A DNA stretch of 64,000 bases. It comes from Nitrospira sp. ND1 (GTDB lineage Bacteria; Nitrospirota; Nitrospiria; Nitrospirales; Nitrospiraceae). How positions within the stretch are numbered: position 1 is the first letter of the stretch; every line of letters starts with the position of its first letter. Location: NCBI RefSeq assembly GCF_900170025.1, contig NZ_FWEX01000005.1:859774-923773 (forward strand). The letters are read 5' to 3'. Under the pieces are notes generated by a model that worked only from the letters and a program-made list of their open reading frames with translations, ran no database searches and was not told where the DNA came from. Positions 1 to 64,000 of the stretch are shown here, piece after piece. The translations under genes were made by a program, and so were the position numbers.

Positions 1-70
1 CAGTGGAAGGCGTATAAACCAGCCTGACGAACTCACGCAGTCGTCACTCACCCCATACATTGAGGTCACG

Positions 71-397
71 ATGCCAAAACCGAAATATCATATCCTTGTC
101 TGCACAAACGCCCGTCCGCCGGGCCACCCGAAACCCTCCTGCGGCGGCCAGGGCTCTGCGCAACTGCTGATGTCCTTTAACATGGGCCTCATGCAGCGCG
201 GCATCATGCCTGGCGAAGTCCTCGTCACCGGCTCCTCCTGCCTCGGCCCCTGCGAGCAGGGACCGACCGTCGTGGTGTACCCGGACAACACCTGGTATTC
301 GAAAGTCACTGAAGCCGATGTCGCTACGATTCTCGATGAGCACATCAAGGGCGGCAAACCGGCGGCGAAGCTGAACCCGGATTCGGTCTGGAAGTAG
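71..397 (+). CDS. Thioredoxin-like [2Fe-2S] ferredoxin
   Basis: A 108-residue cytoplasmic protein of the thioredoxin-like [2Fe-2S] ferredoxin group, which carry electrons or act as iron-sulfur modules. Four cysteines sit at residues 11, 24, 57 and 61, in the C-x12-C ... C-x3-C arrangement of this family, the last pair in the run SSCLGPCEQGP. The ATG is preceded by GAGG about six bases upstream. No redox partner is encoded beside it; the next gene is moaB on the same strand, separated by a strong terminator, so the two are probably not cotranscribed. The family is secure; the physiological partner is unknown. Confidence 0.88.
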   Translation: MPKPKYHILVCTNARPPGHPKPSCGGQGSAQLLMSFNMGLMQRGIMPGEVLVTGSSCLGPCEQGPTVVVYPDNTWYSKVTEADVATILDEHIKGGKPAAKLNPDSVWK

Positions 398-425
398 CGC
401 GCGAACGCCAGCGCGGAGATGAATC

Positions 426-470
426 AAAAAGGCCGCCCAGCGAAACGAGTTCGATGCTGGCGGCCTTTTT
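426..470 (+). terminator. Rho-independent terminator after the ferredoxin gene
   Basis: A GGCCGCCCAGC / GCTGGCGGCC stem is flanked by AAAAA on the left and TTTTT on the right, about 30 bases after the ferredoxin stop. The symmetric A and T tracts mean it could work in both directions. Its stem resembles the outer arms of the R1 repeats further along, so it may be a trimmed relative of that family. Confidence 0.8.
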
Positions 471-490
471 AACCTTCAGCGGATATCGAT

Positions 491-1003
491 GTGAGTAGCC
501 CCACAGCCCACGAACATAAACACCACGCACCCCGCTCCATCGGATGCATGGTTATCACCTGCAGCGACACCCGCACGCCTGAGACCGACACCAGCGGCCA
601 ATTGATCCAGCAGTTGCTCAAGGACAAGGGCCATCACATCGCCGCCTACCACCTCGTCAAAGACGAACCGGCAGAGATCAAGGCGCGGATCGCCGAAGCC
701 ATCACCAATGAGTCCGTGCAGGCCATCGTGATCAATGGCGGAACAGGGATCTCCCGGCGGGACTCGACGTTTGAGGCGGTGGATGCGATGCTGGAAAAAC
801 GGCTGGATGGATTCGGCGAAGTGTTTCGCTATCTGACCTATCAGGACATCGGCTCACCGGCCATCATGAGCCGGGCCACCGCCGGCATCATCAAGGGCCG
901 TATCCTCTTTTCGACTCCGGGATCAGAAAACGCCGTCCGCCTGGCGATGGAAAAACTGATCCTCCCCGAACTGGGCCACCTCGTCAAAGAACTCACGAAG
1001 TAA
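491..1003 (+). CDS. moaB: Molybdenum cofactor biosynthesis protein MoaB/MogA
   Basis: A 170-residue MoaB/MogA-type protein, which adenylylates molybdopterin before molybdate insertion. The family signature INGGTGISRRDSTFEA is present, as is the N-terminal strand VITCSDTRTPETD. Later segments SPAIMSRATAG and FSTPGSENAVRLAM also match the fold. Length is normal for the family. The GTG start gives about 20 residues before the first strand; an ATG at 548 would cut into the fold, so GTG is preferred although its ribosome site is weak. No other cofactor gene lies nearby. A short palindrome of the R3 family follows the stop. Confidence 0.92.
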   Translation: MSSPTAHEHKHHAPRSIGCMVITCSDTRTPETDTSGQLIQQLLKDKGHHIAAYHLVKDEPAEIKARIAEAITNESVQAIVINGGTGISRRDSTFEAVDAMLEKRLDGFGEVFRYLTYQDIGSPAIMSRATAGIIKGRILFSTPGSENAVRLAMEKLILPELGHLVKELTK

Positions 1004-1008
1004 GAACG

Positions 1009-1066
1009 ACACGTGAGAGGTGAAACGATCACCTCTTCACATCCTACGTTTGACGCTCTATCCCCG
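1009..1066. repeat. R3 palindromic repeat, short copy after moaB
   Basis: Starts six bases after the moaB stop. It contains GAGGTGA-aacga-TCACCTC, a perfect seven-base stem, and shares wording such as ACGTGAGAGGTGAAACG and ACGTTTGACGC with longer copies at 5992-6087 and 8203-8315. It could act as a transcript end. Confidence 0.6.
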
Positions 1067-1082
1067 GCCAGTCACGAGTGCT

Positions 1083-1198
1083 CCAAACGGTCATCCAATG
1101 AGGCCGCAGGGACCACGGCGACTGAGGCCTACCCTTAGGGGTACGTTGAAGATTTGATGAGCCGAGAACAAAGTTGGGGACCGTTTTCAGCATCCGCA
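1083..1198. repeat. R1 palindromic repeat, copy a
   Basis: First of three tandem R1 units between moaB and the CBS gene. Outer arms AAACGGTC and GACCGTTTT pair; the centre holds a TACCC / GGGTA hairpin. Shared blocks are GGCCGCAGG, GACTGAGG, GTACGTTGA and GCCGAGAAC. It is the most divergent of the three tandem units. Confidence 0.75.
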
Positions 1199-1205
1199 GG
1201 GTGAA

Positions 1206-1326
1206 GGATGTTCAAAACGGCCGTCCAGCAAGGCCGCAGGCGAAACAAAACCGGAAGCGTACCCTCAGGGGTACGTTGAGGATTTTGACGAGCCGAGAAC
1301 GCTGCTGGAGGCCGTTTTCAGCATCC
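1206..1326. repeat. R1 palindromic repeat, copy b
   Basis: Outer arms GGATG-TTCAAAACGGCC and GGCCGTTTTCAGCATCC pair. The middle arm AAAACC pairs with GGATTTT, and the inner hairpin is GTACCctcagGGGTAC. This is the B subtype, with a CAAAACC arm in place of the GGCGACTGAGG arm seen in copies c and e. Confidence 0.8.
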
Positions 1327-1336
1327 GCAGGGTGAA

Positions 1337-1457
1337 GGATGTTCAAAATGGCCGCCCAGCAAGGCCGCAGAAAGAAGGGCGACTGAGGCGTACCCTTGCG
1401 GTACGTCGCAGGGAGCCGTGCGACTGAGAACGATGCTGGAGGCCATTTTCAACATCC
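1337..1457. repeat. R1 palindromic repeat, copy c
   Basis: Outer arms GGATG-TTCAAAATGGCC and GGCCATTTTCAACATCC pair; note that the C-to-T change in one arm is matched in the other. The inner hairpin is GCGTACCcttgcGGTACGT. The unit ends two bases from the stop codon of the CBS gene, which is read from the minus strand. Confidence 0.8.
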
Positions 1458-1459
1458 GC

Positions 1460-1894
1460 CTAGTCTTGCCCGATTTTCGGTTCAGAGTACACCTGCTTAT
1501 CCGCCAGTCTCGATTGCGCGTACCGTTTGTAATGCATCAAGAGATCGCGCACCGACACCACGCCGACGATCGAGCCCCCCTTGGTCACCGCGAGGTGGCG
1601 CACCCCGAGATCGCCCATCATATCCTGCGCGTCATCGACCGCCTGATTGCTCTCAATGGTGCAGAGCGGAGTGGTCATGATCTTTTCCACCGTGAGTTTC
1701 GATACGTCCTGGCTGGTCGCCAGACCCTTGCGGACGAGATCCGTATCGGTCACGATCCCCACAAAGTTCTTCCCCTTCTTAATCAGGAGTGAACCGACCC
1801 GCAAGTCACGCATCTTCTTCGCCGCACCGCGAATCGACGTCGTCGGACCAATGCTCTGGGGTTTCTTGTTCATGATCTGCGCAATACTCGCCAT
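1460..1894 (-). CDS. CBS-pair domain protein
   Basis: A 144-residue protein made almost only of two CBS domains (about residues 7-62 and 72-128), the module that senses adenine nucleotides and controls partner proteins. Typical CBS turns are visible in VGIVTDTDLVRKG and VGVVSVRDLLMHY. There is no attached enzyme, channel or DNA-binding domain, so it presumably acts on a partner protein in the cytoplasm. It is followed at once by R1 copy c and lies 50 bases downstream of the alcohol dehydrogenase gene on the same strand, so the two may share a transcript. Confidence 0.88.
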   Translation of the reverse strand: MASIAQIMNKKPQSIGPTTSIRGAAKKMRDLRVGSLLIKKGKNFVGIVTDTDLVRKGLATSQDVSKLTVEKIMTTPLCTIESNQAVDDAQDMMGDLGVRHLAVTKGGSIVGVVSVRDLLMHYKRYAQSRLADKQVYSEPKIGQD

Positions 1895-1944
1895 GTCACA
1901 TACCTTTCTGCCCGTTGGGACAAGAGAGCCACTAATGAAACCGG

Positions 1945-2976
1945 TTATGAAACGCTCAGCACGATCTTACCAAAAAATTTTCGATTCAGAAGATATTCTT
2001 GCGCCGCCTTCGCTTCGGAGAGTGGAAACGTCCGGTCGATCACAGGCTGCAACCTGCCTTGGCCGACCAACTGAGCAGCCTTGAGCAATTCACTCTGCGA
2101 CCCCATGTACGAGCCCCGGATCGTAAGCTGCCGTGAATAGACATACCGGAGATCGAGCTTCACCTCCGCGCCCGTCGTGGCGCCGCAGGTAATCAACCGG
2201 CCGCCTTTGGCCAATGCATCGATACACTGTGTCCACACCTCCGGGCCGATGTGTTCGATCACTACATCCACGCCGCGGCGGTGCGTCAACTCGCGCACCC
2301 GCTGGTTCACCTGCTCGCGGATATGATTGATGACCTCGTCGGCGCCGAGGGTCTTGGCCTTCGCAATCTTGTCATCGCTCCCGACGGTGGTCAGCACACG
2401 GGCACCAGCCAGCTTGGCCATCTGGATTGCCATGTGCCCCACCCCGCTGCCCGCCCCCATGATCAAGACGTCTTCACCGGGCTGCACCGCAGCCAACCCG
2501 AACAACATATGCCAAGCGGTCACAGACACCAGCGGAAACGCCGCCGCCTGCTCGAAACTCAACGCGCCGGGAACCGGGAACACATTCCGCGCCGGCACCT
2601 TCACGTACTCGGCATATCCGCCATGGCACATCGCCCCGATCAACCCGTAGGACCGGCACATGTTGTCGCGACCGGCCCAACAGTGTTCGCAGCGACCACA
2701 GCCGACGCCGGGCGACACATACACGCGCTCGCCCTCGGCAACCCCTTCCACGTGCGAGCCGATCTGGTGCACCACGCCGGAGATGTCGGACCCGAGGATA
2801 TGCGGAAGCGGCATCGGATAGGCGGGACTCCCCTGCCGAATCCAGATGTCGAGATGGTTCAACGCGCAGGCCTTCACCCGCACGAGCACCTCATCGACGC
2901 CGATGGTCGGCATCGGCATCTCTTGATACTGCAGCTTCCCCGGCCCGCCATGTTCGTGGAACACCACTGCGTTCAT
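1945..2976 (-). CDS. Zinc-dependent alcohol dehydrogenase (MDR family)
   Basis: A 343-residue medium-chain dehydrogenase/reductase. The N-terminal GroES-like domain carries a full structural zinc lobe, Cys93, Cys96, Cys99 and Cys107. Candidate catalytic zinc ligands are Cys37 and His59, the latter in PLPHILGSDISG. The Rossmann fold begins with GAGSGVG at 174-180. It oxidises an alcohol or reduces an aldehyde or quinone with NAD(P)H; the substrate cannot be told from sequence. The zinc lobe argues for an alcohol dehydrogenase rather than a zinc-free quinone oxidoreductase. The upstream gap contains R1 copy d. Confidence 0.88.
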   Translation of the reverse strand: MNAVVFHEHGGPGKLQYQEMPMPTIGVDEVLVRVKACALNHLDIWIRQGSPAYPMPLPHILGSDISGVVHQIGSHVEGVAEGERVYVSPGVGCGRCEHCWAGRDNMCRSYGLIGAMCHGGYAEYVKVPARNVFPVPGALSFEQAAAFPLVSVTAWHMLFGLAAVQPGEDVLIMGAGSGVGHMAIQMAKLAGARVLTTVGSDDKIAKAKTLGADEVINHIREQVNQRVRELTHRRGVDVVIEHIGPEVWTQCIDALAKGGRLITCGATTGAEVKLDLRYVYSRQLTIRGSYMGSQSELLKAAQLVGQGRLQPVIDRTFPLSEAKAAQEYLLNRKFFGKIVLSVS

Positions 2977-3065
2977 CTGATTCCTCTCACACGATTTCTA
3001 GCTACATTGCGCTCCCCTCTCAAACGTCTTTTCCTGGGGTGCGACTGCCTATGATTTCCCATAGA

Positions 3066-3256
3066 ATGATCAAAACGCCATATAACAAGGCCGCAGGGAG
3101 TGCGGCGACTGAGGAGGTACATACCAAACTTGTTTGACCCGTTCGCCAACCAGATGCTCTTGGCGAACGGATAAACCCTTTCAGCGCGCCCTCTTATACT
3201 GCTAACGTCGCAAGGAGACGTACGACTGAGAACGCAGTGAGATGGCGTTTTCATCA
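3066..3256. repeat. R1 repeat, copy d, with an expanded centre
   Basis: The outer arms are normal (TCAAAACGCC with GGCGTTTTCA, plus the GGCCGCAGGGAG and GACTGAGAACG blocks), but the inner hairpin is replaced by about 85 extra bases. That insert carries its own perfect ten-base stem, CGTTCGCCAA at 3140-3149 and TTGGCGAACG at 3160-3169. The element ends about five bases from the stop codon of the PhzF-like gene. Confidence 0.7.
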
Positions 3257-3261
3257 TCTTG

Positions 3262-4191
3262 CTAGAAGGTGAGCGTCCCCTCCACGACCATCATGGCCTG
3301 TCCGCCGACCGTCACGCCCTGAATGACATCGTCGTCTGAGTCCACCTGGATCAGAATGCGGGAGGGGCGATCGATCTCATACCCCTGCTCGGCGGTAATC
3401 TCGGTCGATGGCCGGATGTCCACCACGCCATGCTGGACTAGATAGGCACCCAACGCCCCGCTCGCACTTCCGGTCGCGGGATCTTCCACGATGCCGATCA
3501 ACGGGGCGAACATCCGGGTATGCACGCTGGAGGACTGTTCGACGGTCATCGTGCTGAACACCATGATGCCGTTGGCGCCATACTGCTGGGACAGGTCCGC
3601 GATGGCCGCGACGTCGGGAATGATCTGCCGCACCGCCGTAAGCGTCCGCACCGGCACGATGATGACCGGCAACCCCGTAGAAACAACCTGCACCGGGAAA
3701 CGGGTCTCGGAAATCACAGCCTTGGTAATGCCCAAGGCGCGGGCAATCGCAAACAACGCCTCCGGCTCGTCGATGACATCCAGAAACTGCGGGCTCGGCT
3801 GCGCCATGACCACGCGCTCGATGACGCCATTGCAGGTGTGGATGTCCACAGGGAAGAGGCCGAGATTACATTCTTGGAGCACCCGTGTAACCGGCTCCCG
3901 AAGCGCGAGACGGTCCAAGGTGGCCAGCACAAAAAACGTCCCGATGACCGGATGCCCGGCAAAGGGAATTTCCTGCGTCGGGGTAAAGATGCGCATCTTC
4001 ACGACGGCGGCCTTGTCGGTCGGGGGAAACACGAACACGGTTTCGGAAAGATTCATCTCGCGAGCGATCTGCTGTAATTCCACGTCGGTTAGGCCATCAG
4101 CATCGGGAAACACGGCGACGGGATTCCCGCCGAACGGCTGATCCGTGAACACGTCGGCTTGATAGAACTGCAATCGCCTGGGACCGGGCAT
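3262..4191 (-). CDS. PhzF-family isomerase/epimerase
   Basis: A 309-residue member of the PhzF phenazine biosynthesis-like family, two-barrel enzymes that include isomerases and epimerases. The likely catalytic Glu50 lies in MNLSETVFVFPP; IFTPTQEIPFAGHP and EDPATGSASGALGAYL are the other signature segments. An open frame extends 36 codons further upstream, but the ATG at 4191 has GAGG seven bases before it and matches the family start. It is flanked by R1 copies on both sides and has no phenazine genes nearby, so the substrate is unknown. Confidence 0.88.
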   Translation of the reverse strand: MPGPRRLQFYQADVFTDQPFGGNPVAVFPDADGLTDVELQQIAREMNLSETVFVFPPTDKAAVVKMRIFTPTQEIPFAGHPVIGTFFVLATLDRLALREPVTRVLQECNLGLFPVDIHTCNGVIERVVMAQPSPQFLDVIDEPEALFAIARALGITKAVISETRFPVQVVSTGLPVIIVPVRTLTAVRQIIPDVAAIADLSQQYGANGIMVFSTMTVEQSSSVHTRMFAPLIGIVEDPATGSASGALGAYLVQHGVVDIRPSTEITAEQGYEIDRPSRILIQVDSDDDVIQGVTVGGQAMMVVEGTLTF

Positions 4192-4290
4192 AGATTCCTC
4201 ACGAAAGATGTTGGCGGCATGTTGCCCCGAGCGGGTATTTTTTGCAAGAGGGCGACTGAGCGAAGCAGGTGAGCGAGTAGGAATTTGGCG

Positions 4291-4409
4291 GCTGGTCAAA
4301 ACGCTATGTGCCTAGGCCGCAGGGAGCATGGCGACTGAGGCGTACCCTTGCGGTACGTCGCAGGGAGACATGTGACCGAGAACGACGGGAGATGGCGTTT
4401 TCACCAGCC
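4291..4409. repeat. R1 palindromic repeat, copy e
   Basis: Outer arms GCTGG-TCAAAACGC and GCGTTTTCACCAGC pair. The end pair is GCTGG/CCAGC here but GGATG/CATCC in copy b, so the bases change while pairing is kept. The inner hairpin GCGTACCcttgcGGTACGT is identical to that of copy c. It ends ten bases from the stop of the radical SAM gene. Confidence 0.8.
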
Positions 4410-4419
4410 GGCTACCCTG

Positions 4420-5661
4420 CTAAACCGGGCGCGGCATAGCCTCATACGCACCCCTCAACGGATTCTTGAGGTATTGCTCGACATAGTTCTGAAGCGATCC
4501 GTTGCGGTAGAGCTGCTGGTTGGCGAAGCGGGTATCGATCTTGTGCAACACCTTCACCCGCACACCGGTCTTCTTGGTGAACTGTTCCAGTGTGACTCCG
4601 GTGATGTCGGTATAGGGCCCCCGCCCCGACTGCATGATGCACTTGGGCACATGGATCACCTTCTCCTTGGTCAGTCGCCGCGCGATGTCGTCGAAGGTCA
4701 GGAGCACCGTGCAGTCGGAGTCTCCGCTCAACAACGCATTGGGCACATAGAGAAACCGCGCGCGGTGCTTCCGGTACATGGTCAGGATTTTGTGGACGCT
4801 GCCCGCCATCACGACCGTGTCTTTCTTCTCCAACTCCAGCGAGTCGAACAGGCTGACGATACGCCGGCGACTCAAGAAGGCGGTGGTGTACGCCTCCGTG
4901 TGGATCGTTTGGAGATTGGGCAGCGCCAGATCATAGACGTGGCTGGCTTCCTCCGGCAGGAATGTTCTCCCCTGCCGCATCAGCGCCGCCGTCTCCTCCT
5001 TGAGCCCGCGCACCGGAGTGAGCGTCCCCATCCACAAGACACACTGCTGATTCACCTTGGAGATCGTCGCCGCATCCTTCGACATCGTGTCCTTGTCGAA
5101 CGCGTAAAAATTCGCCGACGACACGGCAGGACCGTCCAGCACCTTCATGAGATGTTTCACGGAAGGCGCATGCGGCATCAACCGCTGCCGGTAGTCGCTC
5201 AGTGTGATGACCGACAGTTCGAAGTTGATCCGGCCAGGATACTGCGCCACCAGCTGATGGATCTTCGGCACATGGACGAACCCGACCGTGAAAAACTGAA
5301 TGCTCTTGTCCGTCTCACGGAGAAAATCCTCCACCCATTCCATCGCCTTGGGATGCAGGAACAGGTCGGTCCATTCCATGAACTCGTTGCCGCCCAGGCA
5401 CCAGAATTGTGTGGGATCGGTGGGTTTCTTGCCGATGTAGTTGAGGATGAACTTCCAGTCGTCGTCGCTGGTTTTCGGCGGGTCGAGCGTTTCGCGGTAG
5501 GAGTGGTCGAGTTCGTAGCAGAACTCGCATTTGACCGGGCAGTCCCGGCCCAGGCTCAGGGGAATTTTCCCCGCCTCCATTTCTTTGATGAGCACCTGTC
5601 GATAGTCCGTGCGATCCTTGAAGATCGGGGTGGGCTGAAAAATCGGGAGTGCAGTGGCCAT
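4420..5661 (-). CDS. Radical SAM protein with DUF512-like C-terminal region
   Basis: A 413-residue protein with a radical SAM motif CPVKCEFC (cysteines 41, 45 and 48), which binds the [4Fe-4S] cluster that splits S-adenosylmethionine. The C-terminal half contains VPNALLSGDSDCTVLLTFDD, which resembles the conserved segment of DUF512 domains in proteins that pair radical SAM with DUF512; the usual N-terminal PDZ domain is missing. The reaction is unknown. It is followed by R1 copy e and is divergent from a small J-like gene. The radical SAM call is secure; the DUF512 link is inference from pattern only. Confidence 0.8.
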   Translation of the reverse strand: MATALPIFQPTPIFKDRTDYRQVLIKEMEAGKIPLSLGRDCPVKCEFCYELDHSYRETLDPPKTSDDDWKFILNYIGKKPTDPTQFWCLGGNEFMEWTDLFLHPKAMEWVEDFLRETDKSIQFFTVGFVHVPKIHQLVAQYPGRINFELSVITLSDYRQRLMPHAPSVKHLMKVLDGPAVSSANFYAFDKDTMSKDAATISKVNQQCVLWMGTLTPVRGLKEETAALMRQGRTFLPEEASHVYDLALPNLQTIHTEAYTTAFLSRRRIVSLFDSLELEKKDTVVMAGSVHKILTMYRKHRARFLYVPNALLSGDSDCTVLLTFDDIARRLTKEKVIHVPKCIMQSGRGPYTDITGVTLEQFTKKTGVRVKVLHKIDTRFANQQLYRNGSLQNYVEQYLKNPLRGAYEAMPRPV

Positions 5662-5743
5662 GGTGGAACACCTTGCCTGTTGCCGCGAGGGGCAACGCCT
5701 GCTAGATTGACAGCGTCATTATCGACTTGCCAGACTCCGTTAC

Positions 5744-6013
5744 ATGACCGAGGAACTCCTCACCAAAGCCCTGGAACTTTTCACCCTCACGCAACCCTAT
5801 ACCCGCGAACAACTGGATCAGAAGCGCGAGGAACTTCTACACACCTGGACGCCCCGCCGCTTCGCCAACCTGACCAACAATCCCAAGAAATACATGCAGG
5901 CCTACACAAAAGCCGAAGAGATGACCCGGCAGATTGAATCGTCGTATGCCCTACTCGAAGCGATCCTCGCTCGGGACGAGGGGCGGAACCCTGACGTGAG
6001 ACGTAAAACGTGA
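5744..6013 (+). CDS. Small helical protein, J-domain-like without HPD
   Basis: An 89-residue predicted all-helical protein. Its layout, a helix with REQLDQKREELLHTWTPRRF followed by YTKAEEMTRQIESSYALLEA, resembles a DnaJ J-domain, but TPR stands where the HPD motif that stimulates Hsp70 should be. If the resemblance is real it cannot be a normal co-chaperone. The last residues (about DVRRKT) and the stop codon are supplied by the R3 palindrome that starts at 5992, so the repeat has been captured into the coding end. It is divergent from the radical SAM gene at 4420. Confidence 0.6.
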   Translation: MTEELLTKALELFTLTQPYTREQLDQKREELLHTWTPRRFANLTNNPKKYMQAYTKAEEMTRQIESSYALLEAILARDEGRNPDVRRKT

Positions 6014-6087
6014 AAGGTGAAACGTTTGCCCAACACCTGATTAAGATTTCTTAAGTTTCACCTCTCACGTTTAACGTCTGACGCCCT
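5992..6087. repeat. R3 palindromic repeat, long copy
   Basis: Two arms of about 33 bases, roughly GACGTGAGACGTAAAACGTG onward and its near-complement ending in AACGTCTGACGCC, match at about 28 positions and form a long hairpin. The left arm runs into the coding end of the 89-residue gene and provides its stop codon. The wording (ACGTGAGA, ACGTAAAACG, GGTGAAACG) recurs at 1009 and 8203. Confidence 0.75.
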
Positions 6088-6106
6088 ACATCTTCCTCAT
6101 CCCGCA

Positions 6107-6226
6107 GGATGCTCAAAACGGCATCCCACTAGACCGCAGGCGAGTCACAACCGCAGGCGTACCCTCAGGGGTACGTTGAGGATTGTGACGAACCGAGAAC
6201 GACGTGGAAAGTCGTTTTCAGCATTC
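6107..6226. repeat. R1 palindromic repeat, copy f
   Basis: Outer arms GGATGCTCAAAACGGC and GTCGTTTTCAGCATTC pair. The middle arm GTCACAACC pairs with GGATTGTGAC where copy b has AAAACC/GGATTTT, another paired change. The inner hairpin is GCGTACCctcaggGGTACGT. It ends two bases from the stop codon of the first large B12-type radical SAM gene. Confidence 0.8.
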
Positions 6227-6228
6227 TG

Positions 6229-8190
6229 TTATCCCACCCCGTGAGAGACGACGCGAGACATCCCCTCTTTCCCCTCATCCCCTTCAGCAATGGCCATCGG
6301 CCAGGTCACGAGACCAGACACACCTTCTGCCGTCGTCGCGCCGTCCTTCGTCGCCGCGTAAATCTGCGGCAACTTGTTCGTCCCGAACTTGGAGATATAG
6401 AGGAAGACGTGCTCGCGGCTATTCACCCGCACGGCCCAGGGACTGAAGTCGTTCTTATAGAACTCTTCGCAGAGCTGCATCGCATCGAGGCAGGAAATAC
6501 CCACCGGCTCGTTCAGCGTGTAGTAGTAATCCAGCGGCAGGTCGTACTCCTCCTGCTTGTGGATCGTGATGCCGAATTTATCCGGGTTGCGCACCATCGG
6601 CGTGTGGCGGTAGGCCACGAAGTAGAACAGCTCCACGGAATGAATCACCGGCTGGTTCTCGATGACGAACTGCCGCGTCTCCAGCGCCTCCTCCCGCGTC
6701 TCGCCGGGGAATCCGTAAAACGCCATCACGTGGTTCCAGATGCCCGCCTTCGCCGCCTGGTGGAGATTGTTCTGAATCACGCTCTTCTTCGCGTGCTTGT
6801 CCATGAGATTCAGCACGCGCTCGTTCGCCGACTCCATTCCATAATAGAGCGTGCAGCAGCCCGCCTTCGCCGCCAGGTCCCACACCGCCTGGTCCTGGAG
6901 CGTCTCTTCGAAACGGATCAGCGTCGTCCACTTGATGCCGACGTTCCGGTCCACCAGCAGCTGCGACACTTTCTTGAACAGTGCGGGCGGATAGGATTCA
7001 TCGGAGAACAGGAAATGTCTGCACTGGTATTTATCCCGTAGCGCCGTCACCTGCTCGACCACGTGCTGCGCCGTCATCCCGCGGTATTGATCGAAATAGC
7101 CCTGGCCGTGATCGCAGAATGTGCAGCGGCCCCAATAACAGCCCCGCGTCGCGAGGTAGGGAATGATCCGCTCGGGAACGAAATAGTGATCCAGCGGCAA
7201 ACCGTCGAAATCAGGCAGCGGCAGCGCCGCCGTCTTCTCCGTATAAACTTCCTTGCTCTGCTGCACCGCGCCGGACTCGTAATACATGAGATTGGGCACC
7301 GACCCGATCGCGCGCTGCCCGTTCACCGCCTCGATGTACCAAAGCAACGCATGCTCGCCCTCGTAGAGGATGGCCGCGTCGAAGACTTCAGTGAAGAAAC
7401 GCTCATGCTTCGCCCACTCTTCCTGCAACCGCGTCACGACGTTGCCGCCGACCACGACGTGGATGTCGGGAAAACTTTCCTTGATCATCTTGCAGAACGT
7501 GAGGCCGGCCATCAGCTGCATCTGCGTGCCGATGGAGATGCCGATCACCGTCGGCTTTTCTTTGCTCACACTGGGCAACACGAGCTGATTGCAGATGTCG
7601 CGGTAGACGTTCACCTGTTCGTCGTCGAGGCAGGCAAAGACTTCCTTGGAGACCCCGGGCCGATAGCCCAGGTTACTTTCCATTGGATAGAACACCAGCG
7701 AGGCCGGATAGTAAGCGGCGGAGATGTACTGCATGGCTTCGCGGAACGTGTTCAGCGCCCGCTCCAGCTTCTCCGCTTCGTAGAACCGTTCGCCGCGCAC
7801 AATGAGCTTCGCGTCCTCCGAACGCTGCGCCAAGTCGAACACGTCTACGGCATAAGCCTCTTCCAGCACCGCCTTCTGACCGGCTTCCTGCTCCGTCAGC
7901 CTCCCCGCCTTCTCCTTGTCCTGGAGCGGCTTCAGCTGCATGCCCAGGCGACCCTTCACCCAGATCAGAAACTCCATGGTAAAGAAGTGATCGTACATCT
8001 CGATGTTGATGTCACGCTGAACCACCGTATGCCCGGCCTCCCGCAACACGGCAGTCAACGAAGGCAACGCGAGATAGGGTGCCGTCGGCACCCACTCGGG
8101 CGGGAACAGGAGCATGACCTTGGAAGTCTTCCGCTCCTCGTTCTTGATCGGAGACAAGCCGTCGATTTGGACCAGACCGGAGCTACTCAT
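6229..8190 (-). CDS. B12-binding-type radical SAM protein (paralog 1)
   Basis: A 653-residue protein with an N-terminal B12-binding-like Rossmann region (VMLLFPPEWVPTAPYLALPS from residue 25, and VVVGGNVVTRL near 246) and a radical SAM core whose cluster cysteines are 351, 356 and 359 in GCYWGRCTFCDHG. The spacing is CX4CX2C rather than the common CX3CX2C. The classic DxHxxG cobalamin loop is not visible, so cobalamin use is uncertain. It shares layout and many blocks with the next gene upstream (8321-10219). GGAAG precedes the ATG. No substrate is evident; related families methylate or rearrange unactivated carbons. Confidence 0.85.
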   Translation of the reverse strand: MSSSGLVQIDGLSPIKNEERKTSKVMLLFPPEWVPTAPYLALPSLTAVLREAGHTVVQRDINIEMYDHFFTMEFLIWVKGRLGMQLKPLQDKEKAGRLTEQEAGQKAVLEEAYAVDVFDLAQRSEDAKLIVRGERFYEAEKLERALNTFREAMQYISAAYYPASLVFYPMESNLGYRPGVSKEVFACLDDEQVNVYRDICNQLVLPSVSKEKPTVIGISIGTQMQLMAGLTFCKMIKESFPDIHVVVGGNVVTRLQEEWAKHERFFTEVFDAAILYEGEHALLWYIEAVNGQRAIGSVPNLMYYESGAVQQSKEVYTEKTAALPLPDFDGLPLDHYFVPERIIPYLATRGCYWGRCTFCDHGQGYFDQYRGMTAQHVVEQVTALRDKYQCRHFLFSDESYPPALFKKVSQLLVDRNVGIKWTTLIRFEETLQDQAVWDLAAKAGCCTLYYGMESANERVLNLMDKHAKKSVIQNNLHQAAKAGIWNHVMAFYGFPGETREEALETRQFVIENQPVIHSVELFYFVAYRHTPMVRNPDKFGITIHKQEEYDLPLDYYYTLNEPVGISCLDAMQLCEEFYKNDFSPWAVRVNSREHVFLYISKFGTNKLPQIYAATKDGATTAEGVSGLVTWPMAIAEGDEGKEGMSRVVSHGVG

Positions 8191-8202
8191 AGTCGTCTTC
8201 CG

Positions 8203-8315
8203 TGAAACACAAAACGTAAAAGGTGAGAGGGCCTAAAGAGGGCTACCTGCCGTTCAACATTCGATTCTCGCATGTTACGTTTCCCGTTTGACGTTTCGCC
8301 TTTCACGTCTCACGC
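8203..8315. repeat. R3 repeat between the two radical SAM paralogs
   Basis: Arms containing AACGTAAAAGGTGAGAGG and CGCCTTTCACGTCTCACG face each other across the 130-base gap between the paralogs. The element starts 12 bases before the start codon of paralog 1 and ends five bases from the stop of paralog 2. It could end the upstream transcript or affect the start region of the downstream gene. Confidence 0.65.
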
Positions 8316-8320
8316 CTTCG

Positions 8321-10219
8321 TTACATCTTTCCGGCTAAGGACGGCGGTACCGTGGCGACCCTCGCCGAACGGAACTGCAGGTCCGGCAGTTTCTGCAACC
8401 CAAACTGCGCGATGTAGAGGAAGATGTATTCGCGGATGAAGAGCCGCAGGTCCCAGCCGGGATTGTGATTCCGTTCGAATTCTTCAAACACCCGCTCGGC
8501 CTCCTCGATGCTCAACCCCTGCTTCACGGTGAAGTAATAATCGAGCGCCAGATCCCACTCGGGATTCTTGTAGGCGGTCACGCCGAACTTCTCCGGATGT
8601 TTCGCCACCGGGTTATGCCGGCCGAGGTCGAACGTGCCGAACCCCAGCGAATGCACATAGTCCTTGTTCTGCTCCAGAAACTCCACCGACGACCAGGCTT
8701 CCTCCCGCGTCTCGCCGGGAAAACCGAAGAAGCCCATGCAGTGGTTCCAGATGCCGGCCTCGGCGGTGTACTTCAGGTGTTTCGTCATGATCTCGGTCGT
8801 GGTCGCCTTGTCCATCAGCTTCAGCACGCGCTCGTTCCCCGACTCATAGCCGAAGTGGAGATATTTGCAGCCGGAGGCCTTCGCATCCTGCCAAACCTGA
8901 TCCTCAAGCAAGCTCTTCTCGAACCGCATGTGCGTGGTCCAGGCGATGCCCATCTTGCTGTCGATTAGGCCGCGCGTCAGCTTGCGAAACAGGGCCGGCG
9001 GGTACGACTCATCGGTGAAGTGAAAATGCCGCGCGCCGTACTTGTCCCGCAGATAGGTCACCTCGGCCAGAATGTCCTGAATCTTCTTCGTGCGGTAGCC
9101 AGCCGTGTAGCCTTCGCCGTGGTCGCAGAACTCGCAGCGGCCCCAGTAACAACCGCGCGTCGCCAGATAAGGCAGAATTTTGGTCGGCACGAAATACTTG
9201 TCGAGCGGCAGGCCGTCGAAGTCCGGCGGCGGCAGCGCGGCCATGTCCTCGGCGAAACTCGTCGCGGAAACATGCACCCCGGTCGCGTCCTTATAGATGG
9301 TGTTCGGCACATCGGCCAGGCTTCGCTTCGCCCCCACCGCCGACACCAACTGCACGAACGCCGTCTCCCCTTCATAGACCACGGCACTGTCGAAGTACTG
9401 AAACAGCGGCGACTGCGGGAGCACATCGCGCAGACGCGTGACCGTGTTGCCGCCAATCGTCACATGGATGTTGGGAAAGTGCTGCTTGATGAGGGCGCAG
9501 AAGGTCATGGAGGAAAACATCTGCTGCTGCAAGACGATCGAGATGCCGACCACGTCCGGCTGCTCCGCCTCGATCGCCGGCTTCACCAGATGCTCGAACA
9601 CGTCGCGGTAGATGTTCACCTGGGTGTCGTTCACCGCGTCCATCACTTCATGCGACACGAAAACTTTATAGGAGAGGTCGGTCTCCATCGGCGGCATGCA
9701 GATCCGCGCCGGGGCATAGACCATCGAGATCACCGATGTGACCTCACGGAATACATGAATAGCCCACTCTAGCTGATCGATTTCGTAGAAGACTTCTCCG
9801 CGAATGATCGCCTTCGCCTTCTCCGCCTTCTTGATCAGGTCATCGATCCGTTGGCGCGTTAAATCGCAGAGAGTGAGCTGGAGATCCTGCTCCCATTCCT
9901 CAAGTTCGCGTTTCTTCGCCAGCTTGCGGAGCCGGTCGAGCTGCTGCGGCACCCGGCGCAAGACCTTCTTCAGAAAGTCCTCGCTGAAGTACCAATCCCA
10001 CATCTCAAGGTTGATGTCTTTTTGAACGACCTGATGACCGGCCTGGCGAAGCACGGCGGTGAGGGACGGGAGACTGAGATAGGGTTCGGAAGGAAACCAA
10101 TCGGGCGGGAAGATCAACATGACCTTCATTTTCCGGCCGCTGGTGGCTTCGAAACTTTGACGATTGAGGAGGATCAGCTCTTTGGAAGCCCGTTCGCCCT
10201 TCGTATACTCGATGCGCAT
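8321..10219 (-). CDS. B12-binding-type radical SAM protein (paralog 2)
   Basis: A 632-residue protein parallel to paralog 1 throughout. It has VMLIFPPDWFPSEPYLSLPS at about residues 33-52, the cluster motif GCYWGRCEFCDHGEG with cysteines 357, 362 and 365, and a shared C-terminal region ending near ...LQKLPDL. A long charged segment (about residues 85-150) separates the first Rossmann strand from the rest, as in paralog 1. The two genes look like an old tandem duplication with different substrates or sequential steps. GGAG lies ten bases before the ATG. As in paralog 1, the cobalamin loop is not obvious. Confidence 0.85.
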   Translation of the reverse strand: MRIEYTKGERASKELILLNRQSFEATSGRKMKVMLIFPPDWFPSEPYLSLPSLTAVLRQAGHQVVQKDINLEMWDWYFSEDFLKKVLRRVPQQLDRLRKLAKKRELEEWEQDLQLTLCDLTRQRIDDLIKKAEKAKAIIRGEVFYEIDQLEWAIHVFREVTSVISMVYAPARICMPPMETDLSYKVFVSHEVMDAVNDTQVNIYRDVFEHLVKPAIEAEQPDVVGISIVLQQQMFSSMTFCALIKQHFPNIHVTIGGNTVTRLRDVLPQSPLFQYFDSAVVYEGETAFVQLVSAVGAKRSLADVPNTIYKDATGVHVSATSFAEDMAALPPPDFDGLPLDKYFVPTKILPYLATRGCYWGRCEFCDHGEGYTAGYRTKKIQDILAEVTYLRDKYGARHFHFTDESYPPALFRKLTRGLIDSKMGIAWTTHMRFEKSLLEDQVWQDAKASGCKYLHFGYESGNERVLKLMDKATTTEIMTKHLKYTAEAGIWNHCMGFFGFPGETREEAWSSVEFLEQNKDYVHSLGFGTFDLGRHNPVAKHPEKFGVTAYKNPEWDLALDYYFTVKQGLSIEEAERVFEEFERNHNPGWDLRLFIREYIFLYIAQFGLQKLPDLQFRSARVATVPPSLAGKM

Positions 10220-10340
10220 GAAGGCGGCTCCTGTATCGGTCCGGCACTCCGAAACAGTCAGAATGCCAAGGGGTTGGCTTGGAGTTCGTCATTGTACGAG
10301 GGGAAAAGATGGAGATGCAAGAGTGGCTTGATTGCCCTCT

Positions 10341-10520
10341 TGCTCGCGCAACGCGCGGCCTCGGAAGGCCCTCGTTGGACGCGCACGTGAAGCCGTGCTG
10401 GTCCCATGCGCGAAGTTGAAGGGTAACTCGGCTATTCCGGTGAGGGTGCGTGGAAAGCGCACCGCGCGGTCGCAGACTCCCCTCGTTGGACGCGCGCAGT
10501 TAGGAGACCACACAGGCCGC
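10341..10520. repeat. R2 palindromic repeat, two adjacent units
   Basis: Two units share CTCGTTGGACGCGC (about 10370 and 10482) preceded by CGCGCGG, at 10341-10388 and 10457-10500. A third unit lies after the YnfA-like gene. The gap 10220-10639, between the start of radical SAM paralog 2 and the YnfA-like gene, holds these repeats and presumably promoters for the two divergent genes, but nothing else was recognised. Confidence 0.6.
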
Positions 10521-10639
10521 CCCCTGGGAATGGGAGAGTGAAGTATATGACGTAAGCGTCAGGCAGTGCGGCTGCATTTGTCTCCTTCGCTCCACCGTGC
10601 TATGTGAGCACGAGTCGATCCCCTTTATTGGAGAATCGC

Positions 10640-10966
10640 ATGCTCATCACACAATCGATCGCCTTATTCGTGCTGGCAGGTCTGTTCGAAATCGGCGGCG
10701 GATATTTAGTCTGGCAATGGTGGCGGAACGGCAGCCACTGGAGCGTCGGCCTCCTGGGCGCGGTCATCTTGATTCTGTACGGCATCGTGCCGACCTACCA
10801 GCCGTCGCACTTCGGCCGGGTCTATGCCGCCTATGGCGGCTGGTTCATCATCCTGTCGATTCTGTGGGGGTGGCTCGTCGATCACGTGGAGCCGGATCGA
10901 TTCGATGTCATCGGCGCGATGGTCTGCCTGGTGGGAGTGGCGGTGATGATGTATTGGCCGAGATAG
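10640..10966 (+). CDS. YnfA-family small membrane protein (UPF0060)
   Basis: A 108-residue inner-membrane protein with four predicted hydrophobic segments, matching the YnfA/UPF0060 family of small drug-metabolite transporter-like proteins. The signature GRVYAAYGG is present, as is the acidic residue of [13 protein letters not shown]. Length equals the family standard. The open frame extends 12 codons upstream, but the ATG at 10640 follows TTGGAG at good spacing. It stands alone, bounded by R2 repeats on both sides. Transport substrate is unknown. Confidence 0.9.
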
Positions 10967-10991
10967 AAAGACGGGAAAGAGGAAGAGGCTG

Positions 10992-11073
10992 ACCTGGCGG
11001 TTCCCCATGCTCGCGCAACGCGCGGTCGCAGACTCCCCTCGTTGGACGCGCGCACGTAGGGAACCCGCCAGGC
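10992..11073. repeat. R2 palindromic repeat after the YnfA-like gene
   Basis: Outer arms CCTGGCGGTTCCC and GGGAACCCGCCAGG pair around a central unit TGCTCGCGCAACGCGCGG ... CTCGTTGGACGCGCGCA. It lies 26 bases after the stop codon, where a transcript terminator would be expected. Confidence 0.7.
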
Positions 11074-11317
11074 CACATTCCATCTCTCTGACAGCCATTG
11101 GCCTACAAAAAATGGATACAATTCCACAGACACTTCAGCCAACATTTTACGATTGATTTACTACCTTGCAAGGCGTAGGAAGGAATGCCCTGTTCTGCTG
11201 AGCTCATTGATTTCACAAGAAAAGACAACGCCCAATAGGGTGCCCCAAGAGACGAGCCAAAGCGACGCCCTCTACTTATCCGCTTAGACCAATAAACCCA
11301 CTGGCACAGGTGACCTC
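11074..11317. other. Non-coding lead-in to the helicase-nuclease gene
   Basis: About 240 bases, richer in A and T than the genes to the left, with no supported gene. It probably holds the promoter of the interrupted helicase-nuclease gene and marks the left edge of a transferred segment. No direct repeat or attachment site was recognised. Confidence 0.4.
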
Positions 11318-13054
11318 TTGAGCGACCAGCAGGTGTGCAGTCCAGAATCGCAGAAGGCGATTCGCCTTCTCGATTACCTATTAAGGCTGGCGACACTTCG
11401 GACAAAGCTGATCCGCGACATTTCCGAATACGAGAACGTTCTTTGGATCTCAGACGTTCCGCAGGAACGAGGCTGCTACACGCAGGCATGGGGACGTGAT
11501 GAGGAACATGAACCGGACGAGTGGATCGAGGTGCAAACTCGGCGCGAGCCAGAACTGCCGGCGGTCCCGTCTCAATGCAAAGACTGGGTGAACCCTTCAG
11601 CACTTCGAAACAAACACAATTTACCGGAACTCCGTCCTGAGATCACACGCCAAATCCATAATCCTGACTGGTCTGAAGGATCTGACCAGCCGGAAACGAT
11701 TCCACACACGGAACGCCTTGAAGATCAGTTCGTTGTTCAGCAAGCATGGGATCGCTACCTTCAAGGCAAGTGGTTACCGTGGATCGAAGAGCACAATGCC
11801 TGGGAAAAGATACATAAAGTATATTCTGCACTTTTCGCTATTCATCAAGCGCAACTTCGCCTTGGCGAAGAATACGAGCTCGTACTAGGCCTGGGCTTAC
11901 TTACCTGGCAAACGCCCAATGGGCAACGAGTCCGACGGCACTTAGTCGTTGCCGACGTCATTCTGGAATTTGAAGCTGGCTTGGGGAAATTTACCATCCG
12001 CCCCCACACTGAAGGTGCCAACCTGCGGCCCGAGCTCGATATGCTCGACATCGAAGACCAGCCAACTCGCGCGGAAGAAACCGCGAAAGGTTCATTGACC
12101 AGAGCCGCTGAAGACCCTTGGGAAACAGATTGCATAGAAGGCGTACTTAAGGCCCTGGTGCATTCGATCAACTCGCAAGGTGTTTACGACGATTCATTGG
12201 GACCCAAAACCGTCCGCACATCGACGAAACCACTCGCCGAATTTGCACCCGCCGTGATTTTACGCAAACGTTCCGCCAAAGGCCTCACCGAAACCCTAAA
12301 ACGGATCAAGGAGCAGATTGAAAACGGCCAAGACATTCCCGGTGAATTCGCAGACCTTGCGGAATGTCGTCCCAAGAACGATCGCGAAACGGGCGATGGC
12401 CACGAAGCCCCAAACAATAGCTTTGATGGAGAGGTCTTTTTCCCCAAACCATCGAACGATGAACAACGCCGCATTGTGAATAAAATTCGATCGGCGAGCG
12501 GTGTACTGGTGCAAGGACCGCCCGGTACCGGAAAATCCCATACCATCGCAAATCTTATCTGCCATCTGCTGGCGACTGGGAATCGCATACTTGTAACTGC
12601 AAAGACGCCGAGAGCATTGCAGGTCCTTTTGGGTGAAATCGATGAAAAGGAAGGCATCCAGAGTCACGAACCGTATAAAGAACGTCAAAGAGATAACGGC
12701 CTGATCCCAAAAGAAATCAAGCCGCTGTGCATCAGCCTACTAGGCAGCGGGCAGGAGGAAAGGAAGTCGCTAGAAGCGAGTGTCGGAGGCATACTTCGCA
12801 AAAACGAAGAGTGGAAACCGGCCGACACCGACCATCAACGAGAGGAACTTGAGAAGCGCCTCAGGGAGCTCCGCGAAGAGAAGGCTCGTGTCAACCTGAT
12901 CTTCCCCCGATTTCGTGGACACGTGGTTACGCGACTGCCGCCCTCGCTTCAAACTCGACTGGAGCGTGATAGCCGAGGGTCGAATGCTGACGCTGCCGAT
13001 TGTAGAACACCTCGATGTATTCGAAGATGTCCTGCTTGGCTTCGTCTCGGGTGA
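11318..13054 (+). pseudogene. SF1 helicase-nuclease, 5' part, cut by an IS element
   Basis: The true gene segment is 11318-12896; the frame then runs into the IS and ends by chance at 13054. It starts with TTG after AGGTGACC. The first ~390 residues match nothing I recognise; GPPGTGKS at 400-407 is a Walker A motif of a superfamily 1 (Upf1/RecD-like) helicase. After it comes a charged coiled-coil stretch. Joining this part to the 3' part at the IS target site gives one frame of 1637 codons. Proteins of this design (large SF1 helicase plus C-terminal nuclease) are often found in anti-phage islands. The lower GC than its neighbours suggests transfer. As it stands, this half lacks the other helicase motifs and the nuclease. 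Confidence 0.85.
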
Positions 13055-13790
13055 CATACGGTCGCTGGTGTACCAGCTCACGCTTGAGCGTCCCGAAGAA
13101 ACTTTCGACGCACGCGTTGTCCCAGCAGTTGCCTTTGCGACTCATACTGGGGATGAGGCCATACTCCGTGAGTCGCTGCTGGTAGCTCGTGGCGGCATAC
13201 TGACTGCCGCGATCCGAATGGTGCACGAGCCCTGCCCTGGGGATTCGATTGACCAAGGCCATGGTGAGAGCCTGCTCGGCCAACTCACCCGTTAAGCGGG
13301 GGCCCATGGCCCAGCCGACCACCCGGCGTGAGTACAGATCCAGCAGGACCGCCAGGTAGAGCCAGCCCTCCATGGTCCACACGTAAGTGAGGTCTCCGGC
13401 CCACACCCGATTTGGAGCCGCAACCGTGAAGGCGCGATCAAGGGTGTTCGCGGCCACGGGGAACCGATGCTGGGACTGGGTGGTGGCGCGCCACTTCGTC
13501 ACGGTCTTCGCCCGAATGCCGCCGTGGCGCATCAGCCGGGCCACGCGATGCTCGCCAACGCGGTGCCCCTGTTTGACCAGGGCGTTCCAGATGCGGGGAC
13601 TGCCGTAGGTCTCCCGCGACTCTCGGTGAATCACCCGAATGGCCGAAAGGAGTGTACGCGTCTGGCTCGACCGGGCACTCTCCGGCCGTGACCGCCATGC
13701 GTAATAGCCTGCCGCCGCAACGGCGAGGGCACGGCACATCACGCGGATGGGATAGCGACGGTCGTGCTCCTGGATCACTCGATATCTCAT
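12927..13790 (-). CDS. IS3-family transposase OrfB (copy 1)
   Basis: A 287-residue DDE integrase-fold transposase. The catalytic triad is visible as Asp in WAGDLTYVW, Asp in HHSDRGSQYA, and Glu in NACVESFFGTLKREL. The N-terminal part is the HTH_21-type region (YGSPRIWNALVKQGHRVGEH). Its ATG overlaps the end of orfA in an ATGA junction, so it is translated by coupling or as an OrfAB fusion. The frame is intact, so the element may still be active. It lies antisense to the helicase gene it interrupts. Confidence 0.95.
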   Translation of the reverse strand: MRYRVIQEHDRRYPIRVMCRALAVAAAGYYAWRSRPESARSSQTRTLLSAIRVIHRESRETYGSPRIWNALVKQGHRVGEHRVARLMRHGGIRAKTVTKWRATTQSQHRFPVAANTLDRAFTVAAPNRVWAGDLTYVWTMEGWLYLAVLLDLYSRRVVGWAMGPRLTGELAEQALTMALVNRIPRAGLVHHSDRGSQYAATSYQQRLTEYGLIPSMSRKGNCWDNACVESFFGTLKRELVHQRPYVTRDEAKQDIFEYIEVFYNRQRQHSTLGYHAPVEFEARAAVA

Positions 13791-14083
13791 CGCGACTCCT
13801 TCGCGAAGAACGCCGCCGCACGCTTAAAAAAATCCCGCTCCTGCTTCAAGGTGGCATTCTCTCGTCTCAACCGGGCGAGTTCCGCCTGTTCGGCTCGTGC
13901 CGATTGCCGTGTCTGGCCCTGCCCCTCCGCCTGCTGCTGTTCGGCCCTCCAGCGGTAGAGCAGATGGTCAGCAATACCCAGGTCCCGGGCCACGTGTGTG
14001 ACAGGCCGTGCCGAGTCTCGGACCAACCGGACCGCTTCTGCCTTAAACTCGTCCGTGTACTGCCGTCTGGTTTTCGTGGTCAT
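13787..14083 (-). CDS. IS3-family transposase OrfA (copy 1)
   Basis: A 98-residue DNA-binding partner of the transposase, with a helix-turn-helix (FKAEAVRLVRDSARPVTHVA then LGIADHLLYRWR) and a C-terminal leucine-zipper-like coiled coil (ELARLRRENATLKQERDFFK). The ATG at 14083 has GGAGG just upstream; the frame extends seven more codons to 14104. A run of seven T residues near its end, on the coding strand, may allow frame slippage to form OrfAB. Confidence 0.9.
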   Translation of the reverse strand: MTTKTRRQYTDEFKAEAVRLVRDSARPVTHVARDLGIADHLLYRWRAEQQQAEGQGQTRQSARAEQAELARLRRENATLKQERDFFKRAAAFFAKESR

Positions 14084-14307
14084 TCCTTCCTCCGATCTCA
14101 TCACATTCCTCCTTATACAGGTGTCTGTGAAATCGGGGGAAGGTCAACCGCCGCCTCCGCGACATCCGGGAATCCGAAACTCATACGCACTCGATAGCAG
14201 CGAGTGCGTATTGTGGAACAGCGGCCAGAATCGCTGAAGCCGTAAACCGCGACCGATTTACCCATGACTGGTTTGTAGATTCCGTTCCTTTTGACAAATC
14301 TTGCCAA

Positions 14308-17300
14308 GTGTCCACAAGCGCCATGCGAAGCATCCTAGCGGCTGTACGCCAATTCACGCCGGCAAACCGCAGAGAATTGGAGCTTACATGGCCAGAGGGA
14401 CTGCCATCAAGTGAACGTTTTGTGGACCTTGTAAAGAGTGAGGCCCGTGCCATAGAGGATGAACGGAACTCGGAAAATGGCGCCGATGTACGCATCGCAA
14501 ATATGTTGCTAAAAAGCAGTTCCGTGACCATCGAGTCGATTTGCGACGCGCTGTCCGCTTTTCGCGATACTCGGAAGCGATTGTTGACGAGCTCTCATTC
14601 TTGGATGAAAGAGGCCTTACGCGATATCTCGAGCAGCAGTTCATCCCTGTGGCGTGAACTTCTGCGCGCTATGCGAGACGTTATTCCGGCAATCGAGAAA
14701 CACGTTGCGGTCGCGGACAACACCAACCTCGAATTCCCAGATGCTACTGACATGCGAACGTTGCTTGACGACGCTCGTACTCTGAACGAACACTTGGAGA
14801 ATGGCGGCAGTTTGGGTTGGGGCATCTTTCGACCCAGGCTAGTGAAGGAGCGGTTGTACGTCGTTCAGTCTGTCAAGATAGGTGGGCGTCTTTGCTCCAC
14901 CGGCGAACATTTCTCAACTCTTGCCGACGCGCTATATGTACGCATCGAATTCGAGAAAGCATGGGGATTTTGGAAAGGACGAAGTGAACAAATTCAAGGC
15001 CCATACACTCTCCAACTAGCAACCCTCAAAGCGCTACGTGAAGCGCTCGAAAGTGCCTTGGCTCTGGAAGAACTCATTGCCCAATCCCGTGAAACGCTGA
15101 GACAATGTCCAGAACTGGGCGAGCCCGTATGGACCGACGAAATCCACCTTGATAGGGCGGTCTCATCATGTCGCCTCGCTTTAGCTCGTATCCGCAAACG
15201 GCTTGCCACAGAGGAAATACAGACTATCGAGACTGCGATTTCACGCAGGGCTGCTACAAACGATGCACATCCTGCAAGCAGTGATTTGCTAAAGGCCGTT
15301 CGCGGTCGCGACGGAGATGGATTTGCTCGTTGCGCAAATATGATTCAGGATTTGAACAGGCAACGAGAACTGCTTCAGCGGGTGGATAAAGATCTCTCTG
15401 AACTACGCCAATTGTTACCGAAGCTTACAAAGTCCTTGGAACACACTTGCACCGAACCCCACTGGGAGGAACGACTCCAACATATTGACGCTGCCTGGCA
15501 ATGGGCGCAGGCACGCTATTGGATAGAAGACTACATTCGGCAGGAAGACGCACCGGCGCTCGCCAAGCGCGCAAAACAGATCGAGGAGGAAATCAACAGC
15601 GTCGTTGCCAAGCTCGCGGCACTTCATGCGTGGTCTTTCTGTTTTAAGCGAATGGAAGAGCCTCATCGCCGACACATGGAGGCCTGGTGCAAGTACGTCA
15701 ATTCGCTGACCAAAACCGGCAAAGGCAAACGCGACTTTCGTAATCGTCAGGCAGCTCAGCAAAGCCTCAATAAGTGCAAAGATGCCGTTCCCGCATGGGT
15801 GATGCCTTTGCACCGCGTCTGGGACACGGTAGACCCAACGCCAGGCATGTTCGACGTAGTCATAGTTGATGAGGCTTCGCAGTGCGGGTTTGAAGCATTA
15901 CCACTTCTTTATCTCGGGAAAAAGATCTTAATCGTCGGAGATGATAAACAGATCAGTCCCGGTGGAGAGTTTCAGGATGCTACGCCAATAAGCAAATTGT
16001 TGGACGAATATTTATATGATTTCAGCTTTAAAGAATACTTCGATATCAACGTTAGCCTTTTTGAACATGGAAAACTCCGCTATGGAACTCGACGTATTAC
16101 GTTGCGGGAGCACTTCCGCTGCATGCCGGAAATCATTCGTTTCAGCAACGATCTTTGCTACTCGGACACACCACTGATTCCCTTAAGGCAGTATGGCCCG
16201 AATCGGCTACCACCGTTGGAGCACGTTTTTGTGGACGGTGGATATCGCGAAGGGTCGCATAACAGGACGATTAACCGCCCAGAAGCCGAGACGATCGTCG
16301 AAAAGATCGCCCAACTGTGCGAAGACAGCCGGTACGACGGCAAGACAATAGGAGTAGTGGTGCTTCAAGGTGAGGCACAAGCGGCATTGATTGAGCATCG
16401 ATTGCTTGAGCGATTGGGCGCTGAGGAGATAGAGCGGCGGCGCCTGGTCTGCGGCAATCCCTACAACTTCCAGGGCGACGAGCGCGATATTATACTCCTG
16501 TCGCTAGTCGCGGCCACCAACGAAAGAATTGGCTCTCTCTCCAAAGCCCCGGATGAAAGACGCTTCAATGTTGCAACCAGCCGTGCTCGCGATCAGATGA
16601 TTCTCTTCCATTCAGTGACATGTAACGACCTCAGCGCGACTTGCCTTCGGCGGCGATTGCTGGAGTTTTTTGAAAATAAGCAGCCACGACAAATTGCCGG
16701 ACTGGAGAGAAACGAACTTGAACGGCGAGCAGCACAGGACAATCGGCGCCTTGTGAATCCTCCCCCACCATTCGAAAGTTGGTTCGAAGTTGACGTTGCC
16801 CTTGCACTCCTGCGCAAAAACTTCACGGTGCTTCCCCAATACGAATTCGCAGGTAGGCATATTGACCTCGTCGTTGAAGGCGGGCGGGCGCGCTTGGCTG
16901 TGGAGTGCGATGGCGACCAGTGGCACGGGGCAGACCGCTACGAGGCCGACATGCAACGCCAGCGACAGTTAGAGCGATGCGGTTGGGAATTCTTCCGTGT
17001 AAGAGAAGCAGCTTTTTATGCCAACAAAGAGAACGCGCTTGCAGGGTTATGGGGAGCGTTGGAAGAAAGAGGCATTTCCCCGAACATACCTGATAGGGAG
17101 CCAGCCCATGAAGAGAATTCAGAAAAAGGGGATTGGGGCACATCGCAAATGGATAATGCTGCAAATGACGATTGCCTAGACGACGAAGATAACTTTCCAT
17201 CGGAGAGTCCAAGCACTGACTTCACGCCATCTGGCCGGAAATCCGAAGACATAACCCCAGGGGAAATACAAGAAGCTATTATTCAGGCTCTAGGTAAGTG

Positions 17301-17484
17301 CCCCAATCAGTCTTGCACCTTACATTCGCTTACCGCTCGCGTCCTTAAAGAGCTCGGCGTGTCAACGCGTGGGAAGCCCCGTGAAGCATTTGAGAAGCGA
17401 ACCATGCGCTCCGTCAGCATCCTTGAGACGCGTGGCCGCATTGAGACTTACAAAGCAAAAAATCGAAGGTTGAGGCTTCTCTAA
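14308..17484 (+). pseudogene. SF1 helicase-nuclease, 3' part
   Basis: In-frame sequence resumes at 14150, directly after the target duplication; the first possible start inside it is the GTG at 14308. In the joined protein, DEAS of the Walker B motif is near residue 1100, followed by helicase motifs LREHFRCMPEIIRFSND, CGNPYNFQGDERDIILLSLV and RFNVATSRARDQMILF. Near residues 1420-1490 is a PD-(D/E)XK fold like the MTES_1575/DUF559 or Vsr nucleases, with HIDLVVEGGRARLAVECDGD and QWHG as the active-site region. The last ~70 residues look like a winged-helix domain. Without Walker A, this fragment cannot be a working helicase, though the nuclease part could still fold. Confidence 0.85.
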
Positions 17485-17505
17485 CAGGAAACGACATGCG
17501 CCAAT

Positions 17506-17613
17506 GAAATGGGGTCAGGTTTGCAATCACATATTTTCCAATGCGCGGCGGATCACTCCTTCCCCTTCCCCTTCCACCTCATTCAGTCTCGTTGCCCGAT
17601 TGACTCACTCGGC
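17506..17613. repeat. R4 dispersed repeat, copy 1
   Basis: Starts 22 bases after the helicase-nuclease stop with GGGTCAGGTTTGCAATCACA and continues through CCTTCCACCTCATTCAGTCTCG to ACTCACTCGGCA. The same ~105 bases occur at 23400-23505 after the histidine kinase gene, and the first ~30 bases occur at 19263. The GGGTCAGGTC-TTGCAATCACA wording resembles sequence around REP-associated Y1 transposase genes; no transposase is present here. Confidence 0.65.
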
Positions 17614-17737
17614 ATGGAGGAGTAGGGTTTTCACCGCGCTCCCAACCAGCCTCGCCATTGGTCTTCAGATGTGATTGGGTGAGCGTGCGTACAGCTGTAC
17701 GTCGACGAATCCACAACCTTCGAGGAGGGACACACCT

Positions 17738-18742
17738 ATGTGGAGATCACTCGCAGCCACCGCCGCGCTCACCGTTACACTGACTCTCCCCGCTCTTGTC
17801 GTGGCGCAAGAGGCGCCCGCCACTCAGAAATCGCTGCCTGAACAACTCGTCGACGCCTTCAACGGCGTGTTCGGTGTCCATCCTGGAATGCGCGCCAATC
17901 ACCCGAAAGGCGTCGCCCTGGAAGGCACGTTCACTCCTGCCGCTTCGGCGGCCTCGGTGAGCAAAGCCGCTCACCTGCAAAAGAAGAAGACTCCGGTTCC
18001 GGTCACAGTGCGGTTCTCCGCCGGATCAGGGCAGCCGAACGTTCCGGACACCAGCCAGATGCCGCGCGGTATGGCCGTTAAGTTTTCACTTCCCGACGGG
18101 TCCAAGACGGATCTCGTGGTCCTTTCGTTCAACGGATTTCCCGTGGCCACGGCGGAGGAGTTCAAGGACTTTCTGCTCGCGGTTGGGGCCAGCGGACCCG
18201 ATGCTCCAAAACCCACAGCTATCGAGACGTTTCTGGGCGCCCATCCGGCTGCCAAACATTTCGTGGAGAGCCCGAAGCCACAACCGGTGAGTTACGCCAC
18301 GCTGCCCTATTTCGGGATCAACTCCTTCAAGTTCACGAACGCGAAAGGCGCCGTCACATTCGGTCGTTATCAACTCCGACCCGTGGCGGGCGAGCACTTT
18401 CTCACCCAGGAACAATTGGCCACGGCGGAGCCCGATTATCTGACCACTGAGATACGTGAACGGGTGCGCCGAAGTCCCGCCAAGTTCAAACTAATGCTGC
18501 AGGTGGCGGAGAAAGACGACCAGATCGACGATCCCACGATCGTGTGGCCGGATACTCGCAAGCAGATCGAATTGGGCACGATCACCATCACCAAGGCCGT
18601 GGCGGACAGCCAAGCCGCCGAGAAGAAGTTATTCTTCATGCCGGGAGCATTGGTTCCCGGTATCGAAGCTGCCGATCCGATGATCGCTGCCCGTTCAGCG
18701 TCCTATATCGTGTCTCTGTCGCGACGAGCCCAGGCTCAATGA
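17738..18742 (+). CDS. Secreted catalase-related peroxidase
   Basis: A 334-residue protein with a signal peptide (MWRSLAATAALTVTLTLPAL then VVAQ) and a small catalase-fold domain. Family blocks include GMRANHPKGVALEGTF, VTVRFSAGSGQPNVPD, PRGMAVKF and FGINSFKFTNAKG. It is much shorter than true catalases, like the SrpA-type catalase-related peroxidases that use organic peroxides or peroxide in the periplasm. Haem binding is expected from the family. The frame is open 21 codons further upstream, but GAGGAGG lies just before the ATG at 17738. It stands alone and ends at a terminator shared with a convergent gene. Confidence 0.88.
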   Translation: MWRSLAATAALTVTLTLPALVVAQEAPATQKSLPEQLVDAFNGVFGVHPGMRANHPKGVALEGTFTPAASAASVSKAAHLQKKKTPVPVTVRFSAGSGQPNVPDTSQMPRGMAVKFSLPDGSKTDLVVLSFNGFPVATAEEFKDFLLAVGASGPDAPKPTAIETFLGAHPAAKHFVESPKPQPVSYATLPYFGINSFKFTNAKGAVTFGRYQLRPVAGEHFLTQEQLATAEPDYLTTEIRERVRRSPAKFKLMLQVAEKDDQIDDPTIVWPDTRKQIELGTITITKAVADSQAAEKKLFFMPGALVPGIEAADPMIAARSASYIVSLSRRAQAQ

Positions 18743-18780
18743 CGCCAGAACAATAGCTGGATTGCGCCTGATGGTATCGC

Positions 18781-18815
18781 CACCCGGTTGCGGATCATGA
18801 ACCGGGCGTGCTTTT
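18781..18815. terminator. Terminator between convergent genes
   Basis: CACCCGGTT pairs with AACCGGGcGTG across a ten-base loop and is followed by CTTTT, ending the catalase-like transcript. It touches the stop codon of the convergent DUF1398 gene. Confidence 0.7.
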
Positions 18816-19230
18816 AATCGCGAACGCGTGATTTCGGCTCCGCGCCGGGGAACCACTCGGTGTGCTGATCCCCTTGCCTGCCCAAATATGTCACGCGCGC
18901 GCCCTTCAGAAACGCAAAGTAGCCCTGCACTCCGGCTCGCATGGCCCGTTGTGAGAACTCACGAAACTGCTGCCCGTCCTGCTGACTATCCAGAATCGTC
19001 TGGCGCAATGCGGCCACATCAAAGTCCTTCGCGACAGCCGGCAACCCTTCGAAGGTCAGCGGAGCGACGACGCTTGCGGCGTTCGTCCCGTAGAATGTGA
19101 ACTGCAGCAGGATGTAATCCACATGGTAGTACTCGACACCGGCCTGAATAAGATTCCGCACGATCTCCGGAAACGGCAGCGAGCCGGTGAGGCTGGCACG
19201 AGCGGCTTGAAGTACAAGGTCGGAATTCAC
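18814..19230 (-). CDS. DUF1398 family protein
   Basis: A 138-residue cytoplasmic protein matching the DUF1398 (YbcV-like) family. Typical segments are FPEIVRNLIQAGVEYYHVDY, the phrase FYGTNAASVVAP, and a C-terminal sheet with GVQGYFAFLKGARVTYLGRQ. Function of the family is unknown. GGAGG lies a few bases before the ATG. It is convergent with the catalase-like gene; upstream is a partial R4 repeat. Confidence 0.8.
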   Translation of the reverse strand: MNSDLVLQAARASLTGSLPFPEIVRNLIQAGVEYYHVDYILLQFTFYGTNAASVVAPLTFEGLPAVAKDFDVAALRQTILDSQQDGQQFREFSQRAMRAGVQGYFAFLKGARVTYLGRQGDQHTEWFPGAEPKSRVRD

Positions 19231-19262
19231 GCGGCCTCCTTCTCAGAGCAAAAAAACTCTCC

Positions 19263-19297
19263 AAATCGGGTCAGGTCTTGCAATCACACATTCTCCC
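19263..19297. repeat. R4 dispersed repeat, short copy
   Basis: Contains TCGGGTCAGGTCTTGCAATC followed by ACACATTC, the first ~30 bases of the R4 unit seen in full at 17506 and 23400. It lies between the DUF1398 start and the end of the next minus-strand gene. Confidence 0.55.
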
Positions 19298-19327
19298 TAC
19301 CGCCGTAGAAACTCACACCAGGCACAG

Positions 19328-19747
19328 TTATCTCGTCCTTGCCCGGTTCATTTTCCAAACGAGAACGGCAGCAACTATCGTGAGCGGCACCAGGAGCAAG
19401 AGCCCGATTGAGAGGCTGTATACGGGCGCGCCGAGCAAGCCGGAGTTTCGGGAATCGTGATAATCGACCCCGTTGGCAGCGATAAACGAGGCGACCAGCA
19501 AGCCGACAGACGAAACGACCACCACGCGCAGGAGCCACCACCAGCCGCCCCCTCCCGGCAGATAGGACGTCAAAAATGTGAGGGGAATCCCGGCCAACGG
19601 AATCGCAAGCCAGAGTGTCTCGAGGAACTCGTTGCCTGCAGGTGTCGAAGGTTCATTCCCCGCCGCAACGAAATAGACCACAAGGCTGATGGCGATCCAC
19701 AGTCCTTCGGGCCCAAGCAGTATAGAGACGACAGGCCGCATCACCAC
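19328..19747 (-). CDS. Four-helix membrane protein of unknown function
   Basis: A 139-residue inner-membrane protein with about four hydrophobic segments (near residues 5-28, 47-62, 69-92 and 108-131) and a short basic C-terminus. A GGGG-WWW turn follows the second segment. I do not recognise the family. It precedes DUF1398 on the same strand; three small minus-strand genes (19328, 19787, 20072) are closely spaced and may share a transcript. Confidence 0.6.
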   Translation of the reverse strand: MVMRPVVSILLGPEGLWIAISLVVYFVAAGNEPSTPAGNEFLETLWLAIPLAGIPLTFLTSYLPGGGGWWWLLRVVVVSSVGLLVASFIAANGVDYHDSRNSGLLGAPVYSLSIGLLLLVPLTIVAAVLVWKMNRARTR

Positions 19748-19786
19748 CTCGGGGCGGCACCCTGGCTCCGCGACGAGGACACTCGT

Positions 19787-20050
19787 CTAGCGTCGTCCGG
19801 CCTTCCGGAGCAACTCTTTCTTGCCGCGCGGCAGGTGAAAGTCGCACTGCAGCCGGCGGAAGAACTCCACTCCTTCCAGCCTTGCGAGGTCCGCCGGTAT
19901 CGCGACTTCTTTCAACGACTGCCCTTTCATCGGCTCGATCCGGATATGCACCGGCTTTCCCTTGTGATCCTTACCGGGGATGAGCACGCCTCCCCCCAGG
20001 ATCGCACCCTTCTTATCTGTCAACACATGCATGGTCCGTTTGGCTTTCAC
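19787..20050 (-). CDS. Small conserved-looking protein, function unknown
   Basis: An 87-residue soluble, basic protein beginning MKAKRTMHVLTDKKGAILGG, with short strands and loops and a C-terminal QCDFHLPRGKKELLRK. No motif I can name. AAGGAGG is placed seven bases before the ATG, so translation is likely. It lies 21 bases downstream of the 100-residue gene on the same strand and is probably cotranscribed with it. Confidence 0.6.
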   Translation of the reverse strand: MKAKRTMHVLTDKKGAILGGGVLIPGKDHKGKPVHIRIEPMKGQSLKEVAIPADLARLEGVEFFRRLQCDFHLPRGKKELLRKAGRR

Positions 20051-20071
20051 TGGCGACCTCCTTCGGAACGT

Positions 20072-20374
20072 CTATACGTTGCCCCCGCCTTGAATCGTAA
20101 AATGGGCCAATTCCTCCCCGATGTTCGTCACGGTCACCGAATAGACGATGGGGCTTGGCGAACCGGGATGCAAGCGAATGGGCTTCTTCTCTTTGGTGTG
20201 CTGGCTGACCATGAGCCGCACCGGATTGATCCCGACGCCGTCGGCCATAATCCATTGTGCACCGAAATCATGCCCGCCCCATTCCGCCTCGTTCACCAGG
20301 CCCCCGAGGGCGATATGAACACGCGTGGATTGACCGGGCGCCAGCCAGAAATCTCCGACCTGATTAAATGCCAT
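20072..20374 (-). CDS. Small beta-rich protein, function unknown
   Basis: A 100-residue protein without a signal peptide. Alternating hydrophobic residues (WLAPGQSTRVHIALGG, SPIVYSVTVTNIGEELAHFT) suggest an Ig-like beta sandwich, of the kind found in cell-adhesion or structural domains. GGAGG lies close to the ATG. It is the first gene of the small minus-strand group and starts about 190 bases from the divergent YdjM-like gene. Confidence 0.6.
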   Translation of the reverse strand: MAFNQVGDFWLAPGQSTRVHIALGGLVNEAEWGGHDFGAQWIMADGVGINPVRLMVSQHTKEKKPIRLHPGSPSPIVYSVTVTNIGEELAHFTIQGGGNV

Positions 20375-20566
20375 AAAGCACCTCCCTCCAAGAGTTCGGG
20401 CGCATTATAGCGAACGGGTATGCGCAGGGGAATCCGAATTCCCGTCGGACATGATCGTTCCGACTCTGCAGCGATCTTCCGTCATTGGGAACGTCGCGAA
20501 GTAGCCTCGTCGTGAGGCCTCCGACTATAATGAGGTCGCGGAAAGTCCCGTGAGGAAAGACAGCGC

Positions 20567-21085
20567 ATGGATATCATCTCGCATGGTCTCTGGGGAGCGT
20601 TCGCGTTTGGACGTCGCAACCGCACAAGCTTCTCCCTCGCCTTTGCGATTGGGATGGCGCCGGATCTGTTCTCGTTCGGCATCCTGTGGGTGGCGGCCAC
20701 ACTGGGTCTGTCGCCGACGCCTGATTTCAGTCACGGCACACCGCCGGAATCCACCATTCCGCCCTACGTTCATTATCTCTACAATGTCACCCATAGTTTC
20801 GTGCTGTTTCTCGCCGTCTTTGCCTTGCTCTGGCTCTGGACGAAGCGGCCGGTCTGGGAACTCGGCGCCTGGGGCTTGCACGTGTTGGTCGACATTCCCA
20901 CCCATTCCTTCGCCTTCTTTCCAACGCCCTTTCTCTGGCCTCTCTCTGATTGGAAATTCGACGGGTGGCAGTGGAATCAGTCAGCCATTCTCATCCCGAA
21001 CTTCACGGTGCTGTTCCTGCTCTATGCCTGGTTCCTCCTGCAGCAGGGACGTCCCGCCCTCAGGCCAGAACGGGTGCGCGAGTGA
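20567..21085 (+). CDS. YdjM/DUF457-like membrane-bound metal-dependent hydrolase
   Basis: A 172-residue integral membrane protein. It begins MDIISHGLWGAFAFG and contains IGMAPDLFSFG and HVLVDIPTHSFAFF, so conserved His and Asp residues occupy the positions seen in the DUF457/YdjM group of predicted membrane metal-dependent hydrolases. About four hydrophobic helices. The substrate of such proteins is unknown. It stands alone, with no close neighbour on its strand. Confidence 0.72.
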   Translation: MDIISHGLWGAFAFGRRNRTSFSLAFAIGMAPDLFSFGILWVAATLGLSPTPDFSHGTPPESTIPPYVHYLYNVTHSFVLFLAVFALLWLWTKRPVWELGAWGLHVLVDIPTHSFAFFPTPFLWPLSDWKFDGWQWNQSAILIPNFTVLFLLYAWFLLQQGRPALRPERVRE

Positions 21086-21197
21086 ACTGACCTGATTCCG
21101 ATCCCACGTCCCAGCCAGCCATTTCCCTCCTTCGCATCGACCACAGATCCGCAGACCGAACCTCTCGCTCGCACTCATTTCGCCGGACTGGAATGAC

Positions 21198-21320
21198 GTG
21201 GTGCAAGCGCTCTCGACGATCTCAGATGTAGAGCGGGTAAGGCAGTATCAGAAGCTGATCGAGCTGGAACTGCTCAAGATGAACACGTTCGTCGCCGCTG
21301 AAATGACGCCCAACCTGTGA
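21198..21320 (+). CDS. Possible small gene or gene remnant
   Basis: In the 344-base gap between the YdjM-like gene and the next gene there is one coding-like stretch. From a GTG at 21198 it reads VVQALSTISDVERVRQYQKL, then IELELLKMNTFVAAEMTPNL and stop. The helical pattern looks like real protein and stays open upstream of the GTG, so this may be the tail of a lost gene. I recognise no family and see no good ribosome site. The remainder of the gap shows nothing. Confidence 0.25.
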   Translation: MVQALSTISDVERVRQYQKLIELELLKMNTFVAAEMTPNL

Positions 21321-21429
21321 GCTGCCGGTGTGACGATGCCCGGACTCATGATGCGAGTGCTGAAGGACGCCCGGACGAGACATCCCGAGAACGCGCAGCG
21401 GACGATTGCGGGGCCCCACCGATGAAGCG

Positions 21430-21831
21430 CTAGGCCGGAGTCGGGTCCGCCTGGGACGGCTTACGACGCCGTCTGGCAGCCACGAGGTGCGCACCGAGCA
21501 CACTCATCCCAAAAGCCGTCACAAGGAGGGCCGGCCATACTAAGGACTTCAGCCAACCGGAGCTTGAGATGGTTGCGGGCCACAACCAGGCCACCCAGGG
21601 TAACGCCGACCCCACGAGGGAGAACGCCGCATGAATCGGAGGCAGGCGGAAGAGCCACACGAGGAGCGCTCCCGATAGCGCATACACAGGAGGCAGGAAA
21701 AGCAGGAGAACAAACACGCCGTTAAACATGGCCGCGAAACTGAGAAAAAACCAGAGGAAGCCTGTCAGAAACCCGGCGAACATTCCCACGCCTGTCCGCC
21801 CGCCCCGCTGGTGCCGGCTGTCCATGGGCAC
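21430..21831 (-). CDS. Membrane protein of unknown function
   Basis: A 133-residue protein with about four hydrophobic segments between residues 17 and 118 and a basic C-terminus (ARRRRKPSQADPTPA). The N-terminal ~15 residues are hydrophilic, so translation could also start at the methionine in GVGMFAGFLTG. No family recognised. It lies alone between the YdjM-like gene and the histidine kinase. Confidence 0.5.
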   Translation of the reverse strand: MPMDSRHQRGGRTGVGMFAGFLTGFLWFFLSFAAMFNGVFVLLLFLPPVYALSGALLVWLFRLPPIHAAFSLVGSALPWVAWLWPATISSSGWLKSLVWPALLVTAFGMSVLGAHLVAARRRRKPSQADPTPA

Positions 21832-22168
21832 AGTGTAGCTCCGGACCGGAAGAGCACCAAGGAGTTTTACGTTCGACGCCTATTTCTTCGCATGCGCGCG
21901 GCCTGACTGTTTCGTTCATCCCGTGCCTTCGACACTTCGCGCCAGGCAGCGGCTGCCGGCGAGGCCCTGGAGGGAGGCTTTGGCTACCGCATCGAAGCAC
22001 GTCCGCCGTGCGACCTGACCGATCCTTCGACGTCCATCACCACATTATGCACGGCGAGTTCCTGCAAACAGGACTCCAACGCCCCTCCAGCGCCAATGCG
22101 GGAACCTTGCCTCTCTGCCTGAGCAGAGACGTCTTGCACGACTGTAGCGGTTTCACTAAGATCCGCCC

Positions 22169-23392
22169 ATGACGCCACCGTCCCTACCTCTCCCGCATGA
22201 CCATCCAGAACGGCCGTCGACTCACGGTGCACCCGCCCCCCATCCCGATGCGCCTCGGCCGAGCGAGGCAGAACTTGATCGATTTTTCGAGCTGTCATTG
22301 GACATGCTCTGCATTGCGAACGCGGAGAGCTATTTCACTCGCCTGAGTCCCGCGTTCACGCGCACATTGGGCTGGAGCCTCGAGGAATTGATGAGTCGAC
22401 CGTTCCTCGACTTCGTCCATCCCGACGACCGGGCCAACACGCTCCAAGAGGTCGAGCGTCAGATCGGCAGGGGCGAACCGGTCCTGGAATTTCAGAACCG
22501 CTATCAGCACAAAGACGGCTCCTGGCGATTGCTGTCGTGGAAGTCCTCCCCGCACCCGGATGGCAGGCTCTATGCCATCGCGCGAGACGTCACCGACCGT
22601 GAGCTGGCAGCGCAGGCGTTACGACGGTCCCATGAAGAGTTAGAGCGGCGCGTGCAGGAGCGCACGGCAGAACTCCAGCAGCGCAATCGTGATTTGGAAA
22701 CCTTGCTGTACGTGAGCTCTCACGATCTGCGTGAGCCCCTGCGCTCGATCTCGAACTTCTCGCAACTGGTACGCGAACGATACGGCACCTGCCTGGACGC
22801 AAAGGGCCTCGATTACATCGATCGCGTGATTCGGGCGGCACAACGGATGTATCAGCTCATGGAGGATCTGCTCACACTCTCGAGGGCACAACGCATGGAG
22901 ATGCCCTACGAAGAGGTCCGTGGCGAGGACTTGGTCAAGGCAGCATGGGCACAACTCGATGAGACGATTCGACGCACGAGAGCACGCATCCAGGTGGCCA
23001 CCGACTTTCCCTCGTTCCGCGTCAATAAAACCTGGGTCACGCAAGCGCTCTACAATTTAATTGGGAATGCGTTGAAGTTTCATCGGGCCGGCGAGGCCCC
23101 TGAGATCGACCTGGCCCCTTACAGCCTCATGGAGGGCTCCGACCACAGGGTCGGCCTCGTGGTGCGGGACCGGGGGATCGGGGTTGAACCGGAACAGGCA
23201 CAGCGGATCTTCCATCTGTTTTACCGGGCGGTGGGGCGCGAGGTGCACGGCACCGGCGCGGGACTGGCCATTGTCCAACAAGTTGCGCATCGGCATGGAG
23301 GCCGGGCCTGGGTGCAACCACGGGAAGGCGGCGGATCTGAATTTGTGCTGCTGTTCGGCAGCCACTCGACCATCGACACCAAGCCTACGTAA
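22169..23392 (+). CDS. PAS-domain sensor histidine kinase
   Basis: A 407-residue soluble histidine kinase. A PAS domain with PAC tail covers about 35-150 (FFELSLDMLCIANAE, then YAIARDVTDRELAAQ), a coiled coil follows, and the kinase core has His185 in YVSSHDLREPLRSISNFSQL, the N box LYNLIGNALKFH, and G boxes DRGIGVEPEQ and HGTGAGLAIVQQVAHRHGG. There are no membrane segments, so it senses a cytoplasmic signal, perhaps a bound ligand. The core resembles the phytochrome-like kinase subgroup. No response regulator lies nearby. R4 repeat copy 3 starts eight bases after the stop. Confidence 0.9.
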   Translation: MTPPSLPLPHDHPERPSTHGAPAPHPDAPRPSEAELDRFFELSLDMLCIANAESYFTRLSPAFTRTLGWSLEELMSRPFLDFVHPDDRANTLQEVERQIGRGEPVLEFQNRYQHKDGSWRLLSWKSSPHPDGRLYAIARDVTDRELAAQALRRSHEELERRVQERTAELQQRNRDLETLLYVSSHDLREPLRSISNFSQLVRERYGTCLDAKGLDYIDRVIRAAQRMYQLMEDLLTLSRAQRMEMPYEEVRGEDLVKAAWAQLDETIRRTRARIQVATDFPSFRVNKTWVTQALYNLIGNALKFHRAGEAPEIDLAPYSLMEGSDHRVGLVVRDRGIGVEPEQAQRIFHLFYRAVGREVHGTGAGLAIVQQVAHRHGGRAWVQPREGGGSEFVLLFGSHSTIDTKPT

Positions 23393-23399
23393 TGCACAC

Positions 23400-23505
23400 C
23401 AAATCGGGGTCAGGTCTTGCAATCACACATTCCCCGGCGCACCGCAGGCCACTCCTCCCCCTTCCACCTCATTCGGTCTCGTTCCCCGATCGACTCACTC
23501 GGCAG
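23400..23505. repeat. R4 dispersed repeat, copy 3
   Basis: Contains ATCGGGGTCAGGTCTTGCAA, then CCTTCCACCTCATTCGGTCTCG and ACTCACTCGGCA, parallel over ~105 bases to 17506-17613. It occupies the first part of the 387-base gap before the methyltransferase gene; the rest holds no supported gene, only that gene's likely promoter and an AAGGAAAG-type inverted repeat near 23675. Confidence 0.65.
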
Positions 23506-23779
23506 CTCGGCCTATGGTTTCCCCTGCTCGCCCGCCTCATCTCCCGGTCCATCCGCTGCTTGAACAACTTGTCGGCGCATGGTCCCGTCCCATTCGATCT
23601 GCTTGCGACTGTCCGGCTGCCTTATAGAACGGCAACGTAGCCCGGCACGAGTTCTGAAATTGGAGCATCGTCCTTTCTTGAAAGAAAAGAAATTTAATGA
23701 GGCGCCCATACCGTGTATAACGTTTTCCCGAGGACAGGGAACATCGGCTTCATTCACATCATACCCGGAGGAACCCGGC

Positions 23780-24814
23780 ATGCCTGAGAACAATCACAGC
23801 AACGCTCCGCTGCCACCCCCGCACGTCCAATTGATACAGATGGCCATGGCCCACTGGGTCTCCCGCATTGCCTACGTCGCCGCCAAACTGGGATTGGCCG
23901 ACCACCTCGCGAGCGGGCCGAAGACTGCCGACGACCTCGCCGGGCCCACGGGAACCCATGCCCCTTCGCTTTATCGCCTGATGCGGGCACTCACGAACCT
24001 CAATATCCTCACCGAGGACGCCACGCACCGCTTTGCCTTAACGCCGCTCGGGGAGGCGCTCAAGACCGGCGCGCCGGGATCGGCACGGCCTTCGATCCTG
24101 ACACTGGCCAGCGACTGGATGTCGCGAGGCTGGGAGCAATTGCTCTATTCGGTGCAGACCGGGGGCTGTGGATTTGAGCAATCGCTGGGGATGCCCCTGT
24201 TCGACTGGCTGGCCAAGCATCCCGAGGATGCGTCGTTGTTCAGCGAAACGATGATGGGGTTTCATGGCGCGGAGCCGGCAGCCATCACCGCCGCCTACGA
24301 TTTTTCCGGCTTATCGACCCTGATCGACGTGGGCGGGGCCACGGGACATCTCCTGACGACGATTCTCACCGGCAATCCCGCATCACGCGGCATCCTCTAC
24401 GACCTGCCTCATGTGGTTCGCGACGCACCGGCGCTGATTCAGGCCAGGGGCCTGGCTGACCGCGTGACGATCGAGGCCGGTAGTTTTTTTGATCGTGTGC
24501 CGGGCGGGGGCGATGCCTATCTGCTGTCGCACATCATCCACGATTGGACCGAGTCGCAATGCCTCACCATTCTCGGCCACTGCCGCCGCGCGATGACACC
24601 CGGCAGCCGCTTGTTGATCATCGAGATGGTGCTGCCGTCCGACAACGCTCCGCATCCGGGTAAGATGCTCGATATGATGATGCTCGTGGGTCCGGGCGGA
24701 CAGGAACGCACGGAATCTGAGTACCGTGAGCTGCTCGGCAAAGCCGGATTCCGTCTCACCCGGCTCGTGCCGACGGACACAGCCGTGAGCGTCGTCGAAG
24801 CGGTGCTCGCATAA
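23780..24814 (+). CDS. Class I O-methyltransferase (COMT/hydroxyneurosporene type)
   Basis: A 344-residue S-adenosylmethionine-dependent methyltransferase. The N-terminal winged-helix dimerisation region (about 15-110) is followed by LIDVGGATGHLLTTIL, the SAM-binding motif at 182-189, then LSHIIHDWTESQC, which holds the catalytic His of plant COMT-like enzymes, and PGSRLLIIEMVLP. It methylates a hydroxyl of a small aromatic, polyketide or carotenoid-type molecule; the substrate is not evident. GGAGGA stands just before the ATG, and the upstream open frame is not needed. Stands alone. Confidence 0.88.
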   Translation: MPENNHSNAPLPPPHVQLIQMAMAHWVSRIAYVAAKLGLADHLASGPKTADDLAGPTGTHAPSLYRLMRALTNLNILTEDATHRFALTPLGEALKTGAPGSARPSILTLASDWMSRGWEQLLYSVQTGGCGFEQSLGMPLFDWLAKHPEDASLFSETMMGFHGAEPAAITAAYDFSGLSTLIDVGGATGHLLTTILTGNPASRGILYDLPHVVRDAPALIQARGLADRVTIEAGSFFDRVPGGGDAYLLSHIIHDWTESQCLTILGHCRRAMTPGSRLLIIEMVLPSDNAPHPGKMLDMMMLVGPGGQERTESEYRELLGKAGFRLTRLVPTDTAVSVVEAVLA

Positions 24815-24905
24815 AGTCACATCTGACGTGAGCGAAGAGCACGGCGGCAGACAGGGCTCCCTCCGTACTCCTGGCGCTTTCTCGACTCAGGACGTCCCCG
24901 CCGGC

Positions 24906-26081
24906 TCAGTCGATGATGCGACTGGCCCGCAGGTCGCCCGGCTGATTGGGCAGCAGCATGATGCAGTTCGGGTTGAACCCCTGCGCCTTCAGCGTGTCGA
25001 TGTTCCCCAAAACCTTATCCGCCTTCAAGTCGATCACTGTGATGGACCCATCGTTCATGCCGTCCAGATTGAGGAAGCTGTTCTGGACGAACAGGTAGCG
25101 CTCGTCCGGCGACAGGACGCTGTGGTGCGCACCGCCCGCGGCGGCGATCGTCTTGAGAAACTTCGGTTGCCGGGGATCGCTGTTGTCGTACAGATTGACG
25201 AAACCCGGTTTGGCCGTCGTGACGAACAGGCGGTCCCCCTTGGCGTTGTAGAGCATTTCGAGCGGCATGCCCTGCTGCCGGGAGCCAAAGTCATCGGCCT
25301 GATGGAACGAAAAGGTTCTGCTTGCCGGGTCCCACACCCCGGCCCACAACGTTCCTTCGAGCATATTGGTGATATGCACGACAGGAGGATTCGCATTGGG
25401 ACTGAACATCACTTCCACGGGAGCGGCTTTTGCCGGAGATGGTTTCGACGAGACCTTGTGCGTTGAGAGCACCTTGCCGCTGGCGGCCTCCAGCACCGTG
25501 ATCGAATCACCCGCATCGGACATATCCGGCTTGACGGTACTGGTCACGAGCAGGCGATCGATGCCGTTGTGAATCGCAATGCCGTGCGGATACTGAATCG
25601 TCGCCAGGGACGGCTTCGCGGCGCTGACCGTTTTGATCGGCGTATCGAGGAGCGCGTCCCCCATGATGACGTTGTCCGAGCCCATGCAGGTCAGGTACCA
25701 GGTCCGGTTATCTTCCGACACGGCGAGATCCTCCCCCATCTGACAGTCCGGCACGTCGATCGCCTGAAGCCGATAGGGAAACGTCCTGAGATTCACGACA
25801 TGCAGAATGCTTTTCCCCAGCGCCGTGATATAGGCTTTGCTCCGATCGCGATTGAAGAAAATATGGTGCGCCACGAGATCGGGCGGCAGTGGAATCTCCA
25901 TCAGAATCTTCCCGAAGTTCCCGGACTCGGGATCGATGTCCATGATGGCAATCCCCTCCCGTCTCACCGGCTGGTCCGGCTTACTCTCATAGTTGAGCAG
26001 GGCCAGGATTTCCGCCGATGCGAGGGTGGAGCACGAAAGCAACAACCCCAGGGTGAACGCGAACAATTTATATGGTTTCAT
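24906..26081 (-). CDS. Exported beta-propeller (YVTN/lactonase-like) protein
   Basis: A 391-residue protein with a signal peptide (KLFAFTLGLLLSCSTLASAE) and repeated blades such as KAYITALGKSILHVVNLRT, DRLLVTSTVKPD, DERYLFVQNSFLNLDG and GSITVIDLKADKVLGNID. The pattern is that of YVTN/lactonase-type beta-propellers, which act in the periplasm as binding or hydrolytic proteins. The start at 26081 has AAGGAGG directly before it; the open frame extends 12 codons further. It is downstream of an AhpD-like gene and a methyltransferase on the same strand. Confidence 0.82.
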   Translation of the reverse strand: MKPYKLFAFTLGLLLSCSTLASAEILALLNYESKPDQPVRREGIAIMDIDPESGNFGKILMEIPLPPDLVAHHIFFNRDRSKAYITALGKSILHVVNLRTFPYRLQAIDVPDCQMGEDLAVSEDNRTWYLTCMGSDNVIMGDALLDTPIKTVSAAKPSLATIQYPHGIAIHNGIDRLLVTSTVKPDMSDAGDSITVLEAASGKVLSTHKVSSKPSPAKAAPVEVMFSPNANPPVVHITNMLEGTLWAGVWDPASRTFSFHQADDFGSRQQGMPLEMLYNAKGDRLFVTTAKPGFVNLYDNSDPRQPKFLKTIAAAGGAHHSVLSPDERYLFVQNSFLNLDGMNDGSITVIDLKADKVLGNIDTLKAQGFNPNCIMLLPNQPGDLRASRIID

Positions 26082-26183
26082 GGTGGCCTCCTTTTCGATT
26101 GTCGAAATTGGACTCACTTTGGCTGAGTACGTTGTCCAGGCGTATGCACGGCCGGCTCTCTCGGCCCGCCGCCCCCCTCACAT

Positions 26184-26528
26184 TCACTTCATCGCATGGG
26201 TGCCATGCGTGATGGCCCCGCCTGCGCGCAAGGCCGCTGCCACGAGCACCGATTCGGCGATCTCCGGGTCCGACGCGCCATACTCTCTTGCCTTGTTCGT
26301 ATGCAGTTCGATGCAGTAGGGACATTGCGTGGTGAACGCCACGGCCATGGCCATCAATTCCTTGTACTTCACCGGAATCGCGCCGGCTGCCAGCGCGGCC
26401 TTGTCGAAGGCCACGAATGCCTTCATGGCCTCGGGGGCGTGCGTCCCCAGATCCTTCATCTTTTCCAGATTCGTCATGTCATACAGGCTCGTCGTCTGAT
26501 CCATCTCGGTTGTGGTCGCGTTCGTCAT
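26184..26528 (-). CDS. AhpD-like carboxymuconolactone decarboxylase family protein
   Basis: A 114-residue alpha-helical protein of the CMD/AhpD family. The redox CxxC and downstream His are seen in TTQCPYCIELHTNKAREYGA, the arrangement of AhpD-like alkylhydroperoxidases, which reduce peroxides through a disulfide. AAGGAG precedes the ATG at 26528. It is 31 bases downstream of a methyltransferase gene, with the beta-propeller next; the three may form one transcript. Role in peroxide defence is an inference from the motif. Confidence 0.88.
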   Translation of the reverse strand: MTNATTTEMDQTTSLYDMTNLEKMKDLGTHAPEAMKAFVAFDKAALAAGAIPVKYKELMAMAVAFTTQCPYCIELHTNKAREYGASDPEIAESVLVAAALRAGGAITHGTHAMK

Positions 26529-26559
26529 GATGCATCTCCTTTGTATGGGCAATCGAGGC

Positions 26560-27381
26560 TCACGCCCGAATGCCGATAACTTCTAAATATTCGCCGTACA
26601 CCGTCGTGCAGTCCGGCCCCGCTTGATTGTGCGCTGTCCAGAGCGCTTCCAGATCCCGGCGCAAGTGCGCTTGCCCCTCGGCGTCGAGGGACGCAAAGGC
26701 CCGGTTGGTCGGTCCATAGTAGAGACGGAAGAATTCCACCACCTCTGATGGAGGAAATGGATAGCTGAACAGATACTGACGCCTGATCAGGCTGAGCGTG
26801 GACAATCCGTGACCAAGGCGTTCTTGAACCGTAGCTTCATTCCCCCAGAGCACCGGCGACGGCATACCCGACGGCCCGATGAATTTCGCGACGTTCTTGA
26901 ACATCTGTCCGACGAACCCCTCCGCCGTCCAGTTGGCCATCGCGAGGGTTCCCCCTGGTGTACACACCCGCAACAATTCCTGCGCCACCAGATCAGGACG
27001 CGGAGCAAACATCGCGCCGATCAGACTCACCACGACGTCGAAACTGGCCGCCTCAAACGGCAGCGCTTCGGCATCGGCGACTTCGAATCGGGCAGTCACC
27101 CCTTCGGCCCGAGCCCGCGCTTGCGCCCGCTCGACCCAATTGGCGGCGATGTCCACCCCCGTCACCTCCACCCCATCCTTGGCGGCCAACAACGCGAGTT
27201 GGCCCGAGCCGCATCCCACATCCAGCAACCGGCATCCCGGCGCGATCTGGAGACGTTCGTAAAACTCCCTGGCGCCGCCCTCCATGTATCGTGAGAATCG
27301 ATCGTAGTCCCCTGCTGTCCAAATGGTATTGAGACGGGTTTTTAGACCGTCCATTTCCGGCACCACCGTGTTCGTCGTCAT
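26560..27381 (-). CDS. Class I SAM-dependent methyltransferase (UbiE/type 11)
   Basis: A 273-residue methyltransferase. Motif I is RLLDVGCGSGQLALLAAKDG, the acidic residue of motif II is in VTGVDIAANWVERAQ, and motif III-like SFDVVVSLIGAMFAPRPD follows. This is the methyltransferase type 11 pattern; the acceptor is unknown. GGAGGAGG lies a few bases upstream of the ATG. It diverges from an AraC-type regulator gene across a 197-base region with phased direct repeats, so that regulator probably controls it, together with the AhpD-like and propeller genes downstream. Confidence 0.88.
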   Translation of the reverse strand: MTTNTVVPEMDGLKTRLNTIWTAGDYDRFSRYMEGGAREFYERLQIAPGCRLLDVGCGSGQLALLAAKDGVEVTGVDIAANWVERAQARARAEGVTARFEVADAEALPFEAASFDVVVSLIGAMFAPRPDLVAQELLRVCTPGGTLAMANWTAEGFVGQMFKNVAKFIGPSGMPSPVLWGNEATVQERLGHGLSTLSLIRRQYLFSYPFPPSEVVEFFRLYYGPTNRAFASLDAEGQAHLRRDLEALWTAHNQAGPDCTTVYGEYLEVIGIRA

Positions 27382-27471
27382 GGCCTCCTCCTTCCCGTGT
27401 GTGTTCTCTGTCCTGGCTTCCGTCGCTGCGTCCTGTCTGGTCGCACTATAGGACAGAGGCCGTTTCGAGTC

Positions 27472-27530
27472 TTATCAGGGCGTCTGGCTCTCTTATCAGG
27501 AGCATGCTAAGCTGCAGTTCGTTTATCCGG
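27472..27530 (+). promoter_or_regulatory. Phased direct repeats, candidate AraC-regulator operator
   Basis: Three half-sites in the same direction: TTATCAGG at 27472, TTATCAGG at 27493 and TTATCCGG at 27523. Spacings are 21 and 30 bases, near two and three helical turns. The first and third continue as GCGTCTGG and GCGTCCGG. They lie in the divergent region between the methyltransferase and the AraC gene. Confidence 0.5.
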
Positions 27531-27578
27531 GCGTCCGGATGGCTTTGCTCAGGCTCCGGCCTTGCCGAGGAAACTCCT

Positions 27579-28604
27579 ATGGACGTGCTGTCCGAAGTGC
27601 TCAAGGCCGTGAAACTCGACGGCGCGGTGTTCTTTCACGGTGAGTTTGCCGCGCCCTGGTGCGCTCGAGAGCCGGACTCCGGCACCATGGCGTCGTATCT
27701 GCCTACCCAAGCCGGCCACATCATTTTTTTCCATCTGCTGCTCGAAGGACGGGGGTATGTCCGCCTGGAGCAGGAAGACCGTGCCGTGCCGCTGACGGCG
27801 GGCGACATCATCGTTCTCACGCACGGGGATGCGCACTTTATGGGTAACGGCCCGCCCGTCACACCGGTGGACACCTCCCAGCAAATCCGGCAGATCCTCT
27901 CGGAGGGACGCATGCTGTCCCAACTCGCCGGAGGCGGTGAAGTCACGAAACTGATCTGCGGGTATTTGACTTGTGACGCGCAGCTTTGCCGGGTCGTCCT
28001 GGCCGGTCTGCCTGCCATGCTCAAGGTGAATATTCGAGATACGCCGTCGGGACAGTGGCTGGAAAATACGCTCCGCTATTCAGTCGATCACGCGGAGGCC
28101 TCCGGTCCCGGAGGCGCGGCGGTCATCGCCAAGTTATCCGAAGCATTGTTCGTGGAAACGTTGCGACGTTATATCGCGCAGTTGCCGCACACCCAGACCG
28201 GATGGCTGGCCGGAGTTCGCGATCCGGAGGTGGGCAAAGCGCTGGCGCTCTTGCATCAACGGCCGGCCCAACCCTGGACCATCGCCACACTCGCTGCTGA
28301 GGTCGGGGTTTCGCGGTCCGTCCTTGCCGAACGGTTTCAGCATTTCCTCGCGAACACACCGATCGGTTACCTCACCCGTTGGCGGTTGCACCTCGCCGCG
28401 CAACTCCTCACCTCCACGTCCAAGAGCGTGGCCGAAGTCGCAGGCGATATCGGGTATGAGTCCGAACCCTCCTTCAACCGTGCATTCAAACGCGAGTTCG
28501 GGCTTCCGCCTGCCCGCTTCCGCACTCAGGCCAAATCGCCCAAACAGCCATCAGTCGGTCGTGAGTCCACAACCGCCGAGTTGAAGCCCATCCAGACGAC
28601 ATGA
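27579..28604 (+). CDS. AraC-family regulator with cupin sensor domain
   Basis: A 341-residue transcription regulator. The N-terminal cupin_6-like sensor domain (about 9-200) includes GRGYVRLEQEDRAVPLTAGD and IIVLTHGDAHFM. The C-terminal AraC HTH pair runs from about 235 to 330: TIATLAAEVGVSRSVLAERF, then SVAEVAGDIGYESEPSFNRA and FKREFGLPPARFR. The ATG at 27579 is preferred over the longer open frame, as the family begins with MDVLSEVLKAVKL. It is divergent from the methyltransferase cluster, which it likely regulates through the repeats at 27472-27530. Confidence 0.9.
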   Translation: MDVLSEVLKAVKLDGAVFFHGEFAAPWCAREPDSGTMASYLPTQAGHIIFFHLLLEGRGYVRLEQEDRAVPLTAGDIIVLTHGDAHFMGNGPPVTPVDTSQQIRQILSEGRMLSQLAGGGEVTKLICGYLTCDAQLCRVVLAGLPAMLKVNIRDTPSGQWLENTLRYSVDHAEASGPGGAAVIAKLSEALFVETLRRYIAQLPHTQTGWLAGVRDPEVGKALALLHQRPAQPWTIATLAAEVGVSRSVLAERFQHFLANTPIGYLTRWRLHLAAQLLTSTSKSVAEVAGDIGYESEPSFNRAFKREFGLPPARFRTQAKSPKQPSVGRESTTAELKPIQTT

Positions 28605-28932
28605 CCGGTAATCGCCGGCCTTCGTCCGACGCACACCCGGCCGGCTCCGTTCCCACTGAAACATTGTGCGACAGTTCTGAGTTCGATCGCGGATGCAGGC
28701 CGGATGGCGCGCCCGTGAGTTAAGCGCGAGATAGATCGACGTGTTAGGCCTGGATGTGACTGCTCAACTAATTGGAGAAGCTCGGGAGGCAGGGGGCAGT
28801 GACTTTAGCGTCATTTCTTGTGAGAACATCGCTGCCGGACGATTGAAGGCCTCCGTGGGTCAGGCTGTCTGACCTTCCCCCGATTTCACAGACACTTCCA
28901 TACGTGGGAGAATGAGGAAATCGGAGGACAGG

Positions 28933-29229
28933 ATGAGCACGAAGACACGACGGTCGTATACGGAGACGTTCAAGGAAGAAGCGGTGCGGTTAGTCCGGGA
29001 GTCAGGGCATCCCGTCGCCCAGGTGGCGCGGGATCTGGGGATTGCCGATCATCTCCTCTACCGATGGCGAGCGGAGCAGCAGCAGGCAGAGGAGCGTGGA
29101 CAGACCCGGCAATCTCTCCGGGCCGAACAGGCGGAACTGATCCAGCTCCGGCGTGAAAATGCCGTACTGAAGCAGGAACGAGATTTTTTAAAACGTGCGG
29201 CGGCGTTCTTCGCGAAGGAGTCGCGATGA
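28933..29229 (+). CDS. IS3-family transposase OrfA (copy 2)
   Basis: A 98-residue DNA-binding protein, helix-turn-helix plus coiled coil, closely parallel to OrfA of copy 1 (FKEEAVRLVRESGHPVAQVA, then LGIADHLLYRWR). The start at 28933 follows GGAGG; the frame extends to 28912. A run of six or more T residues precedes its end, and the stop overlaps the OrfB start (ATGA). Confidence 0.9.
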   Translation: MSTKTRRSYTETFKEEAVRLVRESGHPVAQVARDLGIADHLLYRWRAEQQQAEERGQTRQSLRAEQAELIQLRRENAVLKQERDFLKRAAAFFAKESR

Positions 29230-30089
29230 GATACCGAGTCATTCAGGAACACGACCGTCGCTATCCGATCCGCCTCATGTGCCGAGCACTGGCGGTTTCC
29301 CCTGCGGGGTATTATGCGTGGCGCGGACGTCCCGAGAGTCGGCGGGCCGCCGCCAATCGGACGCTCCTGGTCACCATCCGCGTGCTCCATCAGGACAGTC
29401 GCCAGACCTACGGCAGTCCGAGCATCTGGCGGGCGCTCCGCAAGCAGGGCCACCAGGTGGGAGAGCATCGCGTGGCGCGGCTGATGCGCCACGATGGCCT
29501 CCGGGCCAAGACCGTGAAGAAGTGGCGGGCCACGACGTACTCGTCGCACGGCTTGCCCGTGGCGGCAAACACGCTTGACCGCCAGTTCAGGGTGCCCCAG
29601 CCCAACCAGGTCTGGGCGGGCGATATCACCTACGTCTGGACGCTGGAGGGCTGGCTGTATCTGGCCGTGCTGCTGGATCTGTACTCGCGTGCCGTCATCG
29701 GCTGGGCGATGGGCCCGCGCTTGACCGGAGAGTTAACCGAACAGGCCCTCCGCATGGCGCTCGCCACGCGGCAGCCCTCAGCAGGACTCCTGCATCACTC
29801 CGATCGCGGGGGGCAATATGCGGCAGGGGCCTACCAGCAGTTGCTCACCACGTATGGCATCACGGCCAGCATGAGCCGCACCGGCAATTGCTGGGACAAC
29901 GCCTGTGTCGAGAGCTTCTTCGGAACATTGAAGCGGGAACTCGTGTACCATCGGCACTATGCCACACGAGCGGAAGCGAAACAGGACATCTTCGAATACA
30001 TCGAGGTGTTCTACAATCGGACGCGTCGGCACTCGACCCTCGGCTATGACTCCCCCGCCGAGTACGAAGCGAGGACCGCAGTCGCGTAA
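29226..30089 (+). CDS. IS3-family transposase OrfB (copy 2)
   Basis: A 287-residue DDE transposase equal in length to that of copy 1. Catalytic residues: Asp in WAGDITYVW, Asp in HHSDRGGQYAAG, and Glu in NACVESFFGTLKREL. The frame is intact and starts in an ATGA overlap with orfA. About four residues in five agree with copy 1 by eye. Confidence 0.95.
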   Translation: MRYRVIQEHDRRYPIRLMCRALAVSPAGYYAWRGRPESRRAAANRTLLVTIRVLHQDSRQTYGSPSIWRALRKQGHQVGEHRVARLMRHDGLRAKTVKKWRATTYSSHGLPVAANTLDRQFRVPQPNQVWAGDITYVWTLEGWLYLAVLLDLYSRAVIGWAMGPRLTGELTEQALRMALATRQPSAGLLHHSDRGGQYAAGAYQQLLTTYGITASMSRTGNCWDNACVESFFGTLKRELVYHRHYATRAEAKQDIFEYIEVFYNRTRRHSTLGYDSPAEYEARTAVA

Positions 30090-30238
30090 CCTGGTGTCCA
30101 TGAAACTGGGGGAAGGTCAGTCTGCAACTTCGCGCTGCTGGGAAAGAGTCGGTCGCTAACCTGCTCCTCGCGATTCCCTCACTGCTGAACGACCGAGGAG
30201 CACGTGTCGTCCAAGCCCTCTATCCGGTCAAGCCACTT

Positions 30239-30685
30239 CTACTCAGGAATCTCCGCTTCGACAAGTTTCGCGAGGAGGATCAACGATTCCTGCCAGCCTA
30301 GATAACAAGACTCAACGGGGATCACCTCGGGAATCCCTTCCTGCACCACCGTCATCTCAGTCCCGCATGATACTTTCTTCAACGTGATTGACACCTGAAT
30401 TTCTCCGGGAAGGTTCGGATCGTCGAACGTATCCGTATAGCGCAGCCGTTCGTGTGGCACCAGTTCGAGGTACTTCCCGCCGAATGAATGACTCTGACCG
30501 GTGGTGAAGTTGGTAAACGACATTCTGTAGGTGCCGCCCACCTTGGCATCCAGCTGATGCACTTTCCCGGTGAATCCGTTCGGTGGAAGCCACTTCGCCA
30601 TGGCATCCGCGTCCAGGAATGCGCGGTACAGGCGTTCTGGTGTTGTCCGAAAGACCCGGTGAAGGCGGACGGTATTGTTCGGCAT
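30239..30685 (-). CDS. SRPBCC / AHSA1-like domain protein
   Basis: A 148-residue START-like (SRPBCC) protein of the AHSA1 group. It starts VRLHRVFRTTPERLYRAFLD and contains DADAMAKWLPPNGFTGKV and GKYLELVPHERLRYTDTF; the C-terminal helix is GWQESLILLAKLVEAEIPE. Such proteins bind hydrophobic ligands or act as stress-linked chaperone cofactors; the ligand here is unknown. AAAGGAG stands before the ATG. It ends next to the methyltransferase remnant. Confidence 0.9.
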   Translation of the reverse strand: MPNNTVRLHRVFRTTPERLYRAFLDADAMAKWLPPNGFTGKVHQLDAKVGGTYRMSFTNFTTGQSHSFGGKYLELVPHERLRYTDTFDDPNLPGEIQVSITLKKVSCGTEMTVVQEGIPEVIPVESCYLGWQESLILLAKLVEAEIPE

Positions 30686-30927
30686 CTCTCACACTCCTTT
30701 CCTCTGAGCACTAATGCAATCAGAACGCCAGATGGCAGAAGGAATGACTGTTCAAGGATGACGGATTCATTCTCCCATGTCCAGGCGTCAGGCTGACCAT
30801 GGCGCTCCGTCTGGAGTAGATCCATATGACCTGACGGCCGACAGAAGGAATAGCGGAAGCTTGGTCGGTCTGTTAGAGTAGCGGCAGTCAAGTCGTCTGG
30901 ATGAACCGCTTAGACAAGGATGGCATC

Positions 30928-31617
30928 ATGCACGTTCAGTCCCCTCGCCGCTTTCACAGACTCTTGCCGCTCGCTCTGACCTGCGGACTTGTCCTGATCA
31001 CGCTCACCGCGTCCGGCTGCCAGACCGCCTATTATGAAACGATGGAAAAACTCGGCTATCACAAGCGCGACCTGATGGTCAGCGACGTGAAAAAGGCCCG
31101 TGACGCCCAACAGGACGCGAAAGAGCAATTCAAATCGGCCCTCGATCGCTTCACCAAAACCTTGAATATCCAGGGCGGCGAATTACAGGACAAGTACGAT
31201 GCGCTGAACGAGGAATATCAACAGAGCGAAAAGAGAGCGCAAGCCGTTCGGGATCGCATCGCGTCGGTGGAGAACGTGTCCGACGCGTTATTTGATGAAT
31301 GGACCGCTGAATTGAAGCAGTATTCCAACGCCACGCTGCGCCAGAAAAGCCAAAAGCAACTCACCCAGACGCGCAGCCAGTACGCGCAATTGATCAAGGC
31401 CATGAAACGGGCGGAAGCAAAAATGGATCCGGTCCTGGCAAAGCTGAAAGACCATGTCCTCTTTTTGAAGCATAACCTCAACGCGCAGGCCATCGCCTCG
31501 CTCAAGAGCGAATTGGTCACGGTCGAAGGCACCATCGACTCACTGATCAAGGATTTGAACGCCTCAATTCAGGAAGCGGATTCCTTCATCTCGTCCATGG
31601 AGAAGGATAACGCGTGA
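30928..31617 (+). CDS. DUF2959 family lipoprotein
   Basis: A 229-residue lipoprotein (238 if translation begins at the ATG at 30901). The signal peptide ends in a lipobox LTLTASGC-type site (ITLTASGCQTAYY), and the rest is mostly helical coiled coil: VKKARDAQQDAKEQFKSALD, YDALNEEYQQSEKRAQAVRD and SDALFDEWTAELKQYSN. This is the DUF2959 pattern, proteins of unknown role attached to the outer or inner membrane. The ATG at 30928 follows AAGGA at good spacing. Convergent with a LysR gene. Confidence 0.82.
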   Translation: MHVQSPRRFHRLLPLALTCGLVLITLTASGCQTAYYETMEKLGYHKRDLMVSDVKKARDAQQDAKEQFKSALDRFTKTLNIQGGELQDKYDALNEEYQQSEKRAQAVRDRIASVENVSDALFDEWTAELKQYSNATLRQKSQKQLTQTRSQYAQLIKAMKRAEAKMDPVLAKLKDHVLFLKHNLNAQAIASLKSELVTVEGTIDSLIKDLNASIQEADSFISSMEKDNA

Positions 31618-31683
31618 TTGCGGGAGATGGACGCGCTGCCAGCCGCTCGTTCGGTGTTGATCGACGACGGCAGGCTATCAGCG

Positions 31684-32580
31684 TCAGGTCGTCGCCGCGC
31701 AGATCTTCCGGACATGGCCCCGCAGCCAGCGATGCGCGAGATCAGCGTCCAGCCGTGGGTGCCAGAGCAACGATACCGTGAACTCCGGCGTGGAGACCGG
31801 GAGCGCAAAGCTGTGCATTCCTGCTCGCAAAATCCCCGTATGGCGTTCAGGGACTGTGGCGATCAAATCTGAAGCACGGGCCAGAGCAATCGCCGTCGCG
31901 AATCCGCCGACGATCGTGACAATGTCCCGTTCCAGTCCAAGCCGCTGCAAGGCTTCCTCAATCGGCCCCTTCTCATGCCCCTGCCGCGAGACAGAGATAT
32001 GCCGTCCGCCGGCATAACGGGAAGGCGTGATCCTGCCTTTTGACAGGGGGTGCCCCGTTCGCACGGCGCCGATCAGACGGTCCCGGAACAAGGCTTGAAC
32101 CCGCAACTCCTGCGCAGTGGTCTTCTCAATCACCCCGGTTTCCAGATCGACGGTACCGTCGCGAAGCGGCGCACTGTCCTTATTGGCCTTCTGAAGGAAA
32201 TGCAGCCGCACGCCGGGAGCTTCCTCGCCGACCAGCGCAATGAGATCCGGCCCGAAGTTCTCTACGAATCCTTCGCTGGTCCGCAATGTGAACGTTCGGA
32301 CGAGCTGTGTGAGATTGAGCTTCTCCGCAGGGCGCAGAACCGCTTGTCCCTCTTCCACGACCTGACTGACCCGTTCACGAAGTTCGACCGCTCGTGGTGT
32401 GGGGACGAGACCTCGGCCGGCCCTCACCAGGAGTGGATCACCGGTCGTCTCACGCAATCGCGCCAACGCCCGGCTCATTGCAGACGGGCTCAGACGCAGC
32501 CGTCTGGCGGCGCGGGCCACGCTGCCTTCCGCCAATAAAACATCCAGGGTGATCAGCAAATTGAGATCAGGTGTGGACAT
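31684..32580 (-). CDS. LysR-family transcription regulator
   Basis: A 298-residue LysR regulator. The N-terminal HTH is TLDVLLAEGSVARAARRLRL, then SPSAMSRALARLRETTGDPL, followed by LVRAGRGLVPTPRA. The C-terminal effector domain carries the usual two-lobe pattern. The closest style is the NodD/LinR-like branch with the ELRERVSQVVEE linker. The ATG at 32580 is chosen; the open frame runs 26 codons longer. It is divergent from the thiopurine methyltransferase-exporter pair 168 bases away and is the likely regulator of that pair. Confidence 0.88.
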   Translation of the reverse strand: MSTPDLNLLITLDVLLAEGSVARAARRLRLSPSAMSRALARLRETTGDPLLVRAGRGLVPTPRAVELRERVSQVVEEGQAVLRPAEKLNLTQLVRTFTLRTSEGFVENFGPDLIALVGEEAPGVRLHFLQKANKDSAPLRDGTVDLETGVIEKTTAQELRVQALFRDRLIGAVRTGHPLSKGRITPSRYAGGRHISVSRQGHEKGPIEEALQRLGLERDIVTIVGGFATAIALARASDLIATVPERHTGILRAGMHSFALPVSTPEFTVSLLWHPRLDADLAHRWLRGHVRKICAATT

Positions 32581-32748
32581 GCACCGACCATACCATAGCT
32601 TGACCGTGATGTGGCGTCTCACGCACGAATACAGTGCAGATGATGCGCCTTCCGCCATGTCACTGAGAAGGCTATACTCCCGACAGTTCTAACCACGATC
32701 AGCTGGAACAGGAAACATCTCAGCCACTTAACAGAAAGGTCGCACATT

Positions 32749-33387
32749 GTGGAACCACAATTTTGGCATGACAGGTGGACAAAAAATGAGATCGGGTTTC
32801 ACAAGAGTGACGCCAACCCGCTGCTGGTGAAGTATTTCACCGAGCTCGCTCTGCCGAAAGGCAGCCTGGTTTTTGTGCCCTTGTGCGGGAAGACGCTGGA
32901 TATTTCGTGGCTGCTGTCGAACGGCTACCGGGTTGCCGGAGCCGAATTGAGCTCAAACGCCATTGAGCAACTGTTCGCGGAGCTCGGGGTGAAACCGACG
33001 ATCACGAGGAACGGTGAGATAGATCGCTACCATGCGAACGACATCGACATCTTTGTCGGCGATATCTTCGATGTGACGAGAACGATGCTGGGTCCGGTCG
33101 ATGCGATCTATGACAGGGCTGCGCTGGTCGCCCTTCCGGAGAACATGCGGAGTCGCTACACCTCGCACCTCACAGCGATCACCGATCACGCGCCGCAGTT
33201 GCTCGTTTGTTATCAATACGATCAACGCGCGGCGGAAGGCCCCCCTTTCTCAATCAGCCACGAGGAAGTCCGTCGACATTATGGAGAGCGATACCACTTA
33301 ACGCTCCTCACCAGCGCAGATGTGTCCGGTGGACTCAAGGGAAAATGTTCGGCAACCGAGCATGTGTGGCTGCTACGAAGGGGCTGA
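32749..33387 (+). CDS. tpm: Thiopurine S-methyltransferase (TPMT)
   Basis: A 212-residue TPMT-family enzyme, which methylates thiols or selenium/tellurium compounds with S-adenosylmethionine. The start matches the family, MEPQFWHDRWTKNEIGFHKS. Other signature parts are VFVPLCGKTLDISWLLSNGY, VAGAELSSNAIEQLF and YDRAALVALPENMRSRY. GTG start with AGAAAGG upstream. It ends two bases before the next gene, an MFS exporter, so the two are translated from one message. Bacterial TPMT often confers resistance to tellurite or selenite or processes thiol antibiotics. Confidence 0.9.
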   Translation: MEPQFWHDRWTKNEIGFHKSDANPLLVKYFTELALPKGSLVFVPLCGKTLDISWLLSNGYRVAGAELSSNAIEQLFAELGVKPTITRNGEIDRYHANDIDIFVGDIFDVTRTMLGPVDAIYDRAALVALPENMRSRYTSHLTAITDHAPQLLVCYQYDQRAAEGPPFSISHEEVRRHYGERYHLTLLTSADVSGGLKGKCSATEHVWLLRRG

Positions 33388-33389
33388 GG

Positions 33390-34856
33390 ATGATCACGCG
33401 ATTTATGCCAGGACGAGATGTGGTACAAGCAGGAACGACGGATCTGACGCCTTCGATTCGGTGGATACTCGCCGGCCTGTCGTTATCCATGTTGTTGTCC
33501 TCGATCGGGACGAGCATCGCCAATGTGAGCTTGCCGACGTTGGCACAGGCGTTCGATGCCTCGTTTCAACAGGTCCAGTGGGTCGTCATCGCGTATCTGG
33601 TGACCATCACCACCGGGATCGTCAGCGTGGGTAGGCTCGGCGACATGACCGGTCGCCGACGGCTCCTCCTGGTCGGTGTCTTCCTGTTCACCGTCGCCTC
33701 GGTCTTGTGCGGTGTCGCTCCCACGCTCTGGCTGCTGATTGCCGCTCGCGCGGCGCAGGGTCTGGGAGCCGCCATCATGATGGCCCTCACTATGGCATTC
33801 GTCGGCGAGACGGTTCCCAAGTCACAGGTCGGCAGCGCCATGGGACTGCTTGGCACGATGTCTGCGATCGGCACCGCACTCGGCCCATCGCTCGGCGGCA
33901 TGCTGATCTCCGAATTCAGCTGGCGGGCAATCTTTCTGATCAACCTGCCGCTAGGGCTCCTGATTTTTCTTCTCGCGTATCGATTCCTACCCGTTGATCG
34001 TCCGCGACAGCAAGTTGATCGGCTCGGGTTCGACCATGCGGGTACGCTGCTGCTTGCGCTGACGCTTGCAGCTTATACGCTCGCCATGACGATTGGACGC
34101 GGCAGCTTCGGACCGCGCAACCTGGCGCTGCTGGTGGCCACCCTACTTGGAGCCGGCCTCTTCCTGTTTGCCGAGACAAGGGCTGAATCACCTCTGATCC
34201 GATTGACGATGTTCCGCAATCCTCTGCTGAGCGCAAGCCTTATCATGAGCGCACTCGTCTCGACGGTGATGATGGCGACGCTGGTGGTCGGGCCGTTTTA
34301 TCTCTCGCGTACGCTCGGGCTCCACGCGGCACTTATCGGACTGGTGTTGTCGGTGGGCCCTCTTTGCGCCGCGCTGACCGGTGTGCCGGCCGGTCGCCTT
34401 GCGGACCGCCTTGGCCCCCAGCGCATGACCGTCCTTGGGCTCATCGGAATAGCCGTCGGTGCCTTTCTCCTGTCTGTAATACCGGCGACGCTCGGGATCT
34501 ATGGCTACACCGCCCCCCTCATTGTCATCACCGTCGGTTATGCACTGTTCCAGACAGCCAACAACACTGCTGTCATGACGGATACTCGTCCGGAGCAGCG
34601 GGGCGTCATTTCCGGCCTGCTCAACCTGTCCCGCAATCTCGGGCTGATCACCGGGGCTTCCGTCATGGGCGCTGTATTCGCGGCTGCGTCATCGACGATC
34701 GACATCACAACGGCGCCTCCCGATGCCGTTGCCATCGGCATGCGGGTCACGTTCGCAGTCGCGGCGGTTCTGACCCTCGTCGCGCTCGCCATCGCCGTGG
34801 CAACGTACCGCCGTGAGTTGTACGGGTGGGCGATGGCTCCGACCGCAGAGTCATAG
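33390..34856 (+). CDS. MFS drug exporter, 14-helix DHA2 family
   Basis: A 488-residue inner-membrane transporter with about 14 hydrophobic helices. It has motif A, GRLGDMTGRRRLLLVG, a motif C-like stretch SAIGTALGPSLGGMLI, and AFVGETVPKSQVGSAMGL. This is the EmrB/QacA drug:H+ antiporter pattern. The open frame runs upstream into tpm, but the ATG at 33390 begins two bases after that gene and is near GGGGCTGAGG. It may export a compound methylated by the preceding enzyme; that link is inference. Confidence 0.88.
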   Translation: MITRFMPGRDVVQAGTTDLTPSIRWILAGLSLSMLLSSIGTSIANVSLPTLAQAFDASFQQVQWVVIAYLVTITTGIVSVGRLGDMTGRRRLLLVGVFLFTVASVLCGVAPTLWLLIAARAAQGLGAAIMMALTMAFVGETVPKSQVGSAMGLLGTMSAIGTALGPSLGGMLISEFSWRAIFLINLPLGLLIFLLAYRFLPVDRPRQQVDRLGFDHAGTLLLALTLAAYTLAMTIGRGSFGPRNLALLVATLLGAGLFLFAETRAESPLIRLTMFRNPLLSASLIMSALVSTVMMATLVVGPFYLSRTLGLHAALIGLVLSVGPLCAALTGVPAGRLADRLGPQRMTVLGLIGIAVGAFLLSVIPATLGIYGYTAPLIVITVGYALFQTANNTAVMTDTRPEQRGVISGLLNLSRNLGLITGASVMGAVFAAASSTIDITTAPPDAVAIGMRVTFAVAAVLTLVALAIAVATYRRELYGWAMAPTAES

Positions 34857-35094
34857 GCGGACAGCAGGATTCCGGCAGCACCGCTTGCCGCTCGTCATCC
34901 GCAAGTGCCTGTGGCACAGGTTGCGAACCATGCTGCACGAGACATGGATTGCATCCCTTTGCGCCACGATGGACTCGACCGGCGAGACCAAGTAGAATGA
35001 CCCCGTTCTTCTCGTCTTCCCCGCGCGACATCGTCATCATTTCGTCGGGTGCAGCTCAGCCTGCAAGGATCGTCCATTACCCCAAGGGAGCTAC

Positions 35095-36534
35095 ATGCAA
35101 AAGACTCGCATCATCTGCACGATCGGTCCCGCCACAGAATCCTACGAAATGCTGCACAAGCTCTACGAGGCCGGGATGAGTATCGCCCGTCTCAACATGT
35201 CCCACGGCGACCACGAGTCTCACGCCAAGGTCATCCAGCACATCAAGTCGCTCAACCGGAAGGTGAAATTTCCTATTCCCATTCTCCTGGACACGCAAGG
35301 TCCGGAGATCCGCACCGGCGATCTTTCCAACGAGCTCGACCTGCGGCAAGGCGACATTGTCTCCGTCACCACACGCGGTCCGATGAACGTCGAGGAAAGC
35401 TCCATCCACATCAACTATGCGGACCTGCTTGAGGCGGTCAACGTGGGGGACCGGATCACCGTGGACAACGGGCTGATCAATTTTGAGGTGCTGGAGAAGC
35501 ACGAACGCCACATGCGGTGCCGTGTCTTAGACGGCGGGCTTCTGAAGAGCAAACGCCACGTGAATCTCCCCGGCGTCCGTGTCAATCTCCCGTCGATTAC
35601 GCAAAAAGATATCAAGGATATTCTTTTTGGTCTGGAGCGGGATGTGGACTTCATCGCCCTGTCGTTTGTGCGCGAGGCCGGAGATATTCAGCAGCTGAAG
35701 GATTTGATGGGCGACAAGGTCGGGAAGGTAAAGATCGTCGCGAAGATCGAGGACCAGGAAGGAGTCCGGAACCTTGAAGCGATCATCAAGGAATCGGACG
35801 GCATTATGGTCGCGCGCGGAGATCTCGGGGTGGAGATCAACCTGGAAGACCTGCCGAATGTCCAGCGCACGATCGTGCGGCTATGCGCCGAGTACGGCAA
35901 ACGCGTGATCGTGGCGACGCATCTCCTCGAATCCATGATCCACAACCCGCATCCGACCCGGGCCGAGGTCACCGACGTCGCCAACGCCATCTACGAAGAA
36001 GCCGATGCCGTCATGCTGTCCGGCGAAACCACCGTTGGGAAGTATCCGGTGAAGTGCGTCGAGTTCCTCCGCAGGATTGCGCTGAAATCCGAAACGATAC
36101 CCGGATTGCAGTTTGCGAAACATTTGCGTAACGCGGAGAACAAGCAACAACTGGCGGCGGCGGCCGTGCAGCTGGCCGAGGGGGTCAAGGCCAAAGGCAT
36201 CGTCGTGATCACCAGACGAGGGCTCATGGCCGATCTCGTCGCAAACTGCCGCCCGTTCGCCACCACTATCTACGCCTTTACCAACATGAGCCAACCGCGA
36301 CGGACCATGATGCTCAATCGCGGCGTGCTCCCCTTCAAGATCGATTTCAGTTCGGACCCCGAAAAAACATTACAAACGGCGTTCCGGATTCTAAAAGACC
36401 GCGAGGATTTCAAGGTTGGGGACAAGGTCGTCATCATCTCGGACGTCCTTGCTCAGCAACGGGTCGACTCGATTCAGATTCGCGACGTCCCCTCTGACGA
36501 CATTCTGCCCGACCTATCCGCGGTGAGTCATTGA
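35095..36534 (+). CDS. pyk: Pyruvate kinase
   Basis: A 479-residue pyruvate kinase, the last step of glycolysis (phosphoenolpyruvate + ADP to pyruvate + ATP). The A domain carries TRIICTIGPATESYEMLHKL, NMSHGDHESHAK and the metal/substrate site IMVARGDLGVEI. The B domain inserts near residues 70-165. The C-terminal regulatory domain is present (GIVVITRRGLMADLVANCRP), so length and layout are normal. AAGGGAG precedes the ATG. The 238-base gap upstream shows no gene. It stands alone. Confidence 0.95.
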   Translation: MQKTRIICTIGPATESYEMLHKLYEAGMSIARLNMSHGDHESHAKVIQHIKSLNRKVKFPIPILLDTQGPEIRTGDLSNELDLRQGDIVSVTTRGPMNVEESSIHINYADLLEAVNVGDRITVDNGLINFEVLEKHERHMRCRVLDGGLLKSKRHVNLPGVRVNLPSITQKDIKDILFGLERDVDFIALSFVREAGDIQQLKDLMGDKVGKVKIVAKIEDQEGVRNLEAIIKESDGIMVARGDLGVEINLEDLPNVQRTIVRLCAEYGKRVIVATHLLESMIHNPHPTRAEVTDVANAIYEEADAVMLSGETTVGKYPVKCVEFLRRIALKSETIPGLQFAKHLRNAENKQQLAAAAVQLAEGVKAKGIVVITRRGLMADLVANCRPFATTIYAFTNMSQPRRTMMLNRGVLPFKIDFSSDPEKTLQTAFRILKDREDFKVGDKVVIISDVLAQQRVDSIQIRDVPSDDILPDLSAVSH

Positions 36535-36771
36535 GCGAACTGCCTTCGGAAGACGTATGTGAATTGCCTCATCCGGTGAATGATCGTGGACTGGTGGCGG
36601 GCATGAAGCGACGCCGGGCATTGAACTCACGCTGCGGCCCGGTCACGCACAGCTGACAGCTAAGAAACCGGCGCCGGCACTCCCCCACCCCACTCTACGG
36701 GGAGTTGCGCCGCGCACAATAGCGGGACAGATTCTCCTCCTGGCCAAGGCCCTTTGGGATACGCGTTGTTG

Positions 36772-36810
36772 CCTCTCCCCCACCCCGCATCACGCAGGGC
36801 GGAGGAGAGG
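36772..36810. terminator. Possible bidirectional terminator
   Basis: CCTCTCC (36772) pairs with GGAGAGG (36804) around a GC-rich centre between the convergent pyk and HEAT genes. No clear T run follows. The remainder of 36535-36819 shows nothing. Confidence 0.35.
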
Positions 36811-36819
36811 ATGGTCTGC

Positions 36820-37278
36820 CTACCGAACCTCCAACTTCTTTGCCGCCACTGACGCAGCCTTTCGCAGATGCTCTTCAGGATCGCCCTGCGCGATGGCCGT
36901 AATCCGCTGCTTGAAATCAGCCCGATTTAACTTCCCTGCCGTCATCAGCGCCAGCTTCCGGACACCCGAATCGTGGTCATTGAGCGATTTCATGACCAAG
37001 TCGGTGGGAGCAACCGCGGCCAGATTCTGCAGCCCTTGGGCGACCGCAATACGAACCTGCGGATCATGGTGATCGGCGGCCTTCCTTAATACCTCAACCG
37101 CGCCTGCTCCGCCGATCAAGCTCGCGGCATAGACGGCCTTGGACGATTTCAGCGGATCGTCGGCCTCGGCAATCAATTGTAGGTGCGGCAACGCCTCCGG
37201 CCCCAGCAGAGCCAGCGCTTCGTAACTGGGCTCGTCTTTGTCGATTTCAGCTAATACCTGCTGCATTGTGATTGGCAT
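36820..37278 (-). CDS. HEAT-repeat protein
   Basis: A 152-residue helical-repeat protein. Helix pairs recur: ALALLGPEALPHLQLIAEAD, KAVYAASLIGGAGAVEVLRK, DPQVRIAVAQGLQNLA and DSGVRKLALMTAGKLNR. This is the HEAT-like (PBS lyase) pattern, a scaffold for protein contacts. It is followed by no obvious partner; the LGFP metalloprotease gene ends 15 bases upstream of its start, on the same strand, so they are probably cotranscribed. Confidence 0.8.
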   Translation of the reverse strand: MPITMQQVLAEIDKDEPSYEALALLGPEALPHLQLIAEADDPLKSSKAVYAASLIGGAGAVEVLRKAADHHDPQVRIAVAQGLQNLAAVAPTDLVMKSLNDHDSGVRKLALMTAGKLNRADFKQRITAIAQGDPEEHLRKAASVAAKKLEVR

Positions 37279-37293
37279 GTTCTTGTCTCCCGG

Positions 37294-38610
37294 CTAATTC
37301 GTAAAGGAGCTCGCCAACATCGTCGTCTTCTCTGAGGCAATAATGTCCGGCGGAGGGTTAGTAATATTGTCGGTTCCCAGTCCGGTCATCAGCCGGTTGT
37401 TATCACTGACGTGCGACAGCCCCAAGACGTGGCCGATTTCATGCGCCAAGGTCCATGCGCTGGCCCCGCTGGCGACCACGGCCCCGGGCCGGTTGGCCGG
37501 ATGACTGGCGCAGCCGTTGAACGGCGGCTGCGTGCTGCGAACGAAGTAGGCAATCACATCCTTCGCCGCTGCGTTATTCCGGTTGGCAAATAGCTGTGTT
37601 TGTTCCGCGGTCACCGTCCCCATCGTACAGGCACCGACATCAATATCGTTCAGCGCCGGCAGATTCAGCACTTCAAACGACACATATTTGAGGCCGACTT
37701 GCGCGGTCGCATAGGTCAGACGCATATTGGAAATCATCTGGTTAATCGTAAATCGAGTGGGCGCCGTGAGACACTTGACGTGCAATCGCACCGTTTCACG
37801 GCAGGCCAGCGCCCCTGTCCCCGGGCTCCAGTAAATAGATCCATGCTGGAATTCGCTATATCGCCCGGTACTGTCTTCCGTACTCAATTCATCGCTGGTG
37901 GGGTATCCCAGAAAACTGCGCTCCCATCCCATGCTCGCCCATAGAGCCCGAATGGCGCCATGCACCTCATGGGCACCGGTCGCCGGCGTCCAATAGACTG
38001 ACCCGCCTTGAAAATGATTGTACCGCCCGACCCCATCCGGCGTCGTCGTCTCATCCGTCAACGGGTAGCCCAGAAAGCTGCGTTCCCACCCCAAACTCGC
38101 CCACTTACCCCGAATGGCGCCATGCACCTCATGGGCACCGGTCGCGGGCGTCCAATAGACTGACCCGCCTTGAAAATGATTGTACCGGCCGATGCGATCC
38201 GGCGTCGTCGTTTCATCCGTCAACGGATAGCCCAGGAAGCTCCGTTCCCACCCCAAACTCGCCCACTTACCCCGAATGGCGCCATGCACCTCATGGGCGC
38301 CGGTCGCCGGCGTCCAATAGATCGATCCCCCTTGAAAATGATTGTATCGCCCGATGCGATCCGGCGTCGTCGTTTCATCCGTCAGCGGGTAGCCCAGGAA
38401 GCTGCGTTCCCACCCCAAGCTGGCCCATCTGTCACGGATGAGTCCGTGGACTTCATGAGCTCCGGTTGCCGGCGACCAATAGATGGAGCCGCTTCGGTAA
38501 TGCCGGTAATGGCCGATCCCGTCAGGGGCGACGAGTTCAGCGGTCGTCGCCGGGCCCAACCAACCAGCGGGCCCCCCAAGAGCCGCATACTTCACATCAA
38601 TATCTGACAT
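37294..38610 (-). CDS. LGFP-repeat protein with C-terminal zinc metalloprotease
   Basis: A 438-residue protein. The N-terminal half is about five copies of a 54-residue LGFP-type repeat (WASLGWERSFLGYPLTDE, then NHFQGGSVYWTPATGAHEVH). The C-terminal half is a matrixin/metzincin-like protease with zinc ligands His390, His394 and His400 and catalytic Glu391 in AHEIGHVLGLSHVSD, followed by a Met-turn-like RLMTG. LGFP repeats are thought to bind cell-wall sugars or lipids. No signal peptide is visible, so its route to the surface is unknown. ATG at 38610 has GGGAGGG at good spacing; two other starts lie upstream. Confidence 0.85.
   Translation of the reverse strand: MSDIDVKYAALGGPAGWLGPATTAELVAPDGIGHYRHYRSGSIYWSPATGAHEVHGLIRDRWASLGWERSFLGYPLTDETTTPDRIGRYNHFQGGSIYWTPATGAHEVHGAIRGKWASLGWERSFLGYPLTDETTTPDRIGRYNHFQGGSVYWTPATGAHEVHGAIRGKWASLGWERSFLGYPLTDETTTPDGVGRYNHFQGGSVYWTPATGAHEVHGAIRALWASMGWERSFLGYPTSDELSTEDSTGRYSEFQHGSIYWSPGTGALACRETVRLHVKCLTAPTRFTINQMISNMRLTYATAQVGLKYVSFEVLNLPALNDIDVGACTMGTVTAEQTQLFANRNNAAAKDVIAYFVRSTQPPFNGCASHPANRPGAVVASGASAWTLAHEIGHVLGLSHVSDNNRLMTGLGTDNITNPPPDIIASEKTTMLASSFTN
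37900..38560. repeat. Near-identical 162-bp tandem repeats inside the LGFP gene
   Basis: Four to five in-frame units of about 162 bases, most with only a few differences. Blocks such as CCTTGAAAATGATTGTA and CATGCACCTCATGGGC recur. The nearly identical DNA implies recent duplication or gene conversion and predicts length variation between strains. Confidence 0.85.
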
Positions 38611-39162
38611 CTGCATTCCCTCCCTCATCAAAATGGTTGTCACTAACTGCGCACGGAGCAGCGAGCGTCGGGCGGAGTCTTACGGTACTGTCGATTTCAT
38701 CACTTCTTGTCCCGGTCAGCCTGGATTGCATCTGATGGCAGTACCCAGTCTCTACCCGTTCAGGCGCTTGCTCGTTGAACTCTCAACTTGTCATAGAGCA
38801 AGCGGAATGCCCACGTAGAACAGGCGCAGGACAGTTTCTCAAACTGAACAATTTCAGGGCCGTACCAGTTGTTGAGCAGCGCCGCCGTGCGAATCATCGC
38901 CTTCTTCTGCTGAGGCTTGTATCGAAAAAGATTCACGACATGTATCCGAACTGGTTCATGATTCGGCTGACGAAAGAACTAGTGGGAGAAACACATCCAC
39001 GGTTGAGAGTTCCACCGGAACGGCGACGGCTCACAACCGATGCTGGAATGCGTGCAGATCACACAGGAGAGGAGAGATGAAGGGGGTCAGCGCTGACGCA
39101 TTCCTGTCCGAGGTTCCTCAGAACCATCGGGCCGTCTGAACCGCGCAGGTGATGCTGTCGAC
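38611..39162. other. Non-coding gap, no gene supported
   Basis: About 550 bases between the LGFP protease start and the end of the B12-type radical SAM gene. It presumably carries the promoter of the LGFP-HEAT pair near its left end. A 101-codon frame at 38775 has no ribosome site or protein-like pattern and is not called. No repeat or RNA gene was recognised. Confidence 0.4.
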
Positions 39163-40818
39163 TTAGGCAGTCACAAGCGTTTGCTTCGAGATCCCTTTCA
39201 ACAACCAGGACTGGTTCTCATAAACATACCGGTTTCGCTGCTGTACCAAGGTGGCCAGAATCTGCTCCCGGATCTGTCCCAGGCCTGAGTACTGTTGACA
39301 CTCACCCCCGCCCTCCCGAAAACCGTCGCAAATTTCTTCTACCACTGAGAACAATATGTTGTTGCTGAATTTGGTCACGGCACTCAGTGCAGTTTTGTAT
39401 GCGACAAGGTCTGCACCGGGCTCGAAAAGCCGCTCCATTACAAAGACCTCATGCCACGCATGATTGATCATCGCGGCCACACAATCCGATCCCCTGACCC
39501 ATTCGCCGACTGTTCGTCCTATTGCCTCGTAGCAACGCGCAATCCGGGGATCGAGAAAATCGTAGTCCGGGTTACACACGTCGCCGTTGAACCGTCCCTG
39601 GGCCATCAGCGTCTCCTTGATAGGCGTGCCGTCATAGGGCAACATTTTGCAGAACACCGCCGCGACACTCCCATCGTCGACAATCCGGCGCAAAAACCCC
39701 ACATTCGTTTCAATCGATTCGAACGTGCTGGATGGATCAAACAGCATGAAGCCGAATTCCCACATGAGGCCCAGCGACTTCAGCGTCTCAACGGCTCGCA
39801 GATTTTCCGCCACGGTAATTTCCTTGTGAAGCACATCGAGTCCATCGTCCGATCCCGACTCCAGCCCCATGTACACCAGGTACAACCCGGCATCCCGCAA
39901 GGTCGCAAACAACTCCGGCTCAACCGCATCGGCCCGACAACTGATTTTCCAGATGACTTTCCCGACCAGGTCCTGGCGATACAGTTCATCGACCAGACTG
40001 AGCGCCCACCGACGCCACGACGGGCCGAAGAGGGGGAAATCATCATCTTGGAACAGGAACAGGGTAATCCCCCGGTTCTGATAAAGATCCTTCATTTCGC
40101 GGACCACTTCGGTTACTTTCCGAATCCTGACGACCCGTCCCGGAGCGGCCCGATAAAACATATGAATGGAACAAAAGGAACAGGTCCGGGAACAGCCGCG
40201 TGACGCCAGGATGGGCATTGTTCGCTGACCGAGGATCGCCGTCGGCTCATACTGCCGGTAGGGAAAGGGCAACACATCGAGGTCGTCCAGGAGATGCCGA
40301 AGAGGATTTGACACGAATCGCCCGTCCCGACGATACGCGAGGCCATCGATCCTGCGCCAATCCTGGTCATGAATGAGCGATTCCACGAGCTCGAGCAGGG
40401 TCACCTCCCCTTCGAATCGAACCACGCTGTCCACCTCTGGAATCAACTCAAGCGTTCGCTCGTGACTCAGACTTGGAAAGTGCCCGCCGATTGTGAAATG
40501 ACACCGGACGCCATGGTTCCGCAGGTATTGCATCAACACACGGAAGCGAGGCAGATAAAATTGAAAGATGAGCGAAAACCCGACCACCACCGGGACTTCA
40601 GCTTTAATCGTCGCCAAGATCTGCTCCGCCGCATCTTCGAAATCGAGAACCTTCACACGATGCCCTCGTCGCATCAGCGTTGCGGCCAGATACCCGATTC
40701 CAAGGTTGCCCTGCTTCTGAAATCCGATCAAGACCACGGGTCTGGTCGCGTCCTGTTCGCTCAAGGCCTGCAGAGGGGGCATGGCCCCGCTCTCGTCCAG
40801 CAGAGTGAGTGATCTCAT
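39163..40818 (-). CDS. B12-binding radical SAM protein (P-methylase-like family)
   Basis: A 551-residue protein with an N-terminal cobalamin-binding-like domain (VVLIGFQKQGNLGIGYLAAT, then RRGHRVKVLDF and FTIGGHFPSL) and a radical SAM core with cysteines 209, 213 and 216 in SRGCSRTCSFCSIHMF (CX3CX2C). This is the class B methyltransferase-like layout; such enzymes methylate sp3 carbons in natural products or peptides. It is distinct from the two paralogs at 6-10 kb. The ATG at 40818 follows GGGAGGAGG. A small gene lies 158 bases upstream on the same strand. The substrate is unknown. Confidence 0.85.
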   Translation of the reverse strand: MRSLTLLDESGAMPPLQALSEQDATRPVVLIGFQKQGNLGIGYLAATLMRRGHRVKVLDFEDAAEQILATIKAEVPVVVGFSLIFQFYLPRFRVLMQYLRNHGVRCHFTIGGHFPSLSHERTLELIPEVDSVVRFEGEVTLLELVESLIHDQDWRRIDGLAYRRDGRFVSNPLRHLLDDLDVLPFPYRQYEPTAILGQRTMPILASRGCSRTCSFCSIHMFYRAAPGRVVRIRKVTEVVREMKDLYQNRGITLFLFQDDDFPLFGPSWRRWALSLVDELYRQDLVGKVIWKISCRADAVEPELFATLRDAGLYLVYMGLESGSDDGLDVLHKEITVAENLRAVETLKSLGLMWEFGFMLFDPSSTFESIETNVGFLRRIVDDGSVAAVFCKMLPYDGTPIKETLMAQGRFNGDVCNPDYDFLDPRIARCYEAIGRTVGEWVRGSDCVAAMINHAWHEVFVMERLFEPGADLVAYKTALSAVTKFSNNILFSVVEEICDGFREGGGECQQYSGLGQIREQILATLVQQRNRYVYENQSWLLKGISKQTLVTA

Positions 40819-40976
40819 AGCCTCCTCCCAAGGAATGGCCGCAACAATGCGTGGCAACACCAGGCCCGATCATTGCCATGTCGAACCCGCTTCCTGCACA
40901 GCGAAATCCTCTGAAAAGGAGCGGCATAGGGCCGGGGGCGGCGTCCACTCCCTTCCACTGAGGATTTTGCACGTAG

Positions 40977-41210
40977 CTATTTGCCGCCGAACTTCTTGAC
41001 CATTTCCATCGACTGCTCAATCGCTTTCATGTTCTGCTGCATGATCGCCCGTTGATTCTCCAGCTGAATCAACGCCAGCTGACTCAGCGCTTCCTTCGGA
41101 AGGTTTGCACGTTCGAAGAACCACCAAGGCACAGGATCCCAATTGATCGGCACTCGCCACTTGAATACCTCCGGCAATGGCAGTTCCGGATTCATGATGG
41201 GCTTTTCCAT
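40977..41210 (-). CDS. Small protein ahead of a B12 radical SAM gene
   Basis: A 77-residue protein with AAAGGAGG directly before its ATG. It has a proline- and tryptophan-rich first half (PLPEVFKWRVPINWDPVPWW) and a helical second half (LALIQLENQRAIMQQNMKAI) ending in KKFGGK. No family recognised. It is in the same direction as the radical SAM gene and probably on the same transcript, so it could be a partner or a small substrate of that enzyme; this is inference from position only. Confidence 0.7.
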   Translation of the reverse strand: MEKPIMNPELPLPEVFKWRVPINWDPVPWWFFERANLPKEALSQLALIQLENQRAIMQQNMKAIEQSMEMVKKFGGK

Positions 41211-41779
41211 TCGGTCCTCCTTTGGTGAGTACGCTCAATATTGCGATCGTCGTGATCGCGGTGTTCCCCCGGCCACGCAGCACACAATGAGTTCCAACGT
41301 GTGTCCTCACCAGCAGAGGAACAAGCAAGATATCGGCCACATTGCAGCGGTCATGTCATTTACCTACTTCCAATGATTTGGACGGTCTGCAGTCGGAAAA
41401 GGATCAGGCCTTCGTGTATACGATGCGATACTCACGTATCCAAATTGATACGTAGACGAATCAGGGAAATGGTTGTTTAAGAGAAGGCCTAATGGCAGGG
41501 TGTCACACCGACGACTTCGATTGGGACGTTCCGGATTCGCCGACGATGTGCCTCTCGCAAGCCGTCAAGGTGATTTCAGGTGAGCTGCTGGTTGTTGTAG
41601 GCTTCGAGTCGATGGGGCGGACAGATCCAAATCAATCGGGTGGACAGGCCCGGGACCAGTACATTCTGGAGCGCCAGCAGGTGTGCCGGAGATCGCCCGT
41701 CACGTCATCATCGCACATGAAATCGCGACGGGTAAACCTCGAAAGACACGCTCACGCGTATACAAACGATCACGAGGCC
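41211..41779. other. Long gap with a palindrome, no secure gene
   Basis: About 570 bases between two minus-strand genes. It holds the probable promoter of the 77-residue gene and a perfect palindrome at 41434-41453. A 133-codon plus-strand frame from 41492 has AGAAGG near its ATG, but its last 114 bases are antisense to the DHFR-like gene and its sequence looks unlike a known protein, so it is not called. Confidence 0.4.
41434..41453. promoter_or_regulatory. Perfect palindrome, possible operator
   Basis: ACGTATC-caaatt-GATACGT is a perfect seven-base inverted repeat with a six-base spacer in AT-richer DNA. It is 220 bases upstream of the 77-residue gene and in front of the uncertain frame at 41492. 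A dimeric repressor site is a reasonable guess. Confidence 0.35.
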
Positions 41780-42334
41780 CTACCCACGCGGAACACGGTA
41801 TCGCAACTCAGCGAAGCCGGGCCCGATCGCGCGAACCGACTCAAGGATGAGGGAAGGCGACGTGGTCCGGCGAGGCAGGAGCGGCTTGCCTGATCCGAGG
41901 GTGACCGAACCAACCTGCACGATCAGTTCGTCGAGGAGTCCGGCGTCATAGAACTGTCCAACAAGTTCGCCTCCCCCGACCAGCCACACGTTCCGGCCAC
42001 GCGCCGCTTTCTTCATGTCAGCATGAACCGGGCGAACGTCCCCGCTTACAAATCGGATGTCTGTACCTTCCACGGGGGGAAGGCGACGCCTTGAGAACAC
42101 CCAGGTGGGTTGAGCATAGGGCCAGGCGACCGGTTCGCGCCCGTCCGGACGGATGACGTGGCGCAGCATCCACTCATAGGTGGCAGACCCCATCGCCAAG
42201 GCGCCGACCTCCTTGATGAAGGACGGATACCCCGTCTCGTTGATATCACCAAGGGGAAAGAGCCAGTCGAGAGAATCGTCGAGCGTCGCGATGAATCCAT
42301 CGAGGCTTGAGGCAGTGTAGTACTGGGTGGTCAT
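41780..42334 (-). CDS. Dihydrofolate reductase-like (RibD C-terminal) protein
   Basis: A 184-residue NADPH-dependent reductase of the DHFR/RibD C-terminal superfamily. It starts YYTASSLDGFIATLDDSLDW and includes FIKEVGALAMGSATYEWMLR, RGRNVWLVGGGELVGQFYDA and GLLDELIVQVGSVTLGSG. It resembles the YyaP/YwjB group rather than folate enzymes. Substrate is unknown. GGAGA lies near the ATG. Stands alone. Confidence 0.88.
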   Translation of the reverse strand: MTTQYYTASSLDGFIATLDDSLDWLFPLGDINETGYPSFIKEVGALAMGSATYEWMLRHVIRPDGREPVAWPYAQPTWVFSRRRLPPVEGTDIRFVSGDVRPVHADMKKAARGRNVWLVGGGELVGQFYDAGLLDELIVQVGSVTLGSGKPLLPRRTTSPSLILESVRAIGPGFAELRYRVPRG

Positions 42335-42443
42335 GAGCGATACATCTCCTTGCCGGCACTCACCTATTCAGCTTGTTCGGCAACACGAGGCTGGCAGAAG
42401 AATTCGTCGGACGGCGCACCTTGCGATCTCACAATTCACACGC

Positions 42444-43217
42444 TCACCCTTGTCGCCAGGATGACCCGCCGAACGCGCGGACTGCCAGATAGGCCACGTT
42501 GCGCTTCCAATAGGCGACCTTGCTTCGCGTCATCAATTCCAGAAAGAGGTCATCGGCCTCCTTCCGATCAAAGCGCTTGTCGGCGGGCGTGACTTCGCCA
42601 TCAGGCAATGCCACGGTTCCGGCAGAGCCATAAATCAAATCGTGCACGATAGGCGCAACCAGCGAGAGTTCAAATGACGCGATGAAGCCCCATAACAAAC
42701 GTGGAATACTTGCCAAGTCGGTCTTGAAGCCGCGCTTGGCCGTCACAATGAACCCATCCAATGCCGCACACCGACAATCGTCGAGCAAGACCCATTCGGC
42801 GTTGTTGTACGTCACAGCCGGTTCGGGCAACTCCAGCACCCGGCGCAGATTCGCCCCGGAGCCGACGGCTGGTTTCGCCGCTGTCGTGTTCGAAATATGT
42901 GACTGAATCTCGCGGGCGGAAATCTTCCGATTTCCTTCGCCGATGTCGAAGCTGAACGATTTGGTGAGAGCCGCCACGAGACTGTCGTTGTCGGCCAACG
43001 CCGGAGCCTTGCCCGTCGCGGGCCGCTGCGGTGAAGTAGCACGCTCAACGACCTTGTCACGACTGACCGTGAGGGACATCGATCGGTCGCCGTCGCACAT
43101 GTTGATGGTGATCGTGTCCCCATTCTCGATTTGCTGGTCGATCCGGGTAAATTGCTCGATGAGTTGCGTGAGGTACGCATTCGTGTGCGTAAATTGCGCG
43201 TGGACGATGTCCGGCAT
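42444..43217 (-). CDS. DUF1353 family protein
   Basis: A 257-residue protein. The N-terminal half (about 1-125) is unrecognised and partly helical, the C-terminal half is a DUF1353 domain: FKTDLASIPRLLWGFIASFE, VAPIVHDLIYGSAG and RKEADDLFLELMTRSKVAYW. DUF1353 proteins occur in phages and in bacterial genomes beside toxin- or prophage-like genes; function is unknown. The start at 43217 is preceded by AAGGAGA. The long N-terminal extension is unusual for the family. No phage genes lie nearby. Confidence 0.8.
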   Translation of the reverse strand: MPDIVHAQFTHTNAYLTQLIEQFTRIDQQIENGDTITINMCDGDRSMSLTVSRDKVVERATSPQRPATGKAPALADNDSLVAALTKSFSFDIGEGNRKISAREIQSHISNTTAAKPAVGSGANLRRVLELPEPAVTYNNAEWVLLDDCRCAALDGFIVTAKRGFKTDLASIPRLLWGFIASFELSLVAPIVHDLIYGSAGTVALPDGEVTPADKRFDRKEADDLFLELMTRSKVAYWKRNVAYLAVRAFGGSSWRQG

Positions 43218-43330
43218 AGAGTCTCTCCTTAAGATATCCTCAGCAGGCTGCCGGCTCGTTCCGACGCACTGCCGGCCCACTCCTCCCCCGTTCGCACGAC
43301 CGGAGAGGCGGCCTGTCCTCGCTGCGCGGG

Positions 43331-43927
43331 CTAGTGGGGAAGCGGAAGGGTCAGCAGGATTCCCCCCATCACGTCATGCGGCTTGAAATCTTTCTTTGGA
43401 CTGTTCGGATGCGCGTTGTGGCAACTCACACAGGTCTGGGACAGGGCCTTGTCCGGGTAGAGAGCCTGGAAGACGGGTCTGCCTCCCTCGGTCGTCACAC
43501 CGGTGTGGGGACGATCGGGATCGATCAGGATCGCGGTCAGACCGGCCCGCTCGAAGTCGGTGGCCGGACGATTCGTCTTATTGATCGCCCAATTGCTGAT
43601 GAGCCGGAATCGAATTCCATTGCGTTGCTGCGCAACGAGCCGACCCGATTCGAGCAAGAACTGAGCAGGAAGGGGAAGCCTGGAGGTCTCTCTCCAGTTT
43701 TCTGCGGCAAAGACGATTCCCCGCAACTGCATCCGCTCCACGATGTCGGTGGTGTAGAACTCCCGATCGGCCTGGATCACGCTATGCACATAATCCGCGA
43801 CCATCTCGGCCGGCAAACAGGGGGCCATCCCCGCCTCCTTGCTCGCGGCACTCATCGTCCACTGACTCAACAGAACGGTGGCCACGATGCCGACTACGAG
43901 GCCGGTGAAAAATCCTGCACCCTTCAT
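43331..43927 (-). CDS. DUF3365 exported haem-binding protein
   Basis: A 198-residue protein of the DUF3365 (Tll0287-like) family. An N-terminal anchor or signal (GFFTGLVVGIVATVLLSQW) precedes the domain. A c-type haem motif, CVSCHNAHPNSP, near the C-terminus is followed by DVMGGILLTLPL, as in the family; NKTNRPATDFER is also typical. Such domains may sense gases or redox state, or act as monohaem electron carriers. ATG at 43927; longer open frame upstream is unlikely. The next gene upstream diverges. Confidence 0.85.
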   Translation of the reverse strand: MKGAGFFTGLVVGIVATVLLSQWTMSAASKEAGMAPCLPAEMVADYVHSVIQADREFYTTDIVERMQLRGIVFAAENWRETSRLPLPAQFLLESGRLVAQQRNGIRFRLISNWAINKTNRPATDFERAGLTAILIDPDRPHTGVTTEGGRPVFQALYPDKALSQTCVSCHNAHPNSPKKDFKPHDVMGGILLTLPLPH

Positions 43928-44169
43928 GCTGCACCCACCTTTTTTGTCCGCGCGTGGTTGCCTTGCTCCCCAACCGCAGCCATAAACCCGCCCGGCCAGA
44001 ACTTGCGGGTCGCCTCCCGCAAAAGCATACGCCGACACAGCGGAGAAATCGAGATTATGGACCGGCCTGTTTCCGAACCGGTACAATACTGGTGGTGATG
44101 TCGTCTGAACAATGTGATTCCAATCCGTGGAGAGAAGAATCAGCAGTCGCTTCAGCGGGAATGCAGCCA

Positions 44170-44604
44170 ATGACAGGAAAATTTGATCCGGAATCCCATG
44201 AGTGGGCCAGGCACGAGCACGTCGTTGTATTCGATGGTGTGTGCAATTGGTGCAATGCCTGGGTGAACTTTTTGATCGATCACGATCCTCAGGAGACCTT
44301 CAAGTTCGGCACCCTACAGTCCGACCGGGGACAACAGATTTTGCATACACTGCAGCTTTCGACCGAAGACTTTTCGACCTTCCTCCTGCTGGAGCAGGCC
44401 CGCGTCTACACCAAATCCACGGCCGCGCTGAGAATTGTGCGGCACCTCCCCGGCTTCTGGCCCCTATTCTATCTCGGCATCCTGATCCCAAGCCCCCTGC
44501 GTGATGCGCTGTACGATTATGTTGCGCGTCATCGGTACCGGTGGATGGGCAAAACCGATGCATGCCGGGTCCCCTCCCCGAACCAGCGTAGACGGTTCGT
44601 GTAG
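44170..44604 (+). CDS. DCC-family thiol-disulfide oxidoreductase-like protein
   Basis: A 144-residue protein with the DCC-family motif VVVFDGVCNWCNAWVNFLI (DxxCxxC) and LLEQARVYTKSTAALRIVRH. It is DUF393, predicted thiol-disulfide oxidoreductases. The ATG at 44170 is eight bases after AGCGGGA; ATG codons at 44098 and 44161 are also possible. It is divergent from the DUF3365 gene and upstream of a rhodanese on the same strand. Confidence 0.85.
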   Translation: MTGKFDPESHEWARHEHVVVFDGVCNWCNAWVNFLIDHDPQETFKFGTLQSDRGQQILHTLQLSTEDFSTFLLLEQARVYTKSTAALRIVRHLPGFWPLFYLGILIPSPLRDALYDYVARHRYRWMGKTDACRVPSPNQRRRFV

Positions 44605-44748
44605 TGCCTGCGGGCAGAGAGTTTCGCCGCACGCAGCGCACGTTCGCGCCTTGAGCCATTCACGGGAACGGCGTAGACTCCGCTTTGTAACGATCGCGCC
44701 GGCATCGAGGCCGTGCCCATTCTCATACCTGATGAAGAGGAAGAACCT

Positions 44749-45207
44749 ATGAACCGCTTGTTCACGGCATCCATATTCGTCGCCATCGCTATGGCGTTGT
44801 CTGTTCCATCACCGGCGGTCGCACAAAACTTTCCTCTGTCTGTCACACAAAAAATTCAAGCGGCGCAGAAGCAGGTCAAAACGATCGGCCTGGAGGAGTA
44901 TCGAAAAGTCGTGGAGAGTCCGGGCGAGGCGTTAATTATAGATGTGCGCGAGCCGCAGGAGTTCGCGGCCGGACATGTGCCGGGTGCGGTCAACATTCCC
45001 CGCGGGCTTGTCGAATTTCAGATCTGGAAACAGGTCGGGTTTCCAGCCAAGCCGGACACGAACAGACCTGTCTACCTGCAATGCCAAAACGGCAACCGCG
45101 CGTCTCTCGCGGCCCAGTCACTTGCGGAGTTGGGGTTCACCAATACCACCGCCGTCGTGATGAGCTTCGATGAGTGGCAACAGGCCGGCCATCCCCTGGT
45201 GAAGTAA
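44749..45207 (+). CDS. Periplasmic rhodanese-domain protein
   Basis: A 152-residue protein with a signal peptide (LFTASIFVAIAMALSVPSPA then VAQ). A single rhodanese domain (about 45-150) includes ALIIDVREPQEFAAGHVPGA and the active-site loop CQNGNRASLAAQ, with the cysteine that carries persulfide sulfur. Exported single-domain rhodaneses handle sulfur transfer or thiol repair in the periplasm. GAGGAAG precedes the ATG. It follows the DCC gene, with which it may share a thiol-redox function. Confidence 0.9.
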   Translation: MNRLFTASIFVAIAMALSVPSPAVAQNFPLSVTQKIQAAQKQVKTIGLEEYRKVVESPGEALIIDVREPQEFAAGHVPGAVNIPRGLVEFQIWKQVGFPAKPDTNRPVYLQCQNGNRASLAAQSLAELGFTNTTAVVMSFDEWQQAGHPLVK

Positions 45208-45404
45208 GCCATCCCCTCGCGCGCGATGAGCGCTTCGTGACACCACTCACGGCTCCGCCGACACATGCCCTCTTGGTGTGTTTATTCAGGCAGGAATTAT
45301 TCCTCTCTGACACCCGGCAAGTAATATCAAATGCGTCGCATCCGTTGTGAACGGGCACTGCATCAATCCATCGCCAACAGCCGGTAAGCCGGTCGGCTGT
45401 CCGC

Positions 45405-46739
45405 TCAATGCGACCCCCCGCACTGTTCGGAGAGGCTCAGGGCGACCCGATAGGCATCGGAATGATAGAACTGAGGCAGTGTGAACGAGAGTTCATCCTG
45501 TTCCAGTGAGAAAACACGATCGAGCGTGACAACAGGCGCTTCGAGAGGACCGGACCCCACATCTGGTATTTGCTCGGCGCAGAGATGCAGAGTTCCGCTC
45601 TGTTGCGAGGCAACCAGACGCCCGATATTCTTGAGTACGACTTTCGTGTCGCCAGGCGAATCGTCCTCGTATTTGCCCAACAAGAGTCGTACCGTGCCGG
45701 CGGTCTTATCCAGTGCGGCGAGGGCATGGAGCTTGGGACTATCCGTCATCGTAGACAGCCGGACACCCTCCATCTCCGCATAGGTCTTATAGACGTGCCA
45801 CCCGGGCCGTTTTTGCTTGCGATCGACATACAACAATCCGTCCAGCGTAGGGTTATCGCAGGTATTTTCCACGTAGCTCCGGCTCATATCCTGAGGATCA
45901 GGCCAACAGGCTCGCATCGCGCTAAGGATGTCGGCCCGCTCATAGGCGGCAATGACTCCCGCTGTATAACCGGCACTCGTCCAGGACTCCTGCCCCAGGA
46001 TCTCGTTCACCGAAATCGGCCGCGCCTGACCGTGAGCCTTCAAGTAGTCGCGCAAATCATTCACGTACCTGATGGCCTCCGATGGATCCGCATATTCATG
46101 ATAGGACACGACATCGGGAAAGACTCCCTGCGAATCACTCCACTCCAAAAAGGACTTGAGTAATTGGTATCGACTCACGCTCGGCCCGACGATCTGCGCG
46201 CCGGGAATCCGCTGCTTAATGCGCTGATAAGCCAGCCGCCAGCCTTCTTTGAGCCGTTCACTGTCATTGAGAGGAACCGCTGCAAGATCGGGTTCATTGT
46301 AAATATCCCAGATCACCGACAGTTGTCGCTGCAGCACTTGATCGATCACATGATCCACATGCGCCAACCAGGGCTCATAGTTCCCGTCGAGACCGATCTG
46401 ATTGATATCAAAAATCTGCAGGGCGCGATGCTCGAAGACCAGTCCGAGGGTCAGCTGAAACTCCGTCACCCCGGCCTGTTTGAGCCGGTCATAGTTACTC
46501 AACACATACCCGGTGTTTCCGCGAAAACTGGTGGGCTTCAACGGAAGAATCAGCTCCATCGGCGGGTCTGTCGGTTCGATGCTGACCAGATACCCGTTAG
46601 CTCGATGGTTCATCGGGCCCTGCTCGACCCCCAGATCGACCCTGATAGTGCCGGCCAGACTCCAAGGCGCGCACAACAACAGTCCAGCTGTCAGCAGGCC
46701 AATGATCGAGGCAAGTCGCACAGACAGGGCTCCTCCCAT
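45405..46739 (-). CDS. Exported glycoside hydrolase-like protein (clan GH-A, GH39-like)
   Basis: A 444-residue protein with a signal peptide (LASIIGLLTAGLLLCAPWSL). A TIM-barrel pattern follows, with a candidate acid/base Glu in VIWDIYNEPDL and a candidate nucleophile Glu in ISVNEILGQES. This is the clan GH-A layout, closest in style to GH39-type enzymes; the sugar substrate is unknown. The C-terminal ~110 residues look like a beta-sandwich. The ATG at 46739 has GGAAGG upstream. It lies downstream of the REC-HDOD regulator on the same strand. Confidence 0.72.
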   Translation of the reverse strand: MGGALSVRLASIIGLLTAGLLLCAPWSLAGTIRVDLGVEQGPMNHRANGYLVSIEPTDPPMELILPLKPTSFRGNTGYVLSNYDRLKQAGVTEFQLTLGLVFEHRALQIFDINQIGLDGNYEPWLAHVDHVIDQVLQRQLSVIWDIYNEPDLAAVPLNDSERLKEGWRLAYQRIKQRIPGAQIVGPSVSRYQLLKSFLEWSDSQGVFPDVVSYHEYADPSEAIRYVNDLRDYLKAHGQARPISVNEILGQESWTSAGYTAGVIAAYERADILSAMRACWPDPQDMSRSYVENTCDNPTLDGLLYVDRKQKRPGWHVYKTYAEMEGVRLSTMTDSPKLHALAALDKTAGTVRLLLGKYEDDSPGDTKVVLKNIGRLVASQQSGTLHLCAEQIPDVGSGPLEAPVVTLDRVFSLEQDELSFTLPQFYHSDAYRVALSLSEQCGGSH

Positions 46740-46819
46740 GACGCCTTCCAATCAGAAAATCCAACGATGTTCGGTTGTACTGCCGGAAAATGCCGGCGGT
46801 CAAGATGGAGCGGGTAGAA

Positions 46820-48013
46820 TCAGGCCGCGATACAGAGTTCGCGCCATCGTGGAAGCTGGGGCATCAACTGTTCACGCGCCAGATAGTGCTGATCCAGACC
46901 GGGGACTTCGGTCGGGTTCTCACGGGGACGGGCCTGGGCCTCAGCCATGGCATTCGCCACATGAACGGCGGTCACGGCACAGAATCCGGATCCCTTGTAG
47001 TCGTCAGGATGGTGGTGATAGGCCACCGCTTCCACAATGCCGTCGCCGAGTCCCCAGATTCCGAGCAGATAGGCCCCGACATGGGCATGATCGGCCCCGA
47101 ACACCTCCCGCTCGGCTTCCCAATCAGGCATCTGTTTTGACTGCATCAGCTCCAGGACTCGCGCGTAGTCATCGGGTTTGTTGGCCACCAATACCAACAC
47201 CCCGACGTCGTGGAGCAAGGCAGCCGTAAAGGCTTCATCCATCACGGCTTGACTCGCACCGGTCTCCTTCGCAATTCGTCGCGCGCAGGTGCCGGCGAGC
47301 ATCGCATGCCGCCACAACTCATCCAACGAAAACGACGGGAGTTGCGCCTGGTCGAACTGCGCGAAGACCTGACTGGAGAGCACCAGCGACTTGATCGTAT
47401 CGAATCCGAGCAGCGCCACCGCCTGCTCCGGATCGGACACATGGGTGCGAAGGCCGAAGAAAGCGGAATTCACCAGCTGCAGGATCTTCGTGACCATGCC
47501 GAGATCTTTGGCCACAATGCGGGACGCCTTCTTCAGCGAGGCCTGCGGAGCCTGCATCTCCTTCATCAACTCCTGATAGATCGATGGGAGACTCGGCAGC
47601 GTGTTGATCTCGTTCGCCAGGCTGCGAAGCGCGGGATTGACCAGCACGTCCCGTAATGCCTCCGCCTTCTCAATGGTCGCTTTCAGCGTGGCGACATCGA
47701 ACGGTTTCTGAAGAAATCGATGTGCGACCGACGCGGACCGCAGATAATTGGCAGGGCTCTGGTCTCCGGACAACACGATGCGGATCGCCTGTGGACAGAC
47801 TTTGCGCACCTCGCCGAGGAATTGAGCGCCGTCCATCCCCGGCATCGTCATGTCCGATACCACTACGTCGCAGGGGGTCTCACGGATGGCGGTCAATGCG
47901 GCCGTGGCGGAAGGATGGAATTCCATCGCCCATTCGGCCTGCATCGGAGCCAGTGTCCGTTGTAGATGATTCAAAATCTCGGGCGCATCGTCCACAAAGA
48001 CCACACGTCGCAC
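46820..48013 (-). CDS. Response regulator with HDOD output domain
   Basis: A 397-residue protein. An N-terminal receiver domain (VVFVDDAPEILNHLQRTL) has its phospho-acceptor Asp54 in DVVVSDMTMPGMDGAQFL and Lys in FLQKPFD. The rest is an HDOD domain (about 130-345): LPSLPSIYQELMKEM, ILQLVNSAFFGLRTHVSDPE and LLGFDTIKSLVLSSQVF. HDOD proteins link two-component signals to motility, stress or cyclic-di-GMP paths. GTG at 48013 follows GAGGAGGGG. It lies downstream of gspG and may tune the machine; that is inference. Confidence 0.88.
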   Translation of the reverse strand: MRRVVFVDDAPEILNHLQRTLAPMQAEWAMEFHPSATAALTAIRETPCDVVVSDMTMPGMDGAQFLGEVRKVCPQAIRIVLSGDQSPANYLRSASVAHRFLQKPFDVATLKATIEKAEALRDVLVNPALRSLANEINTLPSLPSIYQELMKEMQAPQASLKKASRIVAKDLGMVTKILQLVNSAFFGLRTHVSDPEQAVALLGFDTIKSLVLSSQVFAQFDQAQLPSFSLDELWRHAMLAGTCARRIAKETGASQAVMDEAFTAALLHDVGVLVLVANKPDDYARVLELMQSKQMPDWEAEREVFGADHAHVGAYLLGIWGLGDGIVEAVAYHHHPDDYKGSGFCAVTAVHVANAMAEAQARPRENPTEVPGLDQHYLAREQLMPQLPRWRELCIAA

Positions 48014-48164
48014 CGTCCCCTCCTCTCGGCGGGATTTTCCTCTTCTCCTCATCGGTCAGCCTTGCCAGAACCTTGAGTCGGTTCAGGAAAGCCCGGAAGG
48101 AAGATGGTGTGCGCGCATGATTCGTGACAACGACTGAGTCAGAGAGAGGGGAACGGCATGAGGA

Positions 48165-48683
48165 TCAGTTGCGATCGAGATCCCAACTTACGATGTCGGC
48201 GTTTTTCCCTTCGCCTCCCGGGACCCCGTCGGCCCCGAAGGAAACGATTTCGAACTCGCCACCCTGCGTGGACGGAGTCGTATATTTATAGGGACCGCCC
48301 CAGGGATCGACCGGCACTTTGGGAAGATACCCGCCGGCCTTCCAGTTGGGGGCAGCAGGACCTGACGCAGGTCGTTCGACCAGGGCCTTCAAGCCCTGCT
48401 CGGTTGTAGGAATATTGCCGTTGTCGAGCTTGTAGAGTTGAAGGGCACTGTCAATATTCGAAATTTGGGCCTTGGCTGCGGCCCGCTTCGCATCTTCCGT
48501 TCGCCCCATCACGCGAGGAATCAACAGCGTCGCCAGGATCGCGAGGATCACCACGACGATCATGACCTCGATGAACGAAAATCCTCCGCAGGAGCTCAGT
48601 CTCTTGAGCTGAATGCCGCAAAAATCGGTCACCGTCCCCGTGCGACGAGAGCCTGAACTATTCAGATCGTGACGCCATCCCAT
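48165..48683 (-). CDS. gspG: Type II secretion major pseudopilin GspG
   Basis: A 172-residue pseudopilin. A long leader ends at Gly34 and mature Phe35, with Glu39 at position +5 and a hydrophobic helix (SFIEVMIVVVILAILATLLI). The C-terminal part has the GspG signature NGNIPTTEQGLKALVERP and YKYTTPSTQGGEFEI, VDPWGG included. Needs a prepilin peptidase not found in this window. AAGGAG precedes the ATG. Leader is longer than usual. It is separated from the other machine genes by proA and an unknown gene. Confidence 0.93.
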   Translation of the reverse strand: MGWRHDLNSSGSRRTGTVTDFCGIQLKRLSSCGGFSFIEVMIVVVILAILATLLIPRVMGRTEDAKRAAAKAQISNIDSALQLYKLDNGNIPTTEQGLKALVERPASGPAAPNWKAGGYLPKVPVDPWGGPYKYTTPSTQGGEFEIVSFGADGVPGGEGKNADIVSWDLDRN

Positions 48684-48867
48684 ATGCACGCTGCTCCTTC
48701 TATCGACAGACCTGGAGGACCTTGTACCACGCACACCCACGCCGATCGGGAATTGTAACAGGAACTTCGCCCTCACTGTAGCCCCATTCCTTCGGACCAC
48801 TGCTTCGCGCATTCGCTAGCCCGCAGTATTCATGACGGTTCGTCGTGAAATCGACGAGTCACGTTGC

Positions 48868-48960
48868 GAGACCGGCGCGCGGAGCCGGGAGGACCCGAGG
48901 CGTACTCGTGCAGTACGTTGAGGGTCCGAGGGGCGAGCCCGCCGGCCGAAGGCCCGTCGC
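48868..48960. repeat. R1-like repeat, distant copy
   Basis: The centre GGACCCGAGGCGTACtcgtgcaGTACG-TTGAGGGTCC pairs over both arms and shares GAGGCGTAC and GTACGTTGAGG with R1. The flanks (GCGCGCGGAGCC, CGAGCCCGCCGGCC) differ. It lies about 48 bases from the stop of the 594-residue gene, in the 324-base gap 48684-49007, which otherwise holds no supported gene. Confidence 0.5.
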
Positions 48961-49007
48961 AGCAGTGAATCGGCGATTGCAGCAGAAGTGCTCATGAATA
49001 GTGCAGG

Positions 49008-50792
49008 CTAGGGCCGCGCGATCTGAAAAAGCATGACGCCGGGCTTCAGCTGCGCGCGGGGAAGCACGCTCTGATGCATCCGAAACGTCGGCAGCGATGC
49101 CACCGGCGTGATCGTCTGGACGTGCATTCCGGCGGCTCGACATCCGTCTGCTACCGTTGAAGGACCCACAACAAACGCGACGGCGCCGGGCATGAGCTGC
49201 CGAGCCAGTTGCTGCATCCGCGCAGCCACCGCATCCGGTTTGTCATAGTGGCTGAACGGTGTCCACTCGTAGGCGAGATCGTACGTGCTGTGGCTCGGAT
49301 CTCCGCGCCCATCGACACGGGCGATCATGTGCACCCGGGAGAACCAGTCCAATCGTTGTGCGCGGGCCCACAGGTTCCATAACATCTGAGCCTGCCGCTG
49401 CGCGAACACCGGGTGGTCGTAGAGCACGGTGCAGGCGCGCGGGCGGTCGCTTCCGATACAGGTCGTGATCGCCGCGTCGAATCCGCTGATCAACTGATGC
49501 CCTGCCCGACCTACCTGCCCGGCCAACGGGCGATCCTGCTCGATGAGGTCCTGCAGATAGTCCGCCACGAACGGCTGCGTCGGCAACTCACCGATCTCCT
49601 GTTCATCGTCCGGGTAGAGCAGCACCGCACCGAACGCTTTCTCCGGACTGATTGTCGGCGCCGCCCCTCCAAATACAGCAGTCCAATCGATGCCGGGCCG
49701 CGCCGCACTGACCATTGGCGGTCCGGTTACGGGGCCCCAGCTGTGGCCCAACGCAAGCACCCGGCGGATGCCTCGATCCACCAGCAGGAGCTGCTCCTGC
49801 TCAACCGCTACTCCACGTTCACAGGGCGCCGCGCCGCGCCGGTCGAACGGTTGATAGGAGAGTCCGGCGGGATCATCCCAGCAAGTGGCCTTCAAGATTC
49901 GTTGCCCGTGAATCGTCACACAGAGCTTCTGCGTCGCATCGACATGCCGTCTGGGCGCATCCGGGACCGGAAGCCAGGTCACCAGGTGCGACCGTGGGGG
50001 ATCCATGAACAGAGGGAAGGGATCGCCGCCGCCCGGGATCTGCGGTGAGAAAAAGTTGCTGAACAGCCGGTAGGCCGCCTCGGACGGATAGGTGGGAATG
50101 CCTCGATACCGCAGAGCCCGTGGCGCGGGTTTCGTCCGGTTCTGATCGTCATACAGCCCGCGAATCAATTCAAACAGCGCCGACCCGGTGCCGGGCAGCA
50201 GCGAGAGAAACAGCTCCACCACCGGAAGAAAGTCGATCTCCTCCCAATGCATGGCTCCCATGCATGCCATGAATTGCTTGGAATCGAACGTCCCGTCCGG
50301 AAGAAAATAGATCGCATCCTTCCGGTGCCGGATCGTGGCGGCGCCCGTCGCCCCGATGGTGACATCCTGATCGTTGTAGAAGAACCGGACTTCCTCCAGC
50401 GGAACCCGCATCGCTTGCGCCGCCATGCCACGAAGATCGTCCGCCCTCAGTCGTTGCCACCCCGGCTTGCGCGACAAGTCCAGGGTCATGGTATTCACCA
50501 GGCCGCTGGGAGTCAGGCCGACCCAGGCCCCCCAGTCGAGATGCACCCTTGCCCGCAGGAGGCGGAGCACGCCATCGACGGGCCCCCATTCACATTCATG
50601 CAAGGAATGACCGTCCGGATCGGTCGCACAGATACGGCGACCATGGCTTCCATAGACGACGAGATGGCCGGTCGGTTGTTGAGAAACGGATCCCGCCACA
50701 GCCGTCAGGTGTGGCAGGTCCGTGAGATTGGAAGGAAAGGTGAGCGTGCCGGGACGCCTGAGAATCTCGTGTACCAAGGAATCAGGCAGCAT
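49008..50792 (-). CDS. Large protein of unknown function, coupled to proA
   Basis: A 594-residue soluble protein that I do not recognise. It begins MLPDSLVHEILRRPGTLTFP, has mixed alpha/beta character, six or more Trp-containing strands and a C-terminal AGAVAFVVGPSTVADGCRAA that could be a Rossmann turn, though no SAM or nucleotide motif is clear. Its ATG follows the proA stop with no gap (TAAATG), so it must be translated by coupling to proA. No signal peptide or membrane segment. Confidence 0.75.
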   Translation of the reverse strand: MLPDSLVHEILRRPGTLTFPSNLTDLPHLTAVAGSVSQQPTGHLVVYGSHGRRICATDPDGHSLHECEWGPVDGVLRLLRARVHLDWGAWVGLTPSGLVNTMTLDLSRKPGWQRLRADDLRGMAAQAMRVPLEEVRFFYNDQDVTIGATGAATIRHRKDAIYFLPDGTFDSKQFMACMGAMHWEEIDFLPVVELFLSLLPGTGSALFELIRGLYDDQNRTKPAPRALRYRGIPTYPSEAAYRLFSNFFSPQIPGGGDPFPLFMDPPRSHLVTWLPVPDAPRRHVDATQKLCVTIHGQRILKATCWDDPAGLSYQPFDRRGAAPCERGVAVEQEQLLLVDRGIRRVLALGHSWGPVTGPPMVSAARPGIDWTAVFGGAAPTISPEKAFGAVLLYPDDEQEIGELPTQPFVADYLQDLIEQDRPLAGQVGRAGHQLISGFDAAITTCIGSDRPRACTVLYDHPVFAQRQAQMLWNLWARAQRLDWFSRVHMIARVDGRGDPSHSTYDLAYEWTPFSHYDKPDAVAARMQQLARQLMPGAVAFVVGPSTVADGCRAAGMHVQTITPVASLPTFRMHQSVLPRAQLKPGVMLFQIARP

Positions 50793-52106
50793 TTACTCGC
50801 GGATTTGACCGCTCCCGAGCACCACAAATTTTGAACAGGTCAATTCTTCAAGCCCCATCGGCCCTCGAGCGTGGAGCCGCGATGTGCTGATGCCGATTTC
50901 CGCCCCCAGGCCGAACTGGTAGCCGTCGTTGAGCCTGGTCGAGGCATTCACGAGCACCGCGCCGGCATCGACCTCGCGCAGAAACCGCATTGCGCGCGCA
51001 TAGTCCTTGGTCACAATCGCCTCCGTATGTTGGGATCCGTAGGTGGCGATGTGCTCCAAGGCTTCTTCCATGTTCTTGACCACTTTGATCGCGAGGATCA
51101 GATCCAGAAATTCACGGCCGAAATCATCCTCAGCGGCCGGCGTCACCTCAGGACAGAGCTGACAGGTCTTCGCGCAACCACGAACGTCCACCTTCGCCGC
51201 TTTGAGTTTCTCCACCAGGAGCGGCAGCCAGGTGCGCGCGATACTGTGGTGGACCAACAGGGTCTCCATGGCATTGCAGGTCGACGGGCGCTGCACTTTC
51301 GCGTTCAGACAGATCCGCTCGGCCGCCTGGGGATCGGCATCCACATCGACATAGGTGTGGCAGACTCCCTTGTCGTGTTTGAGCACCGGGATCGTCGCAT
51401 GTTCGGCGATCGTCTTCATCAGCGATTCCCCGCCTCTCGGAATGATGAGATCGATATACCGGTCCTGTTTGAGCAACAGCTGGACGACCTCACGCTCCGC
51501 ACGATCGACGAATGTAATCGCGCCCGCCGGCACGCCGGCCTTCTCCGCCGATTCGCTCAACACCTTGGCAATGGCCACGTTCGAATGCAAGGCTTCGGAT
51601 CCGCCTCGCAAAATACAAACGTTTCCGGACTTGAGACACAGGGCGGCCGAATCCGCGGTCACATTCGGACGCGCTTCATAAATGATCCCGATGACCCCGA
51701 TCGGCACACGCATGCGGCCCACTTGCATCCCGTTCGGCCGCGTCCACATCTTCGGCGTATCGCCGAGCGGGTCCGGCAATCGCGCAATGTCACGAATCCC
51801 TGCCGCCATCTCCCGGATACGCTCCGCCGTCAGCCGCAAACGATCCCCCAAGGCTTTTCGCTCCGGCGTGGCCTCGAATTGCTCGAGATCCTTTTCGTTC
51901 TCGGCCAACAGCTCCGTCTCATGTTCTTCAAGCCCGTCGGCCATGGCTTCCAAGGCCTGATTCTTGACCGCCGTCGGAAGGCTGGAGAGCCGGCCGGCCG
52001 CCCCCTTGGCCCTTTTGACCAGAGTCGCGACATATTCTTCCGGAGTGAGTATTTCAACGGGAGCATCCAGCTCCGGAACCGGGGATTCGGTAAGATCTTG
52101 TTCCAT
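50793..52106 (-). CDS. proA: Gamma-glutamyl phosphate reductase (ProA)
   Basis: A 437-residue aldehyde-dehydrogenase-fold enzyme of proline synthesis; it reduces gamma-glutamyl phosphate to glutamate semialdehyde with NADPH. Family blocks include RMRVPIGVIGIIYEARPNVT, CLKSGNVCILRGGSEALHSN and QRPSTCNAMETLLVH with the catalytic Cys, and the C-terminal VNASTRLNDGYQFGLGAEIG. The first 35 residues are an acidic extension. The ATG at 52106 follows AGGA. No proB is in the window, and its position inside a secretion cluster is unusual. Confidence 0.95.
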   Translation of the reverse strand: MEQDLTESPVPELDAPVEILTPEEYVATLVKRAKGAAGRLSSLPTAVKNQALEAMADGLEEHETELLAENEKDLEQFEATPERKALGDRLRLTAERIREMAAGIRDIARLPDPLGDTPKMWTRPNGMQVGRMRVPIGVIGIIYEARPNVTADSAALCLKSGNVCILRGGSEALHSNVAIAKVLSESAEKAGVPAGAITFVDRAEREVVQLLLKQDRYIDLIIPRGGESLMKTIAEHATIPVLKHDKGVCHTYVDVDADPQAAERICLNAKVQRPSTCNAMETLLVHHSIARTWLPLLVEKLKAAKVDVRGCAKTCQLCPEVTPAAEDDFGREFLDLILAIKVVKNMEEALEHIATYGSQHTEAIVTKDYARAMRFLREVDAGAVLVNASTRLNDGYQFGLGAEIGISTSRLHARGPMGLEELTCSKFVVLGSGQIRE

Positions 52107-52230
52107 GTCGTGAATTCCTGCTGCTGGCCGCACATGAGGCCCGATGCCTCAGCGTATCGGCCGATCAAGATGGTGAACGAAGGCACGGCGATCTATAGCC
52201 AGACAGGATACTGTGGGGTTCGGAGTCGGG

Positions 52231-52821
52231 TCAAGGGTTGCGAGCAGGACCCGGTGTCGGCGGAGCACCCGGAGCAGACCCCTGCGGCCCTGGTTGCATG
52301 GGCATTGTGCCGGGAGCCAGGCCCATCATGGGCGGCATCAACATGGACATCGATGAGGGATTGGGATGTTGAAACATCCAGTCGTGATACGTTTTCCGGC
52401 CTTCGAAGTGACGGACCGCGAGGGGGAAATCGCGCTCCTTGATCGGTTTCGCTTTGCTCTTGCTCCGGACGCCCATGATGCCGCCGGTCGGCGCGCGCAT
52501 ATACTCCCAATCACCGCCGCTCATCGGATCTTGATAGACCCTCCGCAGATACGGCTTGGGCGTTCGCGTCAACTCCGCCAGGGACTGAGGATAGATTTCG
52601 GAGGGCAGGATACGCCCGATCTTCATCGTATTTGAGTAAAGGGCAATGGCATTTTGAATTTCGATGCCCTTGGCCATAAGATCGGCTTCTTTCTCGCGCT
52701 GAACCATGACGGTCCATTGGCGGGCAGCGGCGGACACGGAAATCCCGATCAACACGATCGAAAACATCAAGGCGAGATAGGTAATCCCGTCAGTATTTCT
52801 GAGATGGCCACGCACCCCCAT
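52231..52821 (-). CDS. Prepilin-like protein with an atypical leader and Met/Pro-rich tail
   Basis: A 196-residue protein with a prepilin-like N-terminus: Gly12 then Ile13 and a hydrophobic helix (ITYLALMFSIVLIGISVSAA). Position +5 is Ala17, not the usual Glu, so it may process or assemble differently. A pseudopilin-like middle (ALYSNTMKIGRILPSEIYPQ) follows, and the last ~40 residues are rich in Met, Pro and Gly. It lies seven bases after the PilP-like gene. The start could also be at 52860. Minor pseudopilin is the likely role. Confidence 0.65.
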   Translation of the reverse strand: MGVRGHLRNTDGITYLALMFSIVLIGISVSAAARQWTVMVQREKEADLMAKGIEIQNAIALYSNTMKIGRILPSEIYPQSLAELTRTPKPYLRRVYQDPMSGGDWEYMRAPTGGIMGVRSKSKAKPIKERDFPLAVRHFEGRKTYHDWMFQHPNPSSMSMLMPPMMGLAPGTMPMQPGPQGSAPGAPPTPGPARNP

Positions 52822-52828
52822 CACCTGC

Positions 52829-53530
52829 CTAATTGGGTTGCCCCTCAGCCCCTGGTGCATCCGTGACCGGAATCACCTGCGTAATTTTTGATGCCACATC
52901 CTGGAGCGTGATCTCACTCATCGAGACCGCCTTTACCAACACCTCACCGGCAATCACTTCGCCGACCTGCACCACGTGCATCTCATCATTCTTCACGACC
53001 ACGGCCATGTTCTTTTTCTTCTGCGAGCCCCCTCCCACCGCCATGAACCCCACATAGCGGAACTGGTTCAATTCCGTCGCAATCCGCAGCCGTTCAATTT
53101 CTTCCGGTGTCGGCCCCTTCGGCTCTTCGACCGTCGGCTCTTCCTCCTCGTTCTGCGGTGCTTCCACCACCGGCTCCCCTGCAGGCGACGGAGGCTTGGC
53201 AGGACCGCGAGCACGACTGCGACGAGGGGCGGGAGGCGGTACCACAACCGGCTCCTGGGGAAGGAGACTGGCGAAAATATTGCGCGGAGTCGCAAACGTC
53301 GCTTCCCGCTGCCCCTTAATGGCGGCCAGCCGTTCAAGATGCACTTGTAGATTGCCGCCGGCAGCGACGGCCGCTGCCGGCGCCTTGCCCACCGTCCGCT
53401 GCCCGCTGACATGCGTCAGGGGGACTCGTTCCTGTTCGCTGAAATGGCCGAATTGCCAGACGAGCAACCCGATCCAAAGGACCACGAGGGTCATCAGCAG
53501 CAGACCTTGATTTTTGCTGACTCGATTCAT
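52829..53530 (-). CDS. PilP/GspC-like periplasmic protein
   Basis: A 233-residue protein with an N-terminal membrane anchor (GLLLMTLVVLWIGLLVWQFG), a proline-rich acidic linker (about 85-140) and a C-terminal beta domain (FRYVGFMAVGGGSQKKKNMA, VHVVQVGEVIAGEV-type strands). This is the layout of PilP/GspC homology-region proteins that bridge the inner-membrane platform and the secretin. It lies six bases after the PilO-like gene. The call rests on order and layout more than on motif. Confidence 0.65.
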   Translation of the reverse strand: MNRVSKNQGLLLMTLVVLWIGLLVWQFGHFSEQERVPLTHVSGQRTVGKAPAAAVAAGGNLQVHLERLAAIKGQREATFATPRNIFASLLPQEPVVVPPPAPRRSRARGPAKPPSPAGEPVVEAPQNEEEEPTVEEPKGPTPEEIERLRIATELNQFRYVGFMAVGGGSQKKKNMAVVVKNDEMHVVQVGEVIAGEVLVKAVSMSEITLQDVASKITQVIPVTDAPGAEGQPN

Positions 53531-53535
53531 GTGAG

Positions 53536-54108
53536 TTACGGCGTCGGGGACTGCAAATGCTCCCCGCGCAGATAGGTCGAAATTCGGATATTGAAGGTCA
53601 ATTGCTGGTCCTGCACATTCCCCGAGCGAATCAAGTTGAGGTCTTCAATGAACAACAGTTCCTCGGCCGATTCCAGGTTGTGCAGAAAGCGGCGCAAATC
53701 CTCATACCGACCGGTCACCGTCCCCTGCAGGACGGCTTTCGTCGCGTCGGGGACGGCAGTCTTCTCTGTCTTATAGGAGAGGGCCGGCAACGTCACCTGA
53801 TCGCGTTTCGCCTCTTCGGTGACACCGAGGGCCAGCGGCGCAAAATCACGGAACAACGGCAACACGGCCCACACCCGCTGCAGATCCGCCTTCGCCTTCT
53901 TGGCCTCCTTGTGCCGATTCAACTGTTGGCGGGCTTTGAGCCAGTCGGCCTCAAGCCGCACCTGCTCCTGCTCTGCCGCCCCCAAGACCAGGGCATGAAT
54001 GCCGTAACTCAGCACACACAGCCCCGCCACAAACGCGACCCAGGGAAGAATGGGTGCATAGGGTTTCCGCCAGGTCAGTTGAAGACGATCGAGTCCTGGA
54101 AACATCAT
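53536..54108 (-). CDS. PilO-like platform protein
   Basis: A 190-residue protein with one N-terminal membrane helix (PWVAFVAGLCVLSYGIHALV), then a coiled coil (QEQVRLEADWLKARQQLNRH) and a ferredoxin-like alpha/beta domain (VTGRYEDLRRFLHNLESAEE). It matches PilO/GspM in layout. Its ATG overlaps the stop of the PilN-like gene by four bases. The fold pattern and order support the call. Confidence 0.72.
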   Translation of the reverse strand: MMFPGLDRLQLTWRKPYAPILPWVAFVAGLCVLSYGIHALVLGAAEQEQVRLEADWLKARQQLNRHKEAKKAKADLQRVWAVLPLFRDFAPLALGVTEEAKRDQVTLPALSYKTEKTAVPDATKAVLQGTVTGRYEDLRRFLHNLESAEELLFIEDLNLIRSGNVQDQQLTFNIRISTYLRGEHLQSPTP

Positions 54109-54731
54109 GGGTTGCGATTCCGATAGCGCAACGAGAGATCAAACTCGACCAATCCGCTCGCCATGACCCGGTGTTGCCCGAGTACAGGTTCCTTGAATTG
54201 GGGATGATCCTGAAACGTCACCGTCAATGTCGTCACATCTTCCAATGCCCGGGCGGAACCGGTAAGCATGATCGTGGCATTGGCAGGATCGAGCCGAATG
54301 CTGTTAACCGCGATGCGCTGAGGAATCGCCCGCTCCAGTTCCGTCAGAAACCGGGTCCAGGAAAAGCTGCGCTTCTCGATCAGGTGATTGGCAAACTCTA
54401 TCTCCTTGGGCAGGACTTGCAAGGCGGCCTCCGACAGATCCAGGCCTTCCTGCTGCGCCTCTTTCAACAGGTCCCGGTCCCGGTCCTGCACCTGGTTCAG
54501 AGCTGACTCCATGGATTCGACATCTTGCCAAACCAACCAGGCCTGCGAAATATCCCACAGCATCGCCAGGCCGATCGCCCCCGCCAGTAACATGATCACC
54601 AGCCTGGCTGGAGCCAGGTACCACCGATACCGGCTGCTCATATTGATCGCGAATGCGCCGTGCCGAGCAGCTGGTTGCCCGACACGCACCGCGACATCCC
54701 GAATCGCCGACACGAGGTTGTCCAACGACAT
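54105..54731 (-). CDS. PilN-like platform protein
   Basis: A 208-residue protein with a short cytoplasmic N-terminus, one membrane helix (ARLVIMLLAGAIGLAMLWDI), a coiled coil and a ferredoxin-like C-terminal domain (SWTRFLTELERAIPQRIAVN). The layout is that of PilN or the C-terminal half of GspL. Starts four bases after the PilM-like stop and overlaps the PilO-like gene. Confidence 0.75.
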   Translation of the reverse strand: MSLDNLVSAIRDVAVRVGQPAARHGAFAINMSSRYRWYLAPARLVIMLLAGAIGLAMLWDISQAWLVWQDVESMESALNQVQDRDRDLLKEAQQEGLDLSEAALQVLPKEIEFANHLIEKRSFSWTRFLTELERAIPQRIAVNSIRLDPANATIMLTGSARALEDVTTLTVTFQDHPQFKEPVLGQHRVMASGLVEFDLSLRYRNRNP

Positions 54732-54734
54732 GGC

Positions 54735-55742
54735 TTACACGACCCCTGCAATCGCCGGCAAGGCGGCACTCGTCCGTGGTCCCGCAATGGTGCCTCCACC
54801 GTACTGTTGCACGCGGTCCCATTCCAGTTCCTGCACCGGCACGCCCAATCCCTTCTCCAACTGCTGCCGTAACCCGGCGCCCATGGCTTCATCGGCGATC
54901 AGCACCGCTTGGCTGATGGCCAACTCCGGCGTCTGCTGCTGACAGGCATAGATAGAGTCCGCGCACTCTTGCACGATACGATTGAGCGCCACCTGCTCGG
55001 AACCCGGTGCCAAGGCGCCCCCCGAGCCGATCCCGCCCTGCAGTTTCGACCGGAGAAAGACCAACGTCCCGTTGTGAAAAATCAGCGCCGTGACTCCGCC
55101 GTCCGTGGCATTCACCCATAAAAAGTCAGCGGTCGAACGAGCCGCACGCCCCGTCCCGTGCGCCCATAAGTTGAACAATCGCAAACTTGCGACATCCACT
55201 TCCTGTGGAATCAACCCTGCCGCTTCGCAGACCGCTTCATACTGAGTCAGCACGGCTTCTTGCACCACGACCGCCAGCACGGTACAGGGCCCATCACCGG
55301 ATCCGCCCGGATCGGACAGCACCTGCGAAAACACTTTGGCCCCGCTAAGGGACAGGAGCTGCTCCTGCCCCAATCGCCACCGCACCAACGCATCGCGCTC
55401 ATCGGAGCTCCAGGGAAGGTCCTGCAATCGTAACACCGCCAGTCGTACGGCCAGATCCGGCAGAATGATGGTCGCTGCGCGCGGGACGCCCGGAGTGGAA
55501 GAGCGACCGGGGGCCTGAGTGGTGGCCGAACCGGCAATCGCCCGGATATGCGTCTCCAGTTCGTGGGGAGAGATGATGTTTTGTTCCAACGGAGACAGGC
55601 GCACGATCCCCTCGGGCAACGCGGACACCACGCACTGGTACCGCGGCCTGCCGCGCCAATTCCGATGCACCTCCGCCCACGCCAGATCGCGTGCGCCGAT
55701 TTTCAGGCAGTACTGCGGCCGGCTGGTGATCCAATCCCACAT
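54735..55742 (-). CDS. PilM/GspL-like cytoplasmic actin-fold protein
   Basis: A 335-residue soluble protein resembling PilM or the cytoplasmic domain of GspL, an actin-like fold that binds PilN and the platform. Segments include VDVASLRLFNLWAHGTGRAA and FLWVNATDGGVTALIFHNGT, the latter a typical second nucleotide-lobe strand. It starts three bases after the GspE stop. No clear ATP-binding loop is visible, as in GspL. Confidence 0.72.
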   Translation of the reverse strand: MWDWITSRPQYCLKIGARDLAWAEVHRNWRGRPRYQCVVSALPEGIVRLSPLEQNIISPHELETHIRAIAGSATTQAPGRSSTPGVPRAATIILPDLAVRLAVLRLQDLPWSSDERDALVRWRLGQEQLLSLSGAKVFSQVLSDPGGSGDGPCTVLAVVVQEAVLTQYEAVCEAAGLIPQEVDVASLRLFNLWAHGTGRAARSTADFLWVNATDGGVTALIFHNGTLVFLRSKLQGGIGSGGALAPGSEQVALNRIVQECADSIYACQQQTPELAISQAVLIADEAMGAGLRQQLEKGLGVPVQELEWDRVQQYGGGTIAGPRTSAALPAIAGVV

Positions 55743-55745
55743 CGA

Positions 55746-57479
55746 TTATCGCTCTTCGCTAAACGTCACGCGGTTGATTTCACGAAGCGTGGTCTCGCCG
55801 GCCAGCACTTTCTTCACGGCGGATTGCCGCAACGTGATCATGCCGTCCGTGACCGCGCGGTACCGGATCTCCGACAACGCACGATCGGCCAGAATCATTT
55901 CCTTGATCTCGTCCGTCAGGTCGAGAAATTCAGTAATACACTTGCGGCCCCGATAGCCGGTGTCGTGGCATTCCGAACACCCTTTCCCCTCATAGAACGG
56001 CGCGCTCTTGAACTCATCGTAGTCGAGGCCGGATTCCTCCGCGAGCGCCTGGTCAAGGACAACCTGATGCCGGCAATCGGGACAGATCACCCGAATCAGC
56101 CGTTGCGCCAGAACGCAGGTCAACGCCGCCAGAAAGTTGTAGGAATCGATCCCCATCGAGGCGAAACGTCCAATCACATCGAACACGTTATTGGCGTGCA
56201 CCGTCGTCAACACCAAATGGCCGGTCAAGGCCGATTGAATGGCGATCTGCGCCGTTTCCGCATCACGAATTTCACCGACCATGATCTTGTCCGGATCGTG
56301 TCGCAGAATCGACCGCAACCCACGGGCGAACGTCAGACCCTTCTTTTCGTTCACCGGGATTTGCACGACCCCCGGCAACTGATACTCCACCGGATCTTCG
56401 ATGGTGATCAGTTTATCTTCCTGAATGTTCATTTCGCTGATCGCGGCATAGAGCGTCGTGGTCTTTCCGCTTCCGGTCGGACCGGTCACGAGCACCATCC
56501 CGTAGGGTCTCGTAATGGCGCGACGGAACCGCTTGAGGTCCTCCGGGTTGAAACCGAGACGATCCAGTCGCAGCGTCGATACGCCCGTGGTAATCGCCTC
56601 GCGGTCCAGAATTCGGATGACCACGGATTCCCCGAACACGCTCGGCAAAATCGACACCCGGAAATCGACCGTCTTCCGGTCGAGCCGCATGCGAAAACTG
56701 CCGTCCTGCGGGACGCGCCGTTCGGCGATATCGAGGTCGGACATGACCTTGAGGCGGGACACTAACGGTGGATGCAGCTTCACGTCGAGCGGATCCATCG
56801 CCGAAACCAGAATGCCGTCTACGCGAAACTTCACCGTGGTGGCTCGATCCGTCGCTTCAATGTGAATATCGCTGGCCCGTCGCTGCATGGCGCTCAACAT
56901 GATCGTGTCGAGGAGTTTGACCACCGGGCTTTGGTCTTCGCCGAAGTGATCGACGGTCAAGACCTCTTCGCCCCGCTCGTCCTCTTTCACCAGGACCGAG
57001 CGGTACTCCGCCTCTAATTCACGTAGCGCCTGACTAGACCCTTCGCTCCGTTCCAATGCCGATTGGATGGCGCTTCGCGAGCTCACCACATAGTGGAGCG
57101 GACGATTGAGCAGAATCTCCAATTCATCCAGCGCCAGCAGGTTCTGCGGGTCGGAAATCGCAATCGTCAATGCGCCGGCCTCGTCCTTCACCGGCACGAA
57201 AGGATGTCGCCGCATCAACTTGACGGAGATCGTGTGATAAAACTCGGAGTCCACGCGGAACCCGGTGAGCGGGTCATAGGGCAATCCATACTGGGCTGCT
57301 AATGCCTGCGCCAATTGCGCCTCGGAAATGGTCCCCTCTTCGACGAGCGTCTGCCCGAAGGCGGTGGTGCTGCCTCCCAAACGGGCAACAACCTGGTCCA
57401 CAGTCCGTCTCGGCAAAATGCCCTCGCGCACCATCACATCGGCGAGCGACGGGCGAGTGAGATGGCGTTGCATCAGCAT
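55746..57479 (-). CDS. gspE: GspE/PilB-type assembly ATPase
   Basis: A 577-residue hexameric secretion/pilus extension ATPase. The N-terminal MshEN-like domain (about 10-135) has TRPSLADVMVREGILPRR; the core has Walker A GPTGSGKTTT (333-342), Asp box ITIEDPVEYQL, Walker B LRHDPDKIMVGEIRDAETAQ and the His box LTGHLVLTTVHAN. A four-Cys zinc site (CPDC, then CSEC) follows. The ATG at 57479 is preceded by GGAGGG; the open frame extends eight more codons. It powers pseudopilus or pilus growth. Confidence 0.95.
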   Translation of the reverse strand: MLMQRHLTRPSLADVMVREGILPRRTVDQVVARLGGSTTAFGQTLVEEGTISEAQLAQALAAQYGLPYDPLTGFRVDSEFYHTISVKLMRRHPFVPVKDEAGALTIAISDPQNLLALDELEILLNRPLHYVVSSRSAIQSALERSEGSSQALRELEAEYRSVLVKEDERGEEVLTVDHFGEDQSPVVKLLDTIMLSAMQRRASDIHIEATDRATTVKFRVDGILVSAMDPLDVKLHPPLVSRLKVMSDLDIAERRVPQDGSFRMRLDRKTVDFRVSILPSVFGESVVIRILDREAITTGVSTLRLDRLGFNPEDLKRFRRAITRPYGMVLVTGPTGSGKTTTLYAAISEMNIQEDKLITIEDPVEYQLPGVVQIPVNEKKGLTFARGLRSILRHDPDKIMVGEIRDAETAQIAIQSALTGHLVLTTVHANNVFDVIGRFASMGIDSYNFLAALTCVLAQRLIRVICPDCRHQVVLDQALAEESGLDYDEFKSAPFYEGKGCSECHDTGYRGRKCITEFLDLTDEIKEMILADRALSEIRYRAVTDGMITLRQSAVKKVLAGETTLREINRVTFSEER

Positions 57480-57546
57480 ATTCAGTCCCTCCGACTTCGG
57501 CACGGGTCACGACGCGTCGGGCACGGGGTCCCGCCGTATCGTCGGA

Positions 57547-58761
57547 TTATTGAATCGTCCCGGCCATCTGGAAAATCGGCAAATACATAATGATGACGAT
57601 GCCCCCGACCAGGAGCCCCATCACCAGCAACAACACCGGCTCAATCCAGGTGGTCAACTGACTGAGCCGCACGTCCAGATCCCCTTCATAAAACTCGGCC
57701 ACGTCACGCAGCATCGGTTCCAGCGAGCCGGTTTCTTCACCGACCGATAACATTTCAATCGCGAGCTTGGGCAGGATCTGCGGCCGCTCAATGGCAGCGG
57801 CCAGCGTGCTGCCTTCGCGGATTTCGTTCACCGCCGACACCAACCCGCGCGACACAAAGCGGTTCGAGACTGCACCGCGCGCAATCTCAAGCGCTTCCAC
57901 CAGCGGCGTGCCGCCGGCTAACACCGTGGCCAGCGTGCGGGTCAATTGGATGGTGTGATGTTCCACAAGAATCATCCCGAGCAGCGGCAATTTCAACAGG
58001 TTCCTATCCACGGAGAATCGACCGGCGGAGGTTTGATACCACGCCCGTCCCATCAGCACCGCCACAACCGCCACGATCGCCACCGGAATCAACTGCGCCT
58101 CACCCATCTGGATCACCGAGATGAGCATGCGGGTTGCCGTCGGCAAATTGGCGGATGATTCACCATACACCGAGATGAATGTCGGCATCACATAACTCAG
58201 CAGAAACCCCACCACCGCAACGCCGACAACCACGAGAAAGGCCGGATAGGCCAGTGCCTTGGTGACTTTCTGGCGAAGGCCGATCATCAGCTTCAGATAG
58301 GCAATATAGCGCTGCAGCACCTCGGCCAGATTCCCGGACTGCTCACCGGCACGGATGGTGGCGAGGTACAGGTCCGAGAAATAGGTGGAATGCTTGCCCA
58401 AGGCTTCGGAGGCCGATGCCCCGCCGCGAATATCCTGACGGACGGCTTTGAGCGCTTCTCGAAACGGGGCTCGTTGGGTGCGATCGATGAGCAGGTCCCA
58501 GACCCGCAAGACCGGTAGCCCCGCTTTGATCAGGGCCAACAACTCCTGATTGAACACGAGGAAATCTTGAAGGGGAAGCTTTCCCCAACGGCCTGCCGCC
58601 AGACCCGGCACACCGAACCCCGCTCCTCGCCTGGAGAGACGGAATACCAGCAAGCCGTCCGACTCAAGCTTGGCTCGAACCAGGTGCTCATCTTCGCCTT
58701 CGATGTGTCCCTCGAAGGTCGTGCCGTCCGCGCGAGCCGCTCTGTATGCGAATACCGCCAT
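57547..58761 (-). CDS. gspF: GspF/PilC-type inner-membrane platform protein
   Basis: A 404-residue polytopic protein with three membrane segments and two repeated cytoplasmic domains. Signatures are LQDFLVFNQELLALIKAGLP, YFSDLYLATIRAGEQSGNLA and VGEETGSLEPMLRDVAEFYE. It matches GspF/PilC, which anchors the ATPase and pseudopilin at the membrane. It follows the LysM lipoprotein by 40 bases. Confidence 0.93.
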   Translation of the reverse strand: MAVFAYRAARADGTTFEGHIEGEDEHLVRAKLESDGLLVFRLSRRGAGFGVPGLAAGRWGKLPLQDFLVFNQELLALIKAGLPVLRVWDLLIDRTQRAPFREALKAVRQDIRGGASASEALGKHSTYFSDLYLATIRAGEQSGNLAEVLQRYIAYLKLMIGLRQKVTKALAYPAFLVVVGVAVVGFLLSYVMPTFISVYGESSANLPTATRMLISVIQMGEAQLIPVAIVAVVAVLMGRAWYQTSAGRFSVDRNLLKLPLLGMILVEHHTIQLTRTLATVLAGGTPLVEALEIARGAVSNRFVSRGLVSAVNEIREGSTLAAAIERPQILPKLAIEMLSVGEETGSLEPMLRDVAEFYEGDLDVRLSQLTTWIEPVLLLVMGLLVGGIVIIMYLPIFQMAGTIQ

Positions 58762-58801
58762 GAGTTCATTCGGGTGGACACATCACGCGCTGCCCCGGTC
58801 T

Positions 58802-59641
58802 CTATCGAACGAGGGTTTTCAGCGAGACCGGCTGCATAGCCGCCTGCTGCAGCCGAGGCTCCGGCAATCGGAGCGTCCGTCCAACAACAATGAGATTCGT
58901 CGGCAAACCATTGAGTGATTTCAGCGCTTCCAGGCTGACTTTGTGCCGGCGCGCAAGTCGCCACAACGTATCACCGCCCTGCACGACAATTGTCCTGACC
59001 GGCTCCGCGGCGGACGGGATCGGCATCACAATCGGCGAAGCCTGAGGAACGTCTGAGACCGGTGCAGCCTCGCCATCGGCAGGTGCGGATTGTGGCGCCT
59101 CCTCCTCTTCATTCTCAAGCGGCTTCACGGCCGACTGTTCCTGTGTATCCCTTGGGGCCGGCACCGCTCCGTCCGGGCTGGATGACGCACGCTTCCGTTG
59201 AAGGCGAACCCCGTTCGGTGGCTGCTGGGGCCGGCTGTGCAACGGAGCAACCGTCTGCGCCACCCGCTCCCGTTCGGTGTGAGCCGAAGTCAACTCCTCA
59301 CGCTGCAATTCGATGACCTGGCGGGCATCCGCCAATCGTCGTTCGGTCTCCCGCAACATGCCCTGCAGTTGCGCCCGCGCCACTTGGGCATCCGCCAATT
59401 CCTTCCGCTGCTCCTCAAGCTCCGTGCGCAATTCGGCCGCCGTGCGCTGCGCTTCACGCACCGCCGTCTTGAGGGAGTCCGCCGCAACCTGAAGATCGGT
59501 GGGGGTCGATTCCGGACTTGGCGTGACCCGCGCGCACCCTCCCCAGAACAACAGACTCATCGTCGCCACTATCGAGCACCCGAATCGTAAGCCCACGACC
59601 GTCCGCCAAACAGGACCCGCTTGTTGGATCATGGTATTCAT
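58802..59641 (-). CDS. LysM lipoprotein with coiled coil
   Basis: A 279-residue lipoprotein: signal with a lipobox ending in FWGGC, a long coiled coil (about 45-125; AAELRTELEEQRKELADAQV), an acidic, Pro-rich linker, and a C-terminal LysM domain (GDTLWRLARRHKVSLEALKS, then NLIVVGRTLRLPEP). LysM binds peptidoglycan, so it may place the machine in the wall, or guide the secretin, as pilotin-like proteins do. It begins four bases after the pseudopilin stop. Not a standard T2SS component. Confidence 0.85.
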   Translation of the reverse strand: MNTMIQQAGPVWRTVVGLRFGCSIVATMSLLFWGGCARVTPSPESTPTDLQVAADSLKTAVREAQRTAAELRTELEEQRKELADAQVARAQLQGMLRETERRLADARQVIELQREELTSAHTERERVAQTVAPLHSRPQQPPNGVRLQRKRASSSPDGAVPAPRDTQEQSAVKPLENEEEEAPQSAPADGEAAPVSDVPQASPIVMPIPSAAEPVRTIVVQGGDTLWRLARRHKVSLEALKSLNGLPTNLIVVGRTLRLPEPRLQQAAMQPVSLKTLVR

Positions 59642-59645
59642 TGCC

Positions 59646-60053
59646 TTACCATTGGTTGTAGGGAACTCCGTTGGTGCCGACCAGATCGGACCCGGAAAAC
59701 ACATCGACCATACCGCCTTCCCCTTCGTCGACCATTTCCTGCCAGGTCGTCGTCGAGCCGGTCAACGGATCGGTCGGCACCCGCCGAAGATAGCCGGCCG
59801 ACACCAACGCCTCAATGGTCTCGGGGTACTTCCCTTTATCGGCACGGTGCTGGTCGATCACATCGCGCAGCGAAAATAAATCCTGGCGCAGCGCCCCTTC
59901 TTTCGCCTTGATAATCGCCGCATGGTAGGACGGCACGGCCAACGTGGCCAAAATTCCGACGATCGTCACCACAATCATCAACTCGATAATCGTAAACCCA
60001 TGCGGTGACGAGAACGGCCATGAGCGCTTACCAATCTCGGTATTTCGTGCCAT
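59646..60053 (-). CDS. Type II secretion-like pseudopilin
   Basis: A 135-residue pseudopilin. Leader ends at Gly19, mature Phe20, Glu24 at +5, hydrophobic helix TIIELMIVVTIVGILATLAV. The C-terminal part has GKYPETIEALVSAGYLRRVP and TDPLTGSTTTWQE, typical of GspG-like minor pseudopilins. The ATG at 60053 overlaps the upstream gene by 26 bases; translation may be coupled to it. Confidence 0.88.
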   Translation of the reverse strand: MARNTEIGKRSWPFSSPHGFTIIELMIVVTIVGILATLAVPSYHAAIIKAKEGALRQDLFSLRDVIDQHRADKGKYPETIEALVSAGYLRRVPTDPLTGSTTTWQEMVDEGEGGMVDVFSGSDLVGTNGVPYNQW

Positions 60054-60534
60054 CCAGTGCCAGCTCTTGACTATGAGTCGTAACATCGTACACATCTTCT
60101 CCGCACCAGTCCTTCACACTGGCGGGATCTCGGTAACAACGCAGGCGCCAATCGGCGGCTCCGGTCACGGGATCCAAGGGAATCGATCGCAGGTATCGCT
60201 TGATCGTCGTCCCACGCACCGTCGCCTGCTCCCCCGTCAGCTTGACTCCCAACAATACATCCAAGGATTTCGGGTAGCCATAGGGCCCGGTGACGTCTTT
60301 GCAGCTCAACTTGTTTTTAACGCATGCCGGCCCCGTCAGGGTGTCTCCGTCACGCGACCATTCCAGGTGAAACGTATCGATCGCGGCCCGGATCACCCTC
60401 AAGTTCTGCCGTAGTTCGATCTCTTTCGTCCGCTTGGTCGAAACCTTGGTGAACGGCAGGGCGACTGTGGCGAGGATGGTGAGAATGGTCAGGGTGACGA
60501 GCAGTTCGAGCAACGTGACGCCGGACTGTTTCAC
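60028..60534 (-). CDS. Type II secretion-like pseudopilin (short leader)
   Basis: A 168-residue pseudopilin with a very short leader: Gly5, then Val6 with Glu10 at +5 and the helix TLLELLVTLTILTILATVAL. Followed by RNLRVIRAAIDTFHLEWSRD, KSLDVLLGVKL and IPLDPVTGAADWRLRCY, in the GspG/GspH style. Four Cys in the soluble part may form disulfides. Its ATG overlaps the secretin stop (ATGA), so the two are coupled. Confidence 0.88.
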   Translation of the reverse strand: MKQSGVTLLELLVTLTILTILATVALPFTKVSTKRTKEIELRQNLRVIRAAIDTFHLEWSRDGDTLTGPACVKNKLSCKDVTGPYGYPKSLDVLLGVKLTGEQATVRGTTIKRYLRSIPLDPVTGAADWRLRCYRDPASVKDWCGEDVYDVTTHSQELALDGTKYRDW

Positions 60535-62924
60535 CGCACTCTCACCACTCCCACGGCTTCACCGGTCCCCTCGGGACTGTCGAGATCGTCATGCTTGGCC
60601 ATCTGCAGGCGCAGGGACGACACTCCCGGAGATTTGGCGAGAAACGTCAATCGCAACAGGCGCCCCTCATCTTTTGTGGCGCTTGCGGACCGATGCAGGC
60701 GCAATTCGATCAGGCCCTCGGTAGCGGATGGCGTCGCCGTTACCGCAGCTTTACCGGCTTCGGTCCCCAACACCTCGCCGAGGGTGGCATCCCGAAACTC
60801 GAGAATCTTCGGATCGAATTCCAGCGTAAAGGTCTCGGTATCCAACCCGCGGGCCTGTGTCGCCAACACGTCCACCCGTAATTCCTTATTCATTTGAGCC
60901 GTGACGTCTGCAGGCTGGATCGCCAGCTGAAGTTCGAGAGGAACAAGGTCGGCGCTCGCCACCGTCCCCTTGGATTGTTTCGAGACGCCTTTTTCTGCGA
61001 GCTTGCCGGAACCGCTCAACGTGGACATTCGTGCCGAAATCTTTTTCGGCTGCATAGCGAACAAGGGCGACGTGGAGTAGACGGATTCCGTTCCGGACCA
61101 GAAGGCCTGCCCCTGCGGACCCGGAAGCCGCAACGAATTCACGATATGCGGGGTAATCGTCAGAATCACTTCCGTCGTCACCCGTTGGGTCTTGAACGAA
61201 CTCAACAGATTGCCCAGGAAAGGGATGTCACCGAGCCAGGGAATCGTCACCTTGGTCCGACGATCTTCTTCCTGAAGAAGTCCTCCCAGGACGATGGTCT
61301 CGCCGTCGCGCACATTCAACATCGTCTCGGCGGACCGGTTGCCGAACTTGAATTGCGTGATCGGGGGAGATTGTTGCAACAAGACGACATCGCCCAGGCG
61401 AATTACCTCGATCTTCATTTTCAACGAGAGTTCATTCGCCAGGTGGATGTTCGGCTCAACCGTCAGTTTGACGCCGGTGTCGCGAAACTCGATCGATGTG
61501 ACGGTTGAAGTCGTCGGAACGGCGCCGGTTGCGGCCTGCCCGGGCAACACGTTCGTGGTGGAGAGCAGGATCGGTTGCTTGTCACCGATATTGACCTCGG
61601 CCTTCTTGTTGTTGAGCACGCGCACTTTCGGCGCTGCCAGAGTCTTGGCGTCGGTGACCTGCTTGAAGAAATCCAATTGCACATTGGTGGGAAGCTTGAA
61701 CAGATAACTGTCCTGTCCCAGACTGGCCAGGTTCCGGTACGTGAACTGCTGTGCGATATCCCCGGCAATCGCTCCCGTAAACCCGGGCGGGATCAGAGCA
61801 GCGCCGATTTGTTTGGGATAAGACAATCCATACGTCTGATCCACGGTTCGATTCACTTCGAGCACTTCCACGTCGAAGAGCACTTCTGAATCTTCCCGAT
61901 CGTTCGCCTGGATGATCTTCTCCGCCAGTTCCACCTTTTCCGGCTGATCCCGAATCACGATGGTATTCAGCGCTTCATTGCCATGAATATGCTTCACATC
62001 CAGCATGGACTTCAGCAGCGCCACCATCTCCTTCGCTTTGGCGGATGACAGGTAGAATGTCCGGATCATGAGGTCCTGATACTGCTCCTGCTTCTGCTTG
62101 GTATTGGGGCTGATAATAAACAGTGTGGGGCCGGCCTTCTGAGCAAACAAACTGTTGCTGTTCAAGACCAGCGACAAGGCCTCATCGAACGGCTTGTCCT
62201 CCAACGAGATGGTGACGGGATCGTTGCGCACATCCTTGTCGAACACAAAATTGACATGCGCCGCCTTCCCCAAGGCCTCCACCACTTCCTTCAGCCCGGC
62301 ATTGCGGAATTGCAACGTCACCGGCTGCTTCTGCCGGTCGTCGCGATCCACGGCATGCTGTTCCGCCGACAGCCTGGCCACGCCTTCGAGGGCTTCTTTA
62401 TAAGTGGGATCGAGTTCCACGGCCCGCATATACACCGCCATGGCCTCACTCACCCGGCCCAATTGCGCCAGACGCTCGGCCTCACGATACCGCTCGCGCG
62501 CCTCCTTGAGTCGCAAGGCTTCGGTCAATCCGGCCTCATGTTCCTTGCTTGTCGGCTCGATCGTCAAGGCGCGCTTGAATTCTTCGGCGGCCTGATCGAA
62601 CTGGCGATCCTTCAGCAGCTGCCGGCCTCGCTCATCATGCGCCGCGGCTGCGCGCTCCCGGGCTACCGAGTACTTGTTTTGCAGTGACGGCTCGAACGGA
62701 TCATCCTTGAGCGCCTGTCGATAGGCGACACTGGCCTCTTCCCAGTTTCCAGCCGCGAGATGCTGATCGCCGCGTTTGACGTCAGGAGAGACAAACGTGC
62801 CACAGCCGGAGACCAGGAGACCACACACAACTCCGGCCGTCGAGATCAGAATCCGACAGTACCAATGGTCTTTAGTCTCGACGTGTGTCGTGCGGAAGGA
62901 TGAACGCATAGGTCGGATCAACAA
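60531..62924 (-). CDS. gspD: Secretin with TPR region and C-terminal cohesin-like domain
   Basis: A 797-residue lipoprotein: signal with lipobox LLVSGCG near residue 40, TPR-like repeats (HLAAGNWEEASVAYRQALKD; FDQAAEEFKRALTIEPTSKE), secretin N domains (VTLQFRNAGLKEVVEALGKA; FYLSSAKAKEMVALLKSML), then the gate (EVNIGDKQPILLSTTNVL; NVRDGETIVLGGLLQEEDRR). The last ~125 residues (LELQLAIQPADVTAQMNKEL; FTLEFDPKILEFRDATLGEV) resemble a cohesin/CBM-like beta sandwich, not seen in standard GspD. It starts with TTG after AGAGG; an ATG lies at 62909. Outer-membrane channel of the machine. Confidence 0.92.
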   Translation of the reverse strand: MLIRPMRSSFRTTHVETKDHWYCRILISTAGVVCGLLVSGCGTFVSPDVKRGDQHLAAGNWEEASVAYRQALKDDPFEPSLQNKYSVARERAAAAHDERGRQLLKDRQFDQAAEEFKRALTIEPTSKEHEAGLTEALRLKEARERYREAERLAQLGRVSEAMAVYMRAVELDPTYKEALEGVARLSAEQHAVDRDDRQKQPVTLQFRNAGLKEVVEALGKAAHVNFVFDKDVRNDPVTISLEDKPFDEALSLVLNSNSLFAQKAGPTLFIISPNTKQKQEQYQDLMIRTFYLSSAKAKEMVALLKSMLDVKHIHGNEALNTIVIRDQPEKVELAEKIIQANDREDSEVLFDVEVLEVNRTVDQTYGLSYPKQIGAALIPPGFTGAIAGDIAQQFTYRNLASLGQDSYLFKLPTNVQLDFFKQVTDAKTLAAPKVRVLNNKKAEVNIGDKQPILLSTTNVLPGQAATGAVPTTSTVTSIEFRDTGVKLTVEPNIHLANELSLKMKIEVIRLGDVVLLQQSPPITQFKFGNRSAETMLNVRDGETIVLGGLLQEEDRRTKVTIPWLGDIPFLGNLLSSFKTQRVTTEVILTITPHIVNSLRLPGPQGQAFWSGTESVYSTSPLFAMQPKKISARMSTLSGSGKLAEKGVSKQSKGTVASADLVPLELQLAIQPADVTAQMNKELRVDVLATQARGLDTETFTLEFDPKILEFRDATLGEVLGTEAGKAAVTATPSATEGLIELRLHRSASATKDEGRLLRLTFLAKSPGVSSLRLQMAKHDDLDSPEGTGEAVGVVRVR

Positions 62925-63188
62925 GATGGTAACCTCTTTGATATATCAAACTGACACAGACGCGACAATCAGTTTCTCGCTTTGGACGGCAAGTGCCATG
63001 CCATCGTCTCGCACCTCTTTCGGCAGATCTGTGACGAGGCATTAGTCGGTCAGCACATGGGGACAGCGGGAGGGCCTGTGAGGCCGGACGATGTGTCCGG
63101 CCTCAGGGAGAGAAAAAGATCACCAATAGGATTTCGGCAGACACTCTGGAGCGCGGTTGAAGAGTTTCCGTCTAATCATGTCGACAGC
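62925..63188. other. Promoter region upstream of the secretion operon
   Basis: About 264 bases between the secretin start and the UDP-sugar dehydrogenase end, both on the minus strand. A TTTGATATATCAAA palindrome lies at about 62938-62951, just upstream of the secretin start, and could be a regulator site or part of a promoter. No gene seen. Confidence 0.4.
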
Positions 63189-64000
63189 CTAAAGCCTCCA
63201 ATACTTGACCGATCCCGGCAAACTGTCCGGATTCAGCACACTCTTCACGTCGACCACCACATTGTTCCGCTGCTTGCGCAACGGCTTCAGCAGTTCTGAG
63301 ACGCTCATCTGCATGTACTCCCGATGGGCAACAGCCAACACGATTCCGTCTAGTTGCTTGAGCTGATCCCAAGGCGAAAGACGCAGGCCATACTCCCCCA
63401 CCGCCTCTTCCGGTTCCGCGAGCGGATCGTGCACCACGACCTGAATGCCATATTCTCTCAGTTCGTTCACAATATCCGGTACCCGGCTGTTCCGTAAATC
63501 AGGCACATTTTCCTTGAAGGTCAGTCCCAAGACGCCGACGCGTAAATCACTGACGGGTCGTTCCACCTGGCTCAACAGCTTCACGGTCTGCTCGGCGACA
63601 TACTTGCCCATGCTGTTGTTGATACGCCGGCCGGCCAGAATTACCTCCGGATGATACCCGACGGATTCGGCCTTAGCGGTCAGATAGTACGGATCGACTC
63701 CAATACAGTGCCCCCCGACCAGGCCGGGACTGAATTTGAGGAAATTCCACTTCGTTCCCGCCGCCTCCAAAACGGATCTGGTATCGATTCCCAAGCGATG
63801 GAAAATCAACGCCAGCTCGTTCATGAGCGCGATATTCAGATCTCGTTGCGTGTTTTCGATCACCTTCGCCGCTTCGGCCACCTTGATGCTGGACGCCCGA
63901 TGGATTCCGGCCTTCACCACCATGCCATACGTCTTCGCCACGATCTCCAAGGACTCCTCATCCTGGGCAGAGACCACCTTGATGATTCGTTCCAGCGTAT
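63189..64000 (-). CDS. UDP-sugar 6-dehydrogenase (nucleotide sugar dehydrogenase), 3' part
   Basis: The gene runs off the right edge; 270 codons are visible. It belongs to the UDP-glucose/GDP-mannose dehydrogenase family, of the WbpA/TviB/CapL type. Visible parts are the central helix region and the C-terminal domain, including AAKVIENTQRDLNIALMNEL, FSPGLVGGHCIGVDPYYLTA with the catalytic Cys, and GVLGLTFKENVPDLRNSRVP. It makes UDP-sugar uronic acids for capsule or O-antigen. The N-terminal NAD-binding domain lies outside the window. The open frame continues through position 64000. Confidence 0.9.
   Translation of the reverse strand, partial: TLERIIKVVSAQDEESLEIVAKTYGMVVKAGIHRASSIKVAEAAKVIENTQRDLNIALMNELALIFHRLGIDTRSVLEAAGTKWNFLKFSPGLVGGHCIGVDPYYLTAKAESVGYHPEVILAGRRINNSMGKYVAEQTVKLLSQVERPVSDLRVGVLGLTFKENVPDLRNSRVPDIVNELREYGIQVVVHDPLAEPEEAVGEYGLRLSPWDQLKQLDGIVLAVAHREYMQMSVSELLKPLRKQRNNVVVDVKSVLNPDSLPGSVKYWRL

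Follow-up and report, generated by a model that had tools for sequence, protein, structure and literature searches.

A probable anti-phage helicase–nuclease gene of Nitrospira sp. ND1 is split by an IS3-type element

What did the interrupted gene at 11318–17484 encode before it was split, and is it likely to work today? The gene lies in a 64,000-nucleotide stretch of the genome of Nitrospira sp. ND1 (the window, to which all coordinates refer unless another locus is named). Here we conclude that it was probably a solitary, horizontally acquired defence gene for one large SF1B helicase–nuclease, and that it is now very probably dead owing to the insertion of an IS3-type element.

The initial annotation held that joining 12896 to 14150 restores an intact frame of 1,637 codons. 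A scripted join gave exactly this frame, with one terminal stop, and the remaining five frames of the joined DNA have 38–83 stops; a chance origin is excluded. The GC content of the gene is 52.6%, compared with 58.7% for the window, in line with the lower GC first reported for it. In tblastn alignments, the joined protein runs as one unbroken stretch through residues 526/527 in L003, L004, L006, L008, L011, L016, L028 and other homologues, and there is no gap around the junction in close relatives. As intact relatives can be aligned continuously over the join, the gene was, as far as they show, whole before the insertion; a frame that was already broken in relatives was sought, and the homologues proved unbroken at this site.

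The interrupting element is assigned to the IS3 family on the basis of two overlapping transposase ORFs, an rve transposase, terminal repeats and a 3-bp duplication (Table 1). The inverted repeats and the ACC on both sides bear out the earlier claim that the gene was cut at an ACC target. No near-identical copy of the element was found in the genome (others are 76% identical, and one partial copy 79%) or in 60 relatives (best, 82%), so the element itself cannot date the insertion. A second IS3-type element, at 28870–30119, is 76% identical to the first, has the opposite orientation and carries its own 3-bp GTC duplication.

Table 1 Features of the interrupted gene and its flanks in the window.
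Feature	Position	Strand	Remarks
Small membrane protein gene, left edge of variable spot	10640–10966	+	Conserved in relatives
Left part of helicase–nuclease gene	11318–12896	+	TTG start, N-terminal domain, Walker A, first part of helical insertion
Walker A	12515–12538	+	Helicase motif, left part; residues 400–407
Target duplication ACC, left copy	12894–12896		
IS3-type insertion sequence	12897–14146	-	1,250 bp; 26-bp imperfect terminal inverted repeats
IS OrfB, transposase	12927–13790	-	HTH_21 and rve integrase core; frame open
IS OrfA	13787–14104	-	Frame open
Target duplication ACC, right copy	14147–14149		
Right part of helicase–nuclease gene	14150–17484	+	Rest of helical insertion, Walker B, motifs III–VI, nuclease, C-terminal domain, stop
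Walker B	15856–15882	+	Helicase motif, right part
Motifs III–VI	15937–16596	+	Right part; motifs II, III, V and VI at residues 1096–1342
MTES_1575 (Vsr-like) nuclease domain	16780–17061	+	Pfam PF18741; residues 878–970 of right half; 93 bits
C-terminal small helical domain, winged-helix-like	17254–17481	+	Predicted helices, pLDDT about 70–88
Catalase-family gene, right of spot	17675–18742	+	Patchy in genus

Judged by its sequence and predicted structure, the product is an SF1B (Upf1/IGHMBP2-like) helicase joined to an MTES_1575 nuclease. It matches AAA_11 and AAA_12 in Pfam, and Walker A, Walker B and motifs III–VI occur in SF1 order, which places it among the SF1B Upf1/IGHMBP2-like proteins; these motifs and a Vsr/MTES-like nuclease had been read from the joined frame at the outset, and all are present. 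In structure comparison, the second RecA part resembles Upf1, Ighmbp2, Sen1 and Dna2 at Z 17–19. The MTES_1575 match is complete (model positions 1–96 of 96, with a score well above the cut-off of 38.2 bits), and the acidic residues of the nuclease are invariant in the family alignment, as befits a member of that family. A sequence search with the nuclease domain alone found no solved structure. Between motifs Ia and II, the predicted structure contains an almost wholly helical insertion of about 600 residues, and it is here, between motif I and motif II, that the element landed.

The N-terminal part, about 390 residues of which had been left unassigned, contains a conserved domain (residues 1 to about 345–370) that is predicted mostly at pLDDT 75–94 and includes a long helix as well as a beta region. 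Among solved structures, Foldseek gave no match at E ≤ 0.001 and VIA none above Z 4.5. Alignments with Ighmbp2 and Upf1 span the region weakly (Z 3.4–4.4; best Z in the PDB comparison, 4.5), a weak hint that part of it may be the stalk/1B region that precedes motif I of Upf1-like helicases. At the other end of the predicted protein, a low-confidence linker follows the nuclease and leads into a helical domain of about 75 residues. A small domain is thus predicted where a winged helix had been annotated; the winged-helix-like label itself is suggested by analogy with the architecture described in PMC3710099.

With the right half as the query, we recovered 26 related loci across bacterial phyla and one record titled archaeon MAG; most full-length ORFs in the family encode 1,480–1,806 amino acids. 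The closest three, which are two deltaproteobacterial loci and L002, share 58–65% identity with the query, compared with 40% in its own family. Because the closest relatives are in other phyla, sequence similarity indicates that the gene was acquired by horizontal transfer. Among plasmids there were partial or distant relatives only, none covering 80% of the query. The orthologue is absent from 28 relatives in the genus, three of which have weak, partial matches, and the gene is therefore present in 1 of 29 genus genomes, the window genome itself. Across the phylum, matches at E ≤ 1e-60 occur in 24 of 296 genomes, a patchy presence of the kind that is usual for defence genes. L002 is 75% identical to L003 and lies on a contig labelled ‘archaeon’ MAG, which may reflect recent transfer or a misbinned contig.

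Genes for BREX, Wadjet, restriction or Mokosh-like systems occur within 10 kb of six of the eight Firmicutes homologues, a raw count without a random-locus baseline in which BrxC and PglX count two each. The neighbours are Wadjet JetC and a type IV enzyme (L005), BREX BrxB–BrxC–PglX (L006), a type IV enzyme (L007), JetC and a gene 57% identical to the BrxC of L006 (L009), an MkoA-like helicase (L012), and a type III enzyme with an HKD+Snf2 protein (L020). At a threshold of E ≤ 1e-15, PADLOC models matched none of the larger neighbours that were scanned at the deltaproteobacterial, acidobacterial and actinobacterial loci. We looked for homologues in core, non-defence settings, which would have spoken for a different role, and found that many sit among defence genes. 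The best database relatives likewise support defence, as they are the anti-phage ProA and Hhe, PADLOC PDC-S37 and Mko proteins. From the domains, relatives and neighbourhoods together, the intact form probably had an anti-phage role.

The strongest competing explanation is that the protein serves DNA repair or recombination in some lineages, as a helicase–nuclease with a Dna2- or AddAB-like role. Its motor is structurally as near to Dna2 as to other SF1B helicases (Z 17–18), but such a role fits poorly with the patchy presence in genus and phylum, the horizontal origin, the defence-rich neighbourhoods of the homologues and the anti-phage nature of the nearest named families; we consider it unlikely.

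The chromosomal spot offers a second view of the gene. To its left lie a radical-SAM gene, found in 25 of the 28 genus relatives at 90–98% identity, and the small membrane protein gene, which we take to be of the ynfA/UPF0060-like family; the catalase-family gene to its right occurs in nine. Conserved DNA stops near 11076, just past the ynfA-like gene, and resumes near 17570–17590 in two relatives carrying the catalase gene. Defence-type genes occupy the same spot, past the radical-SAM gene and, where there is one, the ynfA-like gene, in five relatives. Three of these encode a 306-amino-acid Mrr-type restriction enzyme (L062, identified by PADLOC; L048 and L050, 90–94% identical to L062). A fourth has adjacent genes (L047:2746–6680, minus strand) that match the C-terminal and N-terminal parts of Dsr1 (SIR2), which suggests a split two-gene Dsr1-like system, and the fifth has a single-gene SIR2 + nSTAND protein immediately after the ynfA-like gene (L053:3591–6038). 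Other relatives have spot genes of non-defence type (a subtilase, an AcrB-type pump and transporters). The region past the radical-SAM and ynfA-like genes seems to be a defence-gene hotspot in the genus, a provisional reading that draws on those spot genes that were scanned and takes account of the relatives with non-defence genes. No tRNA-type integration site was seen, as there is no Rfam match at 10000–20000 and no tRNA in the window.

Tandem B12-binding radical-SAM genes (6229–10219) are about 48% identical to each other and are paired in most genus genomes. Near the same spot, L054 (8320–12132) and L063 (a 1,256-amino-acid gene) encode a protein of about 1,260 amino acids that is 84% identical between them, and the L054 copy has no Pfam or PADLOC match. 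Three relatives (L055, L059 and L064) carry a second copy, whole or partial, of the ynfA-like gene beside the spot.

How long ago was the gene split, and was it sound until then? Neither half contains a stop or frameshift in the 4,911 coding bases, so the absence of further decay noted in the initial annotation holds over 4.9 kb. Given that 4.3% of point changes in these bases would create a stop, neutral divergence since the insertion is below about 0.25–0.7% (95%) under assumed indel-to-substitution ratios of 0.2–0.05. The earlier view that the insertion is recent therefore survives as a bound, with no disabling mutation and with changes in proportion to branch length, and draws no date from the IS copies. 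One alternative is that the insertion hit a gene that was already non-functional through amino-acid change. In its favour, the window protein departs at 9 of the 191 columns that are conserved in ≥90% of homologues, compared with 1, 2 and 6 in the three closest relatives, but it also has a proportionately longer branch (163 private changes versus 27, 37 and 84), and we therefore see nothing to indicate that constraint was relaxed. Against L004 and L002, relative-rate tests mostly come out near parity, and the helicase motifs and nuclease acidic residues are intact. In both halves, pN/pS is 0.24–0.35; with synonymous sites saturated, this low ratio speaks for long-term purifying selection. Relaxed constraint before the insertion was considered and is unsupported by the conserved-column deviations, branch length or pN/pS, and we judge prior decay to be improbable.

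That the system is switched rather than lost, with both fragments still made and cooperating or with IS-free cells coexisting, is very unlikely: both halves are open and undecayed and the right half has a 1,058-codon ORF with a GTG start at 14308, but the two Walker motifs lie on separate fragments, a lack of decay is equally expected after a recent insertion, and there is no sign of excision, which is not usually clean in IS3 elements.

We therefore return to a solitary defence gene, inactivated by the insertion. When intact, the protein would use its Upf1-like motor to load on foreign DNA (at an end, a gap or a replication intermediate) and translocate, and its choice of substrate may be gated by the N-terminal domain together with the long helical arm that separates motifs Ia and II. 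The Vsr-like nuclease would then cut the DNA, aided by the C-terminal winged-helix-like domain. Many Upf1-like helicases work on RNA, and a DNA substrate is for this reason not certain. As the element splits the gene between motifs I and II, placing Walker A and Walker B on separate fragments, neither fragment has a complete ATPase site and function in this genome has very probably been lost.

The locus is a clear example from nature of an insertion sequence that has switched off a probable defence gene. Its wider interest lies in the intact family and the possible hotspot: it points to a widespread helicase–nuclease family that is close to ProA, Hhe and Mokosh without belonging to any of them and whose intact single-gene members, present in many phyla, are open to direct cloning and testing, and it marks a chromosomal spot that seems to gather defence genes in the genus. 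We put forward, tentatively and with rather less confidence than for the gene itself, that the intact family (the window gene, L002–L022, L028 and the phylum hits) may constitute a distinct anti-phage system that consists of one gene and senses through an N-terminal domain of its own, and that the stretch past the radical-SAM and ynfA-like genes may be a genus defence hotspot.

How does this protein compare with known systems? The helicase–nuclease part of the intact homologues, from Walker A to past the nuclease, aligns with ProA (NCBIfam NF058533) at 209–225 bits (E of about 1e-61 to 1e-67), and the right half scores 167 bits. These scores are far below the curated equivalog cut-off of 1,500 bits, and the ProA N-terminus of about 640 residues is unmatched by the homologues. 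Hhe (NCBIfam NF042953; PADLOC PDLC02194) shares motifs II–VI and the Vsr-like nuclease, but the scores (right half, 100 bits; intact homologues, 130–176) are well short of its cut-off of 2,000 bits and its DUF4011-type N-terminus is not found here by Pfam. In PMC10250203, DUF4011 is only a flank marker. The best PADLOC match is PDC-S37, a candidate defence gene with a 1,550-position model; in L006 and L017, the alignment extends from before Walker A to past the nuclease (203–231 bits), whereas model positions 1 to about 290 are unmatched, and the PDC-S37 group is itself a prediction. Mokosh MkoA and MkoC have a related SF1 helicase core (84–143 bits for the best matches), but the similarity is confined to the helicase region of the models, does not extend to the nuclease domain and falls short of full length.

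Beyond PMC3710099, we found no literature on ProA, PDC-S37 or a helicase–Vsr fusion. That paper proposes a stand-alone action on invading DNA for giant proteins of the SF-I helicase + Vsr + wHTH type. The window protein resembles these giants in its SF1 helicase, MTES_1575 nuclease, C-terminal winged-helix-like end and lack of an accompanying methylase, and differs in that no HEPN or transglutaminase domain was found in it. The window gene thus represents a known type of protein in inactivated form, and is not wholly new because intact relatives occur in many bacteria.
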